Source: an uncultured Methanobrevibacter sp. | GTDB taxonomy: Archaea; Methanobacteriota; Methanobacteria; Methanobacteriales; Methanobacteriaceae | Reading direction: 5' to 3' | Length of the DNA: 64,000 nucleotides | Assembly: GCF_902771435.1 (NCBI RefSeq) | Contig: NZ_CACXXB010000005.1 | Coordinates: forward strand, 1 to 64,000 | Shown: positions 1 to 64,000 of the stretch, in pieces | Layout of the letters: every line of letters begins with the position of its first letter | Position numbering within the stretch: the first letter of the stretch is position 1 | Notes under the pieces: generated by a model | Databases searched by the model: none | What the model saw: the letters and a program-made list of their open reading frames with translations, nothing else | What the model was told of the DNA's origin: nothing | Made by a program: the position numbers and the translations under genes

Positions 1-965
1 TCAGGAATTGGGTGAGTAATATCGTCTTGAGGCATAACTAAGATAGGCATTTGAGTAATGGAACCTTCTTTACCATCAATACGTCCTGCTCTTTCATAGA
101 TACCAGCGAGGTCAGTGTACATGTAACCAGGGTATCCTCTTCTTCCAGGTACTTCTTCCCTAGCTGCAGAAATTTCCCTTAAAGCTTCACAGTAGTTGGT
201 CATATCTGTTAAGATAACCAATACTTGCATACCTAAAGTGAATGCATAATATTCAGCAGTAGTCAAAGCCATTTTTGGAGTTAAGATTCTTTCAATAGCA
301 GGGTCGTCTGCTAAGTTCATGAATACTGTTAATTTTTCTAATGCTCCGGTACGTTCGAAGTCTCTCATAAAGAAGTTTGCTTCTTCGTTTGTAATACCCA
401 TAGCTGCGAAAATTACTGCAAATTCATCGTCAGCTCCTAATACTTTAGCTTGTCTCGCAATCTGTACAGCCAAATCGTTGTGAGGTAAACCAGATCCTGA
501 GAAAATAGGAAGTTTTTGTCCTCTTACTAATGTGTTCATTCCGTCAATGGTAGAGATACCAGTTTGAATAAATTCTTCTGGGAATTCACGAGAAGCAGGG
601 TTCATAGGAGCCCCGTTAATATCCAATTCTTCATCAGGGATGATTTCAGGTCCACCGTCAATAGGTTTACCGATACCGTTAAAGATACGTCCTACCATGT
701 CTCTAGATACACCGATTTTTGCGGTTTGACCAGTGAATCTTGTTTTGGTATCTTTAGTGTTTAAATCATTAGTTCCTTCGAAAACTTGAATAACAGCAAC
801 ATCTTTAGTTACTTCAAGAACTTGTCCACTTCTTTTTTCACCGGTAGGTGTTTCAATATCTACAATTTCATTGTAACCAACGCCTTCTACTCCTTCAACA
901 ACCATTAAAGGACCGGAGACTTCAGATACAGTAGTATATTCTCTAGTTTTAATATTTGTATTCAT
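1..965 (-). CDS. atpB: A-type ATP synthase subunit B (3' end outside window)
   Basis: This is the non-catalytic nucleotide-binding B subunit of the A1 head of the archaeal A1Ao ATP synthase, which alternates with subunit A. The reading frame opens at the ATG complement of 963-965 ([20 protein letters not shown]) and stays open to the window edge, giving about 321 of the roughly 460 residues normal for the family. Visible family segments include [24 protein letters not shown] (the degenerate P-loop), [12 protein letters not shown] and [18 protein letters not shown]-like sequence. A GAGG Shine-Dalgarno site lies in the last codons of the upstream atpA piece, and the two genes are 2 bases apart, so they are co-transcribed. 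The missing C-terminus is only a window-edge effect. Confidence 0.95.
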
Positions 966-967
966 TT

Positions 968-1339
968 TTAAGCCTCACTGCATTGTTTAGTAATTGCTGA
1001 TTGAATTTCTGCAATTTTTGCATCAAATTCATCTTGTGGTATGTATTTCATTTTACCGATTTCTTCTTTAACAGGTAAAGCTACAATATTTGCGATTGGA
1101 GCACCTCTGTTAACTGCTGCAAGAGATTCTTTGTAGAATAAAAGGATTGTTTTTAACATTTTGTACTGTTTATCAGGAGCACAGTATGTATCTACATCAT
1201 CAAATGCATTTTGTTGCAAGAAGTCTTCTCTTAACATACGAGTAGTTTCTAAAGTAGCTTGGTCAGTTTCAGGTAATGCATCAGGACCGACTAATTGTAC
1301 AATTTCTTGTAACTCAGATTCTTTTTGTAATAAGCTCAT
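968..1339 (-). CDS. atpA: A-type ATP synthase subunit A, detached C-terminal part
   Basis: This 123-residue frame encodes the C-terminal helical domain of the catalytic A subunit ([20 protein letters not shown], then [20 protein letters not shown], and [18 protein letters not shown] near the end). In intact methanogen AtpA it is continuous with the nucleotide-binding domain. Here it is in a different frame from the upstream atpA piece and starts at an ATG that overlaps that piece's TGA (ATGA at 1336-1339). About 20-24 residues that normally join the two parts, including a Trp-rich helix, are absent. It is either the distal half of a gene broken by a short deletion, an assembly error, or less likely a separately translated half made by stop-start coupling. 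Confidence 0.85.
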
Positions 1340-2652
1340 ATACTGTCAACATATAATGAATAACTTTGTAGCCAGTCGATTGAAGGGAAGTGACGTTTAT
1401 CCGCAAGGGATGCATCTAACGCCCAGAACACTTTACAGATACGTAAGGTGTTTTGTGTAACAGGTTCGGATAAGTCCCCACCAGGAGGAGATACAGCACC
1501 AACTACAGAAATGGATGCAATGTGTGGTTCTGAACCAATGGTTTCAACCCTTCCAGCTCTTTCGTAGAATTGAGCTAATCTGGATGCTAAGTATGCAGGG
1601 TAACCTTCTTCCCCAGGCATTTCTTCCAGCCTACCTGAAATCTCCCTCATAGCTTCAGCCCATCTTGAGGTTGAGTCTGCCATGAGCGCTACGTCGTAAC
1701 CTTGGTCACGGTAGTATTCAGCAATAGTAATTCCGGTATATACACATGCTTCACGAGCTGCTACCGGCATGTTGGAAGTGTTTGCAATAAGAACAGTTCT
1801 GTCCATCAATGGGTTACCTGTTTTAGGGTCGTCAAGGAATGGGAATTCGGTAAGTACTTCTGTCATTTCGTTACCACGTTCTCCACATCCGATGTATACA
1901 ACGATGTCTGCGTCTGCCCATTTAGCTAATTGTTGTTGTGTAACAGTTTTACCTGATCCGAAAGGACCTGGAATAGCTGCTGCCCCACCTTTAGCTACAG
2001 AGAAGAAAGTGTCTTGTGCTCTTTGACCAGTTACTAAAGGTATATCAGGGTCTAATTTTCTTACATATGGACGGCTTCTTTTTACAGGCCATTTTTGGAG
2101 CATTTGGATTTTTTGTCCGCCAACTTCAGCAATGTCTTCCAATACTGTGTATTCGCCTTCAGCTGCAATTTCGGTTACTTCACCTTCAACGGAAGGAGGA
2201 ACCATGATTTTGTGTAAAACTGCAGTGGTTTCCTGTACTTCACCGAGTACGTCTCCAGCTTGTAAGACATCTCCAACTTTTGCCACAGGTTTGAAAGCCC
2301 ATTTTTTCTCTTTGTTAATGGAATCTACATCAATACCTCTTGCAATAAAATCACCGGATTCTTCTCTGATGATTCTTAAAGGTCTTTGAATACCATCGTA
2401 AATGGAACTCATAATACCTGGACCAAGTTCTACTGACAATGCTCCACCAGTACATTCAACTACTTCACCCGGTTGGATACCGGCTGTTTCTTCATATACT
2501 TGGATAGTTGCGGTGTCACCTTCAAGCTCAATGATCTCACCGATGAGCTTTTCATCACCTACCCTAACCATCTCAAGCATCTGAGCCCCTCTCATACCAT
2601 CTGCGACAATAACAGGCCCAGCAATCTTAATAATATTTCCTTCAATAATCAT
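1336..2652 (-). CDS. atpA: A-type ATP synthase subunit A, N-terminal and catalytic part (frameshifted)
   Basis: This is the catalytic subunit of the A1 head, which makes ATP from ADP and phosphate. The 438 residues cover the beta-barrel, the A-type bulge domain (around 115-190), the P-loop GPFGSGKT at 229-236, and the nucleotide-binding fold through [12 protein letters not shown]. The frame then stops, although the family is about 585 residues long. The rest of the protein follows in another frame (968-1339). The start ATG overlaps the end of atpF by 4 bases (ATGA at 2649-2652), which is normal operon coupling. The truncation removes the C-terminal helical domain that contacts the central stalk, so this piece alone should not be a complete working subunit. 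Confidence 0.93.
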
Positions 2653-2966
2653 TTAACCATCTCTACCCCGATAACTCGTTTAATAAGGTCATTTATTTGA
2701 TCAGATGATCCTCCAGAGGACCCATCTTTATCTGGTATTTCAATTATCATAGGTAAAACGTCAGAACCGATTGTTCTGTTAATATGTTCTCTAATTTCAT
2801 TCGCCATTAACTGAGTAATGATAATAATTGAAATCTCTTCATCTAAAAATTTATCAAAAGCTGCGATTGCTTCTTCAGAAGTATTAACCACTTCTGCTTT
2901 TTTGACACCGCCTAATCTAAATCCTGAAACGGTGTCAATATCACCAATAACTGCTACTGAACTCAT
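2649..2966 (-). CDS. atpF: A-type ATP synthase subunit F
   Basis: This small central-stalk subunit sits with subunit D in the rotor of the A1Ao ATP synthase. Its 105 residues match the usual length. The N-terminus ([20 protein letters not shown]) and the [16 protein letters not shown] segment are typical of the family, a Rossmann-like fold with a C-terminal helix. A Gly/Ser-rich linker near residues 80-87 precedes that helix. The start overlaps the stop of the shifted atpC tail (ATGA at 2963-2966), and the end overlaps the start of atpA, so translation is coupled along the operon. Confidence 0.95.
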
Positions 2967-3030
2967 ATTAACATCTCCATGATTTTAGAATTAGGGAAGT
3001 CTGCTTCTCTTTTTGCTCTTGCAATAATTT

Positions 3031-4065
3031 TTAAATTTTTAATTTCATTTTCTTTTTAGATTTTGAATAGTCGGAAGTGTAAGTGTCCAATGCCTTTTCA
3101 AATACTGCAACTGAACCTGTTTCATTGTATACAGGCATTGCATCTGTTAATGCTTCGGCATATTTTGTTCCTTCCAATCCGGATACTACGTTAGTAACAT
3201 CAGGGGATTCCATTAAATCTTTAAGTTTCCATTCACGTAATTGGTATCCTTCTTCTAATATATAAGGAGCGATTGCATCATAATCAAGGCCATCTTCTTT
3301 TGCCCTTATAATTAGTTTAAGATTAGCTACATCAACTTGAGTTCCAACATAAGAATATAAAATCTGTTTATTTTCATCAGATGGAACATCTGTAGAACGT
3401 AATAATTTGCCCAAATAATATTTATCTAAAGCAGATTCTAATGGAAGAATCATTTTAGTATCTTCATATTGTGGAAGAGCATCTTCTAAAGCTGCAGCGT
3501 ATTCGGTACCATCCAAACTTGTGACAATGTCAGTTACATTATCAGCTTCGGCTAAAGATTCTAAATCATCATATAATGATCCGCAAGGAATCAATAAGTC
3601 TTTTGTTTCATCAGCTGAAAGACCTACTTCTTTAGCTGTCAAGAGACTTTTGATATTGTCAATGTCTGCTTTTTTAGACATTACAACAAATGGATCTTTA
3701 ATGTCTTTAGGAGCTAATCTTGCAACAAAGTCATAAGTGTTTGCACGTTCAACGTCCAATGCTTTGTCAAGAGGATACTCATCTAAAACATCAGCATATT
3801 CAGGAATGCCTCTGAGATAGTTTTCAACTTCTTCAATGTTGTTAGTTTCAACGATTTCAGAAATCTGTTTCTCATCAAATAATCTTCCTTTTCTAGCTCT
3901 TACTCTTGAACTTGGGTTAAGATAAGGATAAATGTCCAAAATTGGTCTAGATGTAATGATTACAACTACTGCACCTACAACAAGTATTGCTAGGATACAG
4001 AAAACAAGAAATGTTTCTGATGTAAGTCCTACAGAACTTATTAAGGTAGCAATTTCATCTGCCAT
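3031..4065 (-). CDS. atpC: A-type ATP synthase subunit C (C-terminus frameshifted)
   Basis: This is the AC39/d-type subunit that sits as a socket between the central stalk and the membrane rotor ring. The 344 residues start with one membrane-like helix (residues 18-40) and contain three repeats of helical bundles seen as VSGLEGTKYAEAL-type motifs. The frame ends early, at KKKMKLKI. The expected C-terminus of the family is still present just downstream in another frame, running from 3052 to a TGA at 2963-2965 and reading ENEIKNLKIIARAKREADF then [10 protein letters not shown]. The GIGP-type segment that normally comes before it is missing. A short deletion with frameshift is inferred. A Shine-Dalgarno (AGGAGG) precedes the ATG. 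Confidence 0.9.
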   Translation of the reverse strand: MADEIATLISSVGLTSETFLVFCILAILVVGAVVVIITSRPILDIYPYLNPSSRVRARKGRLFDEKQISEIVETNNIEEVENYLRGIPEYADVLDEYPLDKALDVERANTYDFVARLAPKDIKDPFVVMSKKADIDNIKSLLTAKEVGLSADETKDLLIPCGSLYDDLESLAEADNVTDIVTSLDGTEYAAALEDALPQYEDTKMILPLESALDKYYLGKLLRSTDVPSDENKQILYSYVGTQVDVANLKLIIRAKEDGLDYDAIAPYILEEGYQLREWKLKDLMESPDVTNVVSGLEGTKYAEALTDAMPVYNETGSVAVFEKALDTYTSDYSKSKKKMKLKI

Positions 4066-4081
4066 ATATTTATCCTCCTAA

Positions 4082-4693
4082 TTATTTAAATAAAACTTCA
4101 GCAACTTCACTACGTAAGATACTTTTATATCTTTCTAATCTAGCTTCTATAGTATTATTTACTTCAATATCTCCATTACTAGTTTTTAAGATGGCCCCAC
4201 CAATAGCTTTGATAGGTTCACCTAATGTAAACTTAATACCATCTATTTCAAAACTGTCGCCTGAAGGTAAATCTTGTTTGAAACTATTTGTATCGGCTTC
4301 GTTTAAATGGATAATTAAATCATTAGAACCAATTTCATCAGCAGCCTCTTTAATCATTTTGCTTAATGAATCTTTATATTCATCATCATTATCAGCTGCT
4401 TTTGCTTTTAATTCTCCAGTTGCTTGATTGAAAGCCGCTTCGATTACTTCTTCTTTAGCGCCTAATTTTGCTCTACGAGCATTCATCTTAGCTTCAGAGA
4501 TAATTTGCTGATATCTCATATCAGATTGTTTTTTACCATTTTCTAAAATTTTAATTTTTTCCGCTTCTGCTGTTTTTTCAGCTTTTGCAGTAATTTCTGA
4601 AACATTTGCGTTTGCATCTTGAATGATTACATCAGCTTTCTCTTGGGCTTCAGACATAATGCTTGAAACAATTTTATCTGTGCCTGAGCTCAT
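4082..4693 (-). CDS. atpE: A-type ATP synthase subunit E
   Basis: This is a peripheral stalk (stator) subunit that pairs with subunit H and holds the A1 head to the membrane subunit I. The 203 residues have the normal length. An N-terminal long Ala/Glu/Lys-rich helix (about residues 1-100) is followed by a globular C-terminal domain ending RLERYKSILRSEVAEVLFK. The gene lies 16 bases downstream of atpK's end region and 16 bases before atpC, with GGAGG-type Shine-Dalgarno sites at both junctions. No defect is visible, in contrast to its partner subunit atpH. Confidence 0.94.
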   Translation of the reverse strand: MSSGTDKIVSSIMSEAQEKADVIIQDANANVSEITAKAEKTAEAEKIKILENGKKQSDMRYQQIISEAKMNARRAKLGAKEEVIEAAFNQATGELKAKAADNDDEYKDSLSKMIKEAADEIGSNDLIIHLNEADTNSFKQDLPSGDSFEIDGIKFTLGEPIKAIGGAILKTSNGDIEVNNTIEARLERYKSILRSEVAEVLFK

Positions 4694-4706
4694 ATAAATT
4701 GCCTCC

Positions 4707-5192
4707 TTAAGCTAAGATTCCACCGAATACCATAAGTAAAATAGCAATCAAGAAACCGTAAATAGCTTGTGTCTCTGGTAATGCAGAGAAGATAATACCA
4801 CGAGCAAACATATCATTGTCTTCTACGATAGCACCGACAGAGGATGCTGCTGCCATACCTTGTCCCATACCGGAACCTAAACCAGCGAATCCAATAGCTG
4901 CACCTACACCAATAGCTACAATACCAGCTTCGGTAGGTAAGCCTTTTCCTCCACCTAATAAACCTGAGAATACTAATAATAAGATTGCAACCAAGAACCC
5001 GTAAATAGCCTGAGTTTCTGGTAATGCGGAGAAAATAATACCCCTTGCAAACATATCGTTATCTTCTGCAACTGCACCTACAGATCCAGCAGCTGCCATA
5101 CCTTGTCCTAAACCGGAACCTAATCCAGCAAATCCAATTGCTACTCCAGCACCAATAGCTGCTAAAGCAGTACCTAAAGCAATATCTGCCAT
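4707..5192 (-). CDS. atpK: A-type ATP synthase subunit K (duplicated proteolipid, rotor ring)
   Basis: This membrane rotor subunit carries the coupling ion. The 161 residues are two tandem hairpins of about 80 residues, each with GFAGLGSG(L/M)GQGMAAA in the first helix and ARGIIFSALPETQAIYGFL in the second. The ion-binding glutamates are Glu59 and Glu140, so both hairpins keep a carboxylate. The Gln in GQG of helix 1 and the ETQ motif in helix 2 resemble the ligand set of sodium-binding rings, which is known for Methanobrevibacter enzymes; sodium coupling here is inferred. A linker GGGKGLPTEAG joins the repeats. A GGTGAT Shine-Dalgarno precedes the start. Confidence 0.95.
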   Translation of the reverse strand: MADIALGTALAAIGAGVAIGFAGLGSGLGQGMAAAGSVGAVAEDNDMFARGIIFSALPETQAIYGFLVAILLLVFSGLLGGGKGLPTEAGIVAIGVGAAIGFAGLGSGMGQGMAAASSVGAIVEDNDMFARGIIFSALPETQAIYGFLIAILLMVFGGILA

Positions 5193-5255
5193 ATTTAATC
5201 ACCTTTGAAATAATATCGATTTTTAAATTTAATTTAAGATATAAATGAAAAATTT

Positions 5256-7259
5256 TTAATTTTTAAGTTTTGTAAATGTCCTTTTTGCTTTGAAAGCTTC
5301 GAACTTGCCTTTACCTTCTTCAAAGAATTGAGCGAAGAACTCTACATAGTTAAGACGTAAAGCGTTAATAAATGCACCTAATACTTGGAAAGCGAAGTTT
5401 GCAATATGACCACCAATGAATACGATGATTGCAAGAATAATTCCAACAGCTGGAACCATACCATTAACCATAACTGCTAAAATGTTTACAGTCATAGCAA
5501 TACCACCGGTAGCTAAACATAATGCTAAAAGACGAGCAAAGGATAAAACATCTCCCATAAATCCGAAGATATCCATTACACCATAAGCACCGTTAGCCCA
5601 AATTAACAATCCAATAGTGATAAGAACTAATACTCCACCTAATGCCATTCCAATCATACCTATTGCAGGCATGACGTATCCTAATGCAATTAAGGCAATA
5701 CCGGCTTCAAATACAAACCAACAAAGTTGAGATCCAATAGCCTCTTTAACCCTTCCGTATCTGAAGTTGTTAATAGCACCTAATACAAATCCGATATTTA
5801 CATATAATAAACCGATAGCAATAGCGATTATTAAAATGTTTTGAGGATTTTTAAATGCTTCAACAGGTCCGAATACGGTTGGCAAACGGAAACCAGCTAT
5901 TCTTTCCGGGAAGTCCCCAATAAAACCATTGGTAATCATACCCAGTATGAATGCCCATAAACCGGACCAAATAAGGATCCAACCAAATGAATGCATTGAT
6001 TCTTTAACTTTTCCAAGACCTTTCAACAATACAACACCAATCAATGATACAACTAAACCATAAATTGCATCGGTTAAACAGAAACCGAAGAAGAATGGGA
6101 AAGTAATTGCAACAAATATTGTTGGGTCCATCGCATTATAACGTACTGGAGAGTACATATCTACGAGATATTCGAAAGGTTTTGAATACCATCCATTTTG
6201 TTGTAAAACCGGAACATCTTCATCATCTGTACCTTCAACCTCTATTGTTTCAAAGGCACAATGTCCGTCGGAACTTTTTTCAACCAATTGTTCAACTTTT
6301 TCAGTGTCCTTAACAGGCACCCATGCTTCTAAAACATAAGCATCATTGGTTTGAACAAATGATGAAAGGATTTCGTTCTTTTCTTTTTCATTTTCTAACT
6401 GTTCTTTGAGAGCCAAAATCTCATCGTCCCATTGTTCTGCAACTGCTCTTAATTCCTTTTTAACGGAATCACGTTCAGATTCAATGGTTAACAATCTGGA
6501 ATCAGCTTTTGAAATAATGTGCTGAGGAGTACCTTCAACATCGCCTATTTCAATTTTCTCAAAGTCGAATTTACGAAGTGTTGAATAAACATCATCACTA
6601 AATTCTTTTAATGTTACTACAGTGATAATTTCTCCTTCCTTATCATCCATAGGAACAGTAAATACTTCTAATTCATCTGTCAAGTTACTTAATTCATTTT
6701 TGATTTCTGAAGCAGATTCAGCGTTAATCCTACCAACAGTAGTAGAAGTGTACTTGGAATCTTTTAAAAGAGCTAAATCCATGTCAAAATTAGATAAGCG
6801 ATTAGCCAAACTTTTATTAGACTTGAGTTCACTTGTTTCAGCGTCGAGTGCGGCTAGTTTTCCTTCAATAACAGTTGTTTTACTCTCTACTTGAGCTAAA
6901 GTATCTTCAGCTTTTTCAATGAAAGCCTCGGTATCTAAAGCCTCTACTTCTTTTTGAACAGGCATGTCTGGACTAATAAAAGACATTAAAGTATCTTTTA
7001 ACCCATGGCCTTCTGATAAAGAATCTCCCAATAGTTCAGATATACCATTTGTTTTCATGAGAAGTGAAGATAATTTACCTGTGTAAGGAGTAGCCTTTGC
7101 AGGAGCTACTAATTCCGCTAATTCAGGATCTTGCTGAATGCTTTCAGAAATATCACTGACTTGTACGAGTCCTGATTCGTGGAGAGCATCCACTGTAGGA
7201 GTTACATACTTTTCCAGTGTAACAATTCTAATTTTACGCATTCTAGCTGTCTTGAACAT
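5256..7259 (-). CDS. atpI: A-type ATP synthase subunit I (membrane stator)
   Basis: This is the a-subunit equivalent, which provides the ion half-channels against the rotor ring and anchors the peripheral stalks. The 667 residues have a cytoplasmic N-terminal half (about 1-370) with coiled-coil stretches (residues 125-165 and 270-300), then about seven to eight membrane segments. The last helix carries the conserved Arg in GAFINALRLNYVEFF, which faces the rotor glutamate. Length and both ends look normal. The start lies 6 bases after the atpH stop, with GTGAG as a Shine-Dalgarno. A 63-base AT-rich gap separates it from atpK. Confidence 0.95.
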   Translation of the reverse strand: MFKTARMRKIRIVTLEKYVTPTVDALHESGLVQVSDISESIQQDPELAELVAPAKATPYTGKLSSLLMKTNGISELLGDSLSEGHGLKDTLMSFISPDMPVQKEVEALDTEAFIEKAEDTLAQVESKTTVIEGKLAALDAETSELKSNKSLANRLSNFDMDLALLKDSKYTSTTVGRINAESASEIKNELSNLTDELEVFTVPMDDKEGEIITVVTLKEFSDDVYSTLRKFDFEKIEIGDVEGTPQHIISKADSRLLTIESERDSVKKELRAVAEQWDDEILALKEQLENEKEKNEILSSFVQTNDAYVLEAWVPVKDTEKVEQLVEKSSDGHCAFETIEVEGTDDEDVPVLQQNGWYSKPFEYLVDMYSPVRYNAMDPTIFVAITFPFFFGFCLTDAIYGLVVSLIGVVLLKGLGKVKESMHSFGWILIWSGLWAFILGMITNGFIGDFPERIAGFRLPTVFGPVEAFKNPQNILIIAIAIGLLYVNIGFVLGAINNFRYGRVKEAIGSQLCWFVFEAGIALIALGYVMPAIGMIGMALGGVLVLITIGLLIWANGAYGVMDIFGFMGDVLSFARLLALCLATGGIAMTVNILAVMVNGMVPAVGIILAIIVFIGGHIANFAFQVLGAFINALRLNYVEFFAQFFEEGKGKFEAFKAKRTFTKLKN

Positions 7260-7265
7260 ATAATC

Positions 7266-7544
7266 TCACACTACAAAATATTTTTGACAATAATTGAAGC
7301 AGACTTCCCCTTTAGACTGCTCAGCAATTGTTTGTGCTTCTTTTTTAGCCTTATCTTCTGCATCAAAAACAGTATTTTTAGCTTCTTCTTCAGCTGCGAT
7401 TTTAGCTTCGGAAATTATTTCTTCAGCTTTTAATCTAGATTCAGCAACCAAATCTTTTGATTGTGCCTGTGAATCAACAATAAGTTGTTCAGCATCAGAT
7501 TCAGCTTTTTTTATCATTGCGATTGCGTCTGATATCTCTGCCAT
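7266..7544 (-). CDS. atpH: A-type ATP synthase subunit H (C-terminus frameshifted)
   Basis: This peripheral stalk coiled-coil subunit partners with AtpE and is the first gene of the operon. The 92 residues form an Ala/Glu/Lys-rich helix (MAEISDAIAMIKKAESDAEQ onward), but the last 13 (VCFNYCQKYFVV) are unlike any AtpH and contain odd Cys and aromatic residues. Another frame at the same place reads SASIIVKNIL followed by TAG at 7271-7273, which is the usual end of the family. Compared with about 104 residues normally, some 11-16 codons are missing around 7303-7307. The start has GGTGAT five bases upstream. Confidence 0.88.
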   Translation of the reverse strand: MAEISDAIAMIKKAESDAEQLIVDSQAQSKDLVAESRLKAEEIISEAKIAAEEEAKNTVFDAEDKAKKEAQTIAEQSKGEVCFNYCQKYFVV

Positions 7545-7547
7545 AAT

Positions 7548-7595
7548 TAATCACCATGGTGTATTTATTTTTGTTGAGCAATATATATATCTTTT
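7548..7595 (-). promoter_or_regulatory. Promoter and Shine-Dalgarno of the ATP synthase operon
   Basis: On the minus strand a TATA box (GATATATATATT, about 7581-7592) lies about 40 bases before the atpH ATG. This implies a transcription start near 7560. A GGTGAT Shine-Dalgarno sits at 7550-7555. No other promoter-like element of similar quality was seen inside the operon, so one transcript for atpH through atpB is likely. Confidence 0.6.
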
Positions 7596-7709
7596 ACTAT
7601 TTAATATGAGTAAAAATAGCTGAAATTTAAATTTAAATAAAAAAAAGTATTCAAAAAATAAAATTTAGATAAAAAAATGATTAAAAAAAATAAATAAAAG
7701 ATAATTAAA

Positions 7710-8060
7710 TTATCTATAGAACCATTTCAAGATTTTAGGAGGTAATTTTTGTAAATAAGCAAGGACTGCAATTATTATGATGATTAAACCTACAATTACA
7801 AATTCTACACTGTAGGGATAGTCAAGCAACATATACCCACTTACACCAATGACAATACCCTCAAAGAAAAATACCGCTTTAGTCCAGCTGGGATTATACA
7901 GTATTATCAAATAAGCAACAGCTATCAGAATAAGTATGATTGCAGTAGCTATAACTTCTGTAGTGATTGGCTTGTGAGTAACAAATGGAGAAACTGCCCA
8001 AACAATTAACATCAATGCCAACATTACTCCCAATAATTTAAACATTTTTACATTTGCCAT
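7710..8060 (-). CDS. Small four-helix membrane protein, unknown function
   Basis: I do not recognise a named family. The 116 residues contain four hydrophobic segments (about 8-28, 35-54, 62-80 and 84-106), joined by very short loops, and a basic C-terminus (PPKILKWFYR). The gene stands alone upstream of the ATP synthase operon on the same strand, about 165 bases away, with its own AT-rich upstream region. It faces away from the gene at 8123 across a 62-base gap that must hold both promoters. Nothing in the sequence points to a substrate or partner. Confidence 0.6.
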   Translation of the reverse strand: MANVKMFKLLGVMLALMLIVWAVSPFVTHKPITTEVIATAIILILIAVAYLIILYNPSWTKAVFFFEGIVIGVSGYMLLDYPYSVEFVIVGLIIIIIAVLAYLQKLPPKILKWFYR

Positions 8061-8122
8061 AATAACACTAATCTTAATATTTACTTTATAATATTTATAC
8101 CATTATACTCCAAATGATATAC

Positions 8123-8452
8123 ATGGACCGTGCAGTTTGGATAATACTTAATGAAAATTTCTCACTAACACTGGACAGTGAGATAAAAGACGGCAAAATT
8201 TGTGATGAAAAATTCTCTCCAGGAGAAGACATTTGGACAGAAGAGATTCCCCGTTTAGGATTCAGTGACGAAAAAGTCCAGGCGGATTATCAGGATTTCG
8301 TATCAGATATTGAAGCGCTATTCAGTGAGGAAACTGTTGATGCAGTATTCATCAATGCAAAAATAGGTGAAGAGTCAGAATACGTCAACTCAAAAAATCC
8401 ATTAATAATTCGAAAAATAGAGGAGTATAGTGTTGATGAAATCATAAGATAG
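8123..8452 (+). CDS. Hypothetical acidic protein
   Basis: This is a soluble, acidic protein of 109 residues (MDRAVWIILNENFSLTL to YSVDEIIR) with no membrane segment or recognisable motif. An in-frame ATG 9 bases upstream (8114) is possible. I prefer 8123 because a TGAT-like element sits just before it. The end overlaps the stop of the convergent gene at 8442 by about 10 bases. The function is unknown. Confidence 0.5.
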   Translation: MDRAVWIILNENFSLTLDSEIKDGKICDEKFSPGEDIWTEEIPRLGFSDEKVQADYQDFVSDIEALFSEETVDAVFINAKIGEESEYVNSKNPLIIRKIEEYSVDEIIR

Positions 8453-8780
8453 CATTAGCCTTGTTCAACACTTCATCCATATTGCTGAATTCAAGAGGAT
8501 CCCCTTCCTCTGAAACCTTTTCTGTGGTTATCAACACATGAGGGGATGCCCATAAGTAAGAATATGTAAAATACACTAAATTAACAATTATTAGTGGCCA
8601 GAAAAAGGTTAAAGCCACCAATAGGCAAACTACCTGAATCAGTATATTCCCATATCTTCTTTTTATCATCAGGATAAAATTTTCTTCCTGATCCATTATC
8701 TTAAATTTTTTCTGCAACAATTCCTCTGAAATCCTGTTCATTTCATTAGAACTGTCTGCAGGCAAGATAAATAACTTCAT
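8442..8780 (-). CDS. Hypothetical membrane protein with two helices
   Basis: The 112 residues start with a soluble segment (MKLFILPADSSNEMNRISEE), then have two hydrophobic helices (about 47-63 and 64-78) and a soluble acidic tail. The start ATG lies 2 bases after the stop of the nitroreductase at 8783, so the two are probably translated from one message. I do not recognise the family. It overlaps the convergent neighbour's stop. Confidence 0.55.
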   Translation of the reverse strand: MKLFILPADSSNEMNRISEELLQKKFKIMDQEENFILMIKRRYGNILIQVVCLLVALTFFWPLIIVNLVYFTYSYLWASPHVLITTEKVSEEGDPLEFSNMDEVLNKANAIL

Positions 8781-8782
8781 TT

Positions 8783-9292
8783 TTAATCAATGTAAACTAC
8801 AAATTCATCGAATTCTTTTCTTGGAGTTTCACGAGGTTCGGCATTGCCGTATCCTAATGGAGTGAACAGTACAGGTTCTTCGTTTTCATCCAAGTTCAGG
8901 AATTTATGAGCTTCATATTTTTTAAATGCTCCTATGTAACAGGTTCCAAGACCCACATCCTGTGCAGCTAAAATCATATGATCCATTACAATTGTTGCAT
9001 CAATGTCTGCTATATTTTTACCGTCCCAAGGTCTTGTCCATGCCTTATCCCTGAGTGCCACTACACACAATACGATAGGTGCCTCTACAAACCATCTTGC
9101 CCCATATATTTTAGACAACTCTTCCTTATGTTTTTTAGTGTCAATTACATAAACTTTGAATGGCTGGTAATTTACACCTGTCGGAGCCAATGTGGCAGCC
9201 TTTAAAACATAATCCAGCTTTTCCTTTTCAACTTCCTTATCCAAATATCCTCTTACACTATATCTTTCAGTTATAACATCAATGAATTCCAT
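8783..9292 (-). CDS. Nitroreductase family FMN oxidoreductase
   Basis: This is a flavoprotein of the nitroreductase superfamily, likely using FMN and NAD(P)H; the substrate is unknown. The start is typical (MEFIDVITERYSVRGYLDKE), with the FMN-phosphate binding Arg/Ser/Arg pattern, then LAPTGVNYQPFKVYVI and the C-terminal GYGNAEPRETPRK. It has about 169 residues. I chose the ATG at 9290-9292 because GGAGG lies 8 bases before it; the in-frame ATG directly before (9295) is equally possible, and one further upstream at 9310 has no such site. The gene overlaps the 3' end of the citrate synthase-like gene, so it is the next gene of that operon. Confidence 0.85.
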   Translation of the reverse strand: MEFIDVITERYSVRGYLDKEVEKEKLDYVLKAATLAPTGVNYQPFKVYVIDTKKHKEELSKIYGARWFVEAPIVLCVVALRDKAWTRPWDGKNIADIDATIVMDHMILAAQDVGLGTCYIGAFKKYEAHKFLNLDENEEPVLFTPLGYGNAEPRETPRKEFDEFVVYID

Positions 9293-10097
9293 CATATCTT
9301 CCTCCTTCATAGATTATGTCATCAAGGTCACAAAAACGTCTGAATTCCTCTTCCTCCATATTTTCCTCATGGATATGGGCAATAATTCCCGGAACCCTGC
9401 CTATTATGAATACGCCCAAACCCAAGTCTGGAGTGAATCCCAAATCAGACAAGATAGCTGCATTTGCACCATCCACATTTAACCGGATATCCTTTTTTTG
9501 ATAAATCAAGTCTTCAAGGGCCAATGCCAACTTGATATGGGGTCCGATAAAACCTTCCTTTATTACAAGCTCCATCAGCTTATCCGCCCTTGGGTCAACT
9601 TTATGGTATCTGTGTCCAAAGCCAGGAATTTTTTTATCGTTGATGAATTCGTTATAAATATCAATGGCCAGACTTGCAATCTGCTTATTGTCAAGGCCTG
9701 AATCTCCTGTACGGTATATTGAATTTATCCTAGACTGATATAACTGCATAGTCTTTTCGATTGCGCCTGCATGCTTATGGCCAAAAGACAATAACGCTCC
9801 AGCCACAGCGGAATTCATTGGGGAACCTGATGAAGCAACAAGCCTTGCAGTTTGAGTGCTTGGAGGAGTCACACCATGATCACAGAATGAAACAAGAACA
9901 TGATTGAATATTTTCCCCTCTTTGGGAGACGGCAATCTTCCTTTCATGAGCAAATAAACCATATCACTATAACGGATTTTTTCGATTAAATCCCTTTGGT
10001 TATAACCCATAGTTACTATTTTATCTTCCTCTACGCGGGAAATGGCTGTTTTTAAAGAATGAGGATTAACTCTAAAATTATTTTCTTGCATTTTCAT
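9279..10097 (-). CDS. Short citrate synthase / citryl-CoA lyase-like protein
   Basis: This is a citrate synthase superfamily protein of only 272 residues, against about 370-430 for ordinary citrate synthase. This length is typical of citryl-CoA lyase-like and other short forms. The catalytic triad can be placed: His109 in GHKHAGA, His162 in PGFGHRYHKVDPRA, and Asp209 in NVDGANAA. The active site therefore looks complete, and it could make or cleave a citrate-like CoA ester. It is the fourth of four enzyme genes in a row (PrpD-like, U32-like, fumarase-like, this one) after a duplicated DUF3100 membrane system, which suggests a role with a tricarboxylic acid. Whether it is synthetic or lytic cannot be told from sequence. 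Confidence 0.82.
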   Translation of the reverse strand: MKMQENNFRVNPHSLKTAISRVEEDKIVTMGYNQRDLIEKIRYSDMVYLLMKGRLPSPKEGKIFNHVLVSFCDHGVTPPSTQTARLVASSGSPMNSAVAGALLSFGHKHAGAIEKTMQLYQSRINSIYRTGDSGLDNKQIASLAIDIYNEFINDKKIPGFGHRYHKVDPRADKLMELVIKEGFIGPHIKLALALEDLIYQKKDIRLNVDGANAAILSDLGFTPDLGLGVFIIGRVPGIIAHIHEENMEEEEFRRFCDLDDIIYEGGRYDGIH

Positions 10098-10133
10098 GTA
10101 CCTTTTTAATTGTTAATTTCTAATATGTTCAAT

Positions 10134-11006
10134 TTATAATTTTAATGTTGCTACTCTTGGTTCAACAAAACATGATGGCCTTACCGCAACTATCCTGACA
10201 CCGCTTGCCCTTTGATTACCTACATTAACATAAGATCCCAGAACTGTAGTTTTTCCGCCGAAGCCTAACGGTCCGATTCCAGTATCATTCAATCTTGAAT
10301 TTACATATATTTCAGTGTCGCTTTGATTTGTCAAATTTCCGTATGCAACTGATTTTAAAAGTAACGCATTGGCTTCATAGTGTGTTCTTCCAATCCCTAT
10401 TGACGGAATGGATGGAGTGCATCCAAGCATATTAAGAGAATCGCTCAGCCAATCGATTGCGGTATCGATGACATTTTTAAAAGACCTCTTATGGTAAACC
10501 CTATATGTTTTTGCTCTGATTTCAGGACCTCCGCCTTCAAGGATGAAGTGGAGATTCAAAGTATCGGGAGATATTTCCCTTTTATATGTGGATTCGTCAT
10601 TTGCACAATCAATCAAAATGGAAGCCGGCTTGAGCATTCCCGGTTTTTCATATAGTCCAATGCTTTGTTCTATTCTCTGGATTTCATTGCCTTTGACTGC
10701 CATTGGCCTTGCCGGAAGATTATTCAAACCTAAAGCTATTCCTTCATGAATCTGATTCAATAAGTCTCCAGTAATTTCCCTTTCACAGCCCGCTTCAATG
10801 ATTACATGTGGAATTCCAGTATCATCACATAGGGGAAATCTGGTTTTCTCAGCAACCTTATAGTTTTCCAGGATTTGTGAGAGCGCCCAACGTGCATTCT
10901 CATTATCCTCAATTTCAATTGCATTTTCAAGTGCAACCAATTTATCATCAGTCAGTGTGGTTGATGCCTCTATAATACTTTTAGAAATCTCTTCTATAAT
11001 CTCCAT
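10134..11006 (-). CDS. Class I fumarase / tartrate dehydratase alpha-like protein
   Basis: This resembles the alpha subunit of oxygen-sensitive Fe-S fumarate and tartrate dehydratases. Three cysteines fit the 4Fe-4S ligands: Cys60 in RFPLCDDTGIP, Cys196 in LGCTPSIPSIGIG, and Cys279 in RPSCFVEPR. The 290-residue form begins at the ATG 4 bases after the upstream gene's stop, with GAGTGAT before it; a longer frame reaching 11078 overlaps that gene and is unlikely. No beta subunit is next to it, although two-subunit fumarases need one. The sequence around the second Cys is unusual (GIGRTHYEA rather than GIGGT), so the substrate is probably not fumarate. Confidence 0.8.
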   Translation of the reverse strand: MEIIEEISKSIIEASTTLTDDKLVALENAIEIEDNENARWALSQILENYKVAEKTRFPLCDDTGIPHVIIEAGCEREITGDLLNQIHEGIALGLNNLPARPMAVKGNEIQRIEQSIGLYEKPGMLKPASILIDCANDESTYKREISPDTLNLHFILEGGGPEIRAKTYRVYHKRSFKNVIDTAIDWLSDSLNMLGCTPSIPSIGIGRTHYEANALLLKSVAYGNLTNQSDTEIYVNSRLNDTGIGPLGFGGKTTVLGSYVNVGNQRASGVRIVAVRPSCFVEPRVATLKL

Positions 11007-11010
11007 AAAA

Positions 11011-11913
11011 TCACTCAGGAACTGATAAATCATTACTCTGATTTGGAGATGCAATAGCCTCCGGACAATAGCTTTCAATCATTCTTTTAACAAGAAGAAC
11101 CTGCTTTATACGAGCTTTTGCTTCTTTTTCAGTTGTATCCCAATTATGATTGGCCGCAACGGAACCTCCGGTTTTTAGATAAACCGGTGCTGCAACATCG
11201 ATGAATTTCGGCACTTCATAATGCCTGATGAATCCTCCAGTGGATTTTGGATTTTCGGTGTGCAAGTCAATTGCCATATCCACTGCATTTCTTATGGCTG
11301 CAATCATTGGAATTTGAAGGTCTCTGACCGGATTTAAAGAATTCAGACCATTTTCTTCAAGCAGTTTTGCAGCTGCAGGATTTGAATGGCCTGCATGAGC
11401 AGATAATTTAAAATGAGTATTTTTGGGAATTTCACCTTCAGCCCTCATCTTATTCAAGGTCCAAAGCAGTCCCTCATCATATAAAAGAATTCCTCTAACT
11501 CCGAGCTCGCATGCCTTTTTTACATCTTCAATGGCATAAACAAGATTATCATAACCCCTAAGCCTGTAGCCTATTCTGCTTCCTTCAGCCGTGTGTACAG
11601 TTGCTGAAGTATCATATGTCGCCCTTGGACCTACTGATAAAAACAGCTCACAGCCATAATCCTTGGCCAGATTAACCATCGACATTATTTCATCATCACT
11701 TAAAAGCATGATCCCCTTAGTTTGAGTAACCCTATGAATAAAAACATCATGCTTGCGGGATTCGATTAAAAGAGTTTTCATTGTATTCGGAGACTGGATT
11801 CCGGGAACCTCAAAACGATACTGTCCTCCATCATCAAATCTCTTGGAGGATTTGAAATCGCTGAAAGTCTCTTCAATTCCAATCTTTTTTAAAAATTCCT
11901 TTGTTCTATCCAT
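11011..11913 (-). CDS. Peptidase U32-like TIM barrel protein
   Basis: This 300-residue protein looks like a TIM barrel of the U32-like type. GVRGILLYDEGLLW, KLSAHAGHSNPAAAKLL and GLNSLNPVRDLQIPMIAAIR resemble strand-loop elements of that superfamily. The assignment is by overall pattern and is tentative. U32 relatives include prenylated-ring hydroxylases and collagenase-like proteins, so proteolysis should not be assumed. It lies 5 bases before the fumarase-like gene and 5 bases after the PrpD-like gene, which places it firmly in the same operon. A role in converting the same small molecule is an inference from that position. Confidence 0.6.
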   Translation of the reverse strand: MDRTKEFLKKIGIEETFSDFKSSKRFDDGGQYRFEVPGIQSPNTMKTLLIESRKHDVFIHRVTQTKGIMLLSDDEIMSMVNLAKDYGCELFLSVGPRATYDTSATVHTAEGSRIGYRLRGYDNLVYAIEDVKKACELGVRGILLYDEGLLWTLNKMRAEGEIPKNTHFKLSAHAGHSNPAAAKLLEENGLNSLNPVRDLQIPMIAAIRNAVDMAIDLHTENPKSTGGFIRHYEVPKFIDVAAPVYLKTGGSVAANHNWDTTEKEAKARIKQVLLVKRMIESYCPEAIASPNQSNDLSVPE

Positions 11914-11918
11914 AATAT

Positions 11919-13325
11919 CTACTCATTTAATTTTTGAACTACATATTTCATAGAATACTCTTCAATAGAATCGATTACCGTAAGATTTCTTATATCATAA
12001 AGGGGATTGTTTGATTTGAATTTATCGATTAATTCACTTAATTTAAACGGATTTTCAAAATCACCCCGTGGAAGCATGGTGATATTCTGGAATACGCCGT
12101 TTCTGAAGGTCTTGTCCAATTTGATAATTACATTTGACGGCCTTTTGTCAGGGTAAAGTTCATTTAACTTGTCATCAGAAAGGATTATCATCCTATTTGC
12201 AAGATTTTTGATGCTGTTTACCTTATCAACAGTTGAATAGTTATCCAAAAGACCATATTCAATCAGCTGATTGATGTCATCGACAGTGACCTCACCAACC
12301 ACAAGGGAAATCGCAACGGCATACGGCAGTGACTGCCTTAACTCCTCAATGTTTTTAGGATTGAAGTTATTATGTTCGGCAGCAACATCATATGTCTTGA
12401 CGGCAATGTTCTCAATATGGTCATATTCATCACCTATGCTCGCCTTCAGCTTCAGGGCAGTGTCTATAGATGAGTGAATATGTCTGCAAAACGGATACTT
12501 TTTAAAGTAGATGTCCCTAACTCTCACTTTTCCAATCTCCTTCAAGACATTTTCAAATGAGAAATCTTCAACATCATAATCATCACCATAGACCATGGTT
12601 TTCAAAAATCCTTCCTTTCCTTCAAAGATTGTTCCGCTGCCTGTAAATCCGTTCCTTGCAAGAAATGCTGACAGCATACCATTATAGATAGCTTTTCCCA
12701 CATGCAGGGATTTGCCCATAGTTCCGCCATGGTCAGATTCCAGAAGTCCTGCAGATTGAGTTCCGCATAAACCAAGTGCATTTAAGATTTGTTCCTCATC
12801 AAGTTTTAATAATTTTGAAGCTACAGTTCCTGCAACAAAGGCTCCTATTGTCCCAGTTGTATGAAATCCCTTGTTTCTGTGTTCAGGATTGACAATTTTT
12901 CCAAGAAGAATCCCCACTTCATAACCTACAATAACTCCTTCCAAAAATTCCTTTCCGCTTAAGTCGAAACTTTCAGAAATTGCCAGTGCAGTCGGGAAAA
13001 TAACTGATCCCAAATGGATTTGAGCCCCCCTATGACCATCATCCAACTCCAAAACATGCGCTGAAACACCATTCAAAAAAGCGGCACTCAGCATATTGGT
13101 TTTTAGATTTCTTCCTATAACTGAAGCTTTTAAATTTAGATTAAAGTTTCCTGAAAATATTTCTTCAACTGTATTAAAAGCTATTTTTGAAGCCTCTTCA
13201 TCTGCTCCCCGGTAGGTTACTCCAAAAAAATCTAAAAAAGCAGCTTTTACAGTGGTGATGGATTCCACAGTTGCTTGTTCATAACGATAGTTTGAAATAA
13301 ATTTAGAAATATTTTTTAAAAACAT
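11919..13325 (-). CDS. MmgE/PrpD family dehydratase-like protein
   Basis: This belongs to the MmgE/PrpD family, whose known members include 2-methylcitrate dehydratase and cis-aconitate decarboxylase. The 468 residues have the usual two-part layout: an all-helical N-terminal half with LNGVSAHVLELDDGH and NKGFHTTGTIGAFVAGTVAS, then a C-terminal half with KYPFCRHIHSSIDTAL and a Tyr-Asp-rich strand. It is the first enzyme gene after the DUF3100 pairs. Together with the citrate synthase-like gene it recalls a methylcitrate-type pathway, but no PrpB or aconitase is present nearby. The substrate is therefore open. Confidence 0.88.
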   Translation of the reverse strand: MFLKNISKFISNYRYEQATVESITTVKAAFLDFFGVTYRGADEEASKIAFNTVEEIFSGNFNLNLKASVIGRNLKTNMLSAAFLNGVSAHVLELDDGHRGAQIHLGSVIFPTALAISESFDLSGKEFLEGVIVGYEVGILLGKIVNPEHRNKGFHTTGTIGAFVAGTVASKLLKLDEEQILNALGLCGTQSAGLLESDHGGTMGKSLHVGKAIYNGMLSAFLARNGFTGSGTIFEGKEGFLKTMVYGDDYDVEDFSFENVLKEIGKVRVRDIYFKKYPFCRHIHSSIDTALKLKASIGDEYDHIENIAVKTYDVAAEHNNFNPKNIEELRQSLPYAVAISLVVGEVTVDDINQLIEYGLLDNYSTVDKVNSIKNLANRMIILSDDKLNELYPDKRPSNVIIKLDKTFRNGVFQNITMLPRGDFENPFKLSELIDKFKSNNPLYDIRNLTVIDSIEEYSMKYVVQKLNE

Positions 13326-13394
13326 AAAACACCTAACTATAATATATGTAAAAATAGTGTTAAATAGTTAACTTATGAATTTTAAAAAAAGAAT

Positions 13395-13886
13395 TTATGC
13401 AGCCGGAACACCGGTTAAAACAAGAACAATATGTGCTACAATAGCCGCACCATAATAAGTTGCTGCAATTACCAAAACTGTTATTACAACTGCTCTCCAA
13501 CCTAATGCCTTAAATTCATCCCAGCTTTTACCCATACCAATACCAACATAAGCTAAAAATACTGTCACAATAGCCAGAAGTTCAACTTTAGAAACATAAT
13601 ACAGAACAAATTCAGATGTCGGCATGCCCGGAAACGCTATTAAAATACCGATTACGCTGATATATAAAATTGATGAAATGTTGAACGGAAGTTCCCTTTC
13701 AAGCCATACCCCGATAAGCGTTACAAATGACAGTATGGCCATACCAACCAATGAATCTGCCATAGGATGCTTATAACCCAAATAATTGGCAATCACGGTA
13801 ATGACTGAAAATATGATCAACAATAGAATCCAATTGAAGATACCATGAACGGATACATTTTCAGAACCGTCTATTAAATCAGGCAT
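13395..13886 (-). CDS. Small membrane partner of DUF3100 protein (copy A)
   Basis: This is a 163-residue membrane protein with about four to five hydrophobic segments and a short soluble N-terminus (MPDLIDGSENVSVHGIFNWI). It overlaps the DUF3100 gene upstream by one base. It is a close paralogue of the protein at 14922-15407, sharing SVHGIFNWILLL, SLVGMA, GVWLERELPFNISS (copy B: GVWMERELPFNISS) and FLAYVGIGMGKSW. The constant pairing with DUF3100 suggests the two form one membrane complex, probably a transporter. This is inference. Confidence 0.75.
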   Translation of the reverse strand: MPDLIDGSENVSVHGIFNWILLLIIFSVITVIANYLGYKHPMADSLVGMAILSFVTLIGVWLERELPFNISSILYISVIGILIAFPGMPTSEFVLYYVSKVELLAIVTVFLAYVGIGMGKSWDEFKALGWRAVVITVLVIAATYYGAAIVAHIVLVLTGVPAA

Positions 13887-14785
13887 TATTCATCCTCCTT
13901 TTCTGGCACTAATGCTTCCCTTCCAATTTTAGGTTCAAGCCAGTTGTATATTTTTTCTGTCAATGGGAGTGCAATAAATATAACTATGTAAATACCTACA
14001 CAGAATGAAAGCAAATTACTGAATCCTGCGAATGCCTCGATTTGTGTTTCCATTCCAGGAAATGCCGCCAAGGTTGGTCCAATAGCTGCAGCATTCATAC
14101 TGGCACTGCCCACACCACTGGCCATAGCATATGCATATGGATGTAGCGGTATGAAAGACAAAGAGAATGTAACAAGGAAGCTGATAAATATTGTACCGAT
14201 TACAGTTCCGATGATGAAAATCGCAAATACTCCACGGGATTCTGGAGAATTGAAACCGTATTTGTCGACAACAACTGCAACGTTCGGTTCCCTTCCAATG
14301 GAATTTGTCATACCGATGGATTCCTTTTTAAATCCTAAAAGCAATGCAATCGGAAGCACTAAAATTGTTGCCAAATGCCCCAATTCCTGTAAAATCAAAG
14401 CAGGACCCATTTCAAAAATCAAGCTTATTGACTGGCCACTTGAAACAGCCAGCTTTGCAATCAAAACACCGATGAAAAGCATCATTGCCCCTTCAGCGAT
14501 ACGTGCCTGCTTTCTGTGAATCCATTTAATCGGTTTTACCAGATAAAAGGCAAGACCAAGAATAATAGTGTAAATCAAAGGCATAATTGTGATAGCTACA
14601 TCTTTAGTAATTGGAATCCTAATTGTACCTATCAGCTCAGCAATTATTACTAAAACAAGTACTGTACCGTGTAACCTTAAATCTCTCCAAGGATTTTTCT
14701 TTAAAATACGTTTATCAGTTTTTTCACGATAAATATGCTCTATCTGACCATCCTTATCCGGAATAAAAATCCACTCCCCAGGCAA
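13886..14785 (-). CDS. DUF3100 membrane protein (copy A)
   Basis: This is a polytopic membrane protein of 299 residues in the DUF3100 family, with about eight hydrophobic segments after a charged N-terminus (HIYREKTDKRILKKNPWRDL). Conserved stretches include EMGPALILQELGHLATI, GMTNSIGREPNVAVVVDKYG and ASGVGSASMNAAA, which look like substrate or ion-binding re-entrant loops. No substrate is established for the family as far as I know. The start is TTG (14783-14785) with no Shine-Dalgarno, but a TATA-like TTAATATTATA about 25 bases upstream fits a leaderless transcript. It is paired with the small partner at 13395. Confidence 0.78.
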   Translation of the reverse strand: MPGEWIFIPDKDGQIEHIYREKTDKRILKKNPWRDLRLHGTVLVLVIIAELIGTIRIPITKDVAITIMPLIYTIILGLAFYLVKPIKWIHRKQARIAEGAMMLFIGVLIAKLAVSSGQSISLIFEMGPALILQELGHLATILVLPIALLLGFKKESIGMTNSIGREPNVAVVVDKYGFNSPESRGVFAIFIIGTVIGTIFISFLVTFSLSFIPLHPYAYAMASGVGSASMNAAAIGPTLAAFPGMETQIEAFAGFSNLLSFCVGIYIVIFIALPLTEKIYNWLEPKIGREALVPEKEDE

Positions 14786-14921
14786 TATGAATTTACATTT
14801 GTATAATATTAATTACTTAAAACATAATATTTAAATTAATATCATTCAAATTTAAAAATAACACTAAATGTGAAAAAAATAGAAAAAATATAGTAATACT
14901 ATTTCACAAAATAAGAAAAAG

Positions 14922-15407
14922 TTAAACTGGAACACCAGTCATTACCAAAATAATATGAGCAACAACAGCTGATCCCAGATATGTTGATGCAATAACTAAA
15001 ACGGTTACGATTATCGCACGCCATCCAAGGGCTTTAAACTCATTCCAACTTTTACCCATACCTATACCGACGTAAGCTAAAAATACGGTTACAATAGATA
15101 AAAGTTCAACTTGAGAAACATAATGCAGCAGCACACTGGATGTGGGCATGCTCGGAAAAGCCAAAACTATGCCTATTACACTAATGTAAATAATGGAGGA
15201 AATGTTAAAGGGAAGTTCCCTCTCCATCCAAACCCCGCACAATGTAATGAGGGACAACATCGCCATGCCCACAAGAGAATCACCAATAGGATGTTTATAG
15301 CCTATGTAGTTACCAACAACTGTGATAATCGAAAATATGGCCAAAAGCAAAATCCAGTTAAAGATTCCATGAACTGAAACGTTTTCCGCTCCATCGATAA
15401 AATCCAT
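14922..15407 (-). CDS. Small membrane partner of DUF3100 protein (copy B)
   Basis: This 161-residue membrane protein is a paralogue of the one at 13395-13886, with the same N-terminal motif (SVHGIFNWILLL) and the same four to five helices. It starts immediately after the stop of the DUF3100 copy B gene, so the pair is translationally coupled. A 136-base AT-rich gap separates this pair from copy A, and copy A may also have its own promoter there. The strong similarity and shared gene order show that the two pairs arose by tandem duplication. Confidence 0.75.
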   Translation of the reverse strand: MDFIDGAENVSVHGIFNWILLLAIFSIITVVGNYIGYKHPIGDSLVGMAMLSLITLCGVWMERELPFNISSIIYISVIGIVLAFPSMPTSSVLLHYVSQVELLSIVTVFLAYVGIGMGKSWNEFKALGWRAIIVTVLVIASTYLGSAVVAHIILVMTGVPV

Positions 15408-16322
15408 CTATTTACCTCCTTGCTCATTGATGGCATCTTTTTTACCAATTTTTGGCTCTAAAAATCCATATAATTTTTCGGTTAGCGGTAAAGCAATGAA
15501 AATTACAATGTAAATTCCTATAGAAAATGAAAGCAGATTACTGAATCCTGCAAATGCTTCAATGCTTGTTTCCAAACTAGGAAATGCCGCAAGAGTAGGT
15601 CCTAAAGATGCCGCATTCATACTGGCACTGCCCACACCACTGGCCATAGCAAAAGCATACGGATGCAGAGGAAGAACAGAAACACAGATGCTTGTCAAAA
15701 AGCTAATGAATACAGTTCCTATTATTGTTCCGACAATAAACAGGGCAAAAATTCCTCTTGATTCCGGAGAATTGAACCCGTATTTATCAACAACAACGGC
15801 AACTTCAGGTTCACGACCAATAGAATTTGTCATGCCGATTGTCTCTCTTTTAAATCCTAAAAGCAATGCAACAGGAAGTGCTATAAATATGGTGGCAAGG
15901 TGACCCAATTCCTGTAAGATCAAAGCAGGACCCATTTCAAAAATCAAATGTATTGATTGTCCACTGGAAACAGCCAGTTTAGCAATCAAAACTCCAATAA
16001 AAAGCATCATTGCTCCTTCAGCAACTCTAGATTGTTTTCTTTGAATCCATTTAATTGGTTTTGCAAGATAAAAAATTAGCCCTAAAACCATAGTATACAA
16101 CAACGGCATTATTGAAACTGAAACACCTTTTGTCAGATTTATTTCAATAGGTCCGATTAATTCCGCAATAATTACCAAAAGAAGTACAGACAAATGTAAA
16201 CCATAATCCTTCCAGGGATTTTTCTTTAAAATACGCTTATCGGTCTTATTACGATATATATGTTGAATCTCATTCGTCTCATTATCATTATTTGAAATAA
16301 TACCCTCTCCCGCCCAACACAA
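15408..16322 (-). CDS. DUF3100 membrane protein (copy B)
   Basis: This 304-residue membrane protein is a paralogue of copy A at 13886. Shared signatures are HIYRNKTDKRILKKNPWKDY, EMGPALILQELGHLATI, GMTNSIGREPEVAVVVDKYG and ASGVGSASMNAAS. The only in-frame early start is TTG at 16320-16322; no ATG or GTG occurs before about residue 80. Copy A also begins with TTG, so the use of a weak start may be a feature of this gene pair. It is the first gene of the locus, with a promoter and an inverted repeat just upstream (16340-16400). Confidence 0.76.
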   Translation of the reverse strand: MCWAGEGIISNNDNETNEIQHIYRNKTDKRILKKNPWKDYGLHLSVLLLVIIAELIGPIEINLTKGVSVSIMPLLYTMVLGLIFYLAKPIKWIQRKQSRVAEGAMMLFIGVLIAKLAVSSGQSIHLIFEMGPALILQELGHLATIFIALPVALLLGFKRETIGMTNSIGREPEVAVVVDKYGFNSPESRGIFALFIVGTIIGTVFISFLTSICVSVLPLHPYAFAMASGVGSASMNAASLGPTLAAFPSLETSIEAFAGFSNLLSFSIGIYIVIFIALPLTEKLYGFLEPKIGKKDAINEQGGK

Positions 16323-16339
16323 TAAGTGTGTTAATTAAT

Positions 16340-16400
16340 TTTTACTTTAAAATAAGTACTATATAAATTAGTACGATTTAGTTCTCAAAAGTTCTAAAAA
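16340..16400 (-). promoter_or_regulatory. Promoter with inverted and direct repeats before the DUF3100/PrpD locus
   Basis: A TATA-like element (TTTATATAG on the minus strand) lies at 16361-16369. It is framed by an inverted repeat, GTACT at 16356-16360 and AGTAC at 16370-16374. Further upstream for this gene are two direct copies of AGTTCTNAAA, one helical turn apart, at 16380-16399. Repressor or activator binding here is an inference. Confidence 0.4.
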
Positions 16401-16516
16401 TACGAATAAAAATCGTTATAAATTAAAAAATATTACACAAAAAGTGAACAGTGAAAACCGACAAAAACGATGTTATTTTCAATTAAAAATAATTAAAAAT
16501 AAGTATTTTTTGAATA

Positions 16517-17767
16517 TTACATTCTACAAAGTGGTTTTGAAAGATGTCTCCTTGCAGAAACCGGTGTTTCGTAAAATTGAGAATTTTTTAAATTACGCTT
16601 GATTATAATAGGAACTTTTTCATCAGATTCTATTTTCCTGCCACATTTTTTGCATTTGAATCCCTTGTTTTTACCGGCGGAGGTCATTCTTTTTCCGCAT
16701 TCGCAAATTGGATTTTTATATTCAACATCATTTAATTTTAGAACCTGGAATTTTTCAATGTTGAAGGTATTCTGCTCACCGATTCCACCAAATACCCTTA
16801 TAATATCACCAGAACGCAAATCAGATACAACATTCCTGAAATTTTTAGTCGGCTCATATGCCCCGCATTCTATTTCACCGGATTCATCCATGATATAGAA
16901 AAACATGTGCCCTCCGTCAATGACTTTAGGTCTATTTTTCACTTCACCTATCACTTCATAGCATCCGAACTGTTTCATGGAAGCAATGTCAGGAGTTTTT
17001 TGGATATGCATGTCAGTGTGCTGGTTTGTTTTAAAAATGCATGAATCGACAATAGGTTCATTGACTTTGACTATTTCTTTTGCAGTCTTTAAAGCTTCAA
17101 CAGTATTGGACCGGATCCCATATAAAACAGGGCAGGGTGTTTTAGGTTCAATTGCAATATAACCTTCCCCATAGTCAATATTTTCAAAGGTATCCGGAAA
17201 TGTCCTCTTATCCATCTCATAAACGGATTCGTAATCAATTTGCCTTTTGGTTCCATAGTTTTCAGGAGCCCTATATGCAAGCAATTCAAAAGTGCAATCA
17301 TCCAACGGAAGACTGATGGCCGCAATAGATCCGATGATTCCCCTTCCCTTTTTGAATTTGTGAATTTCACAACCAACTGATTTACCGAACTCCTCTGCCT
17401 CTTCAATGGTAATGAATTCATAAATCGCTCTGAATGCATAATTCTGCATATCTTCAGTGATTTCACCAGAATAAAAAACAACGCCAGGATTGGTGTTGTC
17501 ACAGTCAAACATGGACAGCTTTTCAACTTCGCTTAAAACTATCTCTTTTGCCAAATTGGCCTGGTCATTATTTTCTATCTTAAGGCTGACCCCACCATTG
17601 CCCCGAGTTTTAAACCTGGCAAACGGATTCAGTCTGATTAACCTTGGATAGTCCAGAAGCTTAATCCCATTTTCCCTTAATCTGTTTATAATCTGACTTG
17701 CAAGGAATGTTGTGCACATTCCATCAGGAGAATCAGTATCATCTATTCCAATATATAAAACACTAAT
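16517..17767 (-). CDS. tiaS: tRNA(Ile2) 2-agmatinylcytidine synthetase
   Basis: TiaS joins agmatine to C34 of the tRNA(Ile) CAU anticodon using ATP, so that the tRNA reads AUA codons; it is essential in most archaea. The protein shows the N-terminal kinase-type motif YIGIDDTDSPDGMCTTFLA, a central domain, an OB fold (residues about 260-340), and a zinc ribbon with CECGKRM and CKKCGRK. An ATG-started frame (17719) would lose the DDTD active-site motif. The frame is open upstream only to an ATT at 17765-17767, directly after an in-frame TAA. That ATT sits four bases after GGTGAT, the usual spacing, so I place the start there (416 residues). A one-base error is the alternative. Confidence 0.88.
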   Translation of the reverse strand: MSVLYIGIDDTDSPDGMCTTFLASQIINRLRENGIKLLDYPRLIRLNPFARFKTRGNGGVSLKIENNDQANLAKEIVLSEVEKLSMFDCDNTNPGVVFYSGEITEDMQNYAFRAIYEFITIEEAEEFGKSVGCEIHKFKKGRGIIGSIAAISLPLDDCTFELLAYRAPENYGTKRQIDYESVYEMDKRTFPDTFENIDYGEGYIAIEPKTPCPVLYGIRSNTVEALKTAKEIVKVNEPIVDSCIFKTNQHTDMHIQKTPDIASMKQFGCYEVIGEVKNRPKVIDGGHMFFYIMDESGEIECGAYEPTKNFRNVVSDLRSGDIIRVFGGIGEQNTFNIEKFQVLKLNDVEYKNPICECGKRMTSAGKNKGFKCKKCGRKIESDEKVPIIIKRNLKNSQFYETPVSARRHLSKPLCRM

Positions 17768-17838
17768 TTAAATCACCTTAAATTATAAACATATATTAGA
17801 GTTAAAACAATATATAGTTTAATTAATGAGGTTATCAA

Positions 17839-18771
17839 ATGTTGACTAGAGGACAAATGCTGCAAAACATAGAAAATTTACTAAAATCTCAAGGTTATGA
17901 GACTTCAGATATTTATGATCAAGGCTCATTTGATTTGGTAGCTAGAAAAAACTTATTGATTTTACTTTTAAAAACATTTTTAAACATTGACAGCATTAAT
18001 GAACAAAATGCACATGAAATGAAACAATTAGCCAATATCTTTTTGGCCTCACCAATCATCATTGGAGAAAAATCAAGAAACGGCCTTCTTGAGGAAGGAG
18101 TAATATACGAAAGATACGATATTCCTACAATAGGCTTTGAAACATTCAAAAACATGATTGTCTACAATGAATTTCCGGAAATCTTAGCTGACCGTGGAGG
18201 ATATTTTGTTAAAATTGATGGAAATGTTATAAAACAATACCGTGAAGAATATTCAATGTCCTTAAAAGATTTGGCCAGTCTTGCTCATGTTTCACGTGCT
18301 ACAATGTACAAATATGAAAACGGCATTGTCCGTGCAAATACAGAAACTGCAATGATACTGGAGGAAATCCTCAATACGAAAGTTACTCTGGACATTGACT
18401 TGCTGAAACAACCTCAAAAAGATGATATCGAATACAGCGATGACGTTAATGACTTATCAAAACTGGGATATGGTGTTCTATCCACATCCAAAAGTCCATT
18501 CGATGCAGTGGCAAAAATGAAAACTTCACAAAAGCATTCACCATTAATGGCGAATGTTGAGAAAAACAGAAGTGAAAAAACATTGAAAAGAATGGCGATT
18601 CCCCTAAAAGACTTGTCAATGGTTACAACTTCAGAACCCGTTTTTATAATCAACAATGACAAGATCAGGGAGTCAATAGGCACAATACCAGTTATAAAAT
18701 CCTGGGAGTTAAAAGAATTTGAAAATTCCAAGGAACTATTGAAAATGATTAAAGAGAGAAAAGAAAATTAG
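17839..18771 (+). CDS. HTH-type transcriptional regulator (archaeal Cro/C1 family)
   Basis: This is an archaeal regulator of 310 residues found widely in Methanobacteriales. The N-terminal part (1-125) resembles a nuclease-like fold (SQGYETSDIYDQGSFDLVAR). A Cro/C1 helix-turn-helix follows at about 135-185 (YSMSLKDLASLAHVSRATMY, then KYENG). The C-terminal part is of unknown role. The start has GAGGT six bases upstream. It diverges from tiaS across a 71-base region holding both promoters, and the next gene begins 9 bases downstream. Its target genes are not evident. Confidence 0.85.
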   Translation: MLTRGQMLQNIENLLKSQGYETSDIYDQGSFDLVARKNLLILLLKTFLNIDSINEQNAHEMKQLANIFLASPIIIGEKSRNGLLEEGVIYERYDIPTIGFETFKNMIVYNEFPEILADRGGYFVKIDGNVIKQYREEYSMSLKDLASLAHVSRATMYKYENGIVRANTETAMILEEILNTKVTLDIDLLKQPQKDDIEYSDDVNDLSKLGYGVLSTSKSPFDAVAKMKTSQKHSPLMANVEKNRSEKTLKRMAIPLKDLSMVTTSEPVFIINNDKIRESIGTIPVIKSWELKEFENSKELLKMIKERKEN

Positions 18772-18780
18772 AGGGACACT

Positions 18781-19167
18781 ATGGAAAATTTACAGATTAC
18801 AGGTATGGAAGATTATCCTATCAAATGGGTTTGCAACTATAAAGGACAAAAAGCTATTGGCATCTGCGGCAAAACACAAAAAATAGCAATGTTTGCATCA
18901 GATGAGAGGGTATCAAGAATTTTGGATGACATCGTAATCGGAACCGATGAGGCTCAGGAAGGTTACGGGTGTGAAGAAAAAGACAGATGCTGCAATTTCG
19001 AATGTGAACTCTGTGAAATTTCCCCGAGACAATATCTGCAGATTACAGGCAAAAAACCGTCAAATAAAAATATAAAAGATTTGATTAACGGACTGGCCGA
19101 TTTGAATAAAACCTTAAAGGAAGACGGATTCGTTCCATTTGAAGAATATGAAGTTGTAAAACTTTAA
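18781..19167 (+). CDS. Cysteine-rich hypothetical protein
   Basis: This is a protein of 128 residues with no named family that I recognise. A dense cysteine block, CEEKDRCCNFECELCEIS at about residues 61-78, contains five cysteines and may bind zinc or an iron-sulfur cluster. Two more cysteines occur earlier (VCNYKG, GICGK). The gene starts 9 bases after the HTH regulator with a GAGGGAC-like Shine-Dalgarno, so the two are probably co-expressed. Its stop overlaps the convergent gene's stop by 4 bases. Confidence 0.6.
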   Translation: MENLQITGMEDYPIKWVCNYKGQKAIGICGKTQKIAMFASDERVSRILDDIVIGTDEAQEGYGCEEKDRCCNFECELCEISPRQYLQITGKKPSNKNIKDLINGLADLNKTLKEDGFVPFEEYEVVKL

Positions 19168-19958
19168 TATTCCCTTAAAAGTGAAAAATCATCACGTGCT
19201 TCTTCAACCTTTCCAATACCTATTGAAATCAAATCAACATAATCTATTGTTTTTAAAAATTCGAAAGCTTCTTTAGGCTGCAGTATGCCTGCGGCCAATA
19301 CTCTGGTAGCTATTACTTTTTTATCCAATCTAACCAGTCTTTGTTTAAACTCTTCTCTTTGAGCGGCATTGAATGCATTGATGTCCATCATATAGGACAG
19401 TGAGTTAAACGGAATCATGAAAAAGTCAAACAGACCCATGTCAAGATTATCCGGAAGCAAATCAGTAGTTCTTGATGGAAATGCAGTAACAAGACCTGAA
19501 AGCGCACCGGTACTGTTGATTTCAGACAATATCTTTGAAGTTAATTTCCAGTCATAACCGTCAACAATGAACTCGTCAACAAGCATTAAAGGACAGTCAT
19601 ACTCACTAAACATTTCAATTTCATCTTCCCAGTCCACTTCTTTTGCAACTTCATAATTAGGGTTTAGATAGTCAACGTCGGACTTGCCTATTGTTGCGAT
19701 GACTTTCATTTCACAGCCCTGCTGGACTGCAAGATCATAGGCTTCAAGCAAATTGGAATCATTGACCAAATTTATGGCTCTGACGCCTTGTTTGTAAGAT
19801 TCAACGATGACATCAGCGATATTTTGAGGATTGCTATACAGGTCATCCAAATAAAGTCTGGACCTGTGACCAAAATAGAGTTCCGCCATGAATGGACCAT
19901 ATCCCAAAATGGTTTTTGGAATTGCCTTATCCTTATATTCCAAATCCTCAAAAAACAT
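19164..19958 (-). CDS. TIM barrel-like hypothetical protein
   Basis: The 264 residues have an alternating strand and helix pattern of a TIM barrel (GVRAINLVND, EMKVIATIGK, CPLMLVDEF, KKVIATRVLAAGILQPKEAF). This resembles aldo/keto reductase-like or aldolase-like predicted enzymes of methanogens. The ATG at 19956-19958 follows GTGAT at suitable spacing; a longer frame uses a TTG inside the upstream gene. The substrate is unknown. It lies 7 bases after the UPF0145 gene and should be co-transcribed with it. Confidence 0.55.
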   Translation of the reverse strand: MFFEDLEYKDKAIPKTILGYGPFMAELYFGHRSRLYLDDLYSNPQNIADVIVESYKQGVRAINLVNDSNLLEAYDLAVQQGCEMKVIATIGKSDVDYLNPNYEVAKEVDWEDEIEMFSEYDCPLMLVDEFIVDGYDWKLTSKILSEINSTGALSGLVTAFPSRTTDLLPDNLDMGLFDFFMIPFNSLSYMMDINAFNAAQREEFKQRLVRLDKKVIATRVLAAGILQPKEAFEFLKTIDYVDLISIGIGKVEEARDDFSLLREY

Positions 19959-19965
19959 AGTATCA

Positions 19966-20304
19966 CTATTCCTTTTCAACTACAACGGCAGTTCCATAAA
20001 CAAGAATTTCCTGCATTACCTGAGATATTTCATTTGAATCGAATCTGATGGCAACAATACCGTTTGCGCCCATATCCTTTGCATGGTCTATTACCCTTTC
20101 CAATGCTTCATCTCTGGATTCTTCCATCATTGTCACATACTGTTTAATTTCCCCACCGAATAAAGATTTTACGCCTGCACCGATTTGACCACCTGCACCT
20201 CTGCTTCTGACGGTTAAACCGTATACAAATCCTTTTGTTTCCACTATCCTGAATCCAGGAATGTCATTAGCTGTTGAAATTGGAAATTCTTCTACTGATA
20301 CCAT
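19966..20304 (-). CDS. UPF0145 (YbjQ-like) protein
   Basis: This small soluble protein of 112 residues matches the YbjQ/UPF0145 family. It has the central GLTVRSRGAGGQIGAGVKSL region, the FGGEIKQYVTMMEESRDEAL helix, and AKDMGANGIVAIRFDSNE. The family forms pentamers and has been suggested to bind metals; its true role is not settled. It is the first gene of a two-gene minus-strand unit with the TIM barrel-like protein and has a 190-base AT-rich upstream region shared with divergent serA. Confidence 0.85.
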   Translation of the reverse strand: MVSVEEFPISTANDIPGFRIVETKGFVYGLTVRSRGAGGQIGAGVKSLFGGEIKQYVTMMEESRDEALERVIDHAKDMGANGIVAIRFDSNEISQVMQEILVYGTAVVVEKE

Positions 20305-20496
20305 TATTAAACCTCTTTAAATTAATTTAACATTTTCAATTAAAATACCAAGTTTAATAATAATTATTTAATTCATCATATTAAAATTATTGTAAAACCG
20401 AGGATTTATTTAAATTTTAAATATAATAAAAAATATAAATTTAAGTAATATTTATTATTAAATATTCATTTTAAAAATTGATTATATGGTGAAAAT

Positions 20497-22071
20497 ATGA
20501 AAGTACTCGTTGCTGATGCAATTAATGAAAAGGGTATTGAAAACTTAAAAGAAGTGGCTGAAGTTGTTGTAGACACCAGCATCACTCCTGAAGAGTTAGC
20601 AGATACCATCCATGAATATGATGGAATTATCGTAAGAAGTCGGACAAAACTAACTGCTGATTTAATCGAAAAAGCAGACAATATGAAAATTATCGCAAGA
20701 GCAGGTGTTGGAGTAGACAACATCGACTTAAACGCCGCAACCGAAAAAGGTATTATGGTTGTAAATTCCCCTGAATCCACCTCAGTTACTGTAGCTGAGC
20801 ACACAATGGGATTGATTTTAAGCATGGCTCGTAAAATTTCCATTGCAGACAAATCAGTTAAAGACGGAAAATGGGAAAAGAAAAAATTCATGGGTGTGGA
20901 ACTTAGAAACAAAACCCTCGGTGTAATCGGAATGGGAAGAATCGGTTCCCAAGTAGTAAACAGATGTAAAGCATTTGGTATGGATGCAATGGCATATGAT
21001 CCATACTTGCCTGAAGAAGTCGCAAAACAAATGGGCGTTGAATTAACCAATTTGGAAAAAGTGCTTAAAAATGCTGACTTCATTACAATTCACGTACCTC
21101 TCACTCCCGAAACCAAACATTCAATTTCCACAGAACAGTTTGATCTTATGAAAGATACAGTATATATCGTAAACTGTGCACGTGGTGGAATTATTGATGA
21201 AGATGCATTATACGATGCTTTAGTCAACAATAAAATTGGTGGAGCCGCTTTAGACGTATATGAAGAAGAACCACCTGCTGAAAACTCAAAATTATTTGAA
21301 CTTGACAATATCGTATTAACCCCTCACATTGCAGCTTCAACCAAAGAAGCTCAAAGAGATGCTGCAATTATCGTGGCTGATGAAATTATCGATTTGGCAA
21401 AAGGAAAAGCTCCAAGAAACGTGTTGAACATGCCACGTATTGACAGTAACACCTACAAAGAAGTAGCTCCATTCATGGAATTATGTGAAAAATTAGGTAG
21501 TTTCATCTCACAGGGAGTTAACGGTAAAATTAAAGAAATTGAAATTATTTACAGTGGAGAATTAGCTGAAATCGACAATCTTGAAATATTGACAAGAACA
21601 GTCATTCAAGGTGCTGTAAATCCATTCTTAAGTTCTCCAGTCAATGCAGTAAATGCATCCCTTGTTGCAAAAGACAGAGGAATAAGCATTACTGAAGGTA
21701 GAAAAGACAATGCAAAAGGATACGACTCATTAATTAAAGTTATTGCAAAAAGTGCAAATGATCAATTCTCTGCAGTGGGAACACACTTGCACGAAGCAAG
21801 AATATTAAAAGTAAATGATTATTGGGTTGATGTTATTCCTGAAGGACACATGTTCATTGCAAAATATGAAGACGTTCCTGGAAGCATTGGAAAAATCGGT
21901 ACCAAATTAGGAGAACACAACGTTAACATTGGAATTATGCAAGTTGGAAGAGATGAAAAAGGCGGAAGAGCCATCATGGTTCTAACTTTAGATAAAGAAA
22001 TTCCAAAAGAAGTTATAAAAGAAATCCAAGCTTTAGACAATGTTTATGAAGCTAACGGATTAGAATTATAA
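20497..22071 (+). CDS. serA: D-3-phosphoglycerate dehydrogenase
   Basis: SerA oxidises 3-phosphoglycerate to phosphohydroxypyruvate with NAD, the first step of serine synthesis. The 524 residues match the long archaeal/bacterial type. They contain an outer substrate domain, a Rossmann fold with [12 protein letters not shown], the catalytic region [13 protein letters not shown] and LTPHIAAST, then an allosteric substrate-binding domain (about 310-450) and a C-terminal ACT domain (about 450-524, [17 protein letters not shown]) for serine feedback. A GGTGA Shine-Dalgarno precedes the ATG. A clear terminator follows, so it is a single-gene unit. Confidence 0.96.
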
Positions 22072-22112
22072 AAAACAATTTTCACCATATTGTTTTTTAT
22101 TTTTTATTTTTT
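22070..22112 (+). terminator. Terminator after serA
   Basis: The inverted repeat AAAAAACAAT / ATTGTTTTTT has a nine-base loop. It is followed by T-rich sequence up to about 22112, directly after the serA stop. Archaeal termination is mainly at T tracts, so both elements fit. Confidence 0.6.
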
Positions 22113-22142
22113 CAACCATTAAATTAAAAAAAAAGTAAAGAA

Positions 22143-22811
22143 TTATTCTCTGAATTCTTTTGATATTCTTTTTATGCTGCCATCAGAGTTAATTTCTATT
22201 TTTATTACATGATTCTGCGGCTGATTGCGCTTTTCAAAATCACCATAGTGATATTTTCTTTCTTCATCAAGACTTTTGAAAAATTCGTCATCATCCTCAT
22301 CGAAAAATCCAGGTTTGAACTCGTCATCATCGGTTACAACGTCATGCTCGTCAAAAAATTCGCCATGATTGTCATCAGCCAGATAACCGTAATCTCCAAC
22401 AGTGTAGCCTAAAGGCTGACCATAACGGTCATATGATCTGAATGTATCGAGACTATAAGGAAGACACACAATCATGTGAAAGTATCCATGTCGGGAAAAT
22501 GTTTTTAAATCGGCGGCAGACGGCATTGCACTTGGTCCCGGGTGTGAGTGAACGGATCCGAAATATTTGGTGTTCATTGGAATCAGTTCTGTGTGGACTA
22601 CAGCACCTGTTTCACATGTTTCGCCTGGAACAAATATCAAACTGGTGATGTAGAGAATCTTGTCTTTAATCTGGCCGTCAAAGAATGCCAAAAATTCATT
22701 TGGATATGCCTGCTTTGCGTAATAGATTACAGATTCCAGAACTTCCCTGTCAACTCTAACTTCCCGGAATTCCTCATCATCATTTCCCAATATTTTAGAA
22801 ATAAAGCTCAT
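22143..22811 (-). CDS. JAB/MPN (JAMM) metalloprotease-like protein
   Basis: This is a zinc isopeptidase-type fold of the Mov34/MPN family. The JAMM residues are Glu39 (PNEFLAF) and the HSHP...SxxD motif with His88, His90, Ser98 and Asp101. In archaea such enzymes can cleave ubiquitin-like SAMP conjugates, but the target here is unknown. The 222 residues include a long acidic tail (about 140-222) rich in Asp and Glu beyond the catalytic domain. The start overlaps the thg1 stop by 4 bases, which makes it the third gene of the nadX-thg1-JAMM operon. Confidence 0.82.
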   Translation of the reverse strand: MSFISKILGNDDEEFREVRVDREVLESVIYYAKQAYPNEFLAFFDGQIKDKILYITSLIFVPGETCETGAVVHTELIPMNTKYFGSVHSHPGPSAMPSAADLKTFSRHGYFHMIVCLPYSLDTFRSYDRYGQPLGYTVGDYGYLADDNHGEFFDEHDVVTDDDEFKPGFFDEDDDEFFKSLDEERKYHYGDFEKRNQPQNHVIKIEINSDGSIKRISKEFRE

Positions 22812-23530
22812 TTTATCACTCCGATATCCTTAAAGAATTTTTCACTGAAAATTGGAAGTTCCCAATCGGTGTAGATGTAACTTCTGTATGAAACCTGATT
22901 TTTATTTTCTTTTTTATTGAAACCAGTTACCTTTTTGTTTTTCCTATATACTGCAATTCCTCTTTTTTTGTAAGTATCGACATCATTCAAGTTAATGCCA
23001 TTTGCGAATAAAAATTCATGAATGTCACTTAAGTTCATACCTTTTATTTTATCGTTGGCTTGAGAATTTGAATACTTAGATTTCAGGTATGCAATCCCAT
23101 GTGAATTGACACAGTTCCTCCAGGACTCATCCTGCCTCCATCTGAAATAATCGAGTATATTACCTTCAGTGACCGGAATGATTCTTGAATCAAATGCGGG
23201 AGGCTTTTTAAATTCAACATCATAATGCATTACAAAAGAGCTTGCTGCAAAACTGGCTATAACCGAATCTATTTTTTCAACTCTACCATCAAATGGAACA
23301 TTATCTAAAAGCAAGCTTATTTCATCTGAAAAAGAATAAACGAACTGTGCTGAAAACTCTTCAAACAAATCCCTGCAAACTTCAGAGATTACATTGTAAA
23401 AATTATCATCATATGGTTTGACAAGCTTTAAATCATTGGCCAACTTATGAAAGCTTCTGCCATCCAGACGAATGATAATTTTAGAGTTTTTAGGAACTCT
23501 TAAAGACGAATAAACTTCAAATTCCTTCAT
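22808..23530 (-). CDS. thg1: tRNA(His) guanylyltransferase-like 3'-5' polymerase (Thg1 family)
   Basis: Thg1 family enzymes add nucleotides to the 5' end of RNA, either G-1 of tRNA(His) or repair of 5'-truncated tRNAs. The 240-residue protein shows the metal-binding RLDGRSFHKL (Asp23, Gly24) and SFSDEISLLL (Asp69, Glu70), followed by FRWRQDESWRNCVNSHGIAY, typical of the family. Archaeal members are mostly template-dependent; which activity this one has cannot be read from sequence. It shares one base with the nadX stop and four with the JAMM gene. Confidence 0.9.
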   Translation of the reverse strand: MKEFEVYSSLRVPKNSKIIIRLDGRSFHKLANDLKLVKPYDDNFYNVISEVCRDLFEEFSAQFVYSFSDEISLLLDNVPFDGRVEKIDSVIASFAASSFVMHYDVEFKKPPAFDSRIIPVTEGNILDYFRWRQDESWRNCVNSHGIAYLKSKYSNSQANDKIKGMNLSDIHEFLFANGINLNDVDTYKKRGIAVYRKNKKVTGFNKKENKNQVSYRSYIYTDWELPIFSEKFFKDIGVIK

Positions 23531-24294
23531 TACATACCCACACTGATGGTTTCATTGAAACTTTTAAGCAATCTTATTGCTGAAAGAGCAGCCAACATGC
23601 TTGTTTTAGGATTGGAAGAACACGGATAATTCATAGTGGTTGTTTTGAATTCACCAAAGTCACCCTTTGCAGTAATTTCATGAACATTTCTGTCAACTTT
23701 CGGATCAACAATGATTTTAACATCAATATCCCTGTTACATGCCATACTTATTGTTGCTGCAACGTTAATGTTCAATGGGAATTCCTTAACCGCTTCTGAT
23801 GCCTTTCCTTCAAATAAAACTTCTTCCTTATCTATGTCTTTTCCAAGGGATTTCGGTGATTTACGTGTTACGAGATTTACCTCTTTAAGACCAAATTTGG
23901 CTACAGCCTTAATTCCATCCAAACCAACGACAGCACCTGAAGGCAGGTGTATCTTAGCATCATTCTCTTTAGCTATTTTTAAAACATTATTGTAAAATTC
24001 CATATCCATAAATGCGCCGATACTCATGATAATCATATCTTTACCATGTTCAAGTACTGTTGGTGCCAACTCCTTAACGGAATCCGGTGATGCACATTCC
24101 AAAACCAAATCCACATTATTCAACATGTCCTCAAAGTCAAGGACAGCTACCCCGCCAGCCAAGCTAGCCAAATTTTCAGCCCTTTCAACATCCTTATCAA
24201 AAAAGTATTTGATTTCAATACCGTTATCCTCTGGAACAATGCTAGTTGTTATGATATTAGCAATAGCTCCGCAACCTACAATACCTACTTTCAT
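23530..24294 (-). CDS. nadX: L-aspartate dehydrogenase (NAD biosynthesis)
   Basis: This enzyme oxidises aspartate to iminoaspartate with NAD(P), replacing the flavoenzyme NadB in the de novo NAD pathway; quinolinate synthase NadA then uses the product. The 254 residues begin with a Rossmann motif (KVGIVGCGAIANII). They include the LPSGAVVGLDGIKA segment and the C-terminal NYPCSSNPKTSMLAALSAI typical of the family. It is the first gene of the nadX-thg1-JAMM operon, about 70 bases downstream of the PRC-barrel gene's end. nadC and nadA are found elsewhere in this window (53328, 55904). Confidence 0.9.
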   Translation of the reverse strand: MKVGIVGCGAIANIITTSIVPEDNGIEIKYFFDKDVERAENLASLAGGVAVLDFEDMLNNVDLVLECASPDSVKELAPTVLEHGKDMIIMSIGAFMDMEFYNNVLKIAKENDAKIHLPSGAVVGLDGIKAVAKFGLKEVNLVTRKSPKSLGKDIDKEEVLFEGKASEAVKEFPLNINVAATISMACNRDIDVKIIVDPKVDRNVHEITAKGDFGEFKTTTMNYPCSSNPKTSMLAALSAIRLLKSFNETISVGM

Positions 24295-24330
24295 AGTATC
24301 ACCTAAAAAAAGCCTTTAATATAAAATTAA

Positions 24331-24368
24331 ATAAAAAAAAGAATTTAAAAGATTATTTCTAATCTTTT
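24331..24368 (-). terminator. Terminator after the PRC-barrel gene
   Basis: Read on the minus strand, AAAAGATT / AATCTTTT forms an 8-base-pair hairpin with a six-base loop that overlaps the stop codon. It is followed by a run of T. Confidence 0.55.
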
Positions 24369-24762
24369 AGTCGAATTGAACTTGGGTTTCATTTTGTGGT
24401 TGAGTTTCAGGTTGTTTTGGAGTTGCAGCCTCAGGGATTTGTGGTTCAGGGTTTACTTTTTTTATGTCCCTAGGATTGATTAACATGATGTCTCCAATAG
24501 CTTGAACTTTATCAAAGTCCACGGTCAATAAATCATTTTGGAAAGATCTCATGTCGTGGTCTTCCGGTGACTCACCACGAATACTACCAAAAATTTGACC
24601 CACTAAAGAACCGGTAGGTCTCCTTTCTTGTTCAATTGCTCTTACTTGTAATTTTGAAATAGTTCCTAATCTAATATTAAGTATAACATCTTCTACACGA
24701 CCAACATAATGACCTGTGTTGGTATAAATATCTAAACTGCGTAATTTTGAAACTTCTACCAT
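24367..24762 (-). CDS. PRC-barrel domain protein with Pro/Gln-rich tail
   Basis: Residues 1-95 form a PRC-barrel (VEVSKLRSLDIYTNTGHYVG start, DVILNIRLGTISKLQVRAI). This is a small beta-barrel known from RimM and photosynthetic reaction centre H subunit and common as stand-alone proteins in methanogens. The last 30 residues are low-complexity, rich in Pro, Gln, Glu and Thr (PETQPQNETQVQFD) and likely disordered. The 131-residue protein has no membrane segment. Role unknown; RNA or protein binding is typical of the fold. Confidence 0.8.
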   Translation of the reverse strand: MVEVSKLRSLDIYTNTGHYVGRVEDVILNIRLGTISKLQVRAIEQERRPTGSLVGQIFGSIRGESPEDHDMRSFQNDLLTVDFDKVQAIGDIMLINPRDIKKVNPEPQIPEAATPKQPETQPQNETQVQFD

Positions 24763-24926
24763 TTTTACACCACAATATAAAATAATAATAAATTAAATAT
24801 GTATAATTTTATTTAATTGTTAATATAAATAGTTTTTGTTTTTTAAACTTGAAAATCGCTTATTTTACAAAAAACTTATTAAATTAAATAATTAAAATAT
24901 AATTTAGATTACAAGGAGACTTTAAA

Positions 24927-25649
24927 TTGTGGGATACAACAAAAGATTATAGAATTTTAGTGGCAAGCAAAGCGAGAGAAAATTATCTGAATCTGATTCC
25001 AACAGCTTCTTTTAGAGGAAGCTGGAATAAAAAACAAGCAGTTGATTTGGGAAAACAAATGAACAGTGATTTTCAAACATTGACCTATTCCTATTTGGAA
25101 GGAGATGAATTGGTAAATTCACCAGAGGTTGCTTCACTAAAAGAAAAAGCTTTAAAAATTATTGAATATTTGGGCGGTGATGATTGGAATAAAAAGTTTT
25201 TAAACAACGCTCCAAAGGAAGACAGAGAAAAAACTCAAGAAAACATTGCTAAAGTGAGATTTTTCCTGGATACAATCATCGGACTTAAAGACCGCCTTGC
25301 GTTAGGCCCAATCAATGACCCCATTTTAGGAATTGACATCAAGGTTGGAGAAGTGATGAGCGTTACAAAACACCCTAAAAATGAAAATTTATTAATCTGT
25401 AATGTCAATTTGGGAAAACGTGCAATTACTGTTGTTACCAACGATTTAAATGTTAAAGATGAGAACAAAGTTGGAGTATCCCTGCTTCCTCCACAGTCAT
25501 TCAGCGACATCGTAAGTGAAGGAATGTTTTTAGGAATGAATGGAAGTATCCTCAAGGACGTTGAAGGAGAACTTGGATCCATGCCTAAAGGAATTCCAAT
25601 GGAATCCCTAAACGAAACCCGTAATCTAGTTGAAAACTATTTAAAATAA
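24927..25649 (+). CDS. tRNA-binding (EMAP/MetG C-terminal-like) domain protein
   Basis: This 240-residue archaeal protein has a helical N-terminal part (SKARENYLNLIPTASFRGSW) and a C-terminal OB fold of the tRNA-binding type (about 125-225: IKVGEVMSVTKHPKNENLLI, KRAITVVTNDL, GMFLGMNGSILK). Relatives accompany aminoacyl-tRNA synthetases or act alone. The start is TTG at 24927-24929, with AAGGAG eight bases upstream; no ATG occurs before residue 45. It stands alone between divergent and convergent neighbours. Confidence 0.8.
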   Translation: MWDTTKDYRILVASKARENYLNLIPTASFRGSWNKKQAVDLGKQMNSDFQTLTYSYLEGDELVNSPEVASLKEKALKIIEYLGGDDWNKKFLNNAPKEDREKTQENIAKVRFFLDTIIGLKDRLALGPINDPILGIDIKVGEVMSVTKHPKNENLLICNVNLGKRAITVVTNDLNVKDENKVGVSLLPPQSFSDIVSEGMFLGMNGSILKDVEGELGSMPKGIPMESLNETRNLVENYLK

Positions 25650-25743
25650 GTTTAAACACTTATTTTCTCTTTTTATCTTTTAACACGAGTTCAAACGAAA
25701 CTCCAATAACAATGTTTTGAAAAACTAATTAATCAGACATTCA

Positions 25744-27156
25744 CTATCTCAAATTCAATCCTATCAGTTTTGTTTTTGTCATCTCACCTACGGCATATTT
25801 TATTCCTTCTTTACCAACACCACTATTTTTAAATCCTCCGAAAGGCATGTTGTCTGTTCTAAAGGTGGACTGCTTATTTATAAACACTGTTCCGGCTTCA
25901 ATTTCCTGGGCACATTTCATTGCATTTGCATAATCCGAAGTGAATACTCCGGCCTGCAACCCATATTCAGTGCCATTGGCTACTTTTATTGCCTCTTCTA
26001 CATCCCCAACACGAATGATTGGAGCTACAGGCCCAAATGTTTCATTTGCAACCAAATCCATGTCCATGGACACATTATCAATGACGGTAGCATGGTAAAA
26101 TGCTCCTTCACGAACACCACCTGTCAATATTTCAGCACCCTCATTGACTGCATTGTTTACTGTTTCTTCAACCTGCATTGCAGCTTTTTCGGATATTAAT
26201 GTTCCAAGAGTGGTTTTTGCATCCAACGGGTCCCCCATCACCAATTTTTCTGTTTCAGTAACTAACTTTTGGCCGAATTCATCCGCAACCTCATTCTCGA
26301 TTATGATCCTTTTAACGCCCATGCAGACCTGACCAGCATTTAGGAATGCTCCGTTGATGACGCCTTTAACCGCCTTGTCAAGATTTGCATCAGCTAAAAC
26401 AACCATAGGATCATTTCCTCCCAGCTCCAAAGTAACCTTTTTCATTCCTGCTTTTTGAGATATCATCAATCCGGTTGTTACGCTTCCAGTAAATGATATT
26501 TTATTCACCTGATTTGAAGTGACAAGGTAATCTCCAACCTCGGACCCATATCCTGTGACTGTATTTATTACCCCATCGGGAAATTCCTCATTTAGAAGTT
26601 CCGCAAATTTCATTACAGTTAACGGCGCTTCTGTTGGCGGTTTTATGATAACAGTGTTTTTACAGGCTATTGCAGGTGCGATTTTATGTATAGTTAAATT
26701 TAAAGGATAGTTAAATGGAGTGATGGCAGCAACTACACCCAACGGCAGGCGTTGTGTGAATGCAAAGAATCCTTTTCCGTTCAAGCCCGCATCCAAAGGT
26801 ACGCTTTCACCATATATCCTTTTTGCCTCTTCAGCGGCAAGCTTTAATGTTTCTATTGACCTGTCAAGCTCAACCAAAGATTCATTAATTGGCTTTCCGA
26901 CTTCCAATGTCAGCAAATGAGCGAAATCCTCTCGGTTATCTTTCAATTTCTCAACAACATTGAACAGCTTATTTGAAACTTTAAATGCTGACATTTCCTG
27001 TAAAGATTCTTTAGCATTATTCGCTTCAGTTATTGCCAAATCTGCAGTTTGTCTGTGGGCAATTGGAATTGTATCAATTACTTCATTATTATAAGGATTT
27101 TTAACTTCAGATAAATCTTCGCCTGAGATGTGTTTTCCACCAATCAACATGTCCAT
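25744..27156 (-). CDS. cofA: Lactaldehyde dehydrogenase-like aldehyde dehydrogenase
   Basis: This 470-residue NAD(P)-dependent aldehyde dehydrogenase resembles methanogen CofA, which oxidises lactaldehyde to lactate for coenzyme F420 synthesis. Non-phosphorylating glyceraldehyde-3-phosphate dehydrogenase is a possible alternative. Key residues are Asn149 in TPFNYPLN, Glu244 in LELGGNDP, and the nucleophile Cys278 in NAGQVCMG. The C-terminus PFGGFKNSGVGKEGIKYAV is typical. The gene faces away from the TMEM175 pair, with a short divergent promoter region (27157-27204). Confidence 0.8.
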   Translation of the reverse strand: MDMLIGGKHISGEDLSEVKNPYNNEVIDTIPIAHRQTADLAITEANNAKESLQEMSAFKVSNKLFNVVEKLKDNREDFAHLLTLEVGKPINESLVELDRSIETLKLAAEEAKRIYGESVPLDAGLNGKGFFAFTQRLPLGVVAAITPFNYPLNLTIHKIAPAIACKNTVIIKPPTEAPLTVMKFAELLNEEFPDGVINTVTGYGSEVGDYLVTSNQVNKISFTGSVTTGLMISQKAGMKKVTLELGGNDPMVVLADANLDKAVKGVINGAFLNAGQVCMGVKRIIIENEVADEFGQKLVTETEKLVMGDPLDAKTTLGTLISEKAAMQVEETVNNAVNEGAEILTGGVREGAFYHATVIDNVSMDMDLVANETFGPVAPIIRVGDVEEAIKVANGTEYGLQAGVFTSDYANAMKCAQEIEAGTVFINKQSTFRTDNMPFGGFKNSGVGKEGIKYAVGEMTKTKLIGLNLR

Positions 27157-27204
27157 TTTATCACCTAAATTAATATTTATACTAAAACCAATAAATAATC
27201 ACTT

Positions 27205-27786
27205 ATGGAAACTACCAGATTTGAAACATTTTTCGATGCAATCATTGCAATCATCATTACGGTTTTGGTTTTAAAAATCCCTCAGCCGACATCAGCTACT
27301 CCTGAGGCTCTTTTACAACTAAACCCAATTTTTATTTCCTATTTAATCAGTTTTCTGATTTTATATAACATCTGGTATGCTAATCACAATCTATTCCAAC
27401 TTACCGACACCATTGATAACAATTCAGTCTGGATTTTTGGGTTTATGGCATTTGCAATTTCACTTTTGCCATATTTTACAATTTGGGTTGCAAATAACAT
27501 TTATTCAATTCCTGCAGAAACAATGTTTGGATTGTTATTCATTGTAACACATATTCTAAATACATTGGCTACAAGGGCAATATACAAAAGCAATCCATAT
27601 AATGAACAATTAAAAAAAATGAACTTCGATTCATATTACATGAATGCTCCAGTAATAGTGCTGATTTTAGGATTTATATTGACATATACAATTTATATTC
27701 CCGGAATTTATGTTTGCTGTTTATTGTCTGTTGTTTTATGGATTTTAATTGGCAGATTATTGAGGAGGCGAAGCAATGGAAACTGA
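27205..27786 (+). CDS. TMEM175-like (DUF1211) membrane protein, first of a pair
   Basis: This 193-residue protein has about six membrane helices and the signature helix 1 RFETFFDAIIAIIITVLVLK of the TMEM175/DUF1211 family. In bacteria and eukaryotes the family forms potassium channels using isoleucine or leucine constrictions. The usual FSD in helix 1 is FFD here. The next gene is a paralogue that overlaps it by 11 bases, so the two may form a mixed channel. Potassium conduction is inferred from the family. Confidence 0.78.
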   Translation: METTRFETFFDAIIAIIITVLVLKIPQPTSATPEALLQLNPIFISYLISFLILYNIWYANHNLFQLTDTIDNNSVWIFGFMAFAISLLPYFTIWVANNIYSIPAETMFGLLFIVTHILNTLATRAIYKSNPYNEQLKKMNFDSYYMNAPVIVLILGFILTYTIYIPGIYVCCLLSVVLWILIGRLLRRRSNGN

Positions 27787-28348
27787 TAGGTTTGAAGCAT
27801 TGATTGATGCCATTCTGGCAATTATCATCACAATCATTGTTTTGGAGATACCTTTACCAGCCAGTGGAGGTTGGGAAGCACTTTATGAACTGAGATATGA
27901 TTTTTTAATTTATGCAGCCAGTTTTATCGTTTGTTTCAACTTTTGGAACTACAACAATAATATCTTCAGTATCGTGAACAAAATTGACTCCAAAGTTATT
28001 TGGAGCATGGGAGTTACATTGCTGATATTTTCACTCCTTCCATACTTTACAATTTTCGTTGGCGAAAACTTCTTCTTATTTTTCCCACAGTTCATATATG
28101 GTCTTTGTTTTATAGTGACCGCAATCCTCTCAGCAATAATTGGAAAATTCCTGATGGAAGCCGATCCAGGAAATATTGCACTGCATCTTGCGTTAAACAA
28201 TCATCATCCCATGTATATAACCCTAATATTGGTTTCAGTAGGAATCATTATCGGATACTTCATTTATCCTCCTGCGATTATCGCATCATGCATCATTTCA
28301 ATTTTAGGATTATGGTTACTTCCAAAAATCCAATCATATCTATCATAA
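27776..28348 (+). CDS. TMEM175-like (DUF1211) membrane protein, second of a pair
   Basis: This 190-residue membrane protein with about six helices starts RFEALIDAILAIIITIIVLE, clearly paralogous to the preceding protein. The normal FSD motif reads LID here, so the serine is missing in both copies. A GAGGAGG Shine-Dalgarno lies inside the end of the first gene, giving coupled translation. The pair is followed directly by a hairpin with a T tract. Confidence 0.78.
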   Translation: METDRFEALIDAILAIIITIIVLEIPLPASGGWEALYELRYDFLIYAASFIVCFNFWNYNNNIFSIVNKIDSKVIWSMGVTLLIFSLLPYFTIFVGENFFLFFPQFIYGLCFIVTAILSAIIGKFLMEADPGNIALHLALNNHHPMYITLILVSVGIIIGYFIYPPAIIASCIISILGLWLLPKIQSYLS

Positions 28349-28351
28349 AGA

Positions 28352-28395
28352 GAGGTGCATTTCAAGTGTAAATGGCTGAGATGCCTATTTTTTTT
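28352..28395 (+). terminator. Hairpin with T tract after the TMEM175 pair; resembles half a TPP riboswitch
   Basis: Four bases after the stop, AGGTGC-CATTT...AAATG-GCTGAGAT-GCCT folds into a stem interrupted by an internal loop. It is followed by TATTTTTTTT. As a terminator this is plausible. The GGTGC and GGCTGAGAT elements match the P2/P3 arm of thiamine pyrophosphate riboswitches, but the second sensor arm is absent. Confidence 0.45.
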
Positions 28396-29016
28396 AAACA
28401 GAAACAAATATTTACTTTATTTCATTATTAACCCCCTAAATAACAATATTTTAAATTTCAATTCGTTGATTTGCAAACTGAGGAAATTGCTATTCGAAAT
28501 GGAAAAAAGTGAAAAAAATCCTGACTTACTGGCAATGAAAACTATTACAATAAATCTGCTATATAACTTTAAATCAAAAACTGAATTCAAATCAACCTCT
28601 AAAATATAATCTGACTAGAAACTGATAAATAATTTTAAAATTAAATAAATTCAATAAGAAAAATCCATGAAAAGGCAATTTTTTAAAAAACATGAAAAGT
28701 CAATCGATAAAAACTACACCCCAAAAAAATAATTACCCCTGCAATGCATTTGGAAATACTCTCCCCCACCAAAAAATAAACCTTTAAAAAATTTGGTGAA
28801 TAATTAATTAAATGAAAATGCCGTTTGAAATAACATTGTTGAATGAAAACTAATGGATTTCCGCCACAATATATGAAATCCAAACGGAAAATGACAATTA
28901 TTAGAAAAAAATTCAATTCAAGAAAAAAGTTTAAAATGCTCAAAAATCAAAATAAGACATTAATATTTTAAAAAAATAAAAAAAGTAAATAAGAAAAAGT
29001 TAATTTTCATTATTTA
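28396..29016. other. 620-base stretch without a convincing gene
   Basis: This stretch is very AT-rich. Two open frames (about 28355-28609 plus, 28683-28943 minus) have no Shine-Dalgarno and unnatural composition, so I reject them. A nested inverted repeat is present at 28821-28887. No tRNA or known RNA was recognised. Confidence 0.5.
28821..28887. repeat. Nested inverted repeat in the intergenic region
   Basis: The outer arms are CCGTTTG (28821-28827) and CAAACGG (28881-28887). The inner arms are GGATTTC (28855-28861) and GAAATCC (28875-28881). They could fold into one imperfect hairpin on either strand. It has no T tract, so it may be an RNA structure or a protein-binding site. Confidence 0.35.
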
Positions 29017-29775
29017 TTATTTCTTACGACTTATAGGAACAAATATTGCCACAAATGCTGCAATAACTAAAACCACTAAAGGTAAACCAGTATTCCTTAA
29101 TTTAACTTTATTAGTTTTATTTTCCTTTTTTTCGACAGGTTTTTTAGTTTCCTTTTTTACAATTTTATTTTTAATGACTGTTTTATTGATATTGGACTTG
29201 TTTGTGTCCTTATCGGATTTGTTGATGTTTTTATCAGTGGAGTTATCAATTACATCACCAGGGCCAGTTCCATTATCATCGGCAGTATCATCATCAGTGC
29301 CATTATCCTCTGTAGCATTATCATCAGTGCCATTATCCTCTGTAGCATTATCATCAGTGACATTAACATCACTGACATTATTGGCTGCCACAGTATCATC
29401 TGATGAATCATTTTCTTTAACTGGATCATCATTACCTGCAGCTAATTTTTCACCGATATGCTTTGAATGGACAACAAATCCATTATCCTCACTTCCACTA
29501 ACGGACATTGAATAATTTGGATTGTCTTTTGCAACAATACTGTAATCTCCATCATCATTAACCTTAAAGGTTGTTGACCATGAATTTCCATTACTCAATG
29601 TTGCAGAGTCGACAATTTTACCGTTACACAACAAAGAAACTGTAATTGCTTCCGGCATATCCCCGGTTGCACTCACATGTATCGATTTAACATCGCCACT
29701 TTCTGCAGAAACAATGCCAACAGAAATTATTAAAAAAAATAGTAAAATACATGCAGATATCAGTTTTTTATTCAT
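29017..29775 (-). CDS. Surface-anchored protein with N-glycosylation-rich repeat
   Basis: This secreted protein of 252 residues has a signal peptide (residues 1-24, ending VSAES) and one Cna_B/Ig-like domain (about 28-110). A disordered Asp/Asn/Thr-rich stretch (about 115-190) holds many N-x-T/S sequons and a duplicated DNATEDNGTD unit. It is followed by a Lys-rich spacer, and a C-terminal LRNTG-like motif, a membrane helix and RKK. This tail resembles a sortase-type anchor, with Arg replacing Pro. It looks like a cell-wall-bound adhesin-like protein of Methanobrevibacter. The DNA behind the repeat is itself a perfect tandem repeat. Confidence 0.75.
   Translation of the reverse strand: MNKKLISACILLFFLIISVGIVSAESGDVKSIHVSATGDMPEAITVSLLCNGKIVDSATLSNGNSWSTTFKVNDDGDYSIVAKDNPNYSMSVSGSEDNGFVVHSKHIGEKLAAGNDDPVKENDSSDDTVAANNVSDVNVTDDNATEDNGTDDNATEDNGTDDDTADDNGTGPGDVIDNSTDKNINKSDKDTNKSNINKTVIKNKIVKKETKKPVEKKENKTNKVKLRNTGLPLVVLVIAAFVAIFVPISRKK
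29291..29350. repeat. Two perfect 30-base tandem repeats in the surface protein gene
   Basis: The unit beginning TCATCAGTGCCATTATCCTC occurs twice without mismatch, followed by a degenerate third copy from 29351. It encodes the DNATEDNGTD decapeptide. Perfect identity suggests recent slippage, so copy number may vary between strains. Confidence 0.8.
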
Positions 29776-29819
29776 TTAAAAAACCTCAATTTAAAAAAAA
29801 AGAAAAAAGTAGGTTATAT

Positions 29820-30530
29820 TTATACATTGGAGTATAATAAACCTAATGCTCTACCGCTGAAGAATACAAGGTAAATGGTTACAATTCCAATTAGAATACC
29901 ACCAACAATGGAGTTCCATTGAGCGATAAGACCACCAATGAATAATAAAACTATAGTAATAAGACTGACAGCAATGATGAATATAAGAAGATTTACAATA
30001 CCTACTTTTGAAATATCTCCAATTGCTTCACCAATAGCTAAAGCATCGCTTAAATCTTCGGTTTTTGCCAATCTGCATTGAGCCATCATTAAGGCTAAAC
30101 TAAATACTACACTTACAATGAAATTTATTACAGCTGCTAACCAGTGCTGGAATATAATTGCTAAAATTGCAGCAATAATAATTGGAATAATCATGTAGAC
30201 AATTTGTACAACAAATACTTTTATACCATTGAAGAATTGTCTTATTAAATCAATTTCAGGACCATTAGAACTTCTTTCGATACCTAATTTAATAATATCC
30301 AATTCATAACCAGTAATCATAAATCCTAAAACGAGAGCAACAATAAAACCTATAATACCTGATCCAATAACCGCCCATAAATTATTAACGGCAACACCAC
30401 TAGCCATAGCTACAATAGTTCCGGATAAGGCAATTCCTAAAATAATACCTAAAACGAGATAAAGAATCAATGCTTTAATATTGTTAAATGGATAAACTAA
30501 AGCATCAGTAAATATTTCACCTAATTCCAT
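29820..30530 (-). CDS. DUF4013 membrane protein
   Basis: This 236-residue protein has about six membrane helices. It is of the DUF4013 type common in Methanobrevibacter (MELGEIFTDALVYPFNNIKA start, FMITGYELDIIKLGIERSSN centre). The function is unknown. It is one of three DUF4013-like proteins in this window, with 32017-32784 and 39963-40751. The start has GGTGAAC upstream. It lies on the same strand as the surface protein 44 bases downstream and may share its message. Confidence 0.75.
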   Translation of the reverse strand: MELGEIFTDALVYPFNNIKALILYLVLGIILGIALSGTIVAMASGVAVNNLWAVIGSGIIGFIVALVLGFMITGYELDIIKLGIERSSNGPEIDLIRQFFNGIKVFVVQIVYMIIPIIIAAILAIIFQHWLAAVINFIVSVVFSLALMMAQCRLAKTEDLSDALAIGEAIGDISKVGIVNLLIFIIAVSLITIVLLFIGGLIAQWNSIVGGILIGIVTIYLVFFSGRALGLLYSNV

Positions 30531-30744
30531 TTTTTGTTCACCTTTGAATTTTAATTAATTAAAAAACTCCTTATTGAGAGCTTAATAAATAATATATGAA
30601 CAATAATATTTAAATATAAGCATTCAATCTGAAATTATACAATTTTCTAAAAAAAGATAGAAAAATGATGAAAAAACCATTAAATTTAATCTCATTTAAC
30701 AAATGAAAACCGATGGCTGGAACTTACCCAAAATAATTTCAACA

Positions 30745-30927
30745 TTATTTGAAATATTTTCCCAATGTTTTTAACTCATCATTAAATTCCTTAAATTCTT
30801 TTGATTGAACTTCGCCACTTAAATCACTTATATAATTATTGTACATATAAATGACCAGTAAAACTACAACCATGATTCCACCAAACAGCAGAATAAATTC
30901 AGCGGATGCCTGGCCCTTATTATCCAT
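30745..30927 (-). CDS. Class III signal peptide pilin-like protein
   Basis: This is a tiny pilin-like protein of 60 residues. The N-terminus MDNKGQASAEFILLFGGIMV is the euryarchaeal class III signal (cleavage before Gln by EppA-type prepilin peptidase), followed by one hydrophobic helix and a charged tail. Its start overlaps the stop of the TadC-like gene by one base, so the two are coupled. No pilus ATPase is nearby; the partner ATPase must be encoded elsewhere. At 60 residues it is among the shortest of its kind. Confidence 0.82.
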   Translation of the reverse strand: MDNKGQASAEFILLFGGIMVVVLLVIYMYNNYISDLSGEVQSKEFKEFNDELKTLGKYFK

Positions 30928-31853
30928 TAGAATCCCCCCATAAGCAAACTTCCTCCAAAGGTAGAAATGAAATAGAATATTGCAAAAGATGCAGTAGCAA
31001 GAGGCAGTGAAAACTTAAATCCTTTTTTAATATCTCCATACATAATAATACTAATGATAAAACCTACCAAAATTGAGTGAATTATCAGATAGATTTCCCC
31101 CGCTACCGGAGCAGTCAGAACAATTTCCGATTCCATTCCATAGCTTTGCATAAACCCAGAATAAACTCCAACCATACCGATTGCGAATGGAGTCGCAATA
31201 ACGGCTGAAATTAACAAAAACATTACTGACATCATCACAGTTGATTTTCTCTCGCGTTTAAGTGCCATCAAATCTCTTAAATCATCAGAAACATCACTAA
31301 GAACTGTTGAAATACTGGATCCCGATTTTCTTCCATCAAGAATAATCCCAAAAATTCTTTCAAGTTCCTTTGATTTTAATCTTCTAGACATTGCTCTCCA
31401 GGCTTCATCGAAATTGCGACCCATACGAATTTCAATGATAGTTCTTCTCATTTCATCATAGAGTGGTCCTTTGCCGTACTGTGACATGTCTTCCATTGCA
31501 TTTTCGAAACTGAGCCCTACCTGAAGCATGCTTGAAAGCTGCCTTAAAAAATCGGGCGCAGTTTTTTCGATCTCCTGCGCTCGCCTTTCCTGTTGGACAA
31601 TAACATATGTGAAAAGAATTGGAATTGTGAAAAACGGCAAAATTAACACTGATACTGGCAGGTTTATAAACATTAATGTTAATGCCAATGCAATTTCTAA
31701 GATAATGATAAAGACTATAAGTATAGCTAAAACTTTACTTGCCTCTGTAAAAATAGCTCCACTCATCAAAAATTCCTGTAATTTTGATAAATGCTTTTCA
31801 GGTATAAAATTGTCCAAAAATATTGCTAAATCATTGATTATTTTAAATTTCAT
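30927..31853 (-). CDS. TadC/GspF-type pilus assembly membrane protein
   Basis: This is the polytopic platform protein of archaeal type IV pilus systems. The cytoplasmic F-domain is visible at about 90-200 (IEKTAPDFLRQLSSMLQVGL, then GRNFDEAWRAM and GRKSGSSISTVLSDVSDDLR), flanked by paired membrane helices on each side. It has 308 residues from the ATG at 31853; a TTG two codons upstream is possible. With the class III pilin directly after it, it forms a minimal pilus or pseudopilus gene pair. Confidence 0.82.
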   Translation of the reverse strand: MKFKIINDLAIFLDNFIPEKHLSKLQEFLMSGAIFTEASKVLAILIVFIIILEIALALTLMFINLPVSVLILPFFTIPILFTYVIVQQERRAQEIEKTAPDFLRQLSSMLQVGLSFENAMEDMSQYGKGPLYDEMRRTIIEIRMGRNFDEAWRAMSRRLKSKELERIFGIILDGRKSGSSISTVLSDVSDDLRDLMALKRERKSTVMMSVMFLLISAVIATPFAIGMVGVYSGFMQSYGMESEIVLTAPVAGEIYLIIHSILVGFIISIIMYGDIKKGFKFSLPLATASFAIFYFISTFGGSLLMGGF

Positions 31854-32016
31854 AAACAAAAATTAGATTTTAAAGCATATAAAGAGTTGGTTGTATTCCA
31901 AAGCAATTTTACAAGTAAAAACAATAGTTACATATTAAAACAAATATAGTTCAAAAAATGCTACTAAAAAAGTTAAATTTTCCAAAAAAATATTAGACAT
32001 TACCTTCCAAAGTCAA

Positions 32017-32784
32017 TTAAGAAGAATCAATCTTTTCTTTTTCTTTAATTGTACAATAAACTTCACCTATGCCATAAAATTGAGTTGCAAACATTAGCAT
32101 ATAGCAAAAAACATTCCAGATATAATTTATAAAGTCAATCGGGATAACAATATAAACAAGATAAGCAAAAATAACAATAGTTAGAACAATACCAGTATAC
32201 TCTTTTACATAATACCACCATCCAATTGCATCAATGTCTCTTTTAATTCCCATCAGATTAAAAGCATCTTTAATGCTGCCCGTGTCTGCCAACCTTGCTA
32301 ATGCAATTTCTAAAAAAAAGGTAGTGACATAAAATAAAATGACTCCTAAAACAATGAAAACAAATGTATCAACAGGATTATGTGAATATAAGGTATGAAT
32401 TGTTTCGGGAAAATCCACCAACATATCTTCCAAATCAAACTCCGGAAAATTCAATGGAGAACATACAAAATCCAAAATTAATCCCTGAACATACAGAAAA
32501 ACCGTAAAAATAATAGTGGATTTTAATCCAAAAATTAAACCCTCTTTAATTTTCATTTCTGGTAATTTGATACCGCCATTCAACTTATCACGAGTGATTA
32601 ACATGCCGTAACCGAATAATGGCACCTCTAGTCCCAAAAGGATCAAAATTGCAGTTGTGGAATTTGAATCCTCATAAGATAGTTGAATATACATCAAAAT
32701 ACTGAAAAATATCAAAATAAGTAGAAGGAAATGTTTATCATATGTACAATAATCCCATACAGATTTGATTTTAAAAAATGCCAT
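32017..32784 (-). CDS. DUF4013-like membrane protein
   Basis: This 255-residue protein has about six membrane helices. It shares GYGMLITRDKLNGGIKLPEM and FFLEIALARLADTGSIKDAF with the protein at 39963-40751 (GYGMVIARDRINHGYRLPKI, FFAEVSLARLADTKS), so the two are paralogues. Function unknown. It stands alone, with no neighbour closer than 150 bases on its strand. Confidence 0.65.
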   Translation of the reverse strand: MAFFKIKSVWDYCTYDKHFLLLILIFFSILMYIQLSYEDSNSTTAILILLGLEVPLFGYGMLITRDKLNGGIKLPEMKIKEGLIFGLKSTIIFTVFLYVQGLILDFVCSPLNFPEFDLEDMLVDFPETIHTLYSHNPVDTFVFIVLGVILFYVTTFFLEIALARLADTGSIKDAFNLMGIKRDIDAIGWWYYVKEYTGIVLTIVIFAYLVYIVIPIDFINYIWNVFCYMLMFATQFYGIGEVYCTIKEKEKIDSS

Positions 32785-32952
32785 GAATCTCCCTCAACAT
32801 TATTTTAAAAAAACAAAATAAATAAATTTTACTGATTTTTTTATTTAAAAATAATGCAGAATCTAACTAAAAATACGAGTAATTTTGATTGTACATTCTT
32901 TTTTAAACTCCCAATAATTACATGAAATTATTGAAACATAATCAAATATTTT

Positions 32953-32988
32953 CTCAAAAAAAAGTTAAACAGTATTTTGATACTGTTT
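32953..32988 (-). terminator. Terminator after the small exported protein gene
   Basis: On the minus strand, AAACAGTAT / ATACTGTTT forms a nine-base-pair stem with a four-base loop that overlaps the stop codon. It is followed by a run of eight T. Confidence 0.65.
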
Positions 32989-33412
32989 AAGAAGATTTGT
33001 CGATTTTAATTGGTTTGAATTTGTTTAAATCATTGAATTCTTGGATATATTTAAGGCAATCAGCGGTTTTATTCTTATCCGCATCATCAAATGAGCAATC
33101 AATAATATAAACATCATCATCAATTTTAAGAAGTTCCAAAGCACCTACCTTATCCTTTACTGAATCATTGTATTGTGCATAAGTGCCATTAATTATTTTT
33201 ACATCACGATTGTCATTTTTTACAAAATAATCCTCATAATCAATAAATGCACTATAACTCCTCATATCCATTTCAAAATCGTCATTTGTAAAAGTTGCTG
33301 CACTCCTTTCAAAACCGGAAGGAGAATTGTAATCCGTAATAACTGCAGCAGAAACTGCACCTATCGCAAGTACCAAAACTATCAAAGACATTAATACTAT
33401 TTTAGATTTCAT
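32987..33412 (-). CDS. Small exported protein
   Basis: This 141-residue protein has an N-terminal signal or anchor helix (KSKIVLMSLIVLVLAIGAVS, residues 2-21). A soluble domain outside the cell follows, with two N-x-T/S sites and two Cys residues (IIDCSF, TADCLK) that could form a disulfide. The ATG at 33410-33412 follows AGGTGAT at usual spacing; a longer frame to 33448 has none. I recognise no family. Confidence 0.65.
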   Translation of the reverse strand: MKSKIVLMSLIVLVLAIGAVSAAVITDYNSPSGFERSAATFTNDDFEMDMRSYSAFIDYEDYFVKNDNRDVKIINGTYAQYNDSVKDKVGALELLKIDDDVYIIDCSFDDADKNKTADCLKYIQEFNDLNKFKPIKIDKSS

Positions 33413-33497
33413 ATAATCACCTTTAATTTCGAGAAAGTTAAACTCCAATTAAACTTTCCTAATTTTTAATTTATCGTCTTAAAATAATTAAATATAT

Positions 33498-34928
33498 CTA
33501 TCTTTTAAAGATTTCAAAAAATGCCCTGAATGTGACCAACACAGGAATAATCTCCAGCCTTCCAACCCACATGGAAAATATGCCCACGACTTTTAACGGC
33601 AATTCCAAGTTCTGTGAAATCTGTCCAATCTCCAAACCAACATTGCCCTGCATTGAAATAGCAAAAAATAATGAATTGAACGGGTCATGACCATATGAAC
33701 AAAGTAATATCCAAGAAATCAAAATAAAGATTAAATAAAGTGTTATGTAATTTCCGCTTTGTGATACAAGATCATCAGAGATTCTTTTACCGGAAATTTC
33801 CAGATTAACAACACTGTTCGGAGACAGCACTTCCCGTAAATTTTTATATATCCCTTTGAAAAATGTGAGAACCCTCATTAGCTTAAGTGCACCTACAGTG
33901 GAACCGTTGGAACCCCCCATAATCATCAGTGTCATTATAATAATAAGCACATTGGCAGGCCAGGTCCCCATTACGGTTGAACTTTGAATACTTGCCCCAG
34001 TTGTTGTAATTGCAGAAACAATATGGAATAAAATATCCATAGGCACAATATTTGATATGAAATATATCAGCAGAGTTGTACCAGCAATCAAAGTAATTAA
34101 TACTTTAAACTGCAAATCCTCAATTAATGCTCTTCCACGTGACTTTATAATGTGATAATGAACAAAAAAGCTTGTTGCACCCAATATCATCAAAACAATA
34201 GTAACTAAATTAATCATGTCATTGTGATAAAAGCCTATGTTGGCATTTTTTATACTCATACCTCCGGTTGAAATGGTGGTGAATGTATGGCAAACCGAAT
34301 CAAAAAAAGGCATTCCCGCAAGAACATAAAGAACAATTCCGGCAATTGTATATATTAAATAAATCTTGAGAGTTTCTATAATTGTGGTTCTGATAGTAGG
34401 TCTGAAACGTTCATCACTAGCTTCAGACTGATATAATCTGGAGGATACAGCACCAGGTTTTGCTAAAAAGGATATAATCAAAACGAGAATTCCCAAACCA
34501 CCAATCCACTGCTGAAATGCTCTAAAAAATAGTATTCCATAAGGCAAGACTTCCACATCAGGATAGATTGTAATTCCACTTCCGGTTAAAGCAGACATAC
34601 TTTCAAAAATACCGTCAATGATATTTATGCCTGTCACAAAATAAAATACCAAACCGCCGATTAGGGATGCCCATAGCCAAATCAGGGCAGATAAAATCAT
34701 CCCATGTTTTAGGCGGATCCTATTGGAATCATATTTTTCCAGGGCCTTTATGCAAATCAAACCGGAACATATGGATATTAATGCAGGCACGATATACCCA
34801 ACTACATTGAATTCAAAAAACAATAAATCGACTATAATCGGGACTAGACACATCAATCCTATCCCAACCATTAGCATGCCCGAATTCTTAGCAATAATCA
34901 ATATATCATGTTTATTTACAAATCTCAT
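33498..34928 (-). CDS. trkH: Trk/Ktr-type potassium uptake membrane subunit
   Basis: This is the channel-like subunit of a Trk/Ktr potassium transporter. The 476 residues contain four M1-P-M2 units with selectivity loops recognisable as SALTGSGIT, TISTGGMS, AITTTGAS and QGNVGLEIG, and a C-terminus GRLEIIPVLVTFRAFF. The usual regulatory NAD-binding partner (TrkA/KtrA) is not adjacent. The gene is flanked by AT-rich DNA on both sides and appears to be a single-gene unit. Confidence 0.9.
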   Translation of the reverse strand: MRFVNKHDILIIAKNSGMLMVGIGLMCLVPIIVDLLFFEFNVVGYIVPALISICSGLICIKALEKYDSNRIRLKHGMILSALIWLWASLIGGLVFYFVTGINIIDGIFESMSALTGSGITIYPDVEVLPYGILFFRAFQQWIGGLGILVLIISFLAKPGAVSSRLYQSEASDERFRPTIRTTIIETLKIYLIYTIAGIVLYVLAGMPFFDSVCHTFTTISTGGMSIKNANIGFYHNDMINLVTIVLMILGATSFFVHYHIIKSRGRALIEDLQFKVLITLIAGTTLLIYFISNIVPMDILFHIVSAITTTGASIQSSTVMGTWPANVLIIIMTLMIMGGSNGSTVGALKLMRVLTFFKGIYKNLREVLSPNSVVNLEISGKRISDDLVSQSGNYITLYLIFILISWILLCSYGHDPFNSLFFAISMQGNVGLEIGQISQNLELPLKVVGIFSMWVGRLEIIPVLVTFRAFFEIFKR

Positions 34929-35215
34929 ATGCTGCCCAATAAAATTATATGTAAATATTGAACAATTTAATATTTAAATTATTAAGAAATACTTTGAAAT
35001 TTCGCCAAAAACCAATTAAAAAAAATATGAATAATTTATTTGATTATTTAAAAAATGTTAAACTATCTAAAAAATCATTGATGAAAAAGTTGCCTGTTTA
35101 AACTTCCTGCATGATTCTATCCAATATGAACATTAAATTGATGAAAAACAACATATCAATTTATTTATACACTAAAATTCAATAGAAAATTATACGACAA
35201 CATCAGGTGATAAAT

Positions 35216-35920
35216 ATGGAATATGAAATAAGAGGCGGTGCCTTTCCTATTGTAGTATGTACATTACAAAAAGGGGAGATTATGAAAAATGAAACCGGTG
35301 CAATGGCTTTCATGACCTCAAATATAAAAATGGAAACCAATACCGACGGAGGACTTTTAAAGGGTCTTGGAAGAATGTTATCAGGAGACACAATATTTTT
35401 TAATTTCTTTACTGCACAATCCGATAATCAGCAAATAGGATTTTCAGCACGTACTCCTGGAAAGATTATGCCAATAAAATTAACCGGATCAAATACCATC
35501 ATTGGCCAAAAATGTGCATTCCTGGCCGCAGAAGAAAGTGTTGATGTGGACATATACTTCAGCAATAAACTAGGAACCGGAATCTTTGGTGGTGAAGGAT
35601 TTATTCTTCAACAATTCAACGGAACAGGAATGGTATTCCTAGAAATCGATGGAGAAGTTATTGAAAAGGATCTGCAACCCGGAGAAAAATTACTTCTTGA
35701 CCCTGGACACCTTGCAGCCATGGAATCTACTGTTGATTTCGACATAGAAAGAGTCAAGGGAGCTAAAAATATATTATTTGGAGAAGGATTGTTTTTTGCT
35801 AAACTACAAGGTCCTGGAAAAGTATGGATACAAACTATGCCGATTACCAAATTAGCTGAAGCCCTAATCCCATACCTGCCAAAACCAAAAAGCGATTCTG
35901 ATTGGGGCGGAATATTATGA
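35216..35920 (+). CDS. AIM24 / TIGR00266 family protein
   Basis: This soluble beta-rich protein of 234 residues belongs to the AIM24-like family. It starts MEYEIRGGAFPIVVCTLQKG and contains GGLLKGLGRMLSGDTIFFNF, PGKIMPIKL, and a C-terminal GLFFAKLQGPGKVWIQTMP. The biochemical role is not known; family members in other organisms are mitochondrial or stress-related. The ATG at 35216 lies four bases after GGTGAT; an in-frame GTG nine bases earlier overlaps that site and is unlikely. Confidence 0.85.
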   Translation: MEYEIRGGAFPIVVCTLQKGEIMKNETGAMAFMTSNIKMETNTDGGLLKGLGRMLSGDTIFFNFFTAQSDNQQIGFSARTPGKIMPIKLTGSNTIIGQKCAFLAAEESVDVDIYFSNKLGTGIFGGEGFILQQFNGTGMVFLEIDGEVIEKDLQPGEKLLLDPGHLAAMESTVDFDIERVKGAKNILFGEGLFFAKLQGPGKVWIQTMPITKLAEALIPYLPKPKSDSDWGGIL

Positions 35921-36003
35921 CTAAATGAAAAAAGAAGAAAATAGGGGAAAAACAGGAGTTATGGATTGATTTAGTAAGATACTTGAAATTTTGACCATCA
36001 TAT

Positions 36004-36071
36004 ATCTTTGCAAAGATGGAATGTTTACTAAAGAATTTTCATTCTCCCCAATATTTTCACATGAAAATATT
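36004..36071. promoter_or_regulatory. Two palindromes upstream of the STAS/HATPase pair
   Basis: ATCTTTGCAAAGAT at 36004-36017 is a perfect 14-base palindrome. At 36050-36071, AATATTTTCA / TGAAAATATT form a 10-base-pair inverted repeat with a two-base centre. Both lie within 160 bases of the STAS gene start. They could be operators, or for the second one a hairpin ending the upstream AIM24-like transcript. Confidence 0.4.
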
Positions 36072-36158
36072 TTAGTATTAAAAAATCCAAAAATAACATC
36101 ATAATTCTGAATAGCATTTAATTACAGAAGACAATGAATATTAATTGGAGTCGTTGAT

Positions 36159-36458
36159 ATGGAAATAACCAAAAATTATAATGGAAAAGAACTGACATTG
36201 TCCGTTGAAGGTCGTGTTGATACAATTACATCAAAAGAACTGGAACAGGAAATCAATGATGAACTTGGCAATTTTGACTCATTAATTATTGACTTTACTG
36301 AATTGAAATACATTTCAAGTGCAGGACTTAGAGTTTTAATTGCTACTCAAAAGAAATTACGACTGGAAAACATACCATTTGTCATTAAAAACGTTAACGA
36401 TACCGTCGGAGAAATATTTAGAATGTCCGGTTTTGATAAAATACTTAAGATAGAATGA
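36159..36458 (+). CDS. STAS domain anti-sigma-factor-antagonist-like protein
   Basis: This 99-residue stand-alone STAS domain resembles SpoIIAA/RsbV. The phosphorylatable serine region reads YISSAGLRVL, where Ser54 aligns with the regulatory serine of the bacterial proteins. Its stop overlaps the start of an RsbW-like kinase gene (ATGA at 36455-36458). In bacteria such pairs switch partners by phosphorylation to control sigma factors. Archaea lack sigma factors, so the target must differ. GGAG precedes the ATG. Confidence 0.88.
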   Translation: MEITKNYNGKELTLSVEGRVDTITSKELEQEINDELGNFDSLIIDFTELKYISSAGLRVLIATQKKLRLENIPFVIKNVNDTVGEIFRMSGFDKILKIE

Positions 36459-36835
36459 ATTCAATAACACTTAAACCCGAATTATCTGAATTACACACTT
36501 TAAATGAGTTTATTTTAAAAGAAATTCAAAAAGAAGATCTTAAAGTCGATTTAATAGTTGAAGAAGTATTCGTCAATCTTGTGGATTATTCAAAAACAGA
36601 ATTTATCACAGTTAATGTGAACTATAACCCACCTACATTGACTTTAGAGTTCATTGACAATGGAATTGAATTTAATCCCCTTTTAAAAGAAAAATATACT
36701 CCTCCAACTAGCATTGAAGAAGCTGAAATCGGAGGGCTGGGAATCTTTTTAACTGAAGAATTGGCTGATGATCTCAAATACCATTATATTAATGGTGAAA
36801 ACCACTTGCAAATTATTAAAAATGTGGAACCATAA
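36455..36835 (+). CDS. RsbW/SpoIIAB-like ATPase-kinase (HATPase_c_2)
   Basis: This 126-residue protein has a GHKL ATP-binding fold with N-box LIVEEVFVNLVDYS, G1 box EFIDNGIEFNP and G2 box GGLGIFLTEE. It is expected to phosphorylate the STAS partner encoded just before it. No SpoIIE-type phosphatase gene is visible in the window, so the reset step is missing locally. The pair is followed by a phosphopantetheinyl transferase gene on the same strand 150 bases later. Confidence 0.87.
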   Translation: MNSITLKPELSELHTLNEFILKEIQKEDLKVDLIVEEVFVNLVDYSKTEFITVNVNYNPPTLTLEFIDNGIEFNPLLKEKYTPPTSIEEAEIGGLGIFLTEELADDLKYHYINGENHLQIIKNVEP

Positions 36836-36985
36836 GATAAACTAAAGAAAATATTAATTCCATTCATATTAACGGCAGTTATCGATACTCTACTTCCATA
36901 AAAAAACCCCCCGTTTCATTATTGAATGACATGAAGAACTTTACCTAATCTACAAGGACACGACATTATTAAATTTAAAGATAAA

Positions 36986-37624
36986 ATGATTAAATTAGCC
37001 TATTGCAATGTGGAAAATTTGGATTTGAAGAAAGCTTATGACTTGGTTTCTCAAAATCGAAAAGAAAAAATTGATTTTTACAGATTTGAAAAAGATAAAA
37101 AACTGAGTGCCGGAGCTTACCTTCTTTTAAAAAAATTATTGTCCGAATCAAACATTAAAAATCCCGTCTTTAAAACTGGAAAATATGGTAAGGCATACAT
37201 ATCTAACTTTGAAAATATTTATTTTAATTTGAGCCATTCAAATAAAATAGTTTTATGTGCAATATCCAATGAGGAAGTTGGAGTCGATGTTGAATATATT
37301 GACCCTACAATTGATTTAAACATAGCGAAAAATTACTTCTACAACACCGAATATGAAAATATCATGAATGTGAAAAACAGGCCTGATGAATTTTTCAAAT
37401 ATTGGGTTTTGAAAGAAAGCTACATGAAATATACCGGTCTGGGAATGAACTTAGAGTTAGATAGCTTTGAAATTATAATTGAAGATGAGATTAAACTCAA
37501 AAATGACAATGATAATTTAAAGTTTAATCTGTTCCATATCAAAAACTATAAAATTGGAACCGCAAGCCATTATGATGTGGCAAATCTGATTGAATATAAC
37601 GTTGAGGAACTGTTAAAAAGTTAG
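36986..37624 (+). CDS. Sfp-type 4'-phosphopantetheinyl transferase
   Basis: This enzyme moves 4'-phosphopantetheine from CoA to a serine of carrier proteins. The 212 residues have the Sfp-family motifs FNLSHSNKIVLCAIS, VGVDVEYID (metal-binding Asp) and FFKYWVLKESYMKYTGLGM. Archaea lack fatty acid synthase, so this enzyme implies a carrier protein in secondary metabolism, such as non-ribosomal peptide synthetases reported for some Methanobrevibacter. No carrier gene is in this window. Its closeness to the partner-switch pair is notable. Confidence 0.88.
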   Translation: MIKLAYCNVENLDLKKAYDLVSQNRKEKIDFYRFEKDKKLSAGAYLLLKKLLSESNIKNPVFKTGKYGKAYISNFENIYFNLSHSNKIVLCAISNEEVGVDVEYIDPTIDLNIAKNYFYNTEYENIMNVKNRPDEFFKYWVLKESYMKYTGLGMNLELDSFEIIIEDEIKLKNDNDNLKFNLFHIKNYKIGTASHYDVANLIEYNVEELLKS

Positions 37625-37705
37625 CGGCAAGCTGAAGAGTCCTGCAACATTATCATATATTTAAATCTATTTTTGAAAAGCAGTGAAAATTATTTAAGTG
37701 GAGGA

Positions 37706-38506
37706 TTATCCCCCACCAGGAATGGTATATTTATCGTTTACACCATAAAATATCCCATCTCCTTTTCGTTTTTCAGTAACATTCAATAATGCATTATTGA
37801 ATATTATATTTAATAATTTATATCCATCCTTATCAATGAAATCTGTTAATGGAGAGTTATTTTCCCTTATTTTTAAAGCATCCTTTTCAATGTCAAAGCA
37901 TGCTCCATAAAGTACCTGTGTTGAATTTTCCAAAACTGATTCCGGAGGATACTTTTCAGTTAAATCTTTTGATTTTAGATAATCCCGATAGTCCATCCAT
38001 TCTTTTTTAATTTCCTTTCCTTTGTTTGTTAATTTAGAATTTTGCAGGATATCCCTATAATTTTTACCGTCATACTCATTTTCTGTATTGAGAGCACTGA
38101 CAAATTCATTGAAATCCTTTTCGAATTTATTTGCAATTGAGGAGTTATTGCTTTGTTTTGCCATAGCTTTTAAGTTGAATTTTTTATTTTTATTCATATT
38201 CTTAAGCAATTTTATGGCCAATGATTCAGAAGTCTTCAATTCACCCTTATTTGCGATTCTAAGAGTTATTTTTTTCATAACTTCCATATCTTTAGGAGTT
38301 AATTTCTTACCCACTTCATAGGACTCATCCAAATCAATATCGCATCTGATTTGATCATTATTGATTAAACCGAGTATGGTAAGTGACAATGAATTTACTC
38401 CCATCTCCTTATTTTTTGCAAATAAAATGGAGACCATTGGATATGAATCATCACTTGGAATATTTTTAATGTTACTGTCATTTGGACCATTGTCTATATT
38501 TAACAC
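37706..38506 (-). CDS. DUF2207-like C-terminal domain protein lacking the membrane part
   Basis: This soluble protein of 266 residues resembles the cytoplasmic C-terminal region of DUF2207 membrane proteins (DSYPMVSILFAKNKEMGV, and WMDYRDYLKSKDLTEKYPPE with ESVLENSTQVLYGAC). It ends in a short Gly tail (PGGG). The usual N-terminal exported domain and membrane helices are absent, and the upstream DNA is occupied by a different gene. It may be a remnant or a natural short form. The start is GTG with a G-rich site upstream. The family assignment is tentative. Confidence 0.55.
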   Translation of the reverse strand: MLNIDNGPNDSNIKNIPSDDSYPMVSILFAKNKEMGVNSLSLTILGLINNDQIRCDIDLDESYEVGKKLTPKDMEVMKKITLRIANKGELKTSESLAIKLLKNMNKNKKFNLKAMAKQSNNSSIANKFEKDFNEFVSALNTENEYDGKNYRDILQNSKLTNKGKEIKKEWMDYRDYLKSKDLTEKYPPESVLENSTQVLYGACFDIEKDALKIRENNSPLTDFIDKDGYKLLNIIFNNALLNVTEKRKGDGIFYGVNDKYTIPGGG

Positions 38507-38529
38507 ATTACCAAACCCCCAATATTTTC

Positions 38530-38715
38530 TTATTCTTCTTCATCTTTTAAAGATTCAAGATATGCTTCACGAATTTCTTCTGCAAATTCGTCATTCCCTT
38601 CAACAATAGGTCCTGTGTAATCACAATCCCTGCAAACACATTGTGACCAATTTTGAGGAATAATCCAATCAACATTTTTTGATCCACATCTTGGACAGAG
38701 TTTATGCATTTTCAT
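38530..38715 (-). CDS. Small zinc-ribbon protein
   Basis: This 61-residue protein has a four-cysteine zinc ribbon (CPRCGSKNVDW and CVCRDCDYTG) followed by an acidic helix. The start ATG lies eight bases after GGAG. It precedes the DUF2207-like gene by 23 bases, so the two are likely one unit. A TATA-like TTATATATATTG lies upstream near 38780-38791. Such proteins often act as small transcription- or translation-linked factors; no specific role is visible. Confidence 0.75.
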   Translation of the reverse strand: MKMHKLCPRCGSKNVDWIIPQNWSQCVCRDCDYTGPIVEGNDEFAEEIREAYLESLKDEEE

Positions 38716-38912
38716 TTTTATATTCTCCTAATTTTTTGTGGGGACTTCATCAATCCCACTTGTTAATCAGTCTATTTAACAATATATATAAAGTTTTTCG
38801 AATGCAAGTGCCCACATACATCGTTAAATTTACGAATAAAAACTAATAATCTATTTGATTTAAAAAATACTAGTGAAACTTAATTAGTTATCAATAATAA
38901 TTCAGTTCAATG

Positions 38913-39929
38913 TCATTCTATGTTTAACGGCAAATCTCCTATGACCTCACCTTTTTTGGAAATGCTTATAGTATCTTCCAGGCGAACACCGAATTCTCCT
39001 TCCAGATAAATTCCGGGTTCAACCGTGATGACCATGCCCTCTTCAATTATTGTCTTATCGCGAAGTGAAAATCCGGGAGTTTCATGAATATCCAGACCCA
39101 AACTATGACCTGTTGAGTGTATAAATTTATCTTCATAACCATAACCAGATATAATATCTCGTGCAACCTTATCCACTTCACAGCATTTCATTCCAGGTTT
39201 GACTGCTTTTATTGCCTTGTCGTGTGCCTCTGCAACAATATCCCAAATTTCCTGCTGACGCTCACTATAAACCATAGTACGGGTATTATCAGAGCAATAC
39301 CCATCAAAAATAGCTCCCCAATCTATCAATATGGGTTGAGATAATTTTTTGGCTTCTGGAATTGCATGAGGCAAGCTTGAGGAAGCACCGCTGGTAACTA
39401 TCGTGTCAAATGATTCCTTTGAAGCACCGTTTTCAATCATATGGCGAACCAGATCAAATGCCACTTCCTTTTCAGTACCGGGATTATTTAATATGTCCAA
39501 TTGCAGAAATGATTTTTGAGCTATTTCAGTTGCCTTTGCAATCTTTTTGATTTCCTCAGGCATTTTAATCATCCTCTGTTTGTCGATGTAGGTTTTTGCA
39601 TCAATTTCAAAATCGTCCCTAAATCGAACAAAAGTGCTGAAAGGCAGTGCCGGTTCAATAGCCAAACATTTAATTCCCTCTTCCTTCAGCTCATTAATCA
39701 TCACGTCATATGATTCATACTCCTTCACTTCAATTGAAGAAGTGTTTTTAGCCAATTCCATATCCATTCCTGATGCATAGACAATAGGATTTTCCTTTAT
39801 AATGCAAAAGGCAAAACTGGTGGGCCTGTATCCTGAAACATATTCCACGTTGGTAAATTGAGTAAGAAGATAAGCTTGAAAATCATCCTTTTCCAAATCA
39901 TTTAAAATATTATTTACATGCAAATCCAT
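38913..39929 (-). CDS. Xaa-Pro dipeptidase / aminopeptidase (M24 family)
   Basis: This metallopeptidase of the pita-bread fold probably cleaves X-Pro peptides. The 338 residues have an N-terminal creatinase-like domain (1-120) and a catalytic domain with the metal ligands visible as IDWGAIFDGYCSDNTRTMVY (two Asp), HSTGHSLGLDIHE (His), VEPGIYLEGEFG (Glu) and VRLEDTI (Glu). All five ligands are present. The DUF4013-like gene lies 33 bases upstream on the same strand. Confidence 0.9.
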   Translation of the reverse strand: MDLHVNNILNDLEKDDFQAYLLTQFTNVEYVSGYRPTSFAFCIIKENPIVYASGMDMELAKNTSSIEVKEYESYDVMINELKEEGIKCLAIEPALPFSTFVRFRDDFEIDAKTYIDKQRMIKMPEEIKKIAKATEIAQKSFLQLDILNNPGTEKEVAFDLVRHMIENGASKESFDTIVTSGASSSLPHAIPEAKKLSQPILIDWGAIFDGYCSDNTRTMVYSERQQEIWDIVAEAHDKAIKAVKPGMKCCEVDKVARDIISGYGYEDKFIHSTGHSLGLDIHETPGFSLRDKTIIEEGMVITVEPGIYLEGEFGVRLEDTISISKKGEVIGDLPLNIE

Positions 39930-39962
39930 GATTAATTATTTGGAAGAGGTATTATAAAAAAA

Positions 39963-40751
39963 TTAGGAGTATTCTTCAGATTGTCTTGATTTAATCTCAG
40001 CATCCTTTATATCACAGTATACTGCACCAATACCCAGATATTGAGTTGCAAATATTAAAAAGCCGAAAATCATCTCCCATAAGTTATCAAGCATAATATC
40101 AAGAAGAAGGTTAACGGATTGAAGGACCGTTAAAAACACAATTGCCAAAATAAGACTGGTATAATCCAGAATATAATTTCTAAAGCCAAATATCTTAATG
40201 CTTCTCCAAATAGCTATAAAATCAAATGCCGCAAAGAAACTTTTAGTGTCTGCAAGTCTTGCCAGGGACACCTCTGCAAAAAATGTGGTGAAATAAAATA
40301 CAAGACCTCCTGCAAGTATAAACGTCAGCATAAATTCCGGGCTGTTGACAAAGAACATTTCAATTGTTTCATCTAAGTTCAACAGCAGGTGATGCAAATC
40401 AAATAGGGGCAAATCAAATGCAGATGCTGTCAAATATAAAAGGGCTGTTTGTAAAAGAACAAAAAATCCATAAACAAAAGTTGATTTTACACCAAGATTA
40501 ATGACATCACCAGGAATAATTTTAGGCAATCTGTAACCATGGTTTATCCTATCGCGAGCAATCACCATACCATAACCATTCAATAATATTAGAACAAGGA
40601 TTCGAATTATGCCCTGAATATTTGAATCGAAGTAATTCGTAGAATAATCAGGAATCAAATTCAAAAGAAATATTATCAGACATATGAATATGAAAAATAC
40701 CACATCATAACTGCAATATTCAAGCACTTTTTTCAATTTCATTAATGGCAT
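39963..40751 (-). CDS. DUF4013-like membrane protein
   Basis: This 262-residue protein has about six membrane helices, a paralogue of 32017-32784 (shared GYGM(L/V)I.RD and ALARLADT-like motifs). It lies just before the M24 peptidase gene and may be co-transcribed with it. Function unknown. Confidence 0.65.
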   Translation of the reverse strand: MPLMKLKKVLEYCSYDVVFFIFICLIIFLLNLIPDYSTNYFDSNIQGIIRILVLILLNGYGMVIARDRINHGYRLPKIIPGDVINLGVKSTFVYGFFVLLQTALLYLTASAFDLPLFDLHHLLLNLDETIEMFFVNSPEFMLTFILAGGLVFYFTTFFAEVSLARLADTKSFFAAFDFIAIWRSIKIFGFRNYILDYTSLILAIVFLTVLQSVNLLLDIMLDNLWEMIFGFLIFATQYLGIGAVYCDIKDAEIKSRQSEEYS

Positions 40752-40889
40752 AGACTACTCCCCTAAACTAAATTAAATTCAACGAACTATAAAAAACTAT
40801 TTGTTGAATTATACAAAAAAAAGTTTAAACATCCGTTCAAATCAAAAAAAAGATAATTTTATTAAAGTCAAAATAGATACTTTAAAATT

Positions 40890-41531
40890 ATGTTTAAATT
40901 TACAGCTAGTGAAGTAAGAGATTTAATAATTGCATTTATTGTTATTTCACTTTGTTTTGCAATAGCAAATGCAGGAAGAGATATCAATGCAATACTTTAC
41001 CTATTGCCAATGATTATGGTTGGAGTGGGTGCCGGTTTCATATTGCACGAGCTCGGACATAAATTTGTGTCAATGAAATATGGTTACTGGGCAGAATTCA
41101 AATTATGGCCTCAGGGATTAATATTTGCACTCATTACATCATTTTTCGGATTTGTATTTGCTGCCCCAGGTGCAGTTTACACATATGCAAACTACATGAC
41201 CGATGAAATAAACGGTAAAATATCAATTGCAGGTCCGATTGTCAATATACTTCTTGCACTAATCTTTTTAGCGATATGCATTGCGATTTACCCATCCGCA
41301 TTCCACTCACAGACTTCAGTGTTAATATTGAATATTTGCGCTTTGGGTTACTCCATCAACAGTTTTCTTGCAGCATTCAACCTGCTTCCAATTGGAAACC
41401 TTGACGGATCAAAAGTATTGAGATGGAATATCGGAATTTGGCTTATCATATTCGCTATTGCAGGACTCATGACATTAATGTCAATGACAATTGGTGTGGA
41501 AAATATTATTAGACTAATTATAGGAATTTAA
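40890..41531 (+). CDS. Site-2 protease-like M50 membrane metalloprotease
   Basis: This intramembrane zinc protease-type protein has 213 residues and about six helices. The zinc motif HELGH is at 53-57, and the third ligand motif is NLLPIGNLDGSK in a later helix. This is the minimal archaeal S2P form without a PDZ domain. The ycaO gene begins two bases after its stop, so the protease is in the same operon as the McrA thioamidation genes. A functional link is possible but unproven. Confidence 0.85.
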   Translation: MFKFTASEVRDLIIAFIVISLCFAIANAGRDINAILYLLPMIMVGVGAGFILHELGHKFVSMKYGYWAEFKLWPQGLIFALITSFFGFVFAAPGAVYTYANYMTDEINGKISIAGPIVNILLALIFLAICIAIYPSAFHSQTSVLILNICALGYSINSFLAAFNLLPIGNLDGSKVLRWNIGIWLIIFAIAGLMTLMSMTIGVENIIRLIIGI

Positions 41532-41532
41532 A

Positions 41533-42735
41533 ATGACTGAAAAACTTACATACTTTAAGGGAACTCATAGAGTAATTGCTCCTAAAAAGACTATTGAAAT
41601 CAATCAAGACAAACTTAAAACAGCAGGAATTACCCGTATTGCAGACATTACCGATTTGGACAGGGTCGGACTACCAATATATACCGCCATCAGACCGACC
41701 GCAGAAGATGGTGCAGTCAGCATTTACGGAGGAAAGGGAATTTCAAAAGACCATGCCAAAGCCTCTGCAATGATGGAAGGATTTGAAAGGTATTCTGCTG
41801 AAAAGCAAGACAGTGATGATACAGTAATAGCAAATTTGGATGAAATAGCTAAAAAAGGAAACTATATTGACCCGAAATCACTGAATTTAGGTCAGAATTT
41901 GGAAAAGCAGGATTTAAGCGAATTTAAGTTGGAATGGAATCTGGCATTCGATATAATTTCAGGTGAGGAATATTATGTTCCGTCAAATGCAGTATACCAC
42001 CCTTATATCCATGAGGACTCCATTGACGGACTGTTTAAATCAAATACCAACGGTTTGGCATCAGGAAATGTACTTGATGAAGCTATTCTGCATGGAATGT
42101 TTGAAGTAATTGAAAGAGATGCATGGAGCATATTTGAGTTAACCCATAAAAATTATGCCCAAATAGATTTGGACACTATTGAAAGTGATATCGTTAATGA
42201 CACCGTTGACAAGTTCGAATCCGAAGGGATAAAGATAAAACTAATGGATTTTACTGCAGATATCAATGTTCCAACAATAGCAGCTTCAGCAGACGATACA
42301 GTATCAAAAGATGCCGGACTTCTGACATTGGGAATGGGAACGCACCTTGATCCTGAAGTTGCAATCCTCAGAGCATTGACAGAAGTAGCTCAAAGCAGGG
42401 CAACCCAAATAAATGGCGCACGTGAAGATACTGTCAGAGCTGATTTTGCACGTGAAGCTGGCTATGAGCGAATGAAAAGAATCAACAAGTATTATTTCAA
42501 AGAAGAGGAAAATAAAATCAACTTGTCAGATATTGAAAATAAAGCTACAACTTCAATCACAGAAGATATTGAAATCGTTAAGGATGAACTGATATCCAAT
42601 GACATCAGTAAAATTCTATACACTGATTTGACACGACCCGAATTGGACATCAGCGTTGTTCGCGTCATCATTCCGGAAATGGAGCTTTATGCACTTGACC
42701 AAAGCAGAGCAGGATATAGATTTTTAAAAGTATGA
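41533..42735 (+). CDS. ycaO: YcaO protein for McrA glycine thioamidation
   Basis: YcaO activates a backbone amide with ATP. In methanogens, together with TfuA and a sulfur source, it turns an active-site glycine of methyl-coenzyme M reductase McrA into thioglycine (methanogenesis marker protein 1). The 400 residues have the ATP-binding elements of the family (SIYGGKGISKDHAKASAMME, then GFERYSAE, and HGMFEVIERDAWS). It is followed four bases later by tfuA. This pairing is characteristic of methanogens and anaerobic methane oxidisers. Confidence 0.93.
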   Translation: MTEKLTYFKGTHRVIAPKKTIEINQDKLKTAGITRIADITDLDRVGLPIYTAIRPTAEDGAVSIYGGKGISKDHAKASAMMEGFERYSAEKQDSDDTVIANLDEIAKKGNYIDPKSLNLGQNLEKQDLSEFKLEWNLAFDIISGEEYYVPSNAVYHPYIHEDSIDGLFKSNTNGLASGNVLDEAILHGMFEVIERDAWSIFELTHKNYAQIDLDTIESDIVNDTVDKFESEGIKIKLMDFTADINVPTIAASADDTVSKDAGLLTLGMGTHLDPEVAILRALTEVAQSRATQINGAREDTVRADFAREAGYERMKRINKYYFKEEENKINLSDIENKATTSITEDIEIVKDELISNDISKILYTDLTRPELDISVVRVIIPEMELYALDQSRAGYRFLKV

Positions 42736-42739
42736 TACC

Positions 42740-43390
42740 ATGACAAAAATCATAATTTATACTGGACTGTCCCTTCCATTCAGCGAAGCGAAGGAGATTT
42801 TGGACTCCCACGGAGATGTTGAAGTAATCTATAAAAGACCTATTCAAAGAGGAGATTTGAATCTTGCTTTAAAAGAAAATCCCGACATTATCGGAATAAT
42901 TGACGGAGTATTTCACCAAAGCTCCGCTGTCGGACATAAGGAAATCTTAAATGCAATTAAAAAAGGCATCAAAGTTTATGGTGCTTCAAGCATGGGTGCT
43001 TTAAGAGCATCCGAGCTGGATGTTTTGGGAATGACTGGAATAGGTTATGTCTACAACCAGTATGCAAGCGGTGAAGTTGATTCTGATGATGATGTTGCAG
43101 TAATGCTTGATTCTGATACCTTAGAGGCACTTTCAGAACCTCTGATAAATATGAAATACGTTTTTACAAATGCAGTTGAAGAAAACATCATAACTGAAGA
43201 TGAAAAGGATGAATTACTTGCAATTGCTAAAGAAACGTTTTATCCGAAAAGAAACTATGCCCAAACCTTAAGTGCATCAAATCTGGATGCCTCCAAAAAG
43301 GATAAGCTCATTGATTTCATACGCCAATCCCCAGACATTAAAAAAGAAGATGCAAAAAAATTATTGCACTGTATTAAAAATGAGATATAG
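42740..43390 (+). CDS. tfuA: TfuA-like partner of YcaO
   Basis: This 216-residue TfuA-family protein works with YcaO in thioamidation of McrA, probably by delivering or releasing sulfide. The family core is visible in IIIYTGLSLPFSEAKEIL, GIIDGVFHQSSAVGHKEIL and KVYGASSMGALRASELDVLG. It starts four bases after ycaO. About 160 bases of AT-rich DNA separate it from the convergent gene at 43551. Confidence 0.92.
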   Translation: MTKIIIYTGLSLPFSEAKEILDSHGDVEVIYKRPIQRGDLNLALKENPDIIGIIDGVFHQSSAVGHKEILNAIKKGIKVYGASSMGALRASELDVLGMTGIGYVYNQYASGEVDSDDDVAVMLDSDTLEALSEPLINMKYVFTNAVEENIITEDEKDELLAIAKETFYPKRNYAQTLSASNLDASKKDKLIDFIRQSPDIKKEDAKKLLHCIKNEI

Positions 43391-43550
43391 ATTTGGCAAA
43401 CCATTTTATTGGAATTTTTAATCAAAACAAATCAAAATAAAAATTCATTAAATTAAATTATAAAAATAAGATAAAACTATGAATTTAATTGATTGAGTAT
43501 CAATGTTAATGAAAGTGTTAACACTACCATCAAACATCACGCAATTAAAT

Positions 43551-44009
43551 TCACTTGTTCATTTCCAAGTATTTTTTTAAAACAATGTCTGGAGTCTCAA
43601 TAGTCTTTTCAATAGTTTTAGCAAACTCATTTGCTTCAAAATCTTCGCTTGTTTTGACTAAACCTTTCAAAATCACTTGTTTACCCTCGATCTTAAAGCC
43701 AACATCATCAGCTTCTATTTCAATTAAACTGATCTCTATTTCAGAAGCCTTTTCCAATACATCATCGGCTTTAACCTCATATTTAAGTTTCAAATTCTTA
43801 TGAGGCATCAATTCATTAATCGTTCTTTTGATAACTGATTCGAAAAGTTCCAAAAATTTTAAAGCAGGGGACATATTATTAGCCCACCAATAAGTAAGAA
43901 CAGAATTAAGAACAATTTCGTGTTCGACAAAATCATCATATAATCTTGCACGAACACCTACAACACTATCGTCAACTGTTTTAATCACTAAAACCGGACT
44001 AACAGCCAT
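43551..44009 (-). CDS. Hypothetical protein next to a CBS-domain protein
   Basis: This soluble protein has 152 residues (MAVSPVLVIKTVDDSVVGVR start), with a mixed strand/helix N-terminal half and an acidic Ile/Glu-rich C-terminal half. It contains no motif I recognise. It starts 10 bases after the CBS-domain gene ends, so it is in the same operon. Role unknown. Confidence 0.6.
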   Translation of the reverse strand: MAVSPVLVIKTVDDSVVGVRARLYDDFVEHEIVLNSVLTYWWANNMSPALKFLELFESVIKRTINELMPHKNLKLKYEVKADDVLEKASEIEISLIEIEADDVGFKIEGKQVILKGLVKTSEDFEANEFAKTIEKTIETPDIVLKKYLEMNK

Positions 44010-44019
44010 CCTATCACAG

Positions 44020-44859
44020 CTATTCTACTAAAGCTTTAATCAAATCACTAGCTCTGACAAGACCGACTAAGTCTCCTTCAACACCGATGACAGGAATTTG
44101 CTCAATGTTTAAGGATTTCATTTTTTTAGCACAGTCAGAAACTTTAGTTTTGGAGTTAGCTACTTCAACATTGCCGATAGCAACATCGCCAACTACTTTG
44201 TCTGTGAATTTCAAATGGTTTTTCTCAATGTATAAAATGGAAGTACTATCCCAAGACCATTTATCTCCTTCAGTACCTACAGTGGAACTGTGTTCACTTC
44301 TTTCTGAAATAATTTCAATTTCAGAGATGAAATCAGTTTCAGTTAAAATACCAGATAATTTTGCATTGTCATCCAATGCCAAAATAGATTTTAAACCGAA
44401 TTGATTCATGGATTCGAAAGCAACGTTTAATGGAGCTTTATCCCATGTAGTTGGAACAGTAGTAATCATATAATTTTCAACAGCATCATTGATTGTAAGT
44501 TTAGTTAATGCTTTGGACACCAAATCGAAAGATGTGATAATTCCAACAAGTTCACCGTCATCATTTACTACAGGAACCCTTCTTACATTATTTTCAATCA
44601 TTTTGCGAGCAACATCTATTACATCCTCACTAGGATTTGCAGTAACTAAATCTCTAGTCATCAACATTGCAATTTGTTCTTCGTCAGGATTATTAATTAA
44701 ATCAGAACGGGTTACTAGTCCTACTAAAATATCAGTATCTTCTTTAACTACAGGAAGTACTGCTTTGTTTTCTTTTCTCATTAAGTCTAAAACTTTTTCT
44801 CTGTTACCTGGTACGGAAACACTGACTACATTTTTAGACATTGTTCTTTTAACTAACAT
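44020..44859 (-). CDS. Protein with four CBS domains
   Basis: This 279-residue protein is built from four CBS motifs in two pairs (about 1-55, 63-120, 125-185 and 215-279). Repeat signatures are LVGLVTRSDLI, LVGIITSFDLVSK, LSGILTETDFI and LVGLVRASDLI. CBS pairs bind adenosine ligands such as AMP, ATP or S-adenosylmethionine and act as energy sensors. There is no attached effector domain, so it probably acts on a partner. The 152-residue protein encoded next in the operon is a candidate. Confidence 0.88.
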   Translation of the reverse strand: MLVKRTMSKNVVSVSVPGNREKVLDLMRKENKAVLPVVKEDTDILVGLVTRSDLINNPDEEQIAMLMTRDLVTANPSEDVIDVARKMIENNVRRVPVVNDDGELVGIITSFDLVSKALTKLTINDAVENYMITTVPTTWDKAPLNVAFESMNQFGLKSILALDDNAKLSGILTETDFISEIEIISERSEHSSTVGTEGDKWSWDSTSILYIEKNHLKFTDKVVGDVAIGNVEVANSKTKVSDCAKKMKSLNIEQIPVIGVEGDLVGLVRASDLIKALVE

Positions 44860-44905
44860 AAAAACACCTATATTAACAAAATTATAATAATAAATTAATA
44901 ATAAT

Positions 44906-45328
44906 CTAATGGATTACAAGTACTGCGCATTTGGCCGAATTTACAACCTTATCTGCTACACTACCCATTATAAATCTATCAAATCCAGATTTACCTGAAC
45001 TTCCCATGACTATTAAATCAATATCTTCTTCAGCTGCCACTTCTAAAATACATCTTGCAGGAGAACCTTCTTTAATTACATGAGATATTTTTATATTATC
45101 TGCATTTAATTTGTCAAATTCTTCAAGATTCTCTTGAGATCTTTCCTTTAAGACCTGATTTAACTGGTACACTTCATCATCCAATGGAAGTCCGTTGACA
45201 AAATTGTTCTCTGTGACACTTACGGCAACTATTTCAGCGCCAGTGACACCTGCCAAAAATAATGCATGCTTTTGAGCTTTCTTTGCAAATTCTGATCCGT
45301 CAGTCGGAACCAATATTTTTTTATACAT
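44906..45328 (-). CDS. Universal stress protein (UspA family)
   Basis: This single UspA domain of about 140 residues starts MYKKILVPTDGSEFAKKAQK, with the ATP-binding motif GSSGKSGFDRFIMGSVA near the C-terminus, so it belongs to the nucleotide-binding class. I chose the ATG at 45328 because GGGAG lies just upstream; the adjacent ATG (45331) is equally possible, and the longer frame to 45349 contains that site. It lies 46 bases upstream of the CBS protein gene on the same strand. Confidence 0.9.
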   Translation of the reverse strand: MYKKILVPTDGSEFAKKAQKHALFLAGVTGAEIVAVSVTENNFVNGLPLDDEVYQLNQVLKERSQENLEEFDKLNADNIKISHVIKEGSPARCILEVAAEEDIDLIVMGSSGKSGFDRFIMGSVADKVVNSAKCAVLVIH

Positions 45329-45369
45329 CATTATCAACTCCCATATCATATAGATTTATATCCATGATA

Positions 45370-46524
45370 TTATACAATACATTTTTTATTAATGATATAT
45401 AATATATTTTTCGTTTCTAGCCTATTGCATATATTAAGGTATGGATTTTTAGAAAAAGATTTGAAAATTATAAATTCGGCGAAATAACCCTCATCTATAA
45501 AGGATTTTTGTACAATATTATTTACATCATTGCTGCAGACATTAGTTGTAGCCATTTGTAACAACTGCTGCGGACTAATATAAGATTTATAATAAACAGA
45601 CATTAATTTTAAGGTAAATTCCAACTCCCTAAGCATATTTGGAGAGTTTAGCATTACATTATCAGTTCCAAGTAGCGGCCTTACTCCCAGTCCCAGCATT
45701 TCATTCAGTCTGCAAACCCCCACATTCAATGTTGCATTGGCCCTCGGACAAACTACAATGTTGGAACTTGATTTTGAAACCAGCTCCAAATCATTATTTT
45801 TGGGATTTGTAAGGTGAACCAGCTGGGAAAAGTTACTGTTAATGCCCTTTTCGATTTCGGTTTTATTAAATTCATTCAATGATTCTATTTGATTTGATTC
45901 TGATTCCGCAACATGAATTGATGAAATCTTACCCTGTTTACTGCATTCATCGACAATCAGATTTGCAACGTCCTGTGTAATTTCACCAAAGCCACTTGGT
46001 GCAATTCCATCAGCAACCTTTAAAAGCTTTCTAATAGCTATTTTGACTTTACCCAAATCAGGATCGTCCCCATAAAAACTATCGTCACGACCTAAAATAA
46101 TCGGTTTAATCGGAATATCTTTACTAGCCTCCCTTAAAAGTTCAACTCCCCTAATTCCACCTTCGCGATAATCGATGAAATGGGTTGTTCCTGAGTTAAC
46201 CATATCCCACATTGACTCCTGCATGGCATGGATTAGCTCTTCATCGGTTGCATTTGCCAGTGCCTTATGTTTAACCCCATCCGGAGGCTTGACCATTTCA
46301 CTTAAGGACAAACCATACCCTTCATCCTTAATTATCGAATCGCCAATGTGAATATGGCCATTGATAAATGAAGGGCAGACAACAGCACCATCAACATCGA
46401 TGATTTTACCTTCTTTTGCATCTTTTTTTATCTGAATGATTTTACCGTCATCTACAACGATGTTTTCCTTTGATGGAATTAAATTCTGACCTTTTAAAAT
46501 GATTCCGTTTGATATAGTAAACAT
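45370..46524 (-). CDS. Amidohydrolase family protein (deaminase-like)
   Basis: This 384-residue metal-dependent hydrolase belongs to the amidohydrolase superfamily, closest by motif to chlorohydrolase/cytosine deaminase-type enzymes. Metal and catalytic residues are visible in INGHIHIGDS (two His), IHVAESES (His), LVHLTNP (His) and LLGTDNVM (Asp). The substrate is unknown; nucleoside deamination is one option. The C-terminal 30 residues are rich in Asn, Lys and Ile. Confidence 0.82.
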   Translation of the reverse strand: MFTISNGIILKGQNLIPSKENIVVDDGKIIQIKKDAKEGKIIDVDGAVVCPSFINGHIHIGDSIIKDEGYGLSLSEMVKPPDGVKHKALANATDEELIHAMQESMWDMVNSGTTHFIDYREGGIRGVELLREASKDIPIKPIILGRDDSFYGDDPDLGKVKIAIRKLLKVADGIAPSGFGEITQDVANLIVDECSKQGKISSIHVAESESNQIESLNEFNKTEIEKGINSNFSQLVHLTNPKNNDLELVSKSSSNIVVCPRANATLNVGVCRLNEMLGLGVRPLLGTDNVMLNSPNMLRELEFTLKLMSVYYKSYISPQQLLQMATTNVCSNDVNNIVQKSFIDEGYFAEFIIFKSFSKNPYLNICNRLETKNILYIINKKCIV

Positions 46525-46651
46525 TAATCTAGAATCTAATTTTTTTTATTAAAATAATTTTTCATTAACTTTATTAGATTTAAAAAAATAATATTAAACC
46601 AAGTGCAATCAAGATTTTTGCACAAATTCAACACTTCGCTTTTTTAAGATA

Positions 46652-47254
46652 ATGGAGATGATTTCAATTAACTCTCAAGAAATAAGATACTTTTACCGAA
46701 ACATTGTGAAAACTGGTGATGTATATAGAGTTAAACACAATAATAAAGATTATGGAGAGTTTAGAAAATTGTCTGATGCATTATATGAGCGAGATGCGCT
46801 ATTTTTTTGTAATTTCGACTATGACCTGCTTGTTGAATGCGACCTTGAAAACAAGTATGAAAATATGGTATTGCCTCCTTTTCCCGAAAAACGGCCAAGA
46901 GGACGTATAAAGGGAACAAAATTTAACAAAAAGGAAAGAGAAGGGGAAATCCTCTTTGATCATAAGGTTAAAGGTTTTTATATCAAAAGAATGGGTGAGA
47001 TTATCGGCTATTACGATACGATGACAGAAGCGTTTTACTATAAAAAACTCCTGATGGACAATGCCTGGGACATGAGCGTCCTTAAAAGCAACATCACTGA
47101 AAGAATTGACGTCAATATCGTCATTAATCAAAACAAAGAATATGAAGTTCAATTAAACTTCTGTCCTAAATGTAAAACAAGGTTAAAAATCGGCGAAGAG
47201 GAATGTCCATCCTGCGGTATCAATATCAAAGAATACCTATTCGGCAATTACTGA
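46652..47254 (+). CDS. Hypothetical protein with two AP2-like repeats and a zinc ribbon
   Basis: The 200-residue protein carries two similar segments, VYRVKHNNKDYGEFRKLSDA (about 22-41) and GFYIKRMGEIIGYYDTMTEA (about 108-127). Each has the three-strand plus helix pattern seen in AP2-like DNA-binding domains. It ends in a four-cysteine zinc ribbon (CPKCKTRLKIGEEECPSCGI). A basic linker (PRGRIKGTKFNKKER) joins the repeats. DNA binding is therefore likely but inferred. The gene stands alone. Confidence 0.6.
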   Translation: MEMISINSQEIRYFYRNIVKTGDVYRVKHNNKDYGEFRKLSDALYERDALFFCNFDYDLLVECDLENKYENMVLPPFPEKRPRGRIKGTKFNKKEREGEILFDHKVKGFYIKRMGEIIGYYDTMTEAFYYKKLLMDNAWDMSVLKSNITERIDVNIVINQNKEYEVQLNFCPKCKTRLKIGEEECPSCGINIKEYLFGNY

Positions 47255-47327
47255 ACTCATCATAGAGAATGCAATAATTGAAATTCTATTTTTAAAAAAA
47301 AAAAGTAAATAAAAGGATAAAGAAATA

Positions 47328-50300
47328 TTATTCTCCATCCGCATAGTCGTTTAATGATTTTACATTAATTTCGCTGTTTTGTACAGCCGCAATAGCATTT
47401 AAAGCTGCTCTTGCACCAGCCAATGTGGTAACATATGGTATACCAAGTTCAATAGCCAATCTTCTGATAATATAACCGTCTTTAGCAGATTGTTTTCCTT
47501 CAGAAGTGTTGATAATCAAATCAATTTCCTTATTAAGTATTGCATCCCTAATGTTAGGGGATCCCTGTGAAACCTTTTTGATTATTTCAATATCTGTCAA
47601 ACCTGTGGCCTGGCCAGTACCGTTAGTTGCGGCAATATCAAATCCTAAATTGGCAGCCTTTTCTGCAATAGGCCTGATTTTTTTCTTATCCTGTTCTTTA
47701 ACAGTGAGGAATATTTTTCCTTCTTTAGGAAGTTCCATTCCCGCTGAAAGTTGGGATTTGTAGAATGCCATTCCGAAGTTTTCATCTATACCTATACTTT
47801 CACCAGTGGATTTCATTTCAGGACCAAGGATAGTATCTGATTCAGGTAATTTAAGGAATGGGAATACAGACTCTTTTACAGCGACATGGTCAATCTTGAT
47901 TTCTTTGGTTAAATTGAAGTCTTTTAATTTTGCTCCGTGCATAATCCAGGTAGCCACTTTTGCCAAAGGCACGCCAATAGCTTTGCTTACAAATGGAACT
48001 GTTCTACTTGCACGAGGGTTTGCTTCAATAATGTATACCATTTCCTCATCAAGTTTGACTGCATATTGAATATTCATTAAACCTTTTACATCCAATTCCA
48101 GAGCCAATTTAGTGGAGTTTTCACGAATGACATCTAAAATATGTGCAGGAATGGTTTGAGGAGGTATTACACATGCAGAGTCACCTGAGTGAACACCTGC
48201 TTCTTCGATGTGTTCCATGATACCTGCTATGAATACGTCTTCGCCGTCACATAAAAGGTCAACATCCAATTCAATTGCATCTTCGAGGAACTTGTCCACT
48301 AAAATCGGGTGGTCAGGTGAAACTTTTACTGCCTCTTTCATATATTCCTCAAGCTCATTTACATCATAAACAATTTCCATTGCTCTTCCACCAATAACAT
48401 ATGATGGACGTACAAGCACTGGGAATGTGATTCTTTCTGCAATTTCCTTTGCCTCATCAAAAGAGTTTGCAGTTCCATATGGTGCCTGATGAATGTGTAG
48501 TTTTTCCAGAAGTTCAGCGAATAATTCCCTGTCTTCTACCCTATCAATACTTTCATAAGGAGTTCCTAAAATTTTAACACCTGCATTAGCCAGAGGTACT
48601 GCCAAATTAATTGATGTCTGACCACCGAACTGCACGATGACTCCATCAGGTTTTTCCTGTTCGATGACACCCATTACATCTTCAAAGGTCAATGGCTCGA
48701 AGAACAGTTTGTCCGAAATATCGTAATCGGTACTTACGGTTTCAGGGTTGTTGTTGATTAAAATTGTTTCGATTCCATCCTCTTTTAAAGCCAAAGATGA
48801 ATGTACACAGCAGTAATCGAATTCAATACCCTGACCAATTCTGATCGGACCCGCTCCAAGAATAACAACTTTCTTTTTAGTGGTTGATACCAGTTCGTTT
48901 CCAACATCATAGCTGCTGTAGTAGTAAGGGGTTTTTGCCTCAAATTCTGCAGCACAGGTATCTACCATCTTATATGATTGTTTGATGTTGTATCTTGAAA
49001 GCAAGTTTCTGACATATTCTTCTGTCTGGCCAGTCAGTGAAGCTAATCTCTTATTTGAGAATCCTAACTGTTTTGCTTTTCTCAAGTAGTATTCATCATC
49101 CAATTTTTCAACAGTGACATCATTTTCAAAGTTAACGATGTTTCTGATTTTGTATAGGAAGAAATTATCGATTTTTGTAAGTTCCCTTATCTTATCGATG
49201 TCCATTCCGTCCTTGATTGCGGAATAGATTTGGAAATAAATTAAATCAGTCGGATTTGACAAGTCTTCTTCTGTCCATTCAACATATTCAAATCCGTCAA
49301 AGCCCATGTCCAAAGATCTTAATGCTTTTTGGAATGCTTCTTCGAAGGTTCTTCCGATAGCCATTACCTCTCCGGTAGCTTTCATTTGAACTCCTACCTG
49401 GCGGCTTATTCCTTTGAACTTGTCAAACGGCCATCTTGGGATTTTAATAACAACATAATCGATGGCAGGTTCAAATGATGCAGGAGTCTCTTTGGTAATG
49501 TCGTTTTTGATTTCATCCAAAGTCATTCCTAATGCAACTTTTGATGAGATTTTTGCAATCGGATAACCTGTCGCTTTTGAAGCAAGCGCACTGCTTCTTG
49601 ATACACGAGGGTTTACTTCAATAACTTTGTATTCGTCGGTTTCAGGGTTTAGCGCAAATTGAATGTTACATCCACCGCGAATTCCTAATGCTCTGATAAT
49701 CTTGATTGATGCGTCACGCATTTTTTGAATGGTTTCGTCACATAGGTTTTGAATTGGAGCAACTACAACACTGTCTCCTGTGTGAATACCCATAGGATCT
49801 ATGTTTTCCATGGTACATACAATGATACAGGTGTCTTCCTTATCTCTCATTACTTCAAATTCAATTTCTTTCCATCCTAAAACAGATTCGTCAATGAGAA
49901 CCTGATTGATGAAACTCATATCCAAACCGTGATTTGCGATTTCAATTAATTCCTCTTCATTGTGTGCAATTCCACCACCAGTTCCACCCAAGGTGAATGC
50001 TGGCCTTACAATTACAGGATAACCTATTTCTTTTACGGCTTCAAGTGCTGCATCTACACTTTCTACAGCCTGACATTTCGGAATCTGTTCTCCAATTTCT
50101 TCCATCAGGTTTGCAAATAAATCACGGTCTTCCACATCTTTAATTGTTTGAACATCAGAACCTATGACCTTAATTCCTTCAAGCAATCCCAAATCTCCAA
50201 GACCTGTTGCAATATTTAATCCGGTTTGTCCACCCATAGTTGGTAAAATAGCGTCAATTTCTTCTTCTTTTATAATTTTAGCAACGACTTCTGGAGTTAA

Positions 50301-50504
50301 TGGTTCAGTATAAACTGTGTCGGCCATGTCAATGTCAGTTTGGATTGTAGCCGGATTACTGTTAACCAAAACAGTTTCAATACCTTCCTCTCTTAGTGAT
50401 TTACATGCTTGTGAACCTGAATAATCGAACTCTGCTGCCTGTCCGATTTGAATAGGTCCTGAACCAATAATTAATACTTTTTTAATATCCTTATCAACTG
50501 GCAT
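47328..50504 (-). CDS. carB: Carbamoyl-phosphate synthase large chain
   Basis: CarB makes carbamoyl phosphate from bicarbonate, ammonia (from CarA) and two ATP, for arginine and pyrimidine synthesis. The 1058 residues are full length. The first carboxyphosphate domain (start [20 protein letters not shown]), an oligomerisation domain, the second ATP-grasp domain ([20 protein letters not shown]) and a C-terminal MGS-like allosteric domain (from about 930, [15 protein letters not shown]) are all present. The start lies 20 bases after the carA stop. Confidence 0.96.
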
Positions 50505-50524
50505 ATATAATCCTCATTAATTTT

Positions 50525-51607
50525 TTAATAATCTTCCATCATCTGATTAAACTCATCAAAAATGCTTTTTGTATCATTTGGACCAGGGCCCGCTTCAGGG
50601 TGGTACTGTATACATTTTAAAGGTAATTCCTTGTGGGAAATTCCTTCTGGAGTTCCATCATTTAAGTTAACTTGAGCTAATTCTAAGTCTGTCTCTTTTA
50701 AAGATTCCTTATCAATTGTGAAACCATGGTTTTGAGATGTGATAAACACTTTTCCAGTAGCTAAATCCTTAACCGGCTGGTTTTCACCACGGTGACCAAA
50801 TTTCATTTTGTAAGACCTTGCTCCAAAAGACTTAGCAATCAATTGTTGTCCCATACAAATTCCGAAAATCGGCAATCTGCTGGAGAGTTTTTTCATGGTT
50901 TCAATTGTCTCAGTTACTCTGTCTGGGTTTCCAGGTCCGGAAGTAATCATCAGACCGCTTGGGGAGTAATCCAGGACAGTTTTATAATCAGTATCATAAG
51001 GGAATAATACAACACCAATATCCCTTTCTAAAAATGAGTTAATGATATTCTTTTTAACACCACAATCAATCAATGCAACTTTCTTGTCGGCATCTTCATT
51101 GAATATTTTAATCTCCTTTGTTGAAACTAAAGGTACAACATCCCTATCTTCAATGCTTGGTTGTGACTTTGCCATTTCCAACAATTTATCATCGTCAATG
51201 TCTTCTGTTGTGATTGCTGCTTTTAGTGAACCTCTTTCACGAATTTTTAATGTTAAATCTCTGGTGTCAATTCCGCTGATTCCTGGAGTTTCAAATTCCT
51301 TTAAAAACTCATCCAAAGTTTTTTGAGGTCCAAAGTTGGATACTTCACGACAAACTTCACGACAAACAAATCCTTCAACCTGAATGTTATCAGATTGATA
51401 CCACTTCTCACTTACCCCATGATTTCCTTCCAAAGGATAAGTAGACATTAAAATTTCTCCTTTAAAAGACGGGTCGGTTAAAGATTCAGTATATCCACCC
51501 ATACCAGTAGAGAAAACAAGTTCTCCCAATTTGGTGGTTTCATAACCGAAAGCTTCCCCTTTTAAAATTGTTCCATCTTCCAAAGCCAATTTAGCTATTT
51601 TTACCAT
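50525..51607 (-). CDS. carA: Carbamoyl-phosphate synthase small chain
   Basis: This glutaminase subunit feeds ammonia to CarB. The 360 residues have the CarA N-terminal domain ([20 protein letters not shown]) and a class I amidotransferase domain with nucleophile Cys251 (FGICMGQQL) and His336/Glu338 (YHPEAGPGP). It is the first gene of the carAB operon. A GGTGAT Shine-Dalgarno lies four bases before the ATG. Confidence 0.96.
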
Positions 51608-51610
51608 TAA

Positions 51611-51656
51611 ATCACCATTATAAAAAAATATAATCTCTATCTTTAATATATATCAT
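51611..51656 (-). promoter_or_regulatory. Promoter and Shine-Dalgarno of carAB
   Basis: On the minus strand a TATA box (TGATATATATTA, about 51644-51655) lies about 40 bases before the carA ATG. GGTGAT is at 51611-51616. No pyrimidine- or arginine-responsive attenuator structure was recognised. Confidence 0.5.
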
Positions 51657-51806
51657 TTTACTATATTATTAAATTATTGTTTTTCAGACAAATATTCAAA
51701 ATTAAAGAAAAAAAATCATCATATTTGAATATAATTAAAAGTGAAACATAAATTAATATTCGATTAACAACAAAATATCACTAATTAAATCTGAAGAGAA
51801 TATAAA

Positions 51807-53324
51807 ATGGCCAACCAACTAGAAGATTCAGTTAAAAAACATTTGAATGCAAAGGATTTTGCCAAATTTAAAAAATTAATCAGGGAAAATAAAATTTATG
51901 ATGTCCCGCATAGCTTGACAGGGGATTTAAGGCCCTATCAAAAAATTGGCTATTCATGGCTGGTTCAAAACATCAGATATGGATTCGGAAGCATATTGGC
52001 TGACGACATGGGTCTTGGAAAGACAATACAGATTTTATCTGCAATCCTTTATTATAAGGAAAATAATCTCCTGGAAGACAAAACAGCTTTGATAATCGTT
52101 CCGCCAACACTAATATCCAATTGGGAAAATGAAATTAAAAAATTCACACCTGATTTGACATATTTCATTTATCACGGGTCCAACAGAACATTTCCCCTGG
52201 AGACATATGACATCATATTGACCTCCTACGGCGTTGTCAGGCTTGATTTGGATATGTTTGTTGACCAAAGATGGTTTTTATGCATCATAGATGAAGCCCA
52301 AAATATTAAAAATCCAAATACCGAACAGACAAAAGCCATCAAAAGCGTTGATGCAAGGTCAAAAGTTGCATTGACCGGAACTCCAATCGAAAACAAACTT
52401 ATGGATTACTGGTCAATATTTGATTTTACAAATAAAGGATATTTGTCAACAAAGGATGATTTCAAAAGGCAATATGTTATGCCAATAGAAAAACTGGAAG
52501 ATGAAGAGACTTTAGATGATTTGAGAACAATAGCCAAACCATTCGTTTTAAGGCGTTTGAAAACCGATGATGACATTAAAAAGGAACTGCCGGAGAAATT
52601 CATCAATGACATTTACTGCACATTATCCAAAAAGCAGATAAAACTATATAATGCGATTCTAGACGAGATATTCTTTGATATTGAAAATTCAAAAGGTATT
52701 CAGAGAAAAGGAATAATCCTTAAGATATTGACTGCACTGAAACAGACCTGCAACCATCCTGCACAGTTTTTAGACATTAAAAATCCCAAAATATCAGAAT
52801 CCGGAAAAATGGAACTTTTAGTTGATATACTGTCCAATATTTTAGATGCCAATGAAAAGGTTCTGATTTTTACCCAATATGTTGAAATGGGCAAGCTCAT
52901 TCAAGAATTAATTTCCAAAAAGTTCAAGCAAGAGGTACTGTTCCTGCACGGATCACAGACAAGGATTGAAAAGGCAAACGTAATTGATACATTCCAGGAG
53001 AATGAAAACTATAAAATCCTGGTTGCGACACTTAAAACTGGGGGAACCGGTTTGAATTTGACCGCTGCTCAAAATGTTATCCATTATGATTTATGGTGGA
53101 ATCCTGCGGTTGAAAATCAGGCAACAGACAGGGTGCATAGAATCGGTCAGGAAAACGACGTCATGGTATACCGATTCATTACAAAGGGAACCCTTGAAGA
53201 AACAATTGATGCCATAAGCAAACATAAGACCGATCTGGCAAGCAAATCCATCGTAAGCGATGAAACATTTCTGACTGAAATGACCAACGAAGAGCTGAAA
53301 GAAGTTTTAAAATTAAGATTATAA
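51807..53324 (+). CDS. SNF2-family helicase-like ATPase, minimal form
   Basis: This Swi2/Snf2 double-stranded DNA translocase of 505 residues consists almost only of the two RecA-like lobes. Motif I is ADDMGLGKT (65-73), motif II is DEAQ (162-165), motif III is ALTGTPIENKL, and motif VI is ATDRVHRIGQ. Most archaeal and bacterial relatives are 900-1100 residues, with an N-terminal SWIM zinc finger or other domains; none is present here. Upstream DNA has no remnant. The ends look natural, so this is probably a short form rather than a truncation. Confidence 0.88.
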   Translation: MANQLEDSVKKHLNAKDFAKFKKLIRENKIYDVPHSLTGDLRPYQKIGYSWLVQNIRYGFGSILADDMGLGKTIQILSAILYYKENNLLEDKTALIIVPPTLISNWENEIKKFTPDLTYFIYHGSNRTFPLETYDIILTSYGVVRLDLDMFVDQRWFLCIIDEAQNIKNPNTEQTKAIKSVDARSKVALTGTPIENKLMDYWSIFDFTNKGYLSTKDDFKRQYVMPIEKLEDEETLDDLRTIAKPFVLRRLKTDDDIKKELPEKFINDIYCTLSKKQIKLYNAILDEIFFDIENSKGIQRKGIILKILTALKQTCNHPAQFLDIKNPKISESGKMELLVDILSNILDANEKVLIFTQYVEMGKLIQELISKKFKQEVLFLHGSQTRIEKANVIDTFQENENYKILVATLKTGGTGLNLTAAQNVIHYDLWWNPAVENQATDRVHRIGQENDVMVYRFITKGTLEETIDAISKHKTDLASKSIVSDETFLTEMTNEELKEVLKLRL

Positions 53325-53327
53325 GTC

Positions 53328-54149
53328 TTAAAACCTCATGCTGAAGTTAAGACTTCTTGAAGAATGTGTCAGAGCACCTATTGAGATGATATCCACACCT
53401 AACTTGGCATAATCTGCAATAGTATCGTCAGTAATGCCTCCAGACACTTCGATTAATGAATTTTGACGAATATTTAACTCATTTAACCTGTCAATAACAT
53501 CACTGACTTCATTTGGATTCATGTTATCAAGCATTACAATATCTGCCCCATTTTTTACACATTCGATTGCATCATCCAATGTTTCCACTTCAATTTCTAT
53601 TTTTTTAGAAAAACTGGTATTCTTTTTAGCTTTTAACAAAGCATCCAAAGGACTTTCACATGTAGCAATGTGATTGTCCTTAATTAAAACCATGTCATCC
53701 AAACTAAAGCGATGGGTATCTGCACCCCCAACCTGAAGCGCATATTTATCAAATTTGGCGATTGCGGGTGAAGTCTTGCGTGTTCCGGCAACCCTCACAT
53801 CATAATCCTCAACAAGTTTAACATAATGACTGGCTGCAGTGGCCACCCCACTCATCCTCATGGATAAATTCAAGACTGTCCTTTCCAGAAGCAGAATAGT
53901 TCTTGCATCCCCCACAACTGACATCAGCAAATCATTTTTAGATATTGATGAACCATCCTTCAACCAGAAATTGACTTTAACACCATATTCTTCAAATACG
54001 TCTCTGATTACGTCCATTCCTGCTAAAATTCCTTCATCTTTTGAAACTATCTGAGCAGATATTACCAAACCTTTTTCAACAACAGCATTTGAAGTAATAT
54101 CACCAAATCCCTCATCTTCGGCCAACATGTATTCTATAATCTTATCCAA
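53328..54149 (-). CDS. nadC: Nicotinate-nucleotide pyrophosphorylase (quinolinate phosphoribosyltransferase)
   Basis: NadC converts quinolinate and PRPP to nicotinate mononucleotide with CO2 release, the third step of de novo NAD synthesis. The 273 residues match the family: EDEGFGDITSNAVVEKGLVI near the start, AGTRKTSPAIAKFDKYALQV with the PRPP and substrate contacts, DMVLIKDNH, and the C-terminal GGITDDTIADYAKLGVDIIS. It is convergent with the SNF2 gene and divergent from rnz. Confidence 0.95.
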   Translation of the reverse strand: MDKIIEYMLAEDEGFGDITSNAVVEKGLVISAQIVSKDEGILAGMDVIRDVFEEYGVKVNFWLKDGSSISKNDLLMSVVGDARTILLLERTVLNLSMRMSGVATAASHYVKLVEDYDVRVAGTRKTSPAIAKFDKYALQVGGADTHRFSLDDMVLIKDNHIATCESPLDALLKAKKNTSFSKKIEIEVETLDDAIECVKNGADIVMLDNMNPNEVSDVIDRLNELNIRQNSLIEVSGGITDDTIADYAKLGVDIISIGALTHSSRSLNFSMRF

Positions 54150-54217
54150 AAAATCACCTAAACTTTAATATTATTTAAAATATATATCTAATCTATAATA
54201 TAATTTAAGTGATTTAT

Positions 54218-55120
54218 ATGGAAATAATATTTTTAGGAACCTCTTCAGCAGTTCACTCAAAAGAGAGAAATCAAGTTTCAATTGCCGTTAAGGCATTCGG
54301 AAAAGTGATGCTGTTTGATTGCGGAGAAGGAACTCAAAGACAAATGCTCCACACAAAAGTAAGCCCCATGAAAATATCCGAAATATTTATCACACATTTT
54401 CACGGAGACCATATTTTAGGCCTTCCGGGACTCATACAATCCCTTGGACTGCATGGAAGAACAGAAAAATTAACAATATACGGTCCCAAAGGATTGCATA
54501 AAGTCAGAAATGCAATATTAAACTTCGGTTATTGCAAATATGAATACCCTCTTGAATTCGTTGAAATAGAATCAGGAATCATTAACGAGACTGAAGAATA
54601 CATTATCAAATGCCAATCCGTCAGACATAATGTTCCCTCTCTTGCATATTCAATTGAAGAAAAGAAAAAGCCAAGGTTTTTAAGGGAAAAAGCCATTGAA
54701 TTGGGAGTTCCCGTAGGCCCTCTTTTCGGCAAATTGCACAACGGAGAAGAAGTTGAAATTGACGGGAAAATCATAAAGCCCGAACAGGTTCTCGGTGAAC
54801 CTAGAAAAGGAATTAAACTCACATACTCCGGGGACACCAGACCCTGTGAGGAAATGATTAATCTTGCAAAAGACAGTACTCTTCTAATTCATGAATCAAC
54901 ATTTACATGTCAGGATGAAGAGAATGCTGAAGAGCATGGCCATTCAACAGCGGCTGATGCTGCATATGTTGCAAAGCAATCCAACTGCAAAGAGTTAGTA
55001 TTGACACATATCAGCACACGCTATAACGGGAAATTTTCTGAAATCCTATTGAATGAAGCACGAGAAATTTTTGAAAATACTGAAATCGCTTACGATTTAA
55101 TGGAAATTGAACTTAAATGA
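54218..55120 (+). CDS. rnz: Ribonuclease Z (tRNA 3' endonuclease)
   Basis: This metallo-beta-lactamase fold enzyme removes 3' trailers from tRNA precursors. The 300 residues have the zinc motif THFHGDH (His60, His62, Asp64, His65), YSGDTRPC, HESTFTCQDE and the late HIS(T)RY element. The ATG at 54218 follows GTGAT at usual spacing. It is the first gene of the rnz-mscS-nadA unit. Confidence 0.94.
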   Translation: MEIIFLGTSSAVHSKERNQVSIAVKAFGKVMLFDCGEGTQRQMLHTKVSPMKISEIFITHFHGDHILGLPGLIQSLGLHGRTEKLTIYGPKGLHKVRNAILNFGYCKYEYPLEFVEIESGIINETEEYIIKCQSVRHNVPSLAYSIEEKKKPRFLREKAIELGVPVGPLFGKLHNGEEVEIDGKIIKPEQVLGEPRKGIKLTYSGDTRPCEEMINLAKDSTLLIHESTFTCQDEENAEEHGHSTAADAAYVAKQSNCKELVLTHISTRYNGKFSEILLNEAREIFENTEIAYDLMEIELK

Positions 55121-55124
55121 TACT

Positions 55125-55907
55125 ATGGACTTCATTATAACAAATAAAGAGCTACAAATTATATTTTATATAATAATCATTATTGTCTTAATTACCGTCA
55201 TGACACACATTCTTTCCTATTTTATGAAAAGAAGGGAAACCCATGACAAAGATATGACTGCGGCGTATCTCATTAAAGACATTATAACTTACAGCATATA
55301 TTTTGTTGCATTAATGTATATTTTGCAGTTCTTTGGAGTAAACCTTGCAGGAACATTGTTGAGTTTAGGTATTGTAGGTATCGCTGTGAGTTTTGCAGCC
55401 AAAGACATAATTTCCAATTTATTTTCAGGAATCATATTAATACTTGGAAAAAGCATTAAAGTTGGAGATACCATTGAAATTGATGGTAAAAAAGGAACTG
55501 TCGAGAGTATTGCATTTAGATCAACAGTTATCGTCGATAATTTAGGAGTAAGGGATCATATTCCAAACTCCACATTAACAAATAATCCATATTATGAATT
55601 TAAACCTGACGAACTGCGTCGGGTTGATGTTTGTATAGGATTGCCTTTATACGTTGACGTGGTGGACTTTGAAGAATACATTACTAAGAAAATTGTAACC
55701 TATGATGCAATAGACAACACTCGCGGACCATTGGTTTTTGCAAATAAAACCGACTTTTGGGAAGTTGAAGTTAAAGTATCATTTTGGGTAAAAGATGTTG
55801 ACAGTGAAAACAGATGGCAATTAATAATAAATGCTAGAGACAAATATAAATTAATAATTGTTAACGATATTAGAAAATACATACGTACGGTTGGTGAAAA
55901 AAAATGA
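55125..55907 (+). CDS. MscS-type mechanosensitive channel
   Basis: This small-conductance mechanosensitive channel protein of 261 residues has three membrane helices (about 10-30, 55-75 and 80-105) and the beta domain (VGDTIEIDGKKGTVESIAFR, then DHIPNSTL). The pore helix region GIVGIAVSFAAKDIISNLFS is Gly/Ala-rich as expected. The ATG lies four bases after the rnz stop, and the end overlaps nadA by four bases. The position inside an RNA/NAD gene string appears to be only operon packing. Confidence 0.9.
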   Translation: MDFIITNKELQIIFYIIIIIVLITVMTHILSYFMKRRETHDKDMTAAYLIKDIITYSIYFVALMYILQFFGVNLAGTLLSLGIVGIAVSFAAKDIISNLFSGIILILGKSIKVGDTIEIDGKKGTVESIAFRSTVIVDNLGVRDHIPNSTLTNNPYYEFKPDELRRVDVCIGLPLYVDVVDFEEYITKKIVTYDAIDNTRGPLVFANKTDFWEVEVKVSFWVKDVDSENRWQLIINARDKYKLIIVNDIRKYIRTVGEKK

Positions 55908-56821
55908 GTAGCACAATACAAGAAGAAATTTTAAAGTTGAAAGAAGAAAAAAATGCAATAATACTGGCACATAACTATCAGCCAAAAGAAGTACAGGAAA
56001 TAGCTGATTTTCTTGGAGATTCTTTAGAATTGTGTATTAAAGCATCAGAAATTGATGATAAGGATTTGGTGGTATTCTGTGGTGTTGACTTTATGGCAGA
56101 AACTGCATATATCCTAAATCCGGATAAAAAAATTGTAATACCAACACTGGAAGCCGAATGTCCGATGGCACATATGCTGCCTGAAGATGTTCTCCTGGAA
56201 GCTAAAAAAGAACACCCCGATGCCGGCGTAATTCTTTACGTGAACAGTATTGCCGAAGCCAAACAGCATGCAGACACATTATGTACATCTGCCAATGCCG
56301 TGAAAGTTACTGAAAGTTTACCTCATGACAAAATACTGTTTGGACCTGATAAAAACCTGGGAAACCATGTGGCAGAAAAATTAGATAAGGAAATTATCCA
56401 CGTCCCTAAAGACGGCCACTGCTATGTTCACAGATTATTCCACGTTGAAGATGTAGAGCTTAAAAGGGAACAGTATCCTAATGCAGAAATCATCTGCCAC
56501 CCTGAATGTGACATGAAAGTTCAGAATGCCTGCGATAAAGTAATGTCCACCGGAGGAATGTTAAGATACATCGCCCAAAGCGACAAGGAGGAATTTGTAA
56601 TCGGGACCGAAATAGACATGATTACAAGAATCAACTCCGAAGTTCCTGGAAAAAAATTGTATCCTCTGCTTGAAGGAGCTATTTGTAATACAATGAAACT
56701 TCATACACTGGAAAAAATAAGGGATGCACTTGCCAATGAGGCTCCTGAAGTGGTCTTGCCTAAAGAAGTTGCAGACAAATCCAGAAAAGCAGTTGAACAC
56801 ATGCTTAACGCATCAAAATAG
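55904..56821 (+). CDS. nadA: Quinolinate synthase
   Basis: NadA condenses iminoaspartate (made by NadX) with dihydroxyacetone phosphate to quinolinate and needs a 4Fe-4S cluster. The 305 residues have the three cluster cysteines: Cys59 (VVFCGVDFMAET), Cys202 (CHPECDM) and Cys261 (LEGAICNTMKL). The N-terminal AHNYQPKEVQEIADFLGDSL is typical. The stop codon lies within a hairpin shared with the convergent gene. Confidence 0.95.
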   Translation: MSSTIQEEILKLKEEKNAIILAHNYQPKEVQEIADFLGDSLELCIKASEIDDKDLVVFCGVDFMAETAYILNPDKKIVIPTLEAECPMAHMLPEDVLLEAKKEHPDAGVILYVNSIAEAKQHADTLCTSANAVKVTESLPHDKILFGPDKNLGNHVAEKLDKEIIHVPKDGHCYVHRLFHVEDVELKREQYPNAEIICHPECDMKVQNACDKVMSTGGMLRYIAQSDKEEFVIGTEIDMITRINSEVPGKKLYPLLEGAICNTMKLHTLEKIRDALANEAPEVVLPKEVADKSRKAVEHMLNASK

Positions 56822-56850
56822 CTAGTTTAACTAGCTTTTATTTTTTACTT
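56819..56850. terminator. Bidirectional terminator between nadA and a MetX-like gene
   Basis: GCTAGTT / AACTAGC forms a short hairpin that overlaps both converging stop codons (TAG at 56819-56821 plus, and TAG at 56831-56833 minus). T-rich tracts follow on the plus strand to about 56851. Confidence 0.65.
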
Positions 56851-57826
56851 TTTTTAAAAAATTATCAAAGGTTTCGATGAAAAATTCAACGTCCCAATAC
56901 TCTTCAGGATTTTCAGGGGATTTGTATAAAACAATCTCCGAGTTTTCAATCAAATCATTTAAGGGAAGAGTATCAAACTCATGATAATAATAGATATCAT
57001 CATCATTGGCTAAAATCAATGTCGGGACCTTTATGTTTTTTAACTTATCTTCAACATTATATTCTAAAACAGAATCGTTTCTGAATTTCAAATCATAAAT
57101 GTCTATGAATAAACCCTCTTCCACAAAATCATCCATTAAAACATCGATTTCATCATTAGTCATTTCATAAAAAACCTTTCTGGAAAAGAAATTTGAGTAG
57201 ACCAATTTATTAATGGAAACCATTGATTGGGATAATGAACTGTCATAAGTGTCAGAGTAGAACGCATCGGAAGAGTCGATGATGCTTCCTACAACTTTTG
57301 AAATTGCATACCTATAACCGCCAGTCTTATAACAACTGTCAGAAACGATAATGAAATCCATCTCATCGGGATATTCACAAGCCCATGTATAAACTTCATA
57401 TCCTCCCATTCCCCTACCTGTAACTCCAAAAACATGTTCAATACCCAAAAACTCTTTCAAAAATTGTCTTTGAAAATTTACACAATCCAAAACAGAATAT
57501 TTTGGAAAATGCTGTTTTAAACCTGTTTTTGATGGGGAACATGATTCTGGAACACCTAAAGCAGTTACTGATACGAGAAGATATTCATCTTTATTAAAAG
57601 GACCACATTGAGATGTCATATTATACATTTCATTAATCGAATAACAGGTTCCCATATATGAATGGAAAAAAACAATCGCATTAACTATATTGCCTTCATC
57701 ATCATATTTTGGTGTGCCTGAAATGAAATATTCCACATCCAGATCATCCAACTGTTCACCGCTTTCAAATTCGAAGCTTTCCAATGTATACATACCATAC
57801 CCTAAAAATGACTCATCAAACTCCAA
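56831..57826 (-). CDS. MetX-like alpha/beta hydrolase, probable pseudoenzyme
   Basis: This 331-residue member of the homoserine O-acetyltransferase-like alpha/beta hydrolases is homologous along its whole length to the intact paralogue at 59286. The nucleophile elbow reads GVTGRGMGGY, with Gly139 where Ser should be. The catalytic His region (GHL in the paralogue) reads PENPEEYWD, so His is also lost. The Asp region (NDDD) is kept. It is probably inactive and may serve binding or regulation. The start is TTG with a G-rich site upstream; an ATG at residue 12 is possible. Confidence 0.8.
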   Translation of the reverse strand: MEFDESFLGYGMYTLESFEFESGEQLDDLDVEYFISGTPKYDDEGNIVNAIVFFHSYMGTCYSINEMYNMTSQCGPFNKDEYLLVSVTALGVPESCSPSKTGLKQHFPKYSVLDCVNFQRQFLKEFLGIEHVFGVTGRGMGGYEVYTWACEYPDEMDFIIVSDSCYKTGGYRYAISKVVGSIIDSSDAFYSDTYDSSLSQSMVSINKLVYSNFFSRKVFYEMTNDEIDVLMDDFVEEGLFIDIYDLKFRNDSVLEYNVEDKLKNIKVPTLILANDDDIYYYHEFDTLPLNDLIENSEIVLYKSPENPEEYWDVEFFIETFDNFLKKVKNKS

Positions 57827-57950
57827 AAAATGCCCCCATTATACAAAATCATTTTTATAATCAAAAAATAGATTATCCGAGTTTAACTCATGAATAACTC
57901 CACAATATAAAAAATCATGAGAAAACTGCTTCAAATAATAATTAAATAAA

Positions 57951-58937
57951 CTATGCATCATTTGTTTTAAACTGTTTTAAAAATGAAACTATTTCTGAAC
58001 CCACCTCTGAATAATCAGATTCCTGATAAAAGCTTTCTTCACCTTCAACTGTAATTATTCTTGAATCTTTTATAATATCCTTTAAAGGCAAAATGTCCTT
58101 ACTAGTGTTGAATGATAAATAATCCTCAATTCCTATAATCAATGCTTTTGCCTTAATATTGGATAACTTATCATAAGCATTATACGATAAAAGACAGTCG
58201 TTTTTTGTTTTGAAATCATATATGTCCATGAATAATATCTCATCAACATAATCCTCCAACAGAACATCTATTTCATCATTAGACAACTCATCGAAAACCC
58301 TTTTTGAATGAATTGTCATGAACATTATTCTCGCAATTGCTACAATAAGTTTGGATACTGAAACACTATACTCCTCGGTATTATAAAAATCATCACAAGA
58401 ATCAATCATTGACTCTACAGCCTTAAGCATGACATAACGGTGCCCGTAATTACTGTGAGTTGAATTTAAAATGATAATGAATTCCATGTCATCAGGATAT
58501 TCGCTAGCCCATGTATAAACATCAAATCCACCAGTACCTTCACCAATTAACCCCAATATCTTTTTAATATTGCCAAATTTTTCATCCAAAAATTGTTTTT
58601 TAAAATTAACCCTATCCCTAAACGTATATGATGGGAACTCATGTTTTAAGCCTGTTGAAGACGGAGAACATGAATCTGGAGTTCCAAGTGAAGTAACTTT
58701 AATAAAAAAATATTCATCTTTCTGACTATTATAAATAATGTTATGAAAATTGTTTAAAATGGAGTGACCTCCCTTTAAAGTAGGGAAATAGATGATTGCA
58801 TTGATAATATTTCCTTCTTCATCGTATTTAGGGAACCCTGAAGTAATATATTCAACATTGACATTTTTCAAAATTTGTCCTGATTCAAATTCAAACGATT
58901 CCATAACATGAATGCCATGCTCCGCATCAGACTTCAT
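57951..58937 (-). CDS. MetX-like alpha/beta hydrolase, probable pseudoenzyme (second copy)
   Basis: This paralogue of the flanking MetX-like proteins has about 328 residues from the ATG at 58937, which follows AGGTGAT. The elbow reads GLIGEGTGGFD, with Gly in place of the nucleophilic Ser. The C-terminal His is absent (GEESFYQESDYSEVG). The cap region (AFYD/DDFYNTEEYSVSVSKL) has diverged more than the core. The fold appears intact, with no stop or frameshift, so a non-catalytic function is retained. It has its own promoter-like AT-rich DNA upstream. Confidence 0.8.
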   Translation of the reverse strand: MKSDAEHGIHVMESFEFESGQILKNVNVEYITSGFPKYDEEGNIINAIIYFPTLKGGHSILNNFHNIIYNSQKDEYFFIKVTSLGTPDSCSPSSTGLKHEFPSYTFRDRVNFKKQFLDEKFGNIKKILGLIGEGTGGFDVYTWASEYPDDMEFIIILNSTHSNYGHRYVMLKAVESMIDSCDDFYNTEEYSVSVSKLIVAIARIMFMTIHSKRVFDELSNDEIDVLLEDYVDEILFMDIYDFKTKNDCLLSYNAYDKLSNIKAKALIIGIEDYLSFNTSKDILPLKDIIKDSRIITVEGEESFYQESDYSEVGSEIVSFLKQFKTNDA

Positions 58938-59020
58938 AATAATCACCTAGCATATAATAGTTAATCTAAATTAACTATATAAATTTTAGTAAAATTCGGA
59001 CATGTACGAATAATGCTTCA

Positions 59021-59296
59021 TCACATATCCTCTAAAAAACTAGACAAAAACACATTCATTTCTATTTCTTCACGTGCTATGAAGTCATCTAACCTAAATT
59101 GGGCAACATCGCTTTGAAAAGGATATAATCGGTCATCAAAATACATTTTTAATTTGAAAACATTGCCATCTATTTCAGTTTCCTCACCCAAATTATCGTT
59201 TAAAAATTCCATCTGACTCAAAGTCAAGTCGCTTACTGAATATTCGACAAAATTGCTGCTGTCCGTTTTGCCGTAATCTGTTATGTTAACTATCAT
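59021..59296 (-). CDS. Hypothetical small acidic protein in the MetX-like cluster
   Basis: This soluble acidic protein of about 91 residues (MIVNITDYGKTDSSNFVEYS onward) has no recognised motif. Its ATG (59294-59296) lies inside the end of the preceding MetX-like gene, overlapping its stop by about 11 bases, so the two are translationally coupled. A role as partner of the MetX-like proteins is only inferred from position. Confidence 0.55.
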   Translation of the reverse strand: MIVNITDYGKTDSSNFVEYSVSDLTLSQMEFLNDNLGEETEIDGNVFKLKMYFDDRLYPFQSDVAQFRLDDFIAREEIEMNVFLSSFLEDM

Positions 59297-60281
59297 CAAA
59301 ACCACTTAAAAAATCTTTTAGCTCATAAGATATGTTTTCAAGTTCATTGAAGCATAAATGACCCAATTCAGAATCCATTATCAAAAGTTCAGAGTTTTCA
59401 ATCATTTCAGACATTGGAATCGCATCCAGTTCAGGAGGGAAATGAGGATCCTGGTTGCATGCAATGATTAAAACCTTGGATTTAATCTTGCCCAAATCAT
59501 CCTCAACATTGAAATTCATGCTTGCCCTGTTGCAGTATTTTAAATCATAGATATCAGTTTCAATCATTTCATTTCCGAATTCCTCAAACTCACAACTTAA
59601 TTCCTCATTAGTTTTGGCTCTCATTGCCTCCTTTGAAAGGCCGAAATTGAATTCTGCAAGACAGGCTATTCTCAATGTCCTGATTAATGAGTAGGTCAGT
59701 TCACCCCTAGCGTAATCAGGGTCTGACTCTATTATTTCATCTACAAACCTTGAAAGAATGAAATCATGACCTGCAACCTTGTAACTGCTTACGCCGCAGA
59801 TAATGAAGTCCTGAAATTCGGGATATTCAATAGCTTGGGTCAGGCCTACAAAACCCCCCATTGAATTGCCCACCAATCCCAATACATGATTAATGCCAAA
59901 TTTCTCATCCAAAAACTGTTTTTGGAAATTGACAACATCCACCATAGTATATTCGGGGAATTTATTTTTCAAACCAGTCAATGATGGAGAACATGAACCT
60001 GATGAACCTAAAGCAGTCATACTTACAAAGAAATATTTTTCAGCATCAAAAGGACAATTTTCGAATGTCAGAGGCAAAATTTTGCTGATTCCTGCAAAAC
60101 TTCCCAGAGAACCACCACAATAAAGAATTGTATTAGTGATTAAACCGTCTTCATCATATTTTGGAGTTCCGTAAGTCATGTATTCTACTGTAACATCATT
60201 CAGTACTTCACCATTTTGAAATTTGAATGAATCCATTATAAATTGCTTTTTTTCGTTTTCAAAAAATTCTTCATCAAACAT
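59286..60281 (-). CDS. Homoserine O-acetyltransferase-like alpha/beta hydrolase
   Basis: This 331-residue alpha/beta hydrolase belongs to the MetX-like group. The catalytic triad is complete: Ser140 in LVGNSMGGFVGL, Asp278 in ACNQDPHFPP, and His308 in SELGHLCFNE. The start (DSFKFQNGEVLNDVTVEYMT) and YGTPKYDEDG resemble MetX proteins. Methionine-pathway function is possible, but related enzymes act on other esters. It is the first gene of a minus-strand cluster containing a small acidic protein and two catalytically dead paralogues. Confidence 0.85.
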   Translation of the reverse strand: MFDEEFFENEKKQFIMDSFKFQNGEVLNDVTVEYMTYGTPKYDEDGLITNTILYCGGSLGSFAGISKILPLTFENCPFDAEKYFFVSMTALGSSGSCSPSLTGLKNKFPEYTMVDVVNFQKQFLDEKFGINHVLGLVGNSMGGFVGLTQAIEYPEFQDFIICGVSSYKVAGHDFILSRFVDEIIESDPDYARGELTYSLIRTLRIACLAEFNFGLSKEAMRAKTNEELSCEFEEFGNEMIETDIYDLKYCNRASMNFNVEDDLGKIKSKVLIIACNQDPHFPPELDAIPMSEMIENSELLIMDSELGHLCFNELENISYELKDFLSGFDDS

Positions 60282-60365
60282 TTAAATTCCCTCCTATCTA
60301 TTTGATTGATTAATTAATATAATTAAAAACAAAGTATTTAAATTAAACTAAACAATGTTATTGTG

Positions 60366-61148
60366 ATGAAATATAAAATTTTAGAAAAACCTAGTTGTGA
60401 TGAAGCATACGATTTAGTTCAGGAGGCTTTGAGAAAAAAGGCCACAATACTGATTTTTGCATGCTGTAAAGTCAACTATGAAGGCCGTGCACTAAGTGAA
60501 TTAAACTGGGGAGAAAGAATAATTATGATAAAACCAGATGGAGCATTCTTAATCCATCAGGAAAAAAAGGTGGAACCCGTCAACTGGCAGCCTCCAAAAT
60601 CAAGAACAAGAACATACATTAAAAATGACAATCTCTTTTTGGAAAGCCACAGAAGAACACCTAAAGAGCTGTTGACTGTTGAAGTTAAGAAAATCCAATT
60701 CATTAATTTCGCCAATATCGAAGACTTTGAAGAGCTTGAACAGGCAGGATATGAAAAGGACATGGGCGACATGATAATGGACAAGCCACACATGATTGAA
60801 GAAGGATTTACACCGACCGCAAGAGAATACAGTGTGGAACATGGATTCATTGACATTTTAGGTAAGGACAGTGACAATAACTTAATGATACTTGAGCTTA
60901 AAGCCCGTAAAGCCGGCGTTAATGCAGTAAAGCAATTGAAACGATATATTCAGGACTTTGAAAATACCGAAAACGATTACCTGAAAGACTGCAAAGCCCA
61001 AAAGAAAAAAATCAGAGGATTACTTGTTGCACCTTCCATAATGGAGGATGCTCAGGAAATGATTGAAGAGGAAGGCATTGAGTTTGTTTCAATTGAACCT
61101 CCCCGCGAGTTAAAAAGAGACAAAAAAGTAACATTGGATGCATTTTAG
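60366..61148 (+). CDS. nucS: Endonuclease NucS
   Basis: NucS (EndoMS) cleaves mismatched or branched DNA and works with the PCNA clamp in archaeal DNA repair. The 260 residues have an N-terminal dimerisation/DNA-binding domain and a RecB-like nuclease domain with EHGFIDILGKDSDNNLMILE and ELKARKAG, including the Asp and Glu-x-Lys catalytic residues. The ATG is next to an in-frame GTG; I chose ATG. The stop overlaps the convergent gene's stop. Confidence 0.93.
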   Translation: MKYKILEKPSCDEAYDLVQEALRKKATILIFACCKVNYEGRALSELNWGERIIMIKPDGAFLIHQEKKVEPVNWQPPKSRTRTYIKNDNLFLESHRRTPKELLTVEVKKIQFINFANIEDFEELEQAGYEKDMGDMIMDKPHMIEEGFTPTAREYSVEHGFIDILGKDSDNNLMILELKARKAGVNAVKQLKRYIQDFENTENDYLKDCKAQKKKIRGLLVAPSIMEDAQEMIEEEGIEFVSIEPPRELKRDKKVTLDAF

Positions 61149-61624
61149 TTCAATGCATCTTCAATTTTTTTAAGTTCATTTGCATGGAACTTTAAAGTGT
61201 ACTCATTGGCAGGTGTGGCTGTTGTGACATGACATTCTTTCTGTAACTTATAAATGAGATACTCCTCACTGTCAAGAGGAATGGTGTCATCTTCCGCTAA
61301 CAATTCCAAACCATCCAATTCATTAATTATATTGTCATACTCTTTTTTTTCAAGAGAAATGATGTCATCAACATCCATTTCCAGGATTTTAGGATTTAAT
61401 TGAGTTGCAATTGCAACAAATCCATTGACAGTCTTGTCAGAAAAGGCAAACTCAGATTTTCTAATTTCGTCCATAGACATTTTAACATGAAATACAGTGT
61501 TTTTTGTGACCGGAATTTCGTTTGATAACCCAATCTGATTTATTTCATAGTCATTTTTCCAATCACCAATTTTATAGATTGCATAATTTATATCATTAAC
61601 ATTAACAATTTCATCATTTGACAT
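61145..61624 (-). CDS. Hypothetical acidic protein
   Basis: This soluble acidic protein has 159 residues (MSNDEIVNVNDINYAIYKIG start) with no motif or membrane segment that I recognise. The family is unknown. It is convergent with nucS (four-base stop overlap) and diverges from the zinc-ribbon gene at 61721. Confidence 0.55.
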   Translation of the reverse strand: MSNDEIVNVNDINYAIYKIGDWKNDYEINQIGLSNEIPVTKNTVFHVKMSMDEIRKSEFAFSDKTVNGFVAIATQLNPKILEMDVDDIISLEKKEYDNIINELDGLELLAEDDTIPLDSEEYLIYKLQKECHVTTATPANEYTLKFHANELKKIEDALN

Positions 61625-61720
61625 GCTATCACGGATATAAATATATTTTTATAATAATAAAAACATTATTATAAATATACATTCTTTAAAAAAAATGTAA
61701 ATTTCAATGGAGGTTAGGCT

Positions 61721-62470
61721 GTGAAAAAATGTCCAGAATGTGGAAATCCTAGTTATGATGGTGCTCCTGTTTGTGGAAATTGTGGATATAAATTCCCAAA
61801 ACCAAAGGTTGGCGGTAAAAAAAGAGAAAGAAGTATCTTTGATAGCGAGCCAATTGTCGAAAAAAGACCAAAAGTAGAAATACCTAAAGTAGAAAAGAAA
61901 CAAAAAGTGAAAAAACCTTCCAATGAACCAAGTGTAATGGATATTATCAAAGAAAAGAAACTTATTATTGGAATCATATTGCTTATTACTTTAATTGTTA
62001 TTTGTGGAATTGTCCTCACAAGCTCAAACAAAACCGGCACACCAATCCAATCTAGTGATTTGGCTGAATATAACGCAGGAGATTTCTCATTTAAATATCC
62101 TAATAATTGGGAAAAGGTAAATCTCACCGATACAGACCATGAAACTGCAATATTTTTCAAAAATGATAATAATACAATCATTGAGCACTATAATATTAGC
62201 AGTAGTGCTACATCTCTGAAAGATATAAATCAACAAAGGATCAGCAACGCAATAAGCAATGGCGATGCAGTTGAACTTGTTGAAACAGTAACATTAGATG
62301 GAAGAAATGGTTCAAATATAATTATGGAAAATGCTGATGGAAATTACACAAGATACGTTTCAATGTTTACTGATGGTAAATTGTATGTTTTCAAAGTAAC
62401 TGGAGACTCAATTAACTCAATCACATCAGACAGCATTAATAATGTGATAAATTCAGCAGATATTGCTTAA
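61721..62470 (+). CDS. Zinc-ribbon membrane protein with PsbP-like extracellular domain
   Basis: This 249-residue protein has an N-terminal zinc ribbon (CPECGNPSYDGAPVCGNCGY, residues 4-23) and a basic linker. One membrane helix follows (about 83-105, IIGIILLITLIVICGIVL), then an outer domain of PsbP-like character (FSFKYPNNWEKVNL, DGRNGSNIIMENADGNYTRY). This architecture is frequent in Methanobrevibacter; the function is unknown. The start is GTG, six bases after GGAGGT. A terminator follows. Confidence 0.8.
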   Translation: MKKCPECGNPSYDGAPVCGNCGYKFPKPKVGGKKRERSIFDSEPIVEKRPKVEIPKVEKKQKVKKPSNEPSVMDIIKEKKLIIGIILLITLIVICGIVLTSSNKTGTPIQSSDLAEYNAGDFSFKYPNNWEKVNLTDTDHETAIFFKNDNNTIIEHYNISSSATSLKDINQQRISNAISNGDAVELVETVTLDGRNGSNIIMENADGNYTRYVSMFTDGKLYVFKVTGDSINSITSDSINNVINSADIA

Positions 62471-62504
62471 GTATGATTCAATTCATACTTATTTTCTATT
62501 TTTT
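62469..62504 (+). terminator. Terminator after the zinc-ribbon/PsbP-like gene
   Basis: AAGTATGA / TCATACTT forms an eight-base-pair hairpin with a six-base loop, directly at the stop codon. It is followed by T-rich sequence to 62504. Confidence 0.65.
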
Positions 62505-62515
62505 AAAGTGTTATT

Positions 62516-63340
62516 ATGACTAAACTTAAACTTGCTCTTTGTCAGATGAATGTTATTGATAATAAGCTGGAAAATATAAAAAAAGCCATTTCAATGATTT
62601 CTGACGCATCAAAAAAAGCTGATTTTATTGTTTTGCCTGAAATGTTTAACTGTCCATATTCCAATGATAAATTCATTGAATATGGTGAAGAAGAAGATGG
62701 CGGCCATACTTTGAATGAAATTTCAAAACTTGCCTGTGAAAACAATATCTATATTTTAGCGGGTTCCATTCCCGAAAAGGAAGATGATAAACTGTTCAAC
62801 ACATCATATCTTTTTGATAAATGTGGAAAAATAATAGCCAAACACAGAAAGATGCATCTTTTTGACATTGACGTTAAAGATAAAATCACTTTTAAGGAAT
62901 CTGATGTGCTGACTGCAGGAAATGAATTTACCTTGGCAGATACTGAATTTGGAAAAATAGGTATTGGAATATGCTACGATGTCCGTTTTCCTGAACTGGC
63001 AAGAATTATGGTGGAAAATGGTGCTTTAATTCTATTTTATCCCGGAGCATTCAACATGACAACCGGTCCCGCACATTGGCAACTGCTTTTCAGGTCAAGA
63101 GCACTTGACAATCAGGTCTATTGTGTTGGCGTTGCTCCTGCATTGAATGAAGCGGCGAGCTATCACAGTTACGGTCATTCAATCGTTACAAATCCCTGGG
63201 GAGAAGTACTGGCTGAAGCCGGTCAAAAAGAAGAGATAATATTTTGTGAAATTGATTTGGATGAAATAAAAAAAGTAAGGGAAGAACTTCCGCTTTTGAA
63301 AAACAAAAGGAAAGATCTCTACGAAGTCATTGAAAAGTAA
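62516..63340 (+). CDS. Carbon-nitrogen hydrolase (Nit/omega-amidase-like)
   Basis: This 274-residue nitrilase-superfamily amidase has the full triad: Glu42 (LPEMFNCPYS), Lys112 (KHRKMHLFDID) and Cys153 (GICYDVRFPE). It is closest by motif to Nit2/omega-amidase-type enzymes, which hydrolyse omega-amides such as alpha-ketoglutaramate or deaminated glutathione. The substrate in this organism is unknown. It lies 46 bases after the zinc-ribbon gene but beyond a terminator, so it has its own promoter. Confidence 0.88.
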   Translation: MTKLKLALCQMNVIDNKLENIKKAISMISDASKKADFIVLPEMFNCPYSNDKFIEYGEEEDGGHTLNEISKLACENNIYILAGSIPEKEDDKLFNTSYLFDKCGKIIAKHRKMHLFDIDVKDKITFKESDVLTAGNEFTLADTEFGKIGIGICYDVRFPELARIMVENGALILFYPGAFNMTTGPAHWQLLFRSRALDNQVYCVGVAPALNEAASYHSYGHSIVTNPWGEVLAEAGQKEEIIFCEIDLDEIKKVREELPLLKNKRKDLYEVIEK

Positions 63341-63994
63341 TTATTTTAGCTTTTCCAATCTCTTTTTGAAGTAATCGACCTTTTTGGTACCGTCAAATAC
63401 TTCAATTGCAGTTTCTATAACTCTAATTTCATTGTCCCTATCGTTGGCTTTTCTGTAAAGAATACATAATCTTTTATATGGTGCATCTTTTTTCTGTTTT
63501 GTTTCAACATACCTTTCATATTCTTTAATAGCCTTTTGCACATTGGTTTTTTCCATTTCCTTAAGTGTGCTCATAGGAATGAGTTTTACAACAGATTCAC
63601 CTGAAGCTTTGGCTTTTTGTCTTTTTTGAGCTTTCTTAATTGCTTTGTTACAAGATTTTTTGAAGTCCTTATCATCTTCAGCCTTTCTTGCTTTTTTGAT
63701 TAAATCGATTGCATCATCAGTGGCGATATCACCCAAAGCCTGAATTGCCGCCAATCTTACACCCCAATCCTCATCTTCAAGGCATTTTTCGATGGTGGCC
63801 AACTCGTTTTCCGCCTGAAGCTCTCCAAGTGAACGTACTGCAACTTTTCTAACTCCAAAATCTTCATCTTCACATGCTTCAACAAAATAAGGAATGACTT
63901 TTTCATCCTCAGTTTCTTTAAGTGCAAAAGCCAGGAAACGTTTATTTTTACCTTCGGCATTTTTAAATTCTTCAATTAATTTATCAACAGCCAC
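63341..63994 (-). CDS. HEAT-repeat protein (start may lie beyond window)
   Basis: This protein of at least 217 residues contains HEAT repeats of the phycobilisome-lyase type (IPYFVEACEDEDFGVRKVAV, CLEDEDWGVRLAAIQALGDI, AIDLIKKARKAEDDKDFKKS) followed by a basic helical region and a TPR-like C-terminus. I give the GTG at 63994, but it sits directly next to GGTGAT with no spacer, and the frame is open to the window edge. The true start may therefore be outside. It likely acts as a protein-protein scaffold. It converges with the amidase gene, with stops adjacent. Confidence 0.75.
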   Translation of the reverse strand: MAVDKLIEEFKNAEGKNKRFLAFALKETEDEKVIPYFVEACEDEDFGVRKVAVRSLGELQAENELATIEKCLEDEDWGVRLAAIQALGDIATDDAIDLIKKARKAEDDKDFKKSCNKAIKKAQKRQKAKASGESVVKLIPMSTLKEMEKTNVQKAIKEYERYVETKQKKDAPYKRLCILYRKANDRDNEIRVIETAIEVFDGTKKVDYFKKRLEKLK

Positions 63995-64000
63995 ATCACC

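Follow-up and report, generated by a model that had tools for sequence, protein, structure and literature searches.

A conserved four-enzyme gene set, apparently undescribed, in archaea and Clostridia, and its DUF3100 membrane neighbours in Methanobrevibacter

The methylcitrate cycle (PrpC, PrpD, AcnD/AcnB and PrpB) resembles the locus described here in that citrate-synthase-type, MmgE/PrpD, Fe-S hydratase and TIM-barrel genes adjoin one another, and the families and residues at the locus would fit the same four step types. Single components also have described counterparts, namely citryl-CoA lyase (Ccl), the class I hydratases (fumarase, L-tartrate dehydratase and mesaconase), the peptidase U32 family and, for the membrane proteins, the LysO and LrgA-LrgB type exporters. 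Methanofuran biosynthesis also bears on the locus; about seven of its genes in Methanothermobacter had still to be found in 2011 (PMC3087415), and methanofurans a and c are set apart from the others by their terminal residue (PMC8141765).

The window analysed is a stretch of 64,000 nucleotides from an uncultured Methanobrevibacter sp., in which an initial annotation had proposed that eight genes form one system and had noted no described pathway with this set. Our literature search agrees, since no published description of DUF3100, of the likely Methanothermobacter locus tags or of the gene combination was found, and the set of four enzymes, present in archaea and Clostridia, is apparently undescribed.

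Layout of the locus

All eight reading frames were recovered where they had been annotated, on the minus strand (Table 1). The gaps, initially described as short, are so among the enzyme genes (4 to 36 bp) and not elsewhere: 194 bp with a TATA-like element, TTTATATA, precede the first DUF3100 gene, 136 bp separate the two DUF3100 pairs and 69 bp precede the PrpD gene. The eight genes are two separable modules, the DUF3100 pairs and a core consisting of a PrpD-like protein, a U32-like TIM barrel, a divergent fumarase alpha and a citryl-CoA-lyase-like protein. The fumarase alpha probably starts at the ATG at 11006, 4 nt past the U32 stop, rather than at the TTG at 11078 within the U32 gene. Because the nitroreductase-like gene occurs together with the lyase gene in 59 named archaeal loci, and here overlaps its end, the operon extends further on this side; in Methanothermus and Methanothermobacter the nitroreductase-like gene is absent from the core neighbourhood. 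Rfam, tRNA, PADLOC and phage searches returned no matches.

Table 1. Features of the locus, with positions in the window
Feature	Position	Strand	Remarks
DUF3100 membrane protein, copy a, 304 aa	15408..16322	-	PF11299 289.2 bits; start codon uncertain; separate module
Small membrane partner of DUF3100, copy a, 161 aa	14922..15407	-	weak LysO match, 20.5 bits (below cut-off 23.8); separate module
DUF3100 membrane protein, copy b, 299 aa	13886..14785	-	PF11299 284.9 bits; separate module
Small membrane partner of DUF3100, copy b, 163 aa	13395..13886	-	5 hydrophobic segments; separate module
MmgE/PrpD-family protein, 468 aa, core gene 1	11919..13325	-	PF03972 231.6 bits; PF19305 91.6 bits
U32-like TIM-barrel protein, 300 aa, core gene 2	11011..11913	-	in 115/132 Methanobacteriota genomes; fold similar to 5d88
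Divergent class I fumarase-type hydratase alpha, core gene 3	10134..11006	-	PF05681 167 bits
Short citrate-synthase-type enzyme, citryl-CoA-lyase-like, 272 aa, core gene 4	9279..10097	-	NF004866 408.8 bits
Nitroreductase-like protein	8783..9310	-	PF00881; usual downstream neighbour, outside core

The four-enzyme core and its distant beta subunit

All 63 named archaeal loci with the complete set of four core genes have them in identical order and on the same strand, which is far above chance. A wider panel retained the order in 21 of 22 cases; in the remaining one the PrpD reading frame is split. A comparison of gene order in other archaea and Clostridia, suggested by the initial annotation, found the enzyme set conserved, with a different lyase in Clostridia. 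There, a U32 protein of 63 to 65% identity is accompanied by PrpD, by fumarase beta and alpha next to each other, and by a C-C lyase, which either is of the PF15617 type or takes the form of a citrate-lyase set in which citF and citC score above their cut-offs. Some of these sets sit in polysaccharide loci, and an ATP-grasp ligase in all three such loci showing the whole set would suit the later coupling of the acid to an amine.

The first core protein matches both the N- and C-terminal MmgE/PrpD domains, with the catalytic residues of the family (D95, D96, H104, H155, K205, K275 and H284) invariant in 33 aligned rows, and it scores far below the prpD equivalog cut-offs (38.9 to 44.6 against 458 to 950 bits). 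Its nearest solved structures are iminodisuccinate epimerase (IDS-epimerase), IRG1 and cis-aconitate decarboxylase, the first and last being closer to it than 2-methylcitrate dehydratase.

The U32-like gene, the most conserved of the four, is missing only in one genus, taken to be Methanosphaera, from all 17 of its sampled genomes; as all archaeal absences fall in one genus, the co-loss is a single event. The Pfam match of the protein (20.5 bits) is below the cut-off of 22.4, its AlphaFold2 model (pLDDT 87.8) is closest in the PDB to the U32 peptidase Mk0906 (5d88) and to class II aldolases, a sequence-profile search of the PDB gave chance matches only and no close characterised relative was found. 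Residues including E35, D101, R117, R119, D146, E147, K169, N194, D198, D216, R230 and K247 are kept in all clades, with no invariant His metal site across them. In the U32 tree the archaea form one group (93/74) and the gene is therefore an old, vertically inherited one with one loss; a recent archaeal acquisition from Clostridia is not supported, as archaea and bacteria separate in this tree. In clade B bacteria the gene lies beside canonical fumarase and malic enzyme without PrpD or the lyase, and hence the chemistry of U32 may be more general than the core pathway. A phosphonopyruvate-decarboxylase-like neighbour in Clostridia led us to consider U32 as a replacement for PEP mutase, which was set aside because PEP mutase is present in some such genomes and absent from others, and because this role would leave PrpD and fumarase unexplained.

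The fumarase alpha combines PF05681 with the three Fe-S cysteines of class I (C84, C220 and C303 in the ORF as listed; invariant in 38 rows) and falls below the canonical equivalog cut-offs (111.1 versus 276 for PRK06246; 98.5 versus 100.65 for TIGR00722). The absence of a fumarase beta, as initially reported, is true of the operon and not of the genome, which encodes a divergent beta elsewhere (G000:C15:35025-35495), 46% identical to the Clostridial beta that adjoins alpha. All 14 U32-positive archaeal genomes examined have the divergent alpha as well as the divergent beta, and 4/4 Methanosphaera genomes have neither; genome G005 keeps U32, alpha and beta, though on separate contigs. Wherever U32 is present among the archaeal genomes checked, the divergent alpha is a second copy alongside the canonical one. 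The locus alpha was rejected as the only fumarase of the cell, since the canonical pair occurs in every archaeal genome checked.

The fourth protein carries the citrate synthase C-terminal domain and best matches the citryl-CoA lyase subfamily (NF004866, cut-off 245), being the sole match of this model in the genome; its nearest solved structure is the citryl-CoA lyase 6hxp (E 1.4e-48). The complete triad noted at the outset (H109, H162 and D209 of the 272-aa protein) is kept across relatives, invariant in 23 rows. Short citrate-synthase fold, His-His-Asp triad and subfamily score mark it, by family, as a putative citryl-CoA-lyase-like enzyme, while with the full-length citrate synthase family, to which 2-methylcitrate synthase belongs, the score is 95.3 bits against a cut-off of 421.3 (cit_synth_II).

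Candidate roles of the two modules

We place at about 55% the probability that the core and its separate beta form an alkylcitrate-type pathway of five proteins, with the DUF3100 pairs as an unrelated neighbouring transporter. The gene set, its order and co-occurrence, the beta partner, the predicted fold and the conserved residues were observed, and from these we infer each reaction, its direction and its substrate. The PrpD-like protein, the U32-like barrel, the two-subunit Fe-S hydratase (alpha and its own distant beta) and the short citrate-synthase-type C-C enzyme would most likely work as an alkylcitrate (methylcitrate-type) route built of different parts. The citrate-synthase-type enzyme would join an acyl-CoA to a 2-oxo acid or split the two apart, water would be taken off and added around this bond by PrpD together with the fumarase-like pair, and an aldolase-type cleavage or condensation would fall to the U32-like barrel, replacing PrpB. 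The product or substrate would be a branched polycarboxylic acid, and in these autotrophic methanogens the role is probably biosynthetic and general. The four enzyme families lend support to the hydroxylated di- or tricarboxylate chemistry suggested initially, and neither PrpB nor aconitase was found among the operon proteins with Pfam and NCBIfam, again as first noted. Several observations count against the pathway: the archaeal operon lacks a CoA ligase or transferase, and a citryl-CoA lyase would need one for free citrate; PrpD stands nearer to IDS-epimerase and cis-aconitate decarboxylase than to 2-methylcitrate dehydratase; U32 has neither a close characterised relative nor an invariant His metal site across clades, and its clade B context differs; and the archaeal co-loss is a single event.

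It is possible, although in our view doubtful, that the core makes the branched tetracarboxylic cap (1,3,4,6-hexanetetracarboxylic acid or a hydroxy form) of methanofuran a/c in Methanobacteriales. Here the citrate-synthase-type enzyme would couple an acyl-CoA to 2-oxoglutarate by Claisen-type condensation, PrpD would dehydrate the product and the fumarase-like pair would (de)hydrate it further, followed by reduction; the cap is a succinate bearing two carboxyethyl arms, a structure that alkylcitrate chemistry might be expected to give. The beta gene lies directly 3' of mfnA (TIGR03812, 572 bits against a cut-off of 299) in 8 of the 14 first-fetched genomes and in 3 more, with a stop/start overlap in two lineages, but genes for ribosomal L10e and PEP synthase also lie in this neighbourhood, which is not intact in the genus of the window. 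In Methanothermobacter thermautotrophicus, too, beta is close to mfnA, and DUF3100 is missing at the core locus. M. jannaschii lacks the lyase subfamily and M. acetivorans has no match over the cut-off; the methanofurans of these species are not known to carry the tetracarboxylic cap. A joint loss of core and methanofuran in Methanosphaera was rejected, as mfnA, mfnB and fwdB are all kept there, and this retention weakens the methanofuran reading; in addition, Clostridia own U32, PrpD, alpha and beta without methanofuran, and no reductase or ligase was found. That the five proteins build this cap in Methanobacteriales and that Clostridia use the same chemistry for an unusual polycarboxylic acyl group of surface polysaccharides is a more speculative proposal.

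An unlikely alternative is a catabolic or anaplerotic shunt that would convert a citrate- or methylcitrate-like acid to acetyl-CoA and a 2-oxo acid, or dispose of propionyl-CoA, feeding oxaloacetate, pyruvate or succinate. The citrate-lyase operon that provides the lyase in loci L144 and L145 is of a cleaving type, and the fumarase and malic enzyme beside the clade B gene would fit, but the core is kept in the autotrophic thermophiles Methanothermus and Methanothermobacter, which live on H2 and CO2, and the archaeal operon has no aconitase, CoA transferase or CitCDEFX.

With regard to the membrane module, both DUF3100 copies exceed the PF11299 cut-off of 27 bits, whereas neither small membrane protein matched a Pfam or NCBIfam family above cut-off. 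The pair also occurs in bacteria and haloarchaea, often adjoining M20 aminoacylases and also beside amino-acid genes, and small partner copy b is 33 to 35% identical to a DUF3100-adjacent protein in Nitratireductor, Fusobacterium and Agrobacterium. Because of this distribution, and because the pairs are missing at 10 of 17 diverse Methanobacteriota loci (copy number 0 to 3, or fused), they lie outside the pathway; the co-occurrence on which the initial proposal depended thus holds for the enzymes and fails for the membrane part, whose membership of the enzyme system is not supported. DUF3100 and the small protein are best explained as the two components, fused in other cases, of a membrane transporter with amino-acid-type compounds as its probable substrates, whose place beside the pathway genes is coincidental. 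That pairs and enzymes are one system, the pairs moving the pathway substrate or product, is very improbable. In its favour, they are adjacent on one strand, and one or two DUF3100 copies adjoin PrpD in 43 of 50 named loci, nearly all of them Methanobrevibacter; against it stand the absences and M20 contexts above, the pairs' own TATA-like element and wider gaps, and a third, fused copy in the same genome (C23), away from the enzyme genes.

Nearly all sampled members of a major methanogen lineage, autotrophic thermophiles included, keep the five-gene set and share it with gut and rumen Clostridia, which points to a general metabolic step. It would define a role for the U32-like barrel and the second fumarase-type hydratase, which annotation pipelines label peptidase or fumarase, and it opens the question of where the methanofuran cap comes from to direct testing. 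Methanogen models should not include the short citrate synthase and fumarase alpha of this locus among the TCA-cycle genes.

Comparison with known systems

The DUF3100 pairs share with LysO and LrgA-LrgB type exporters a small multi-helix protein with a larger membrane partner, sometimes fused, and give weak LysO and LrgA scores; these are, however, below cut-off, and an AlphaFold model of the fused protein (pLDDT 73) gave no meaningful fold match. The peptidase U32 family (PF01136; Mk0906) provides the nearest PDB fold and a weak sequence match for the barrel, which differs in falling below the Pfam cut-off, in lacking the conserved Cys for an Fe-S cluster and in having its own invariant residue set. 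The class I fumarase, L-tartrate dehydratase and mesaconase likewise consist of PF05681 and PF05683 subunits with three Cys, but both subunits here are divergent and coexist with a canonical pair, their genes being apart in archaea and together in Clostridia. Citryl-CoA lyase agrees with the fourth protein in length, triad, structural match and subfamily score, whereas the core operon has no CcsAB-type citryl-CoA synthetase and groups the lyase with PrpD, U32 and fumarase alpha. Relative to the methylcitrate cycle, the synthase at this locus is of citryl-CoA-lyase size, the PrpD is remote from the prpD equivalogs, the hydratase is of the fumarase rather than the aconitase type and the barrel is U32-like instead of PrpB.

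Conservation of the four-gene core

All eight open reading frames of the initial annotation were found, on the minus strand. Its family assignments were confirmed with Pfam and NCBIfam for citrate synthase (C-terminal domain), fumarase alpha, MmgE/PrpD and the two DUF3100 proteins, the U32-like protein (U32) falling marginally under its Pfam cut-off; the small membrane proteins matched no family over cut-off in either database. The most likely start of fumarase alpha is the ATG at 11006. The complete citrate-synthase triad and the three fumarase alpha cysteines described earlier are kept in 23/23 and 38/38 aligned rows respectively, as are the MmgE/PrpD catalytic residues (33/33).

With the window proteins as tblastn queries, the order and strand of PrpD, U32, fumarase alpha and the short citrate-synthase gene (the lyase gene) were identical in 63/63 named archaeal loci holding all four, and in 21 of the 22 loci of a wider panel covering every sampled family of Methanobacteriota, the sole exception having PrpD in two pieces; the co-occurrence expected of the enzyme genes is thus borne out. 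In most archaeal loci, tiaS lies on one side of the block and the A-type ATPase operon on the other.

U32 was present in 115 of 132 Methanobacteriota genomes, presumably including Methanothermobacter thermautotrophicus deltaH and Methanothermus fervidus. The 17 negative genomes belong to one genus, which we take to be Methanosphaera (GC 0.28 in the stretch examined of one, a single contig). A tree built from 52 U32 proteins sets the archaea apart from the rest by a branch (93/74), so the simplest history would be that U32 was ancestral to the phylum and then lost once.

Locations of the features discussed
Feature	Location	Remark
Nitroreductase-like gene	window 8783-9310	overlaps end of lyase gene
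Divergent fumarase beta	C15:35025-35495	window's genome
Third DUF3100 copy	C23 (L034:8318-9754)	window's genome; naturally fused to small partner, 478 aa
PEP mutase	C1:22539-23387 (L211)	window's genome; open frame 438 aa
Second U32 copy	C114:5440-5891	genome G010; decayed, partial, adjoins intact U32
Extra ORF(s) between fumarase alpha and lyase genes	L036:10978-12665; L038:6806-8231	418 and 452 aa
Beta and PEP synthase matches in pieces	L290:9510-13452	G149, presumably M. thermautotrophicus; may be frameshifts in the sequence
Distant U32 relative, operon	L320:6901-13613	Enterobacter chuandaensis plasmid

Bacterial relatives and the DUF3100 pairs

A phylum sample of 399 genomes, centred on Clostridia, held 34 (about 8%) with U32 relatives, which form three clades. 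Clade A U32, which shares 63 to 65% identity with its archaeal counterpart, neighbours PrpD, fumarase beta and alpha, and one of two C-C lyase types: a PF15617 lyase within polysaccharide loci, mostly with an aldo-keto reductase and a phosphonopyruvate-decarboxylase-like protein (an ATP-grasp ligase being present in all three polysaccharide loci showing the whole set), or the citrate-lyase set citC, citE, citF and citX. Clade B U32 adjoins a canonical fumarase, malic enzyme and a malate/lactate-type dehydrogenase. The operon of the distant plasmid relative, with an APH kinase, 2-hydroxyacid dehydrogenase, aminotransferase and haem-oxygenase-like protein, resembles a small natural-product cluster.

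In two Clostridia loci (L144, L145) PrpD is flanked by two U32 genes, and citC-citE-citF-citX is also present. A phosphonopyruvate-decarboxylase-like gene adjoins U32 in the Clostridia loci L136, L142 and L177, that of L136 scoring 404 bits (cut-off 312.5); PEP mutase was not found in the L136 genome. The window's genome has a PEP mutase over cut-off, which suggests phosphonate synthesis; most relatives checked lack the enzyme, and it was present in one genome of the Methanosphaera-like genus.

The membrane pairs had been joined to the enzymes as one system, a reading we consider unlikely. DUF3100 is missing from 10 of the 17 loci of a diverse archaeal panel, and its copy number per archaeal locus is 0, 1, 2 or 3. 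The pair stands on its own in Nitratireductor, Fusobacterium, Agrobacterium plasmids and Haladaptatus, the small partner being 33 to 35% identical in the first three, and in Klebsiella the two form one longer protein; M20 peptidases/aminoacylases lie close by in four of these five loci. Given this variable copy number, the stand-alone pairs and the third, fused copy in the window's genome, the pair was treated as a putative transporter separate from the core. The DUF3100 fold model was too weak for further inference.

A divergent fumarase beta and a possible link to the methanofuran cap

Two fumarase alpha genes occur in 14/14 U32-positive archaeal genomes checked, one scoring about 330 to 350 bits (canonical) and the other about 157 to 195 bits (divergent), together with canonical and divergent types of beta. 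In the U32-negative genus, all four genomes examined have the canonical alpha/beta pair only. Between the archaeal divergent beta and the Clostridial beta directly adjoining divergent alpha, identity is 44 to 52%. From this co-occurrence and likeness, the window alpha very probably has its own beta on another contig, and the earlier statement that no fumarase beta is present fails for the genome.

In 8 genomes of an initial set of 14, and in three of a later addition, beta lies immediately after mfnA, the mfnA stop and beta start overlapping in two lineages; this mfnA matches the MfnA model with 572 bits. The gene string L10e - PEP synthase - mfnA - beta is an old one, broken in the window's genus, where beta keeps its other neighbours.

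The mfnA link raises the alternative that the core makes a methanofuran cap. Cap structures and their distribution have reportedly been described by White and colleagues. Methanofuran a/c bear a terminal residue (PMC8141765), and as of 2011 Methanothermobacter still had about seven methanofuran genes to be assigned (PMC3087415). A cap would fit the core's proposed chemistry, and the lyase model has no match at all in M. jannaschii; but Methanosphaera keeps mfnA, mfnB and fwdB, and the Clostridia are without methanofuran, so we give this alternative only about one chance in five.

Proposed alkylcitrate-type route

The predicted U32 model (pLDDT 87.8, confident) has the U32 protein Mk0906 and class II aldolases as top PDB matches, at modest TM-scores near 0.5. 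Residues kept across all U32 clades are chiefly acidic and basic (E35, D101, R117, R119, D146, E147, K169, N194, D198, D216, R230, K247), and the alignment contains no invariant His. The closest solved relatives are citryl-CoA lyase 6hxp for the lyase, IDS-epimerase, IRG1 and cis-aconitate decarboxylase for PrpD, and fumarate hydratase 7xky for fumarase alpha.

Universal retention of the core in H2/CO2 autotrophs suggests a biosynthetic role. No description of the gene set was found in the literature searched, in agreement with the initial annotation. By its protein families (a citrate-synthase-type C-C enzyme, a PrpD dehydratase, an Fe-S hydratase and an aldolase-like-fold TIM barrel), the core would share four kinds of step with the methylcitrate cycle, carried out by enzymes of other families. 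On this basis we propose an alkylcitrate-type route that makes or breaks down a branched polycarboxylic acid.
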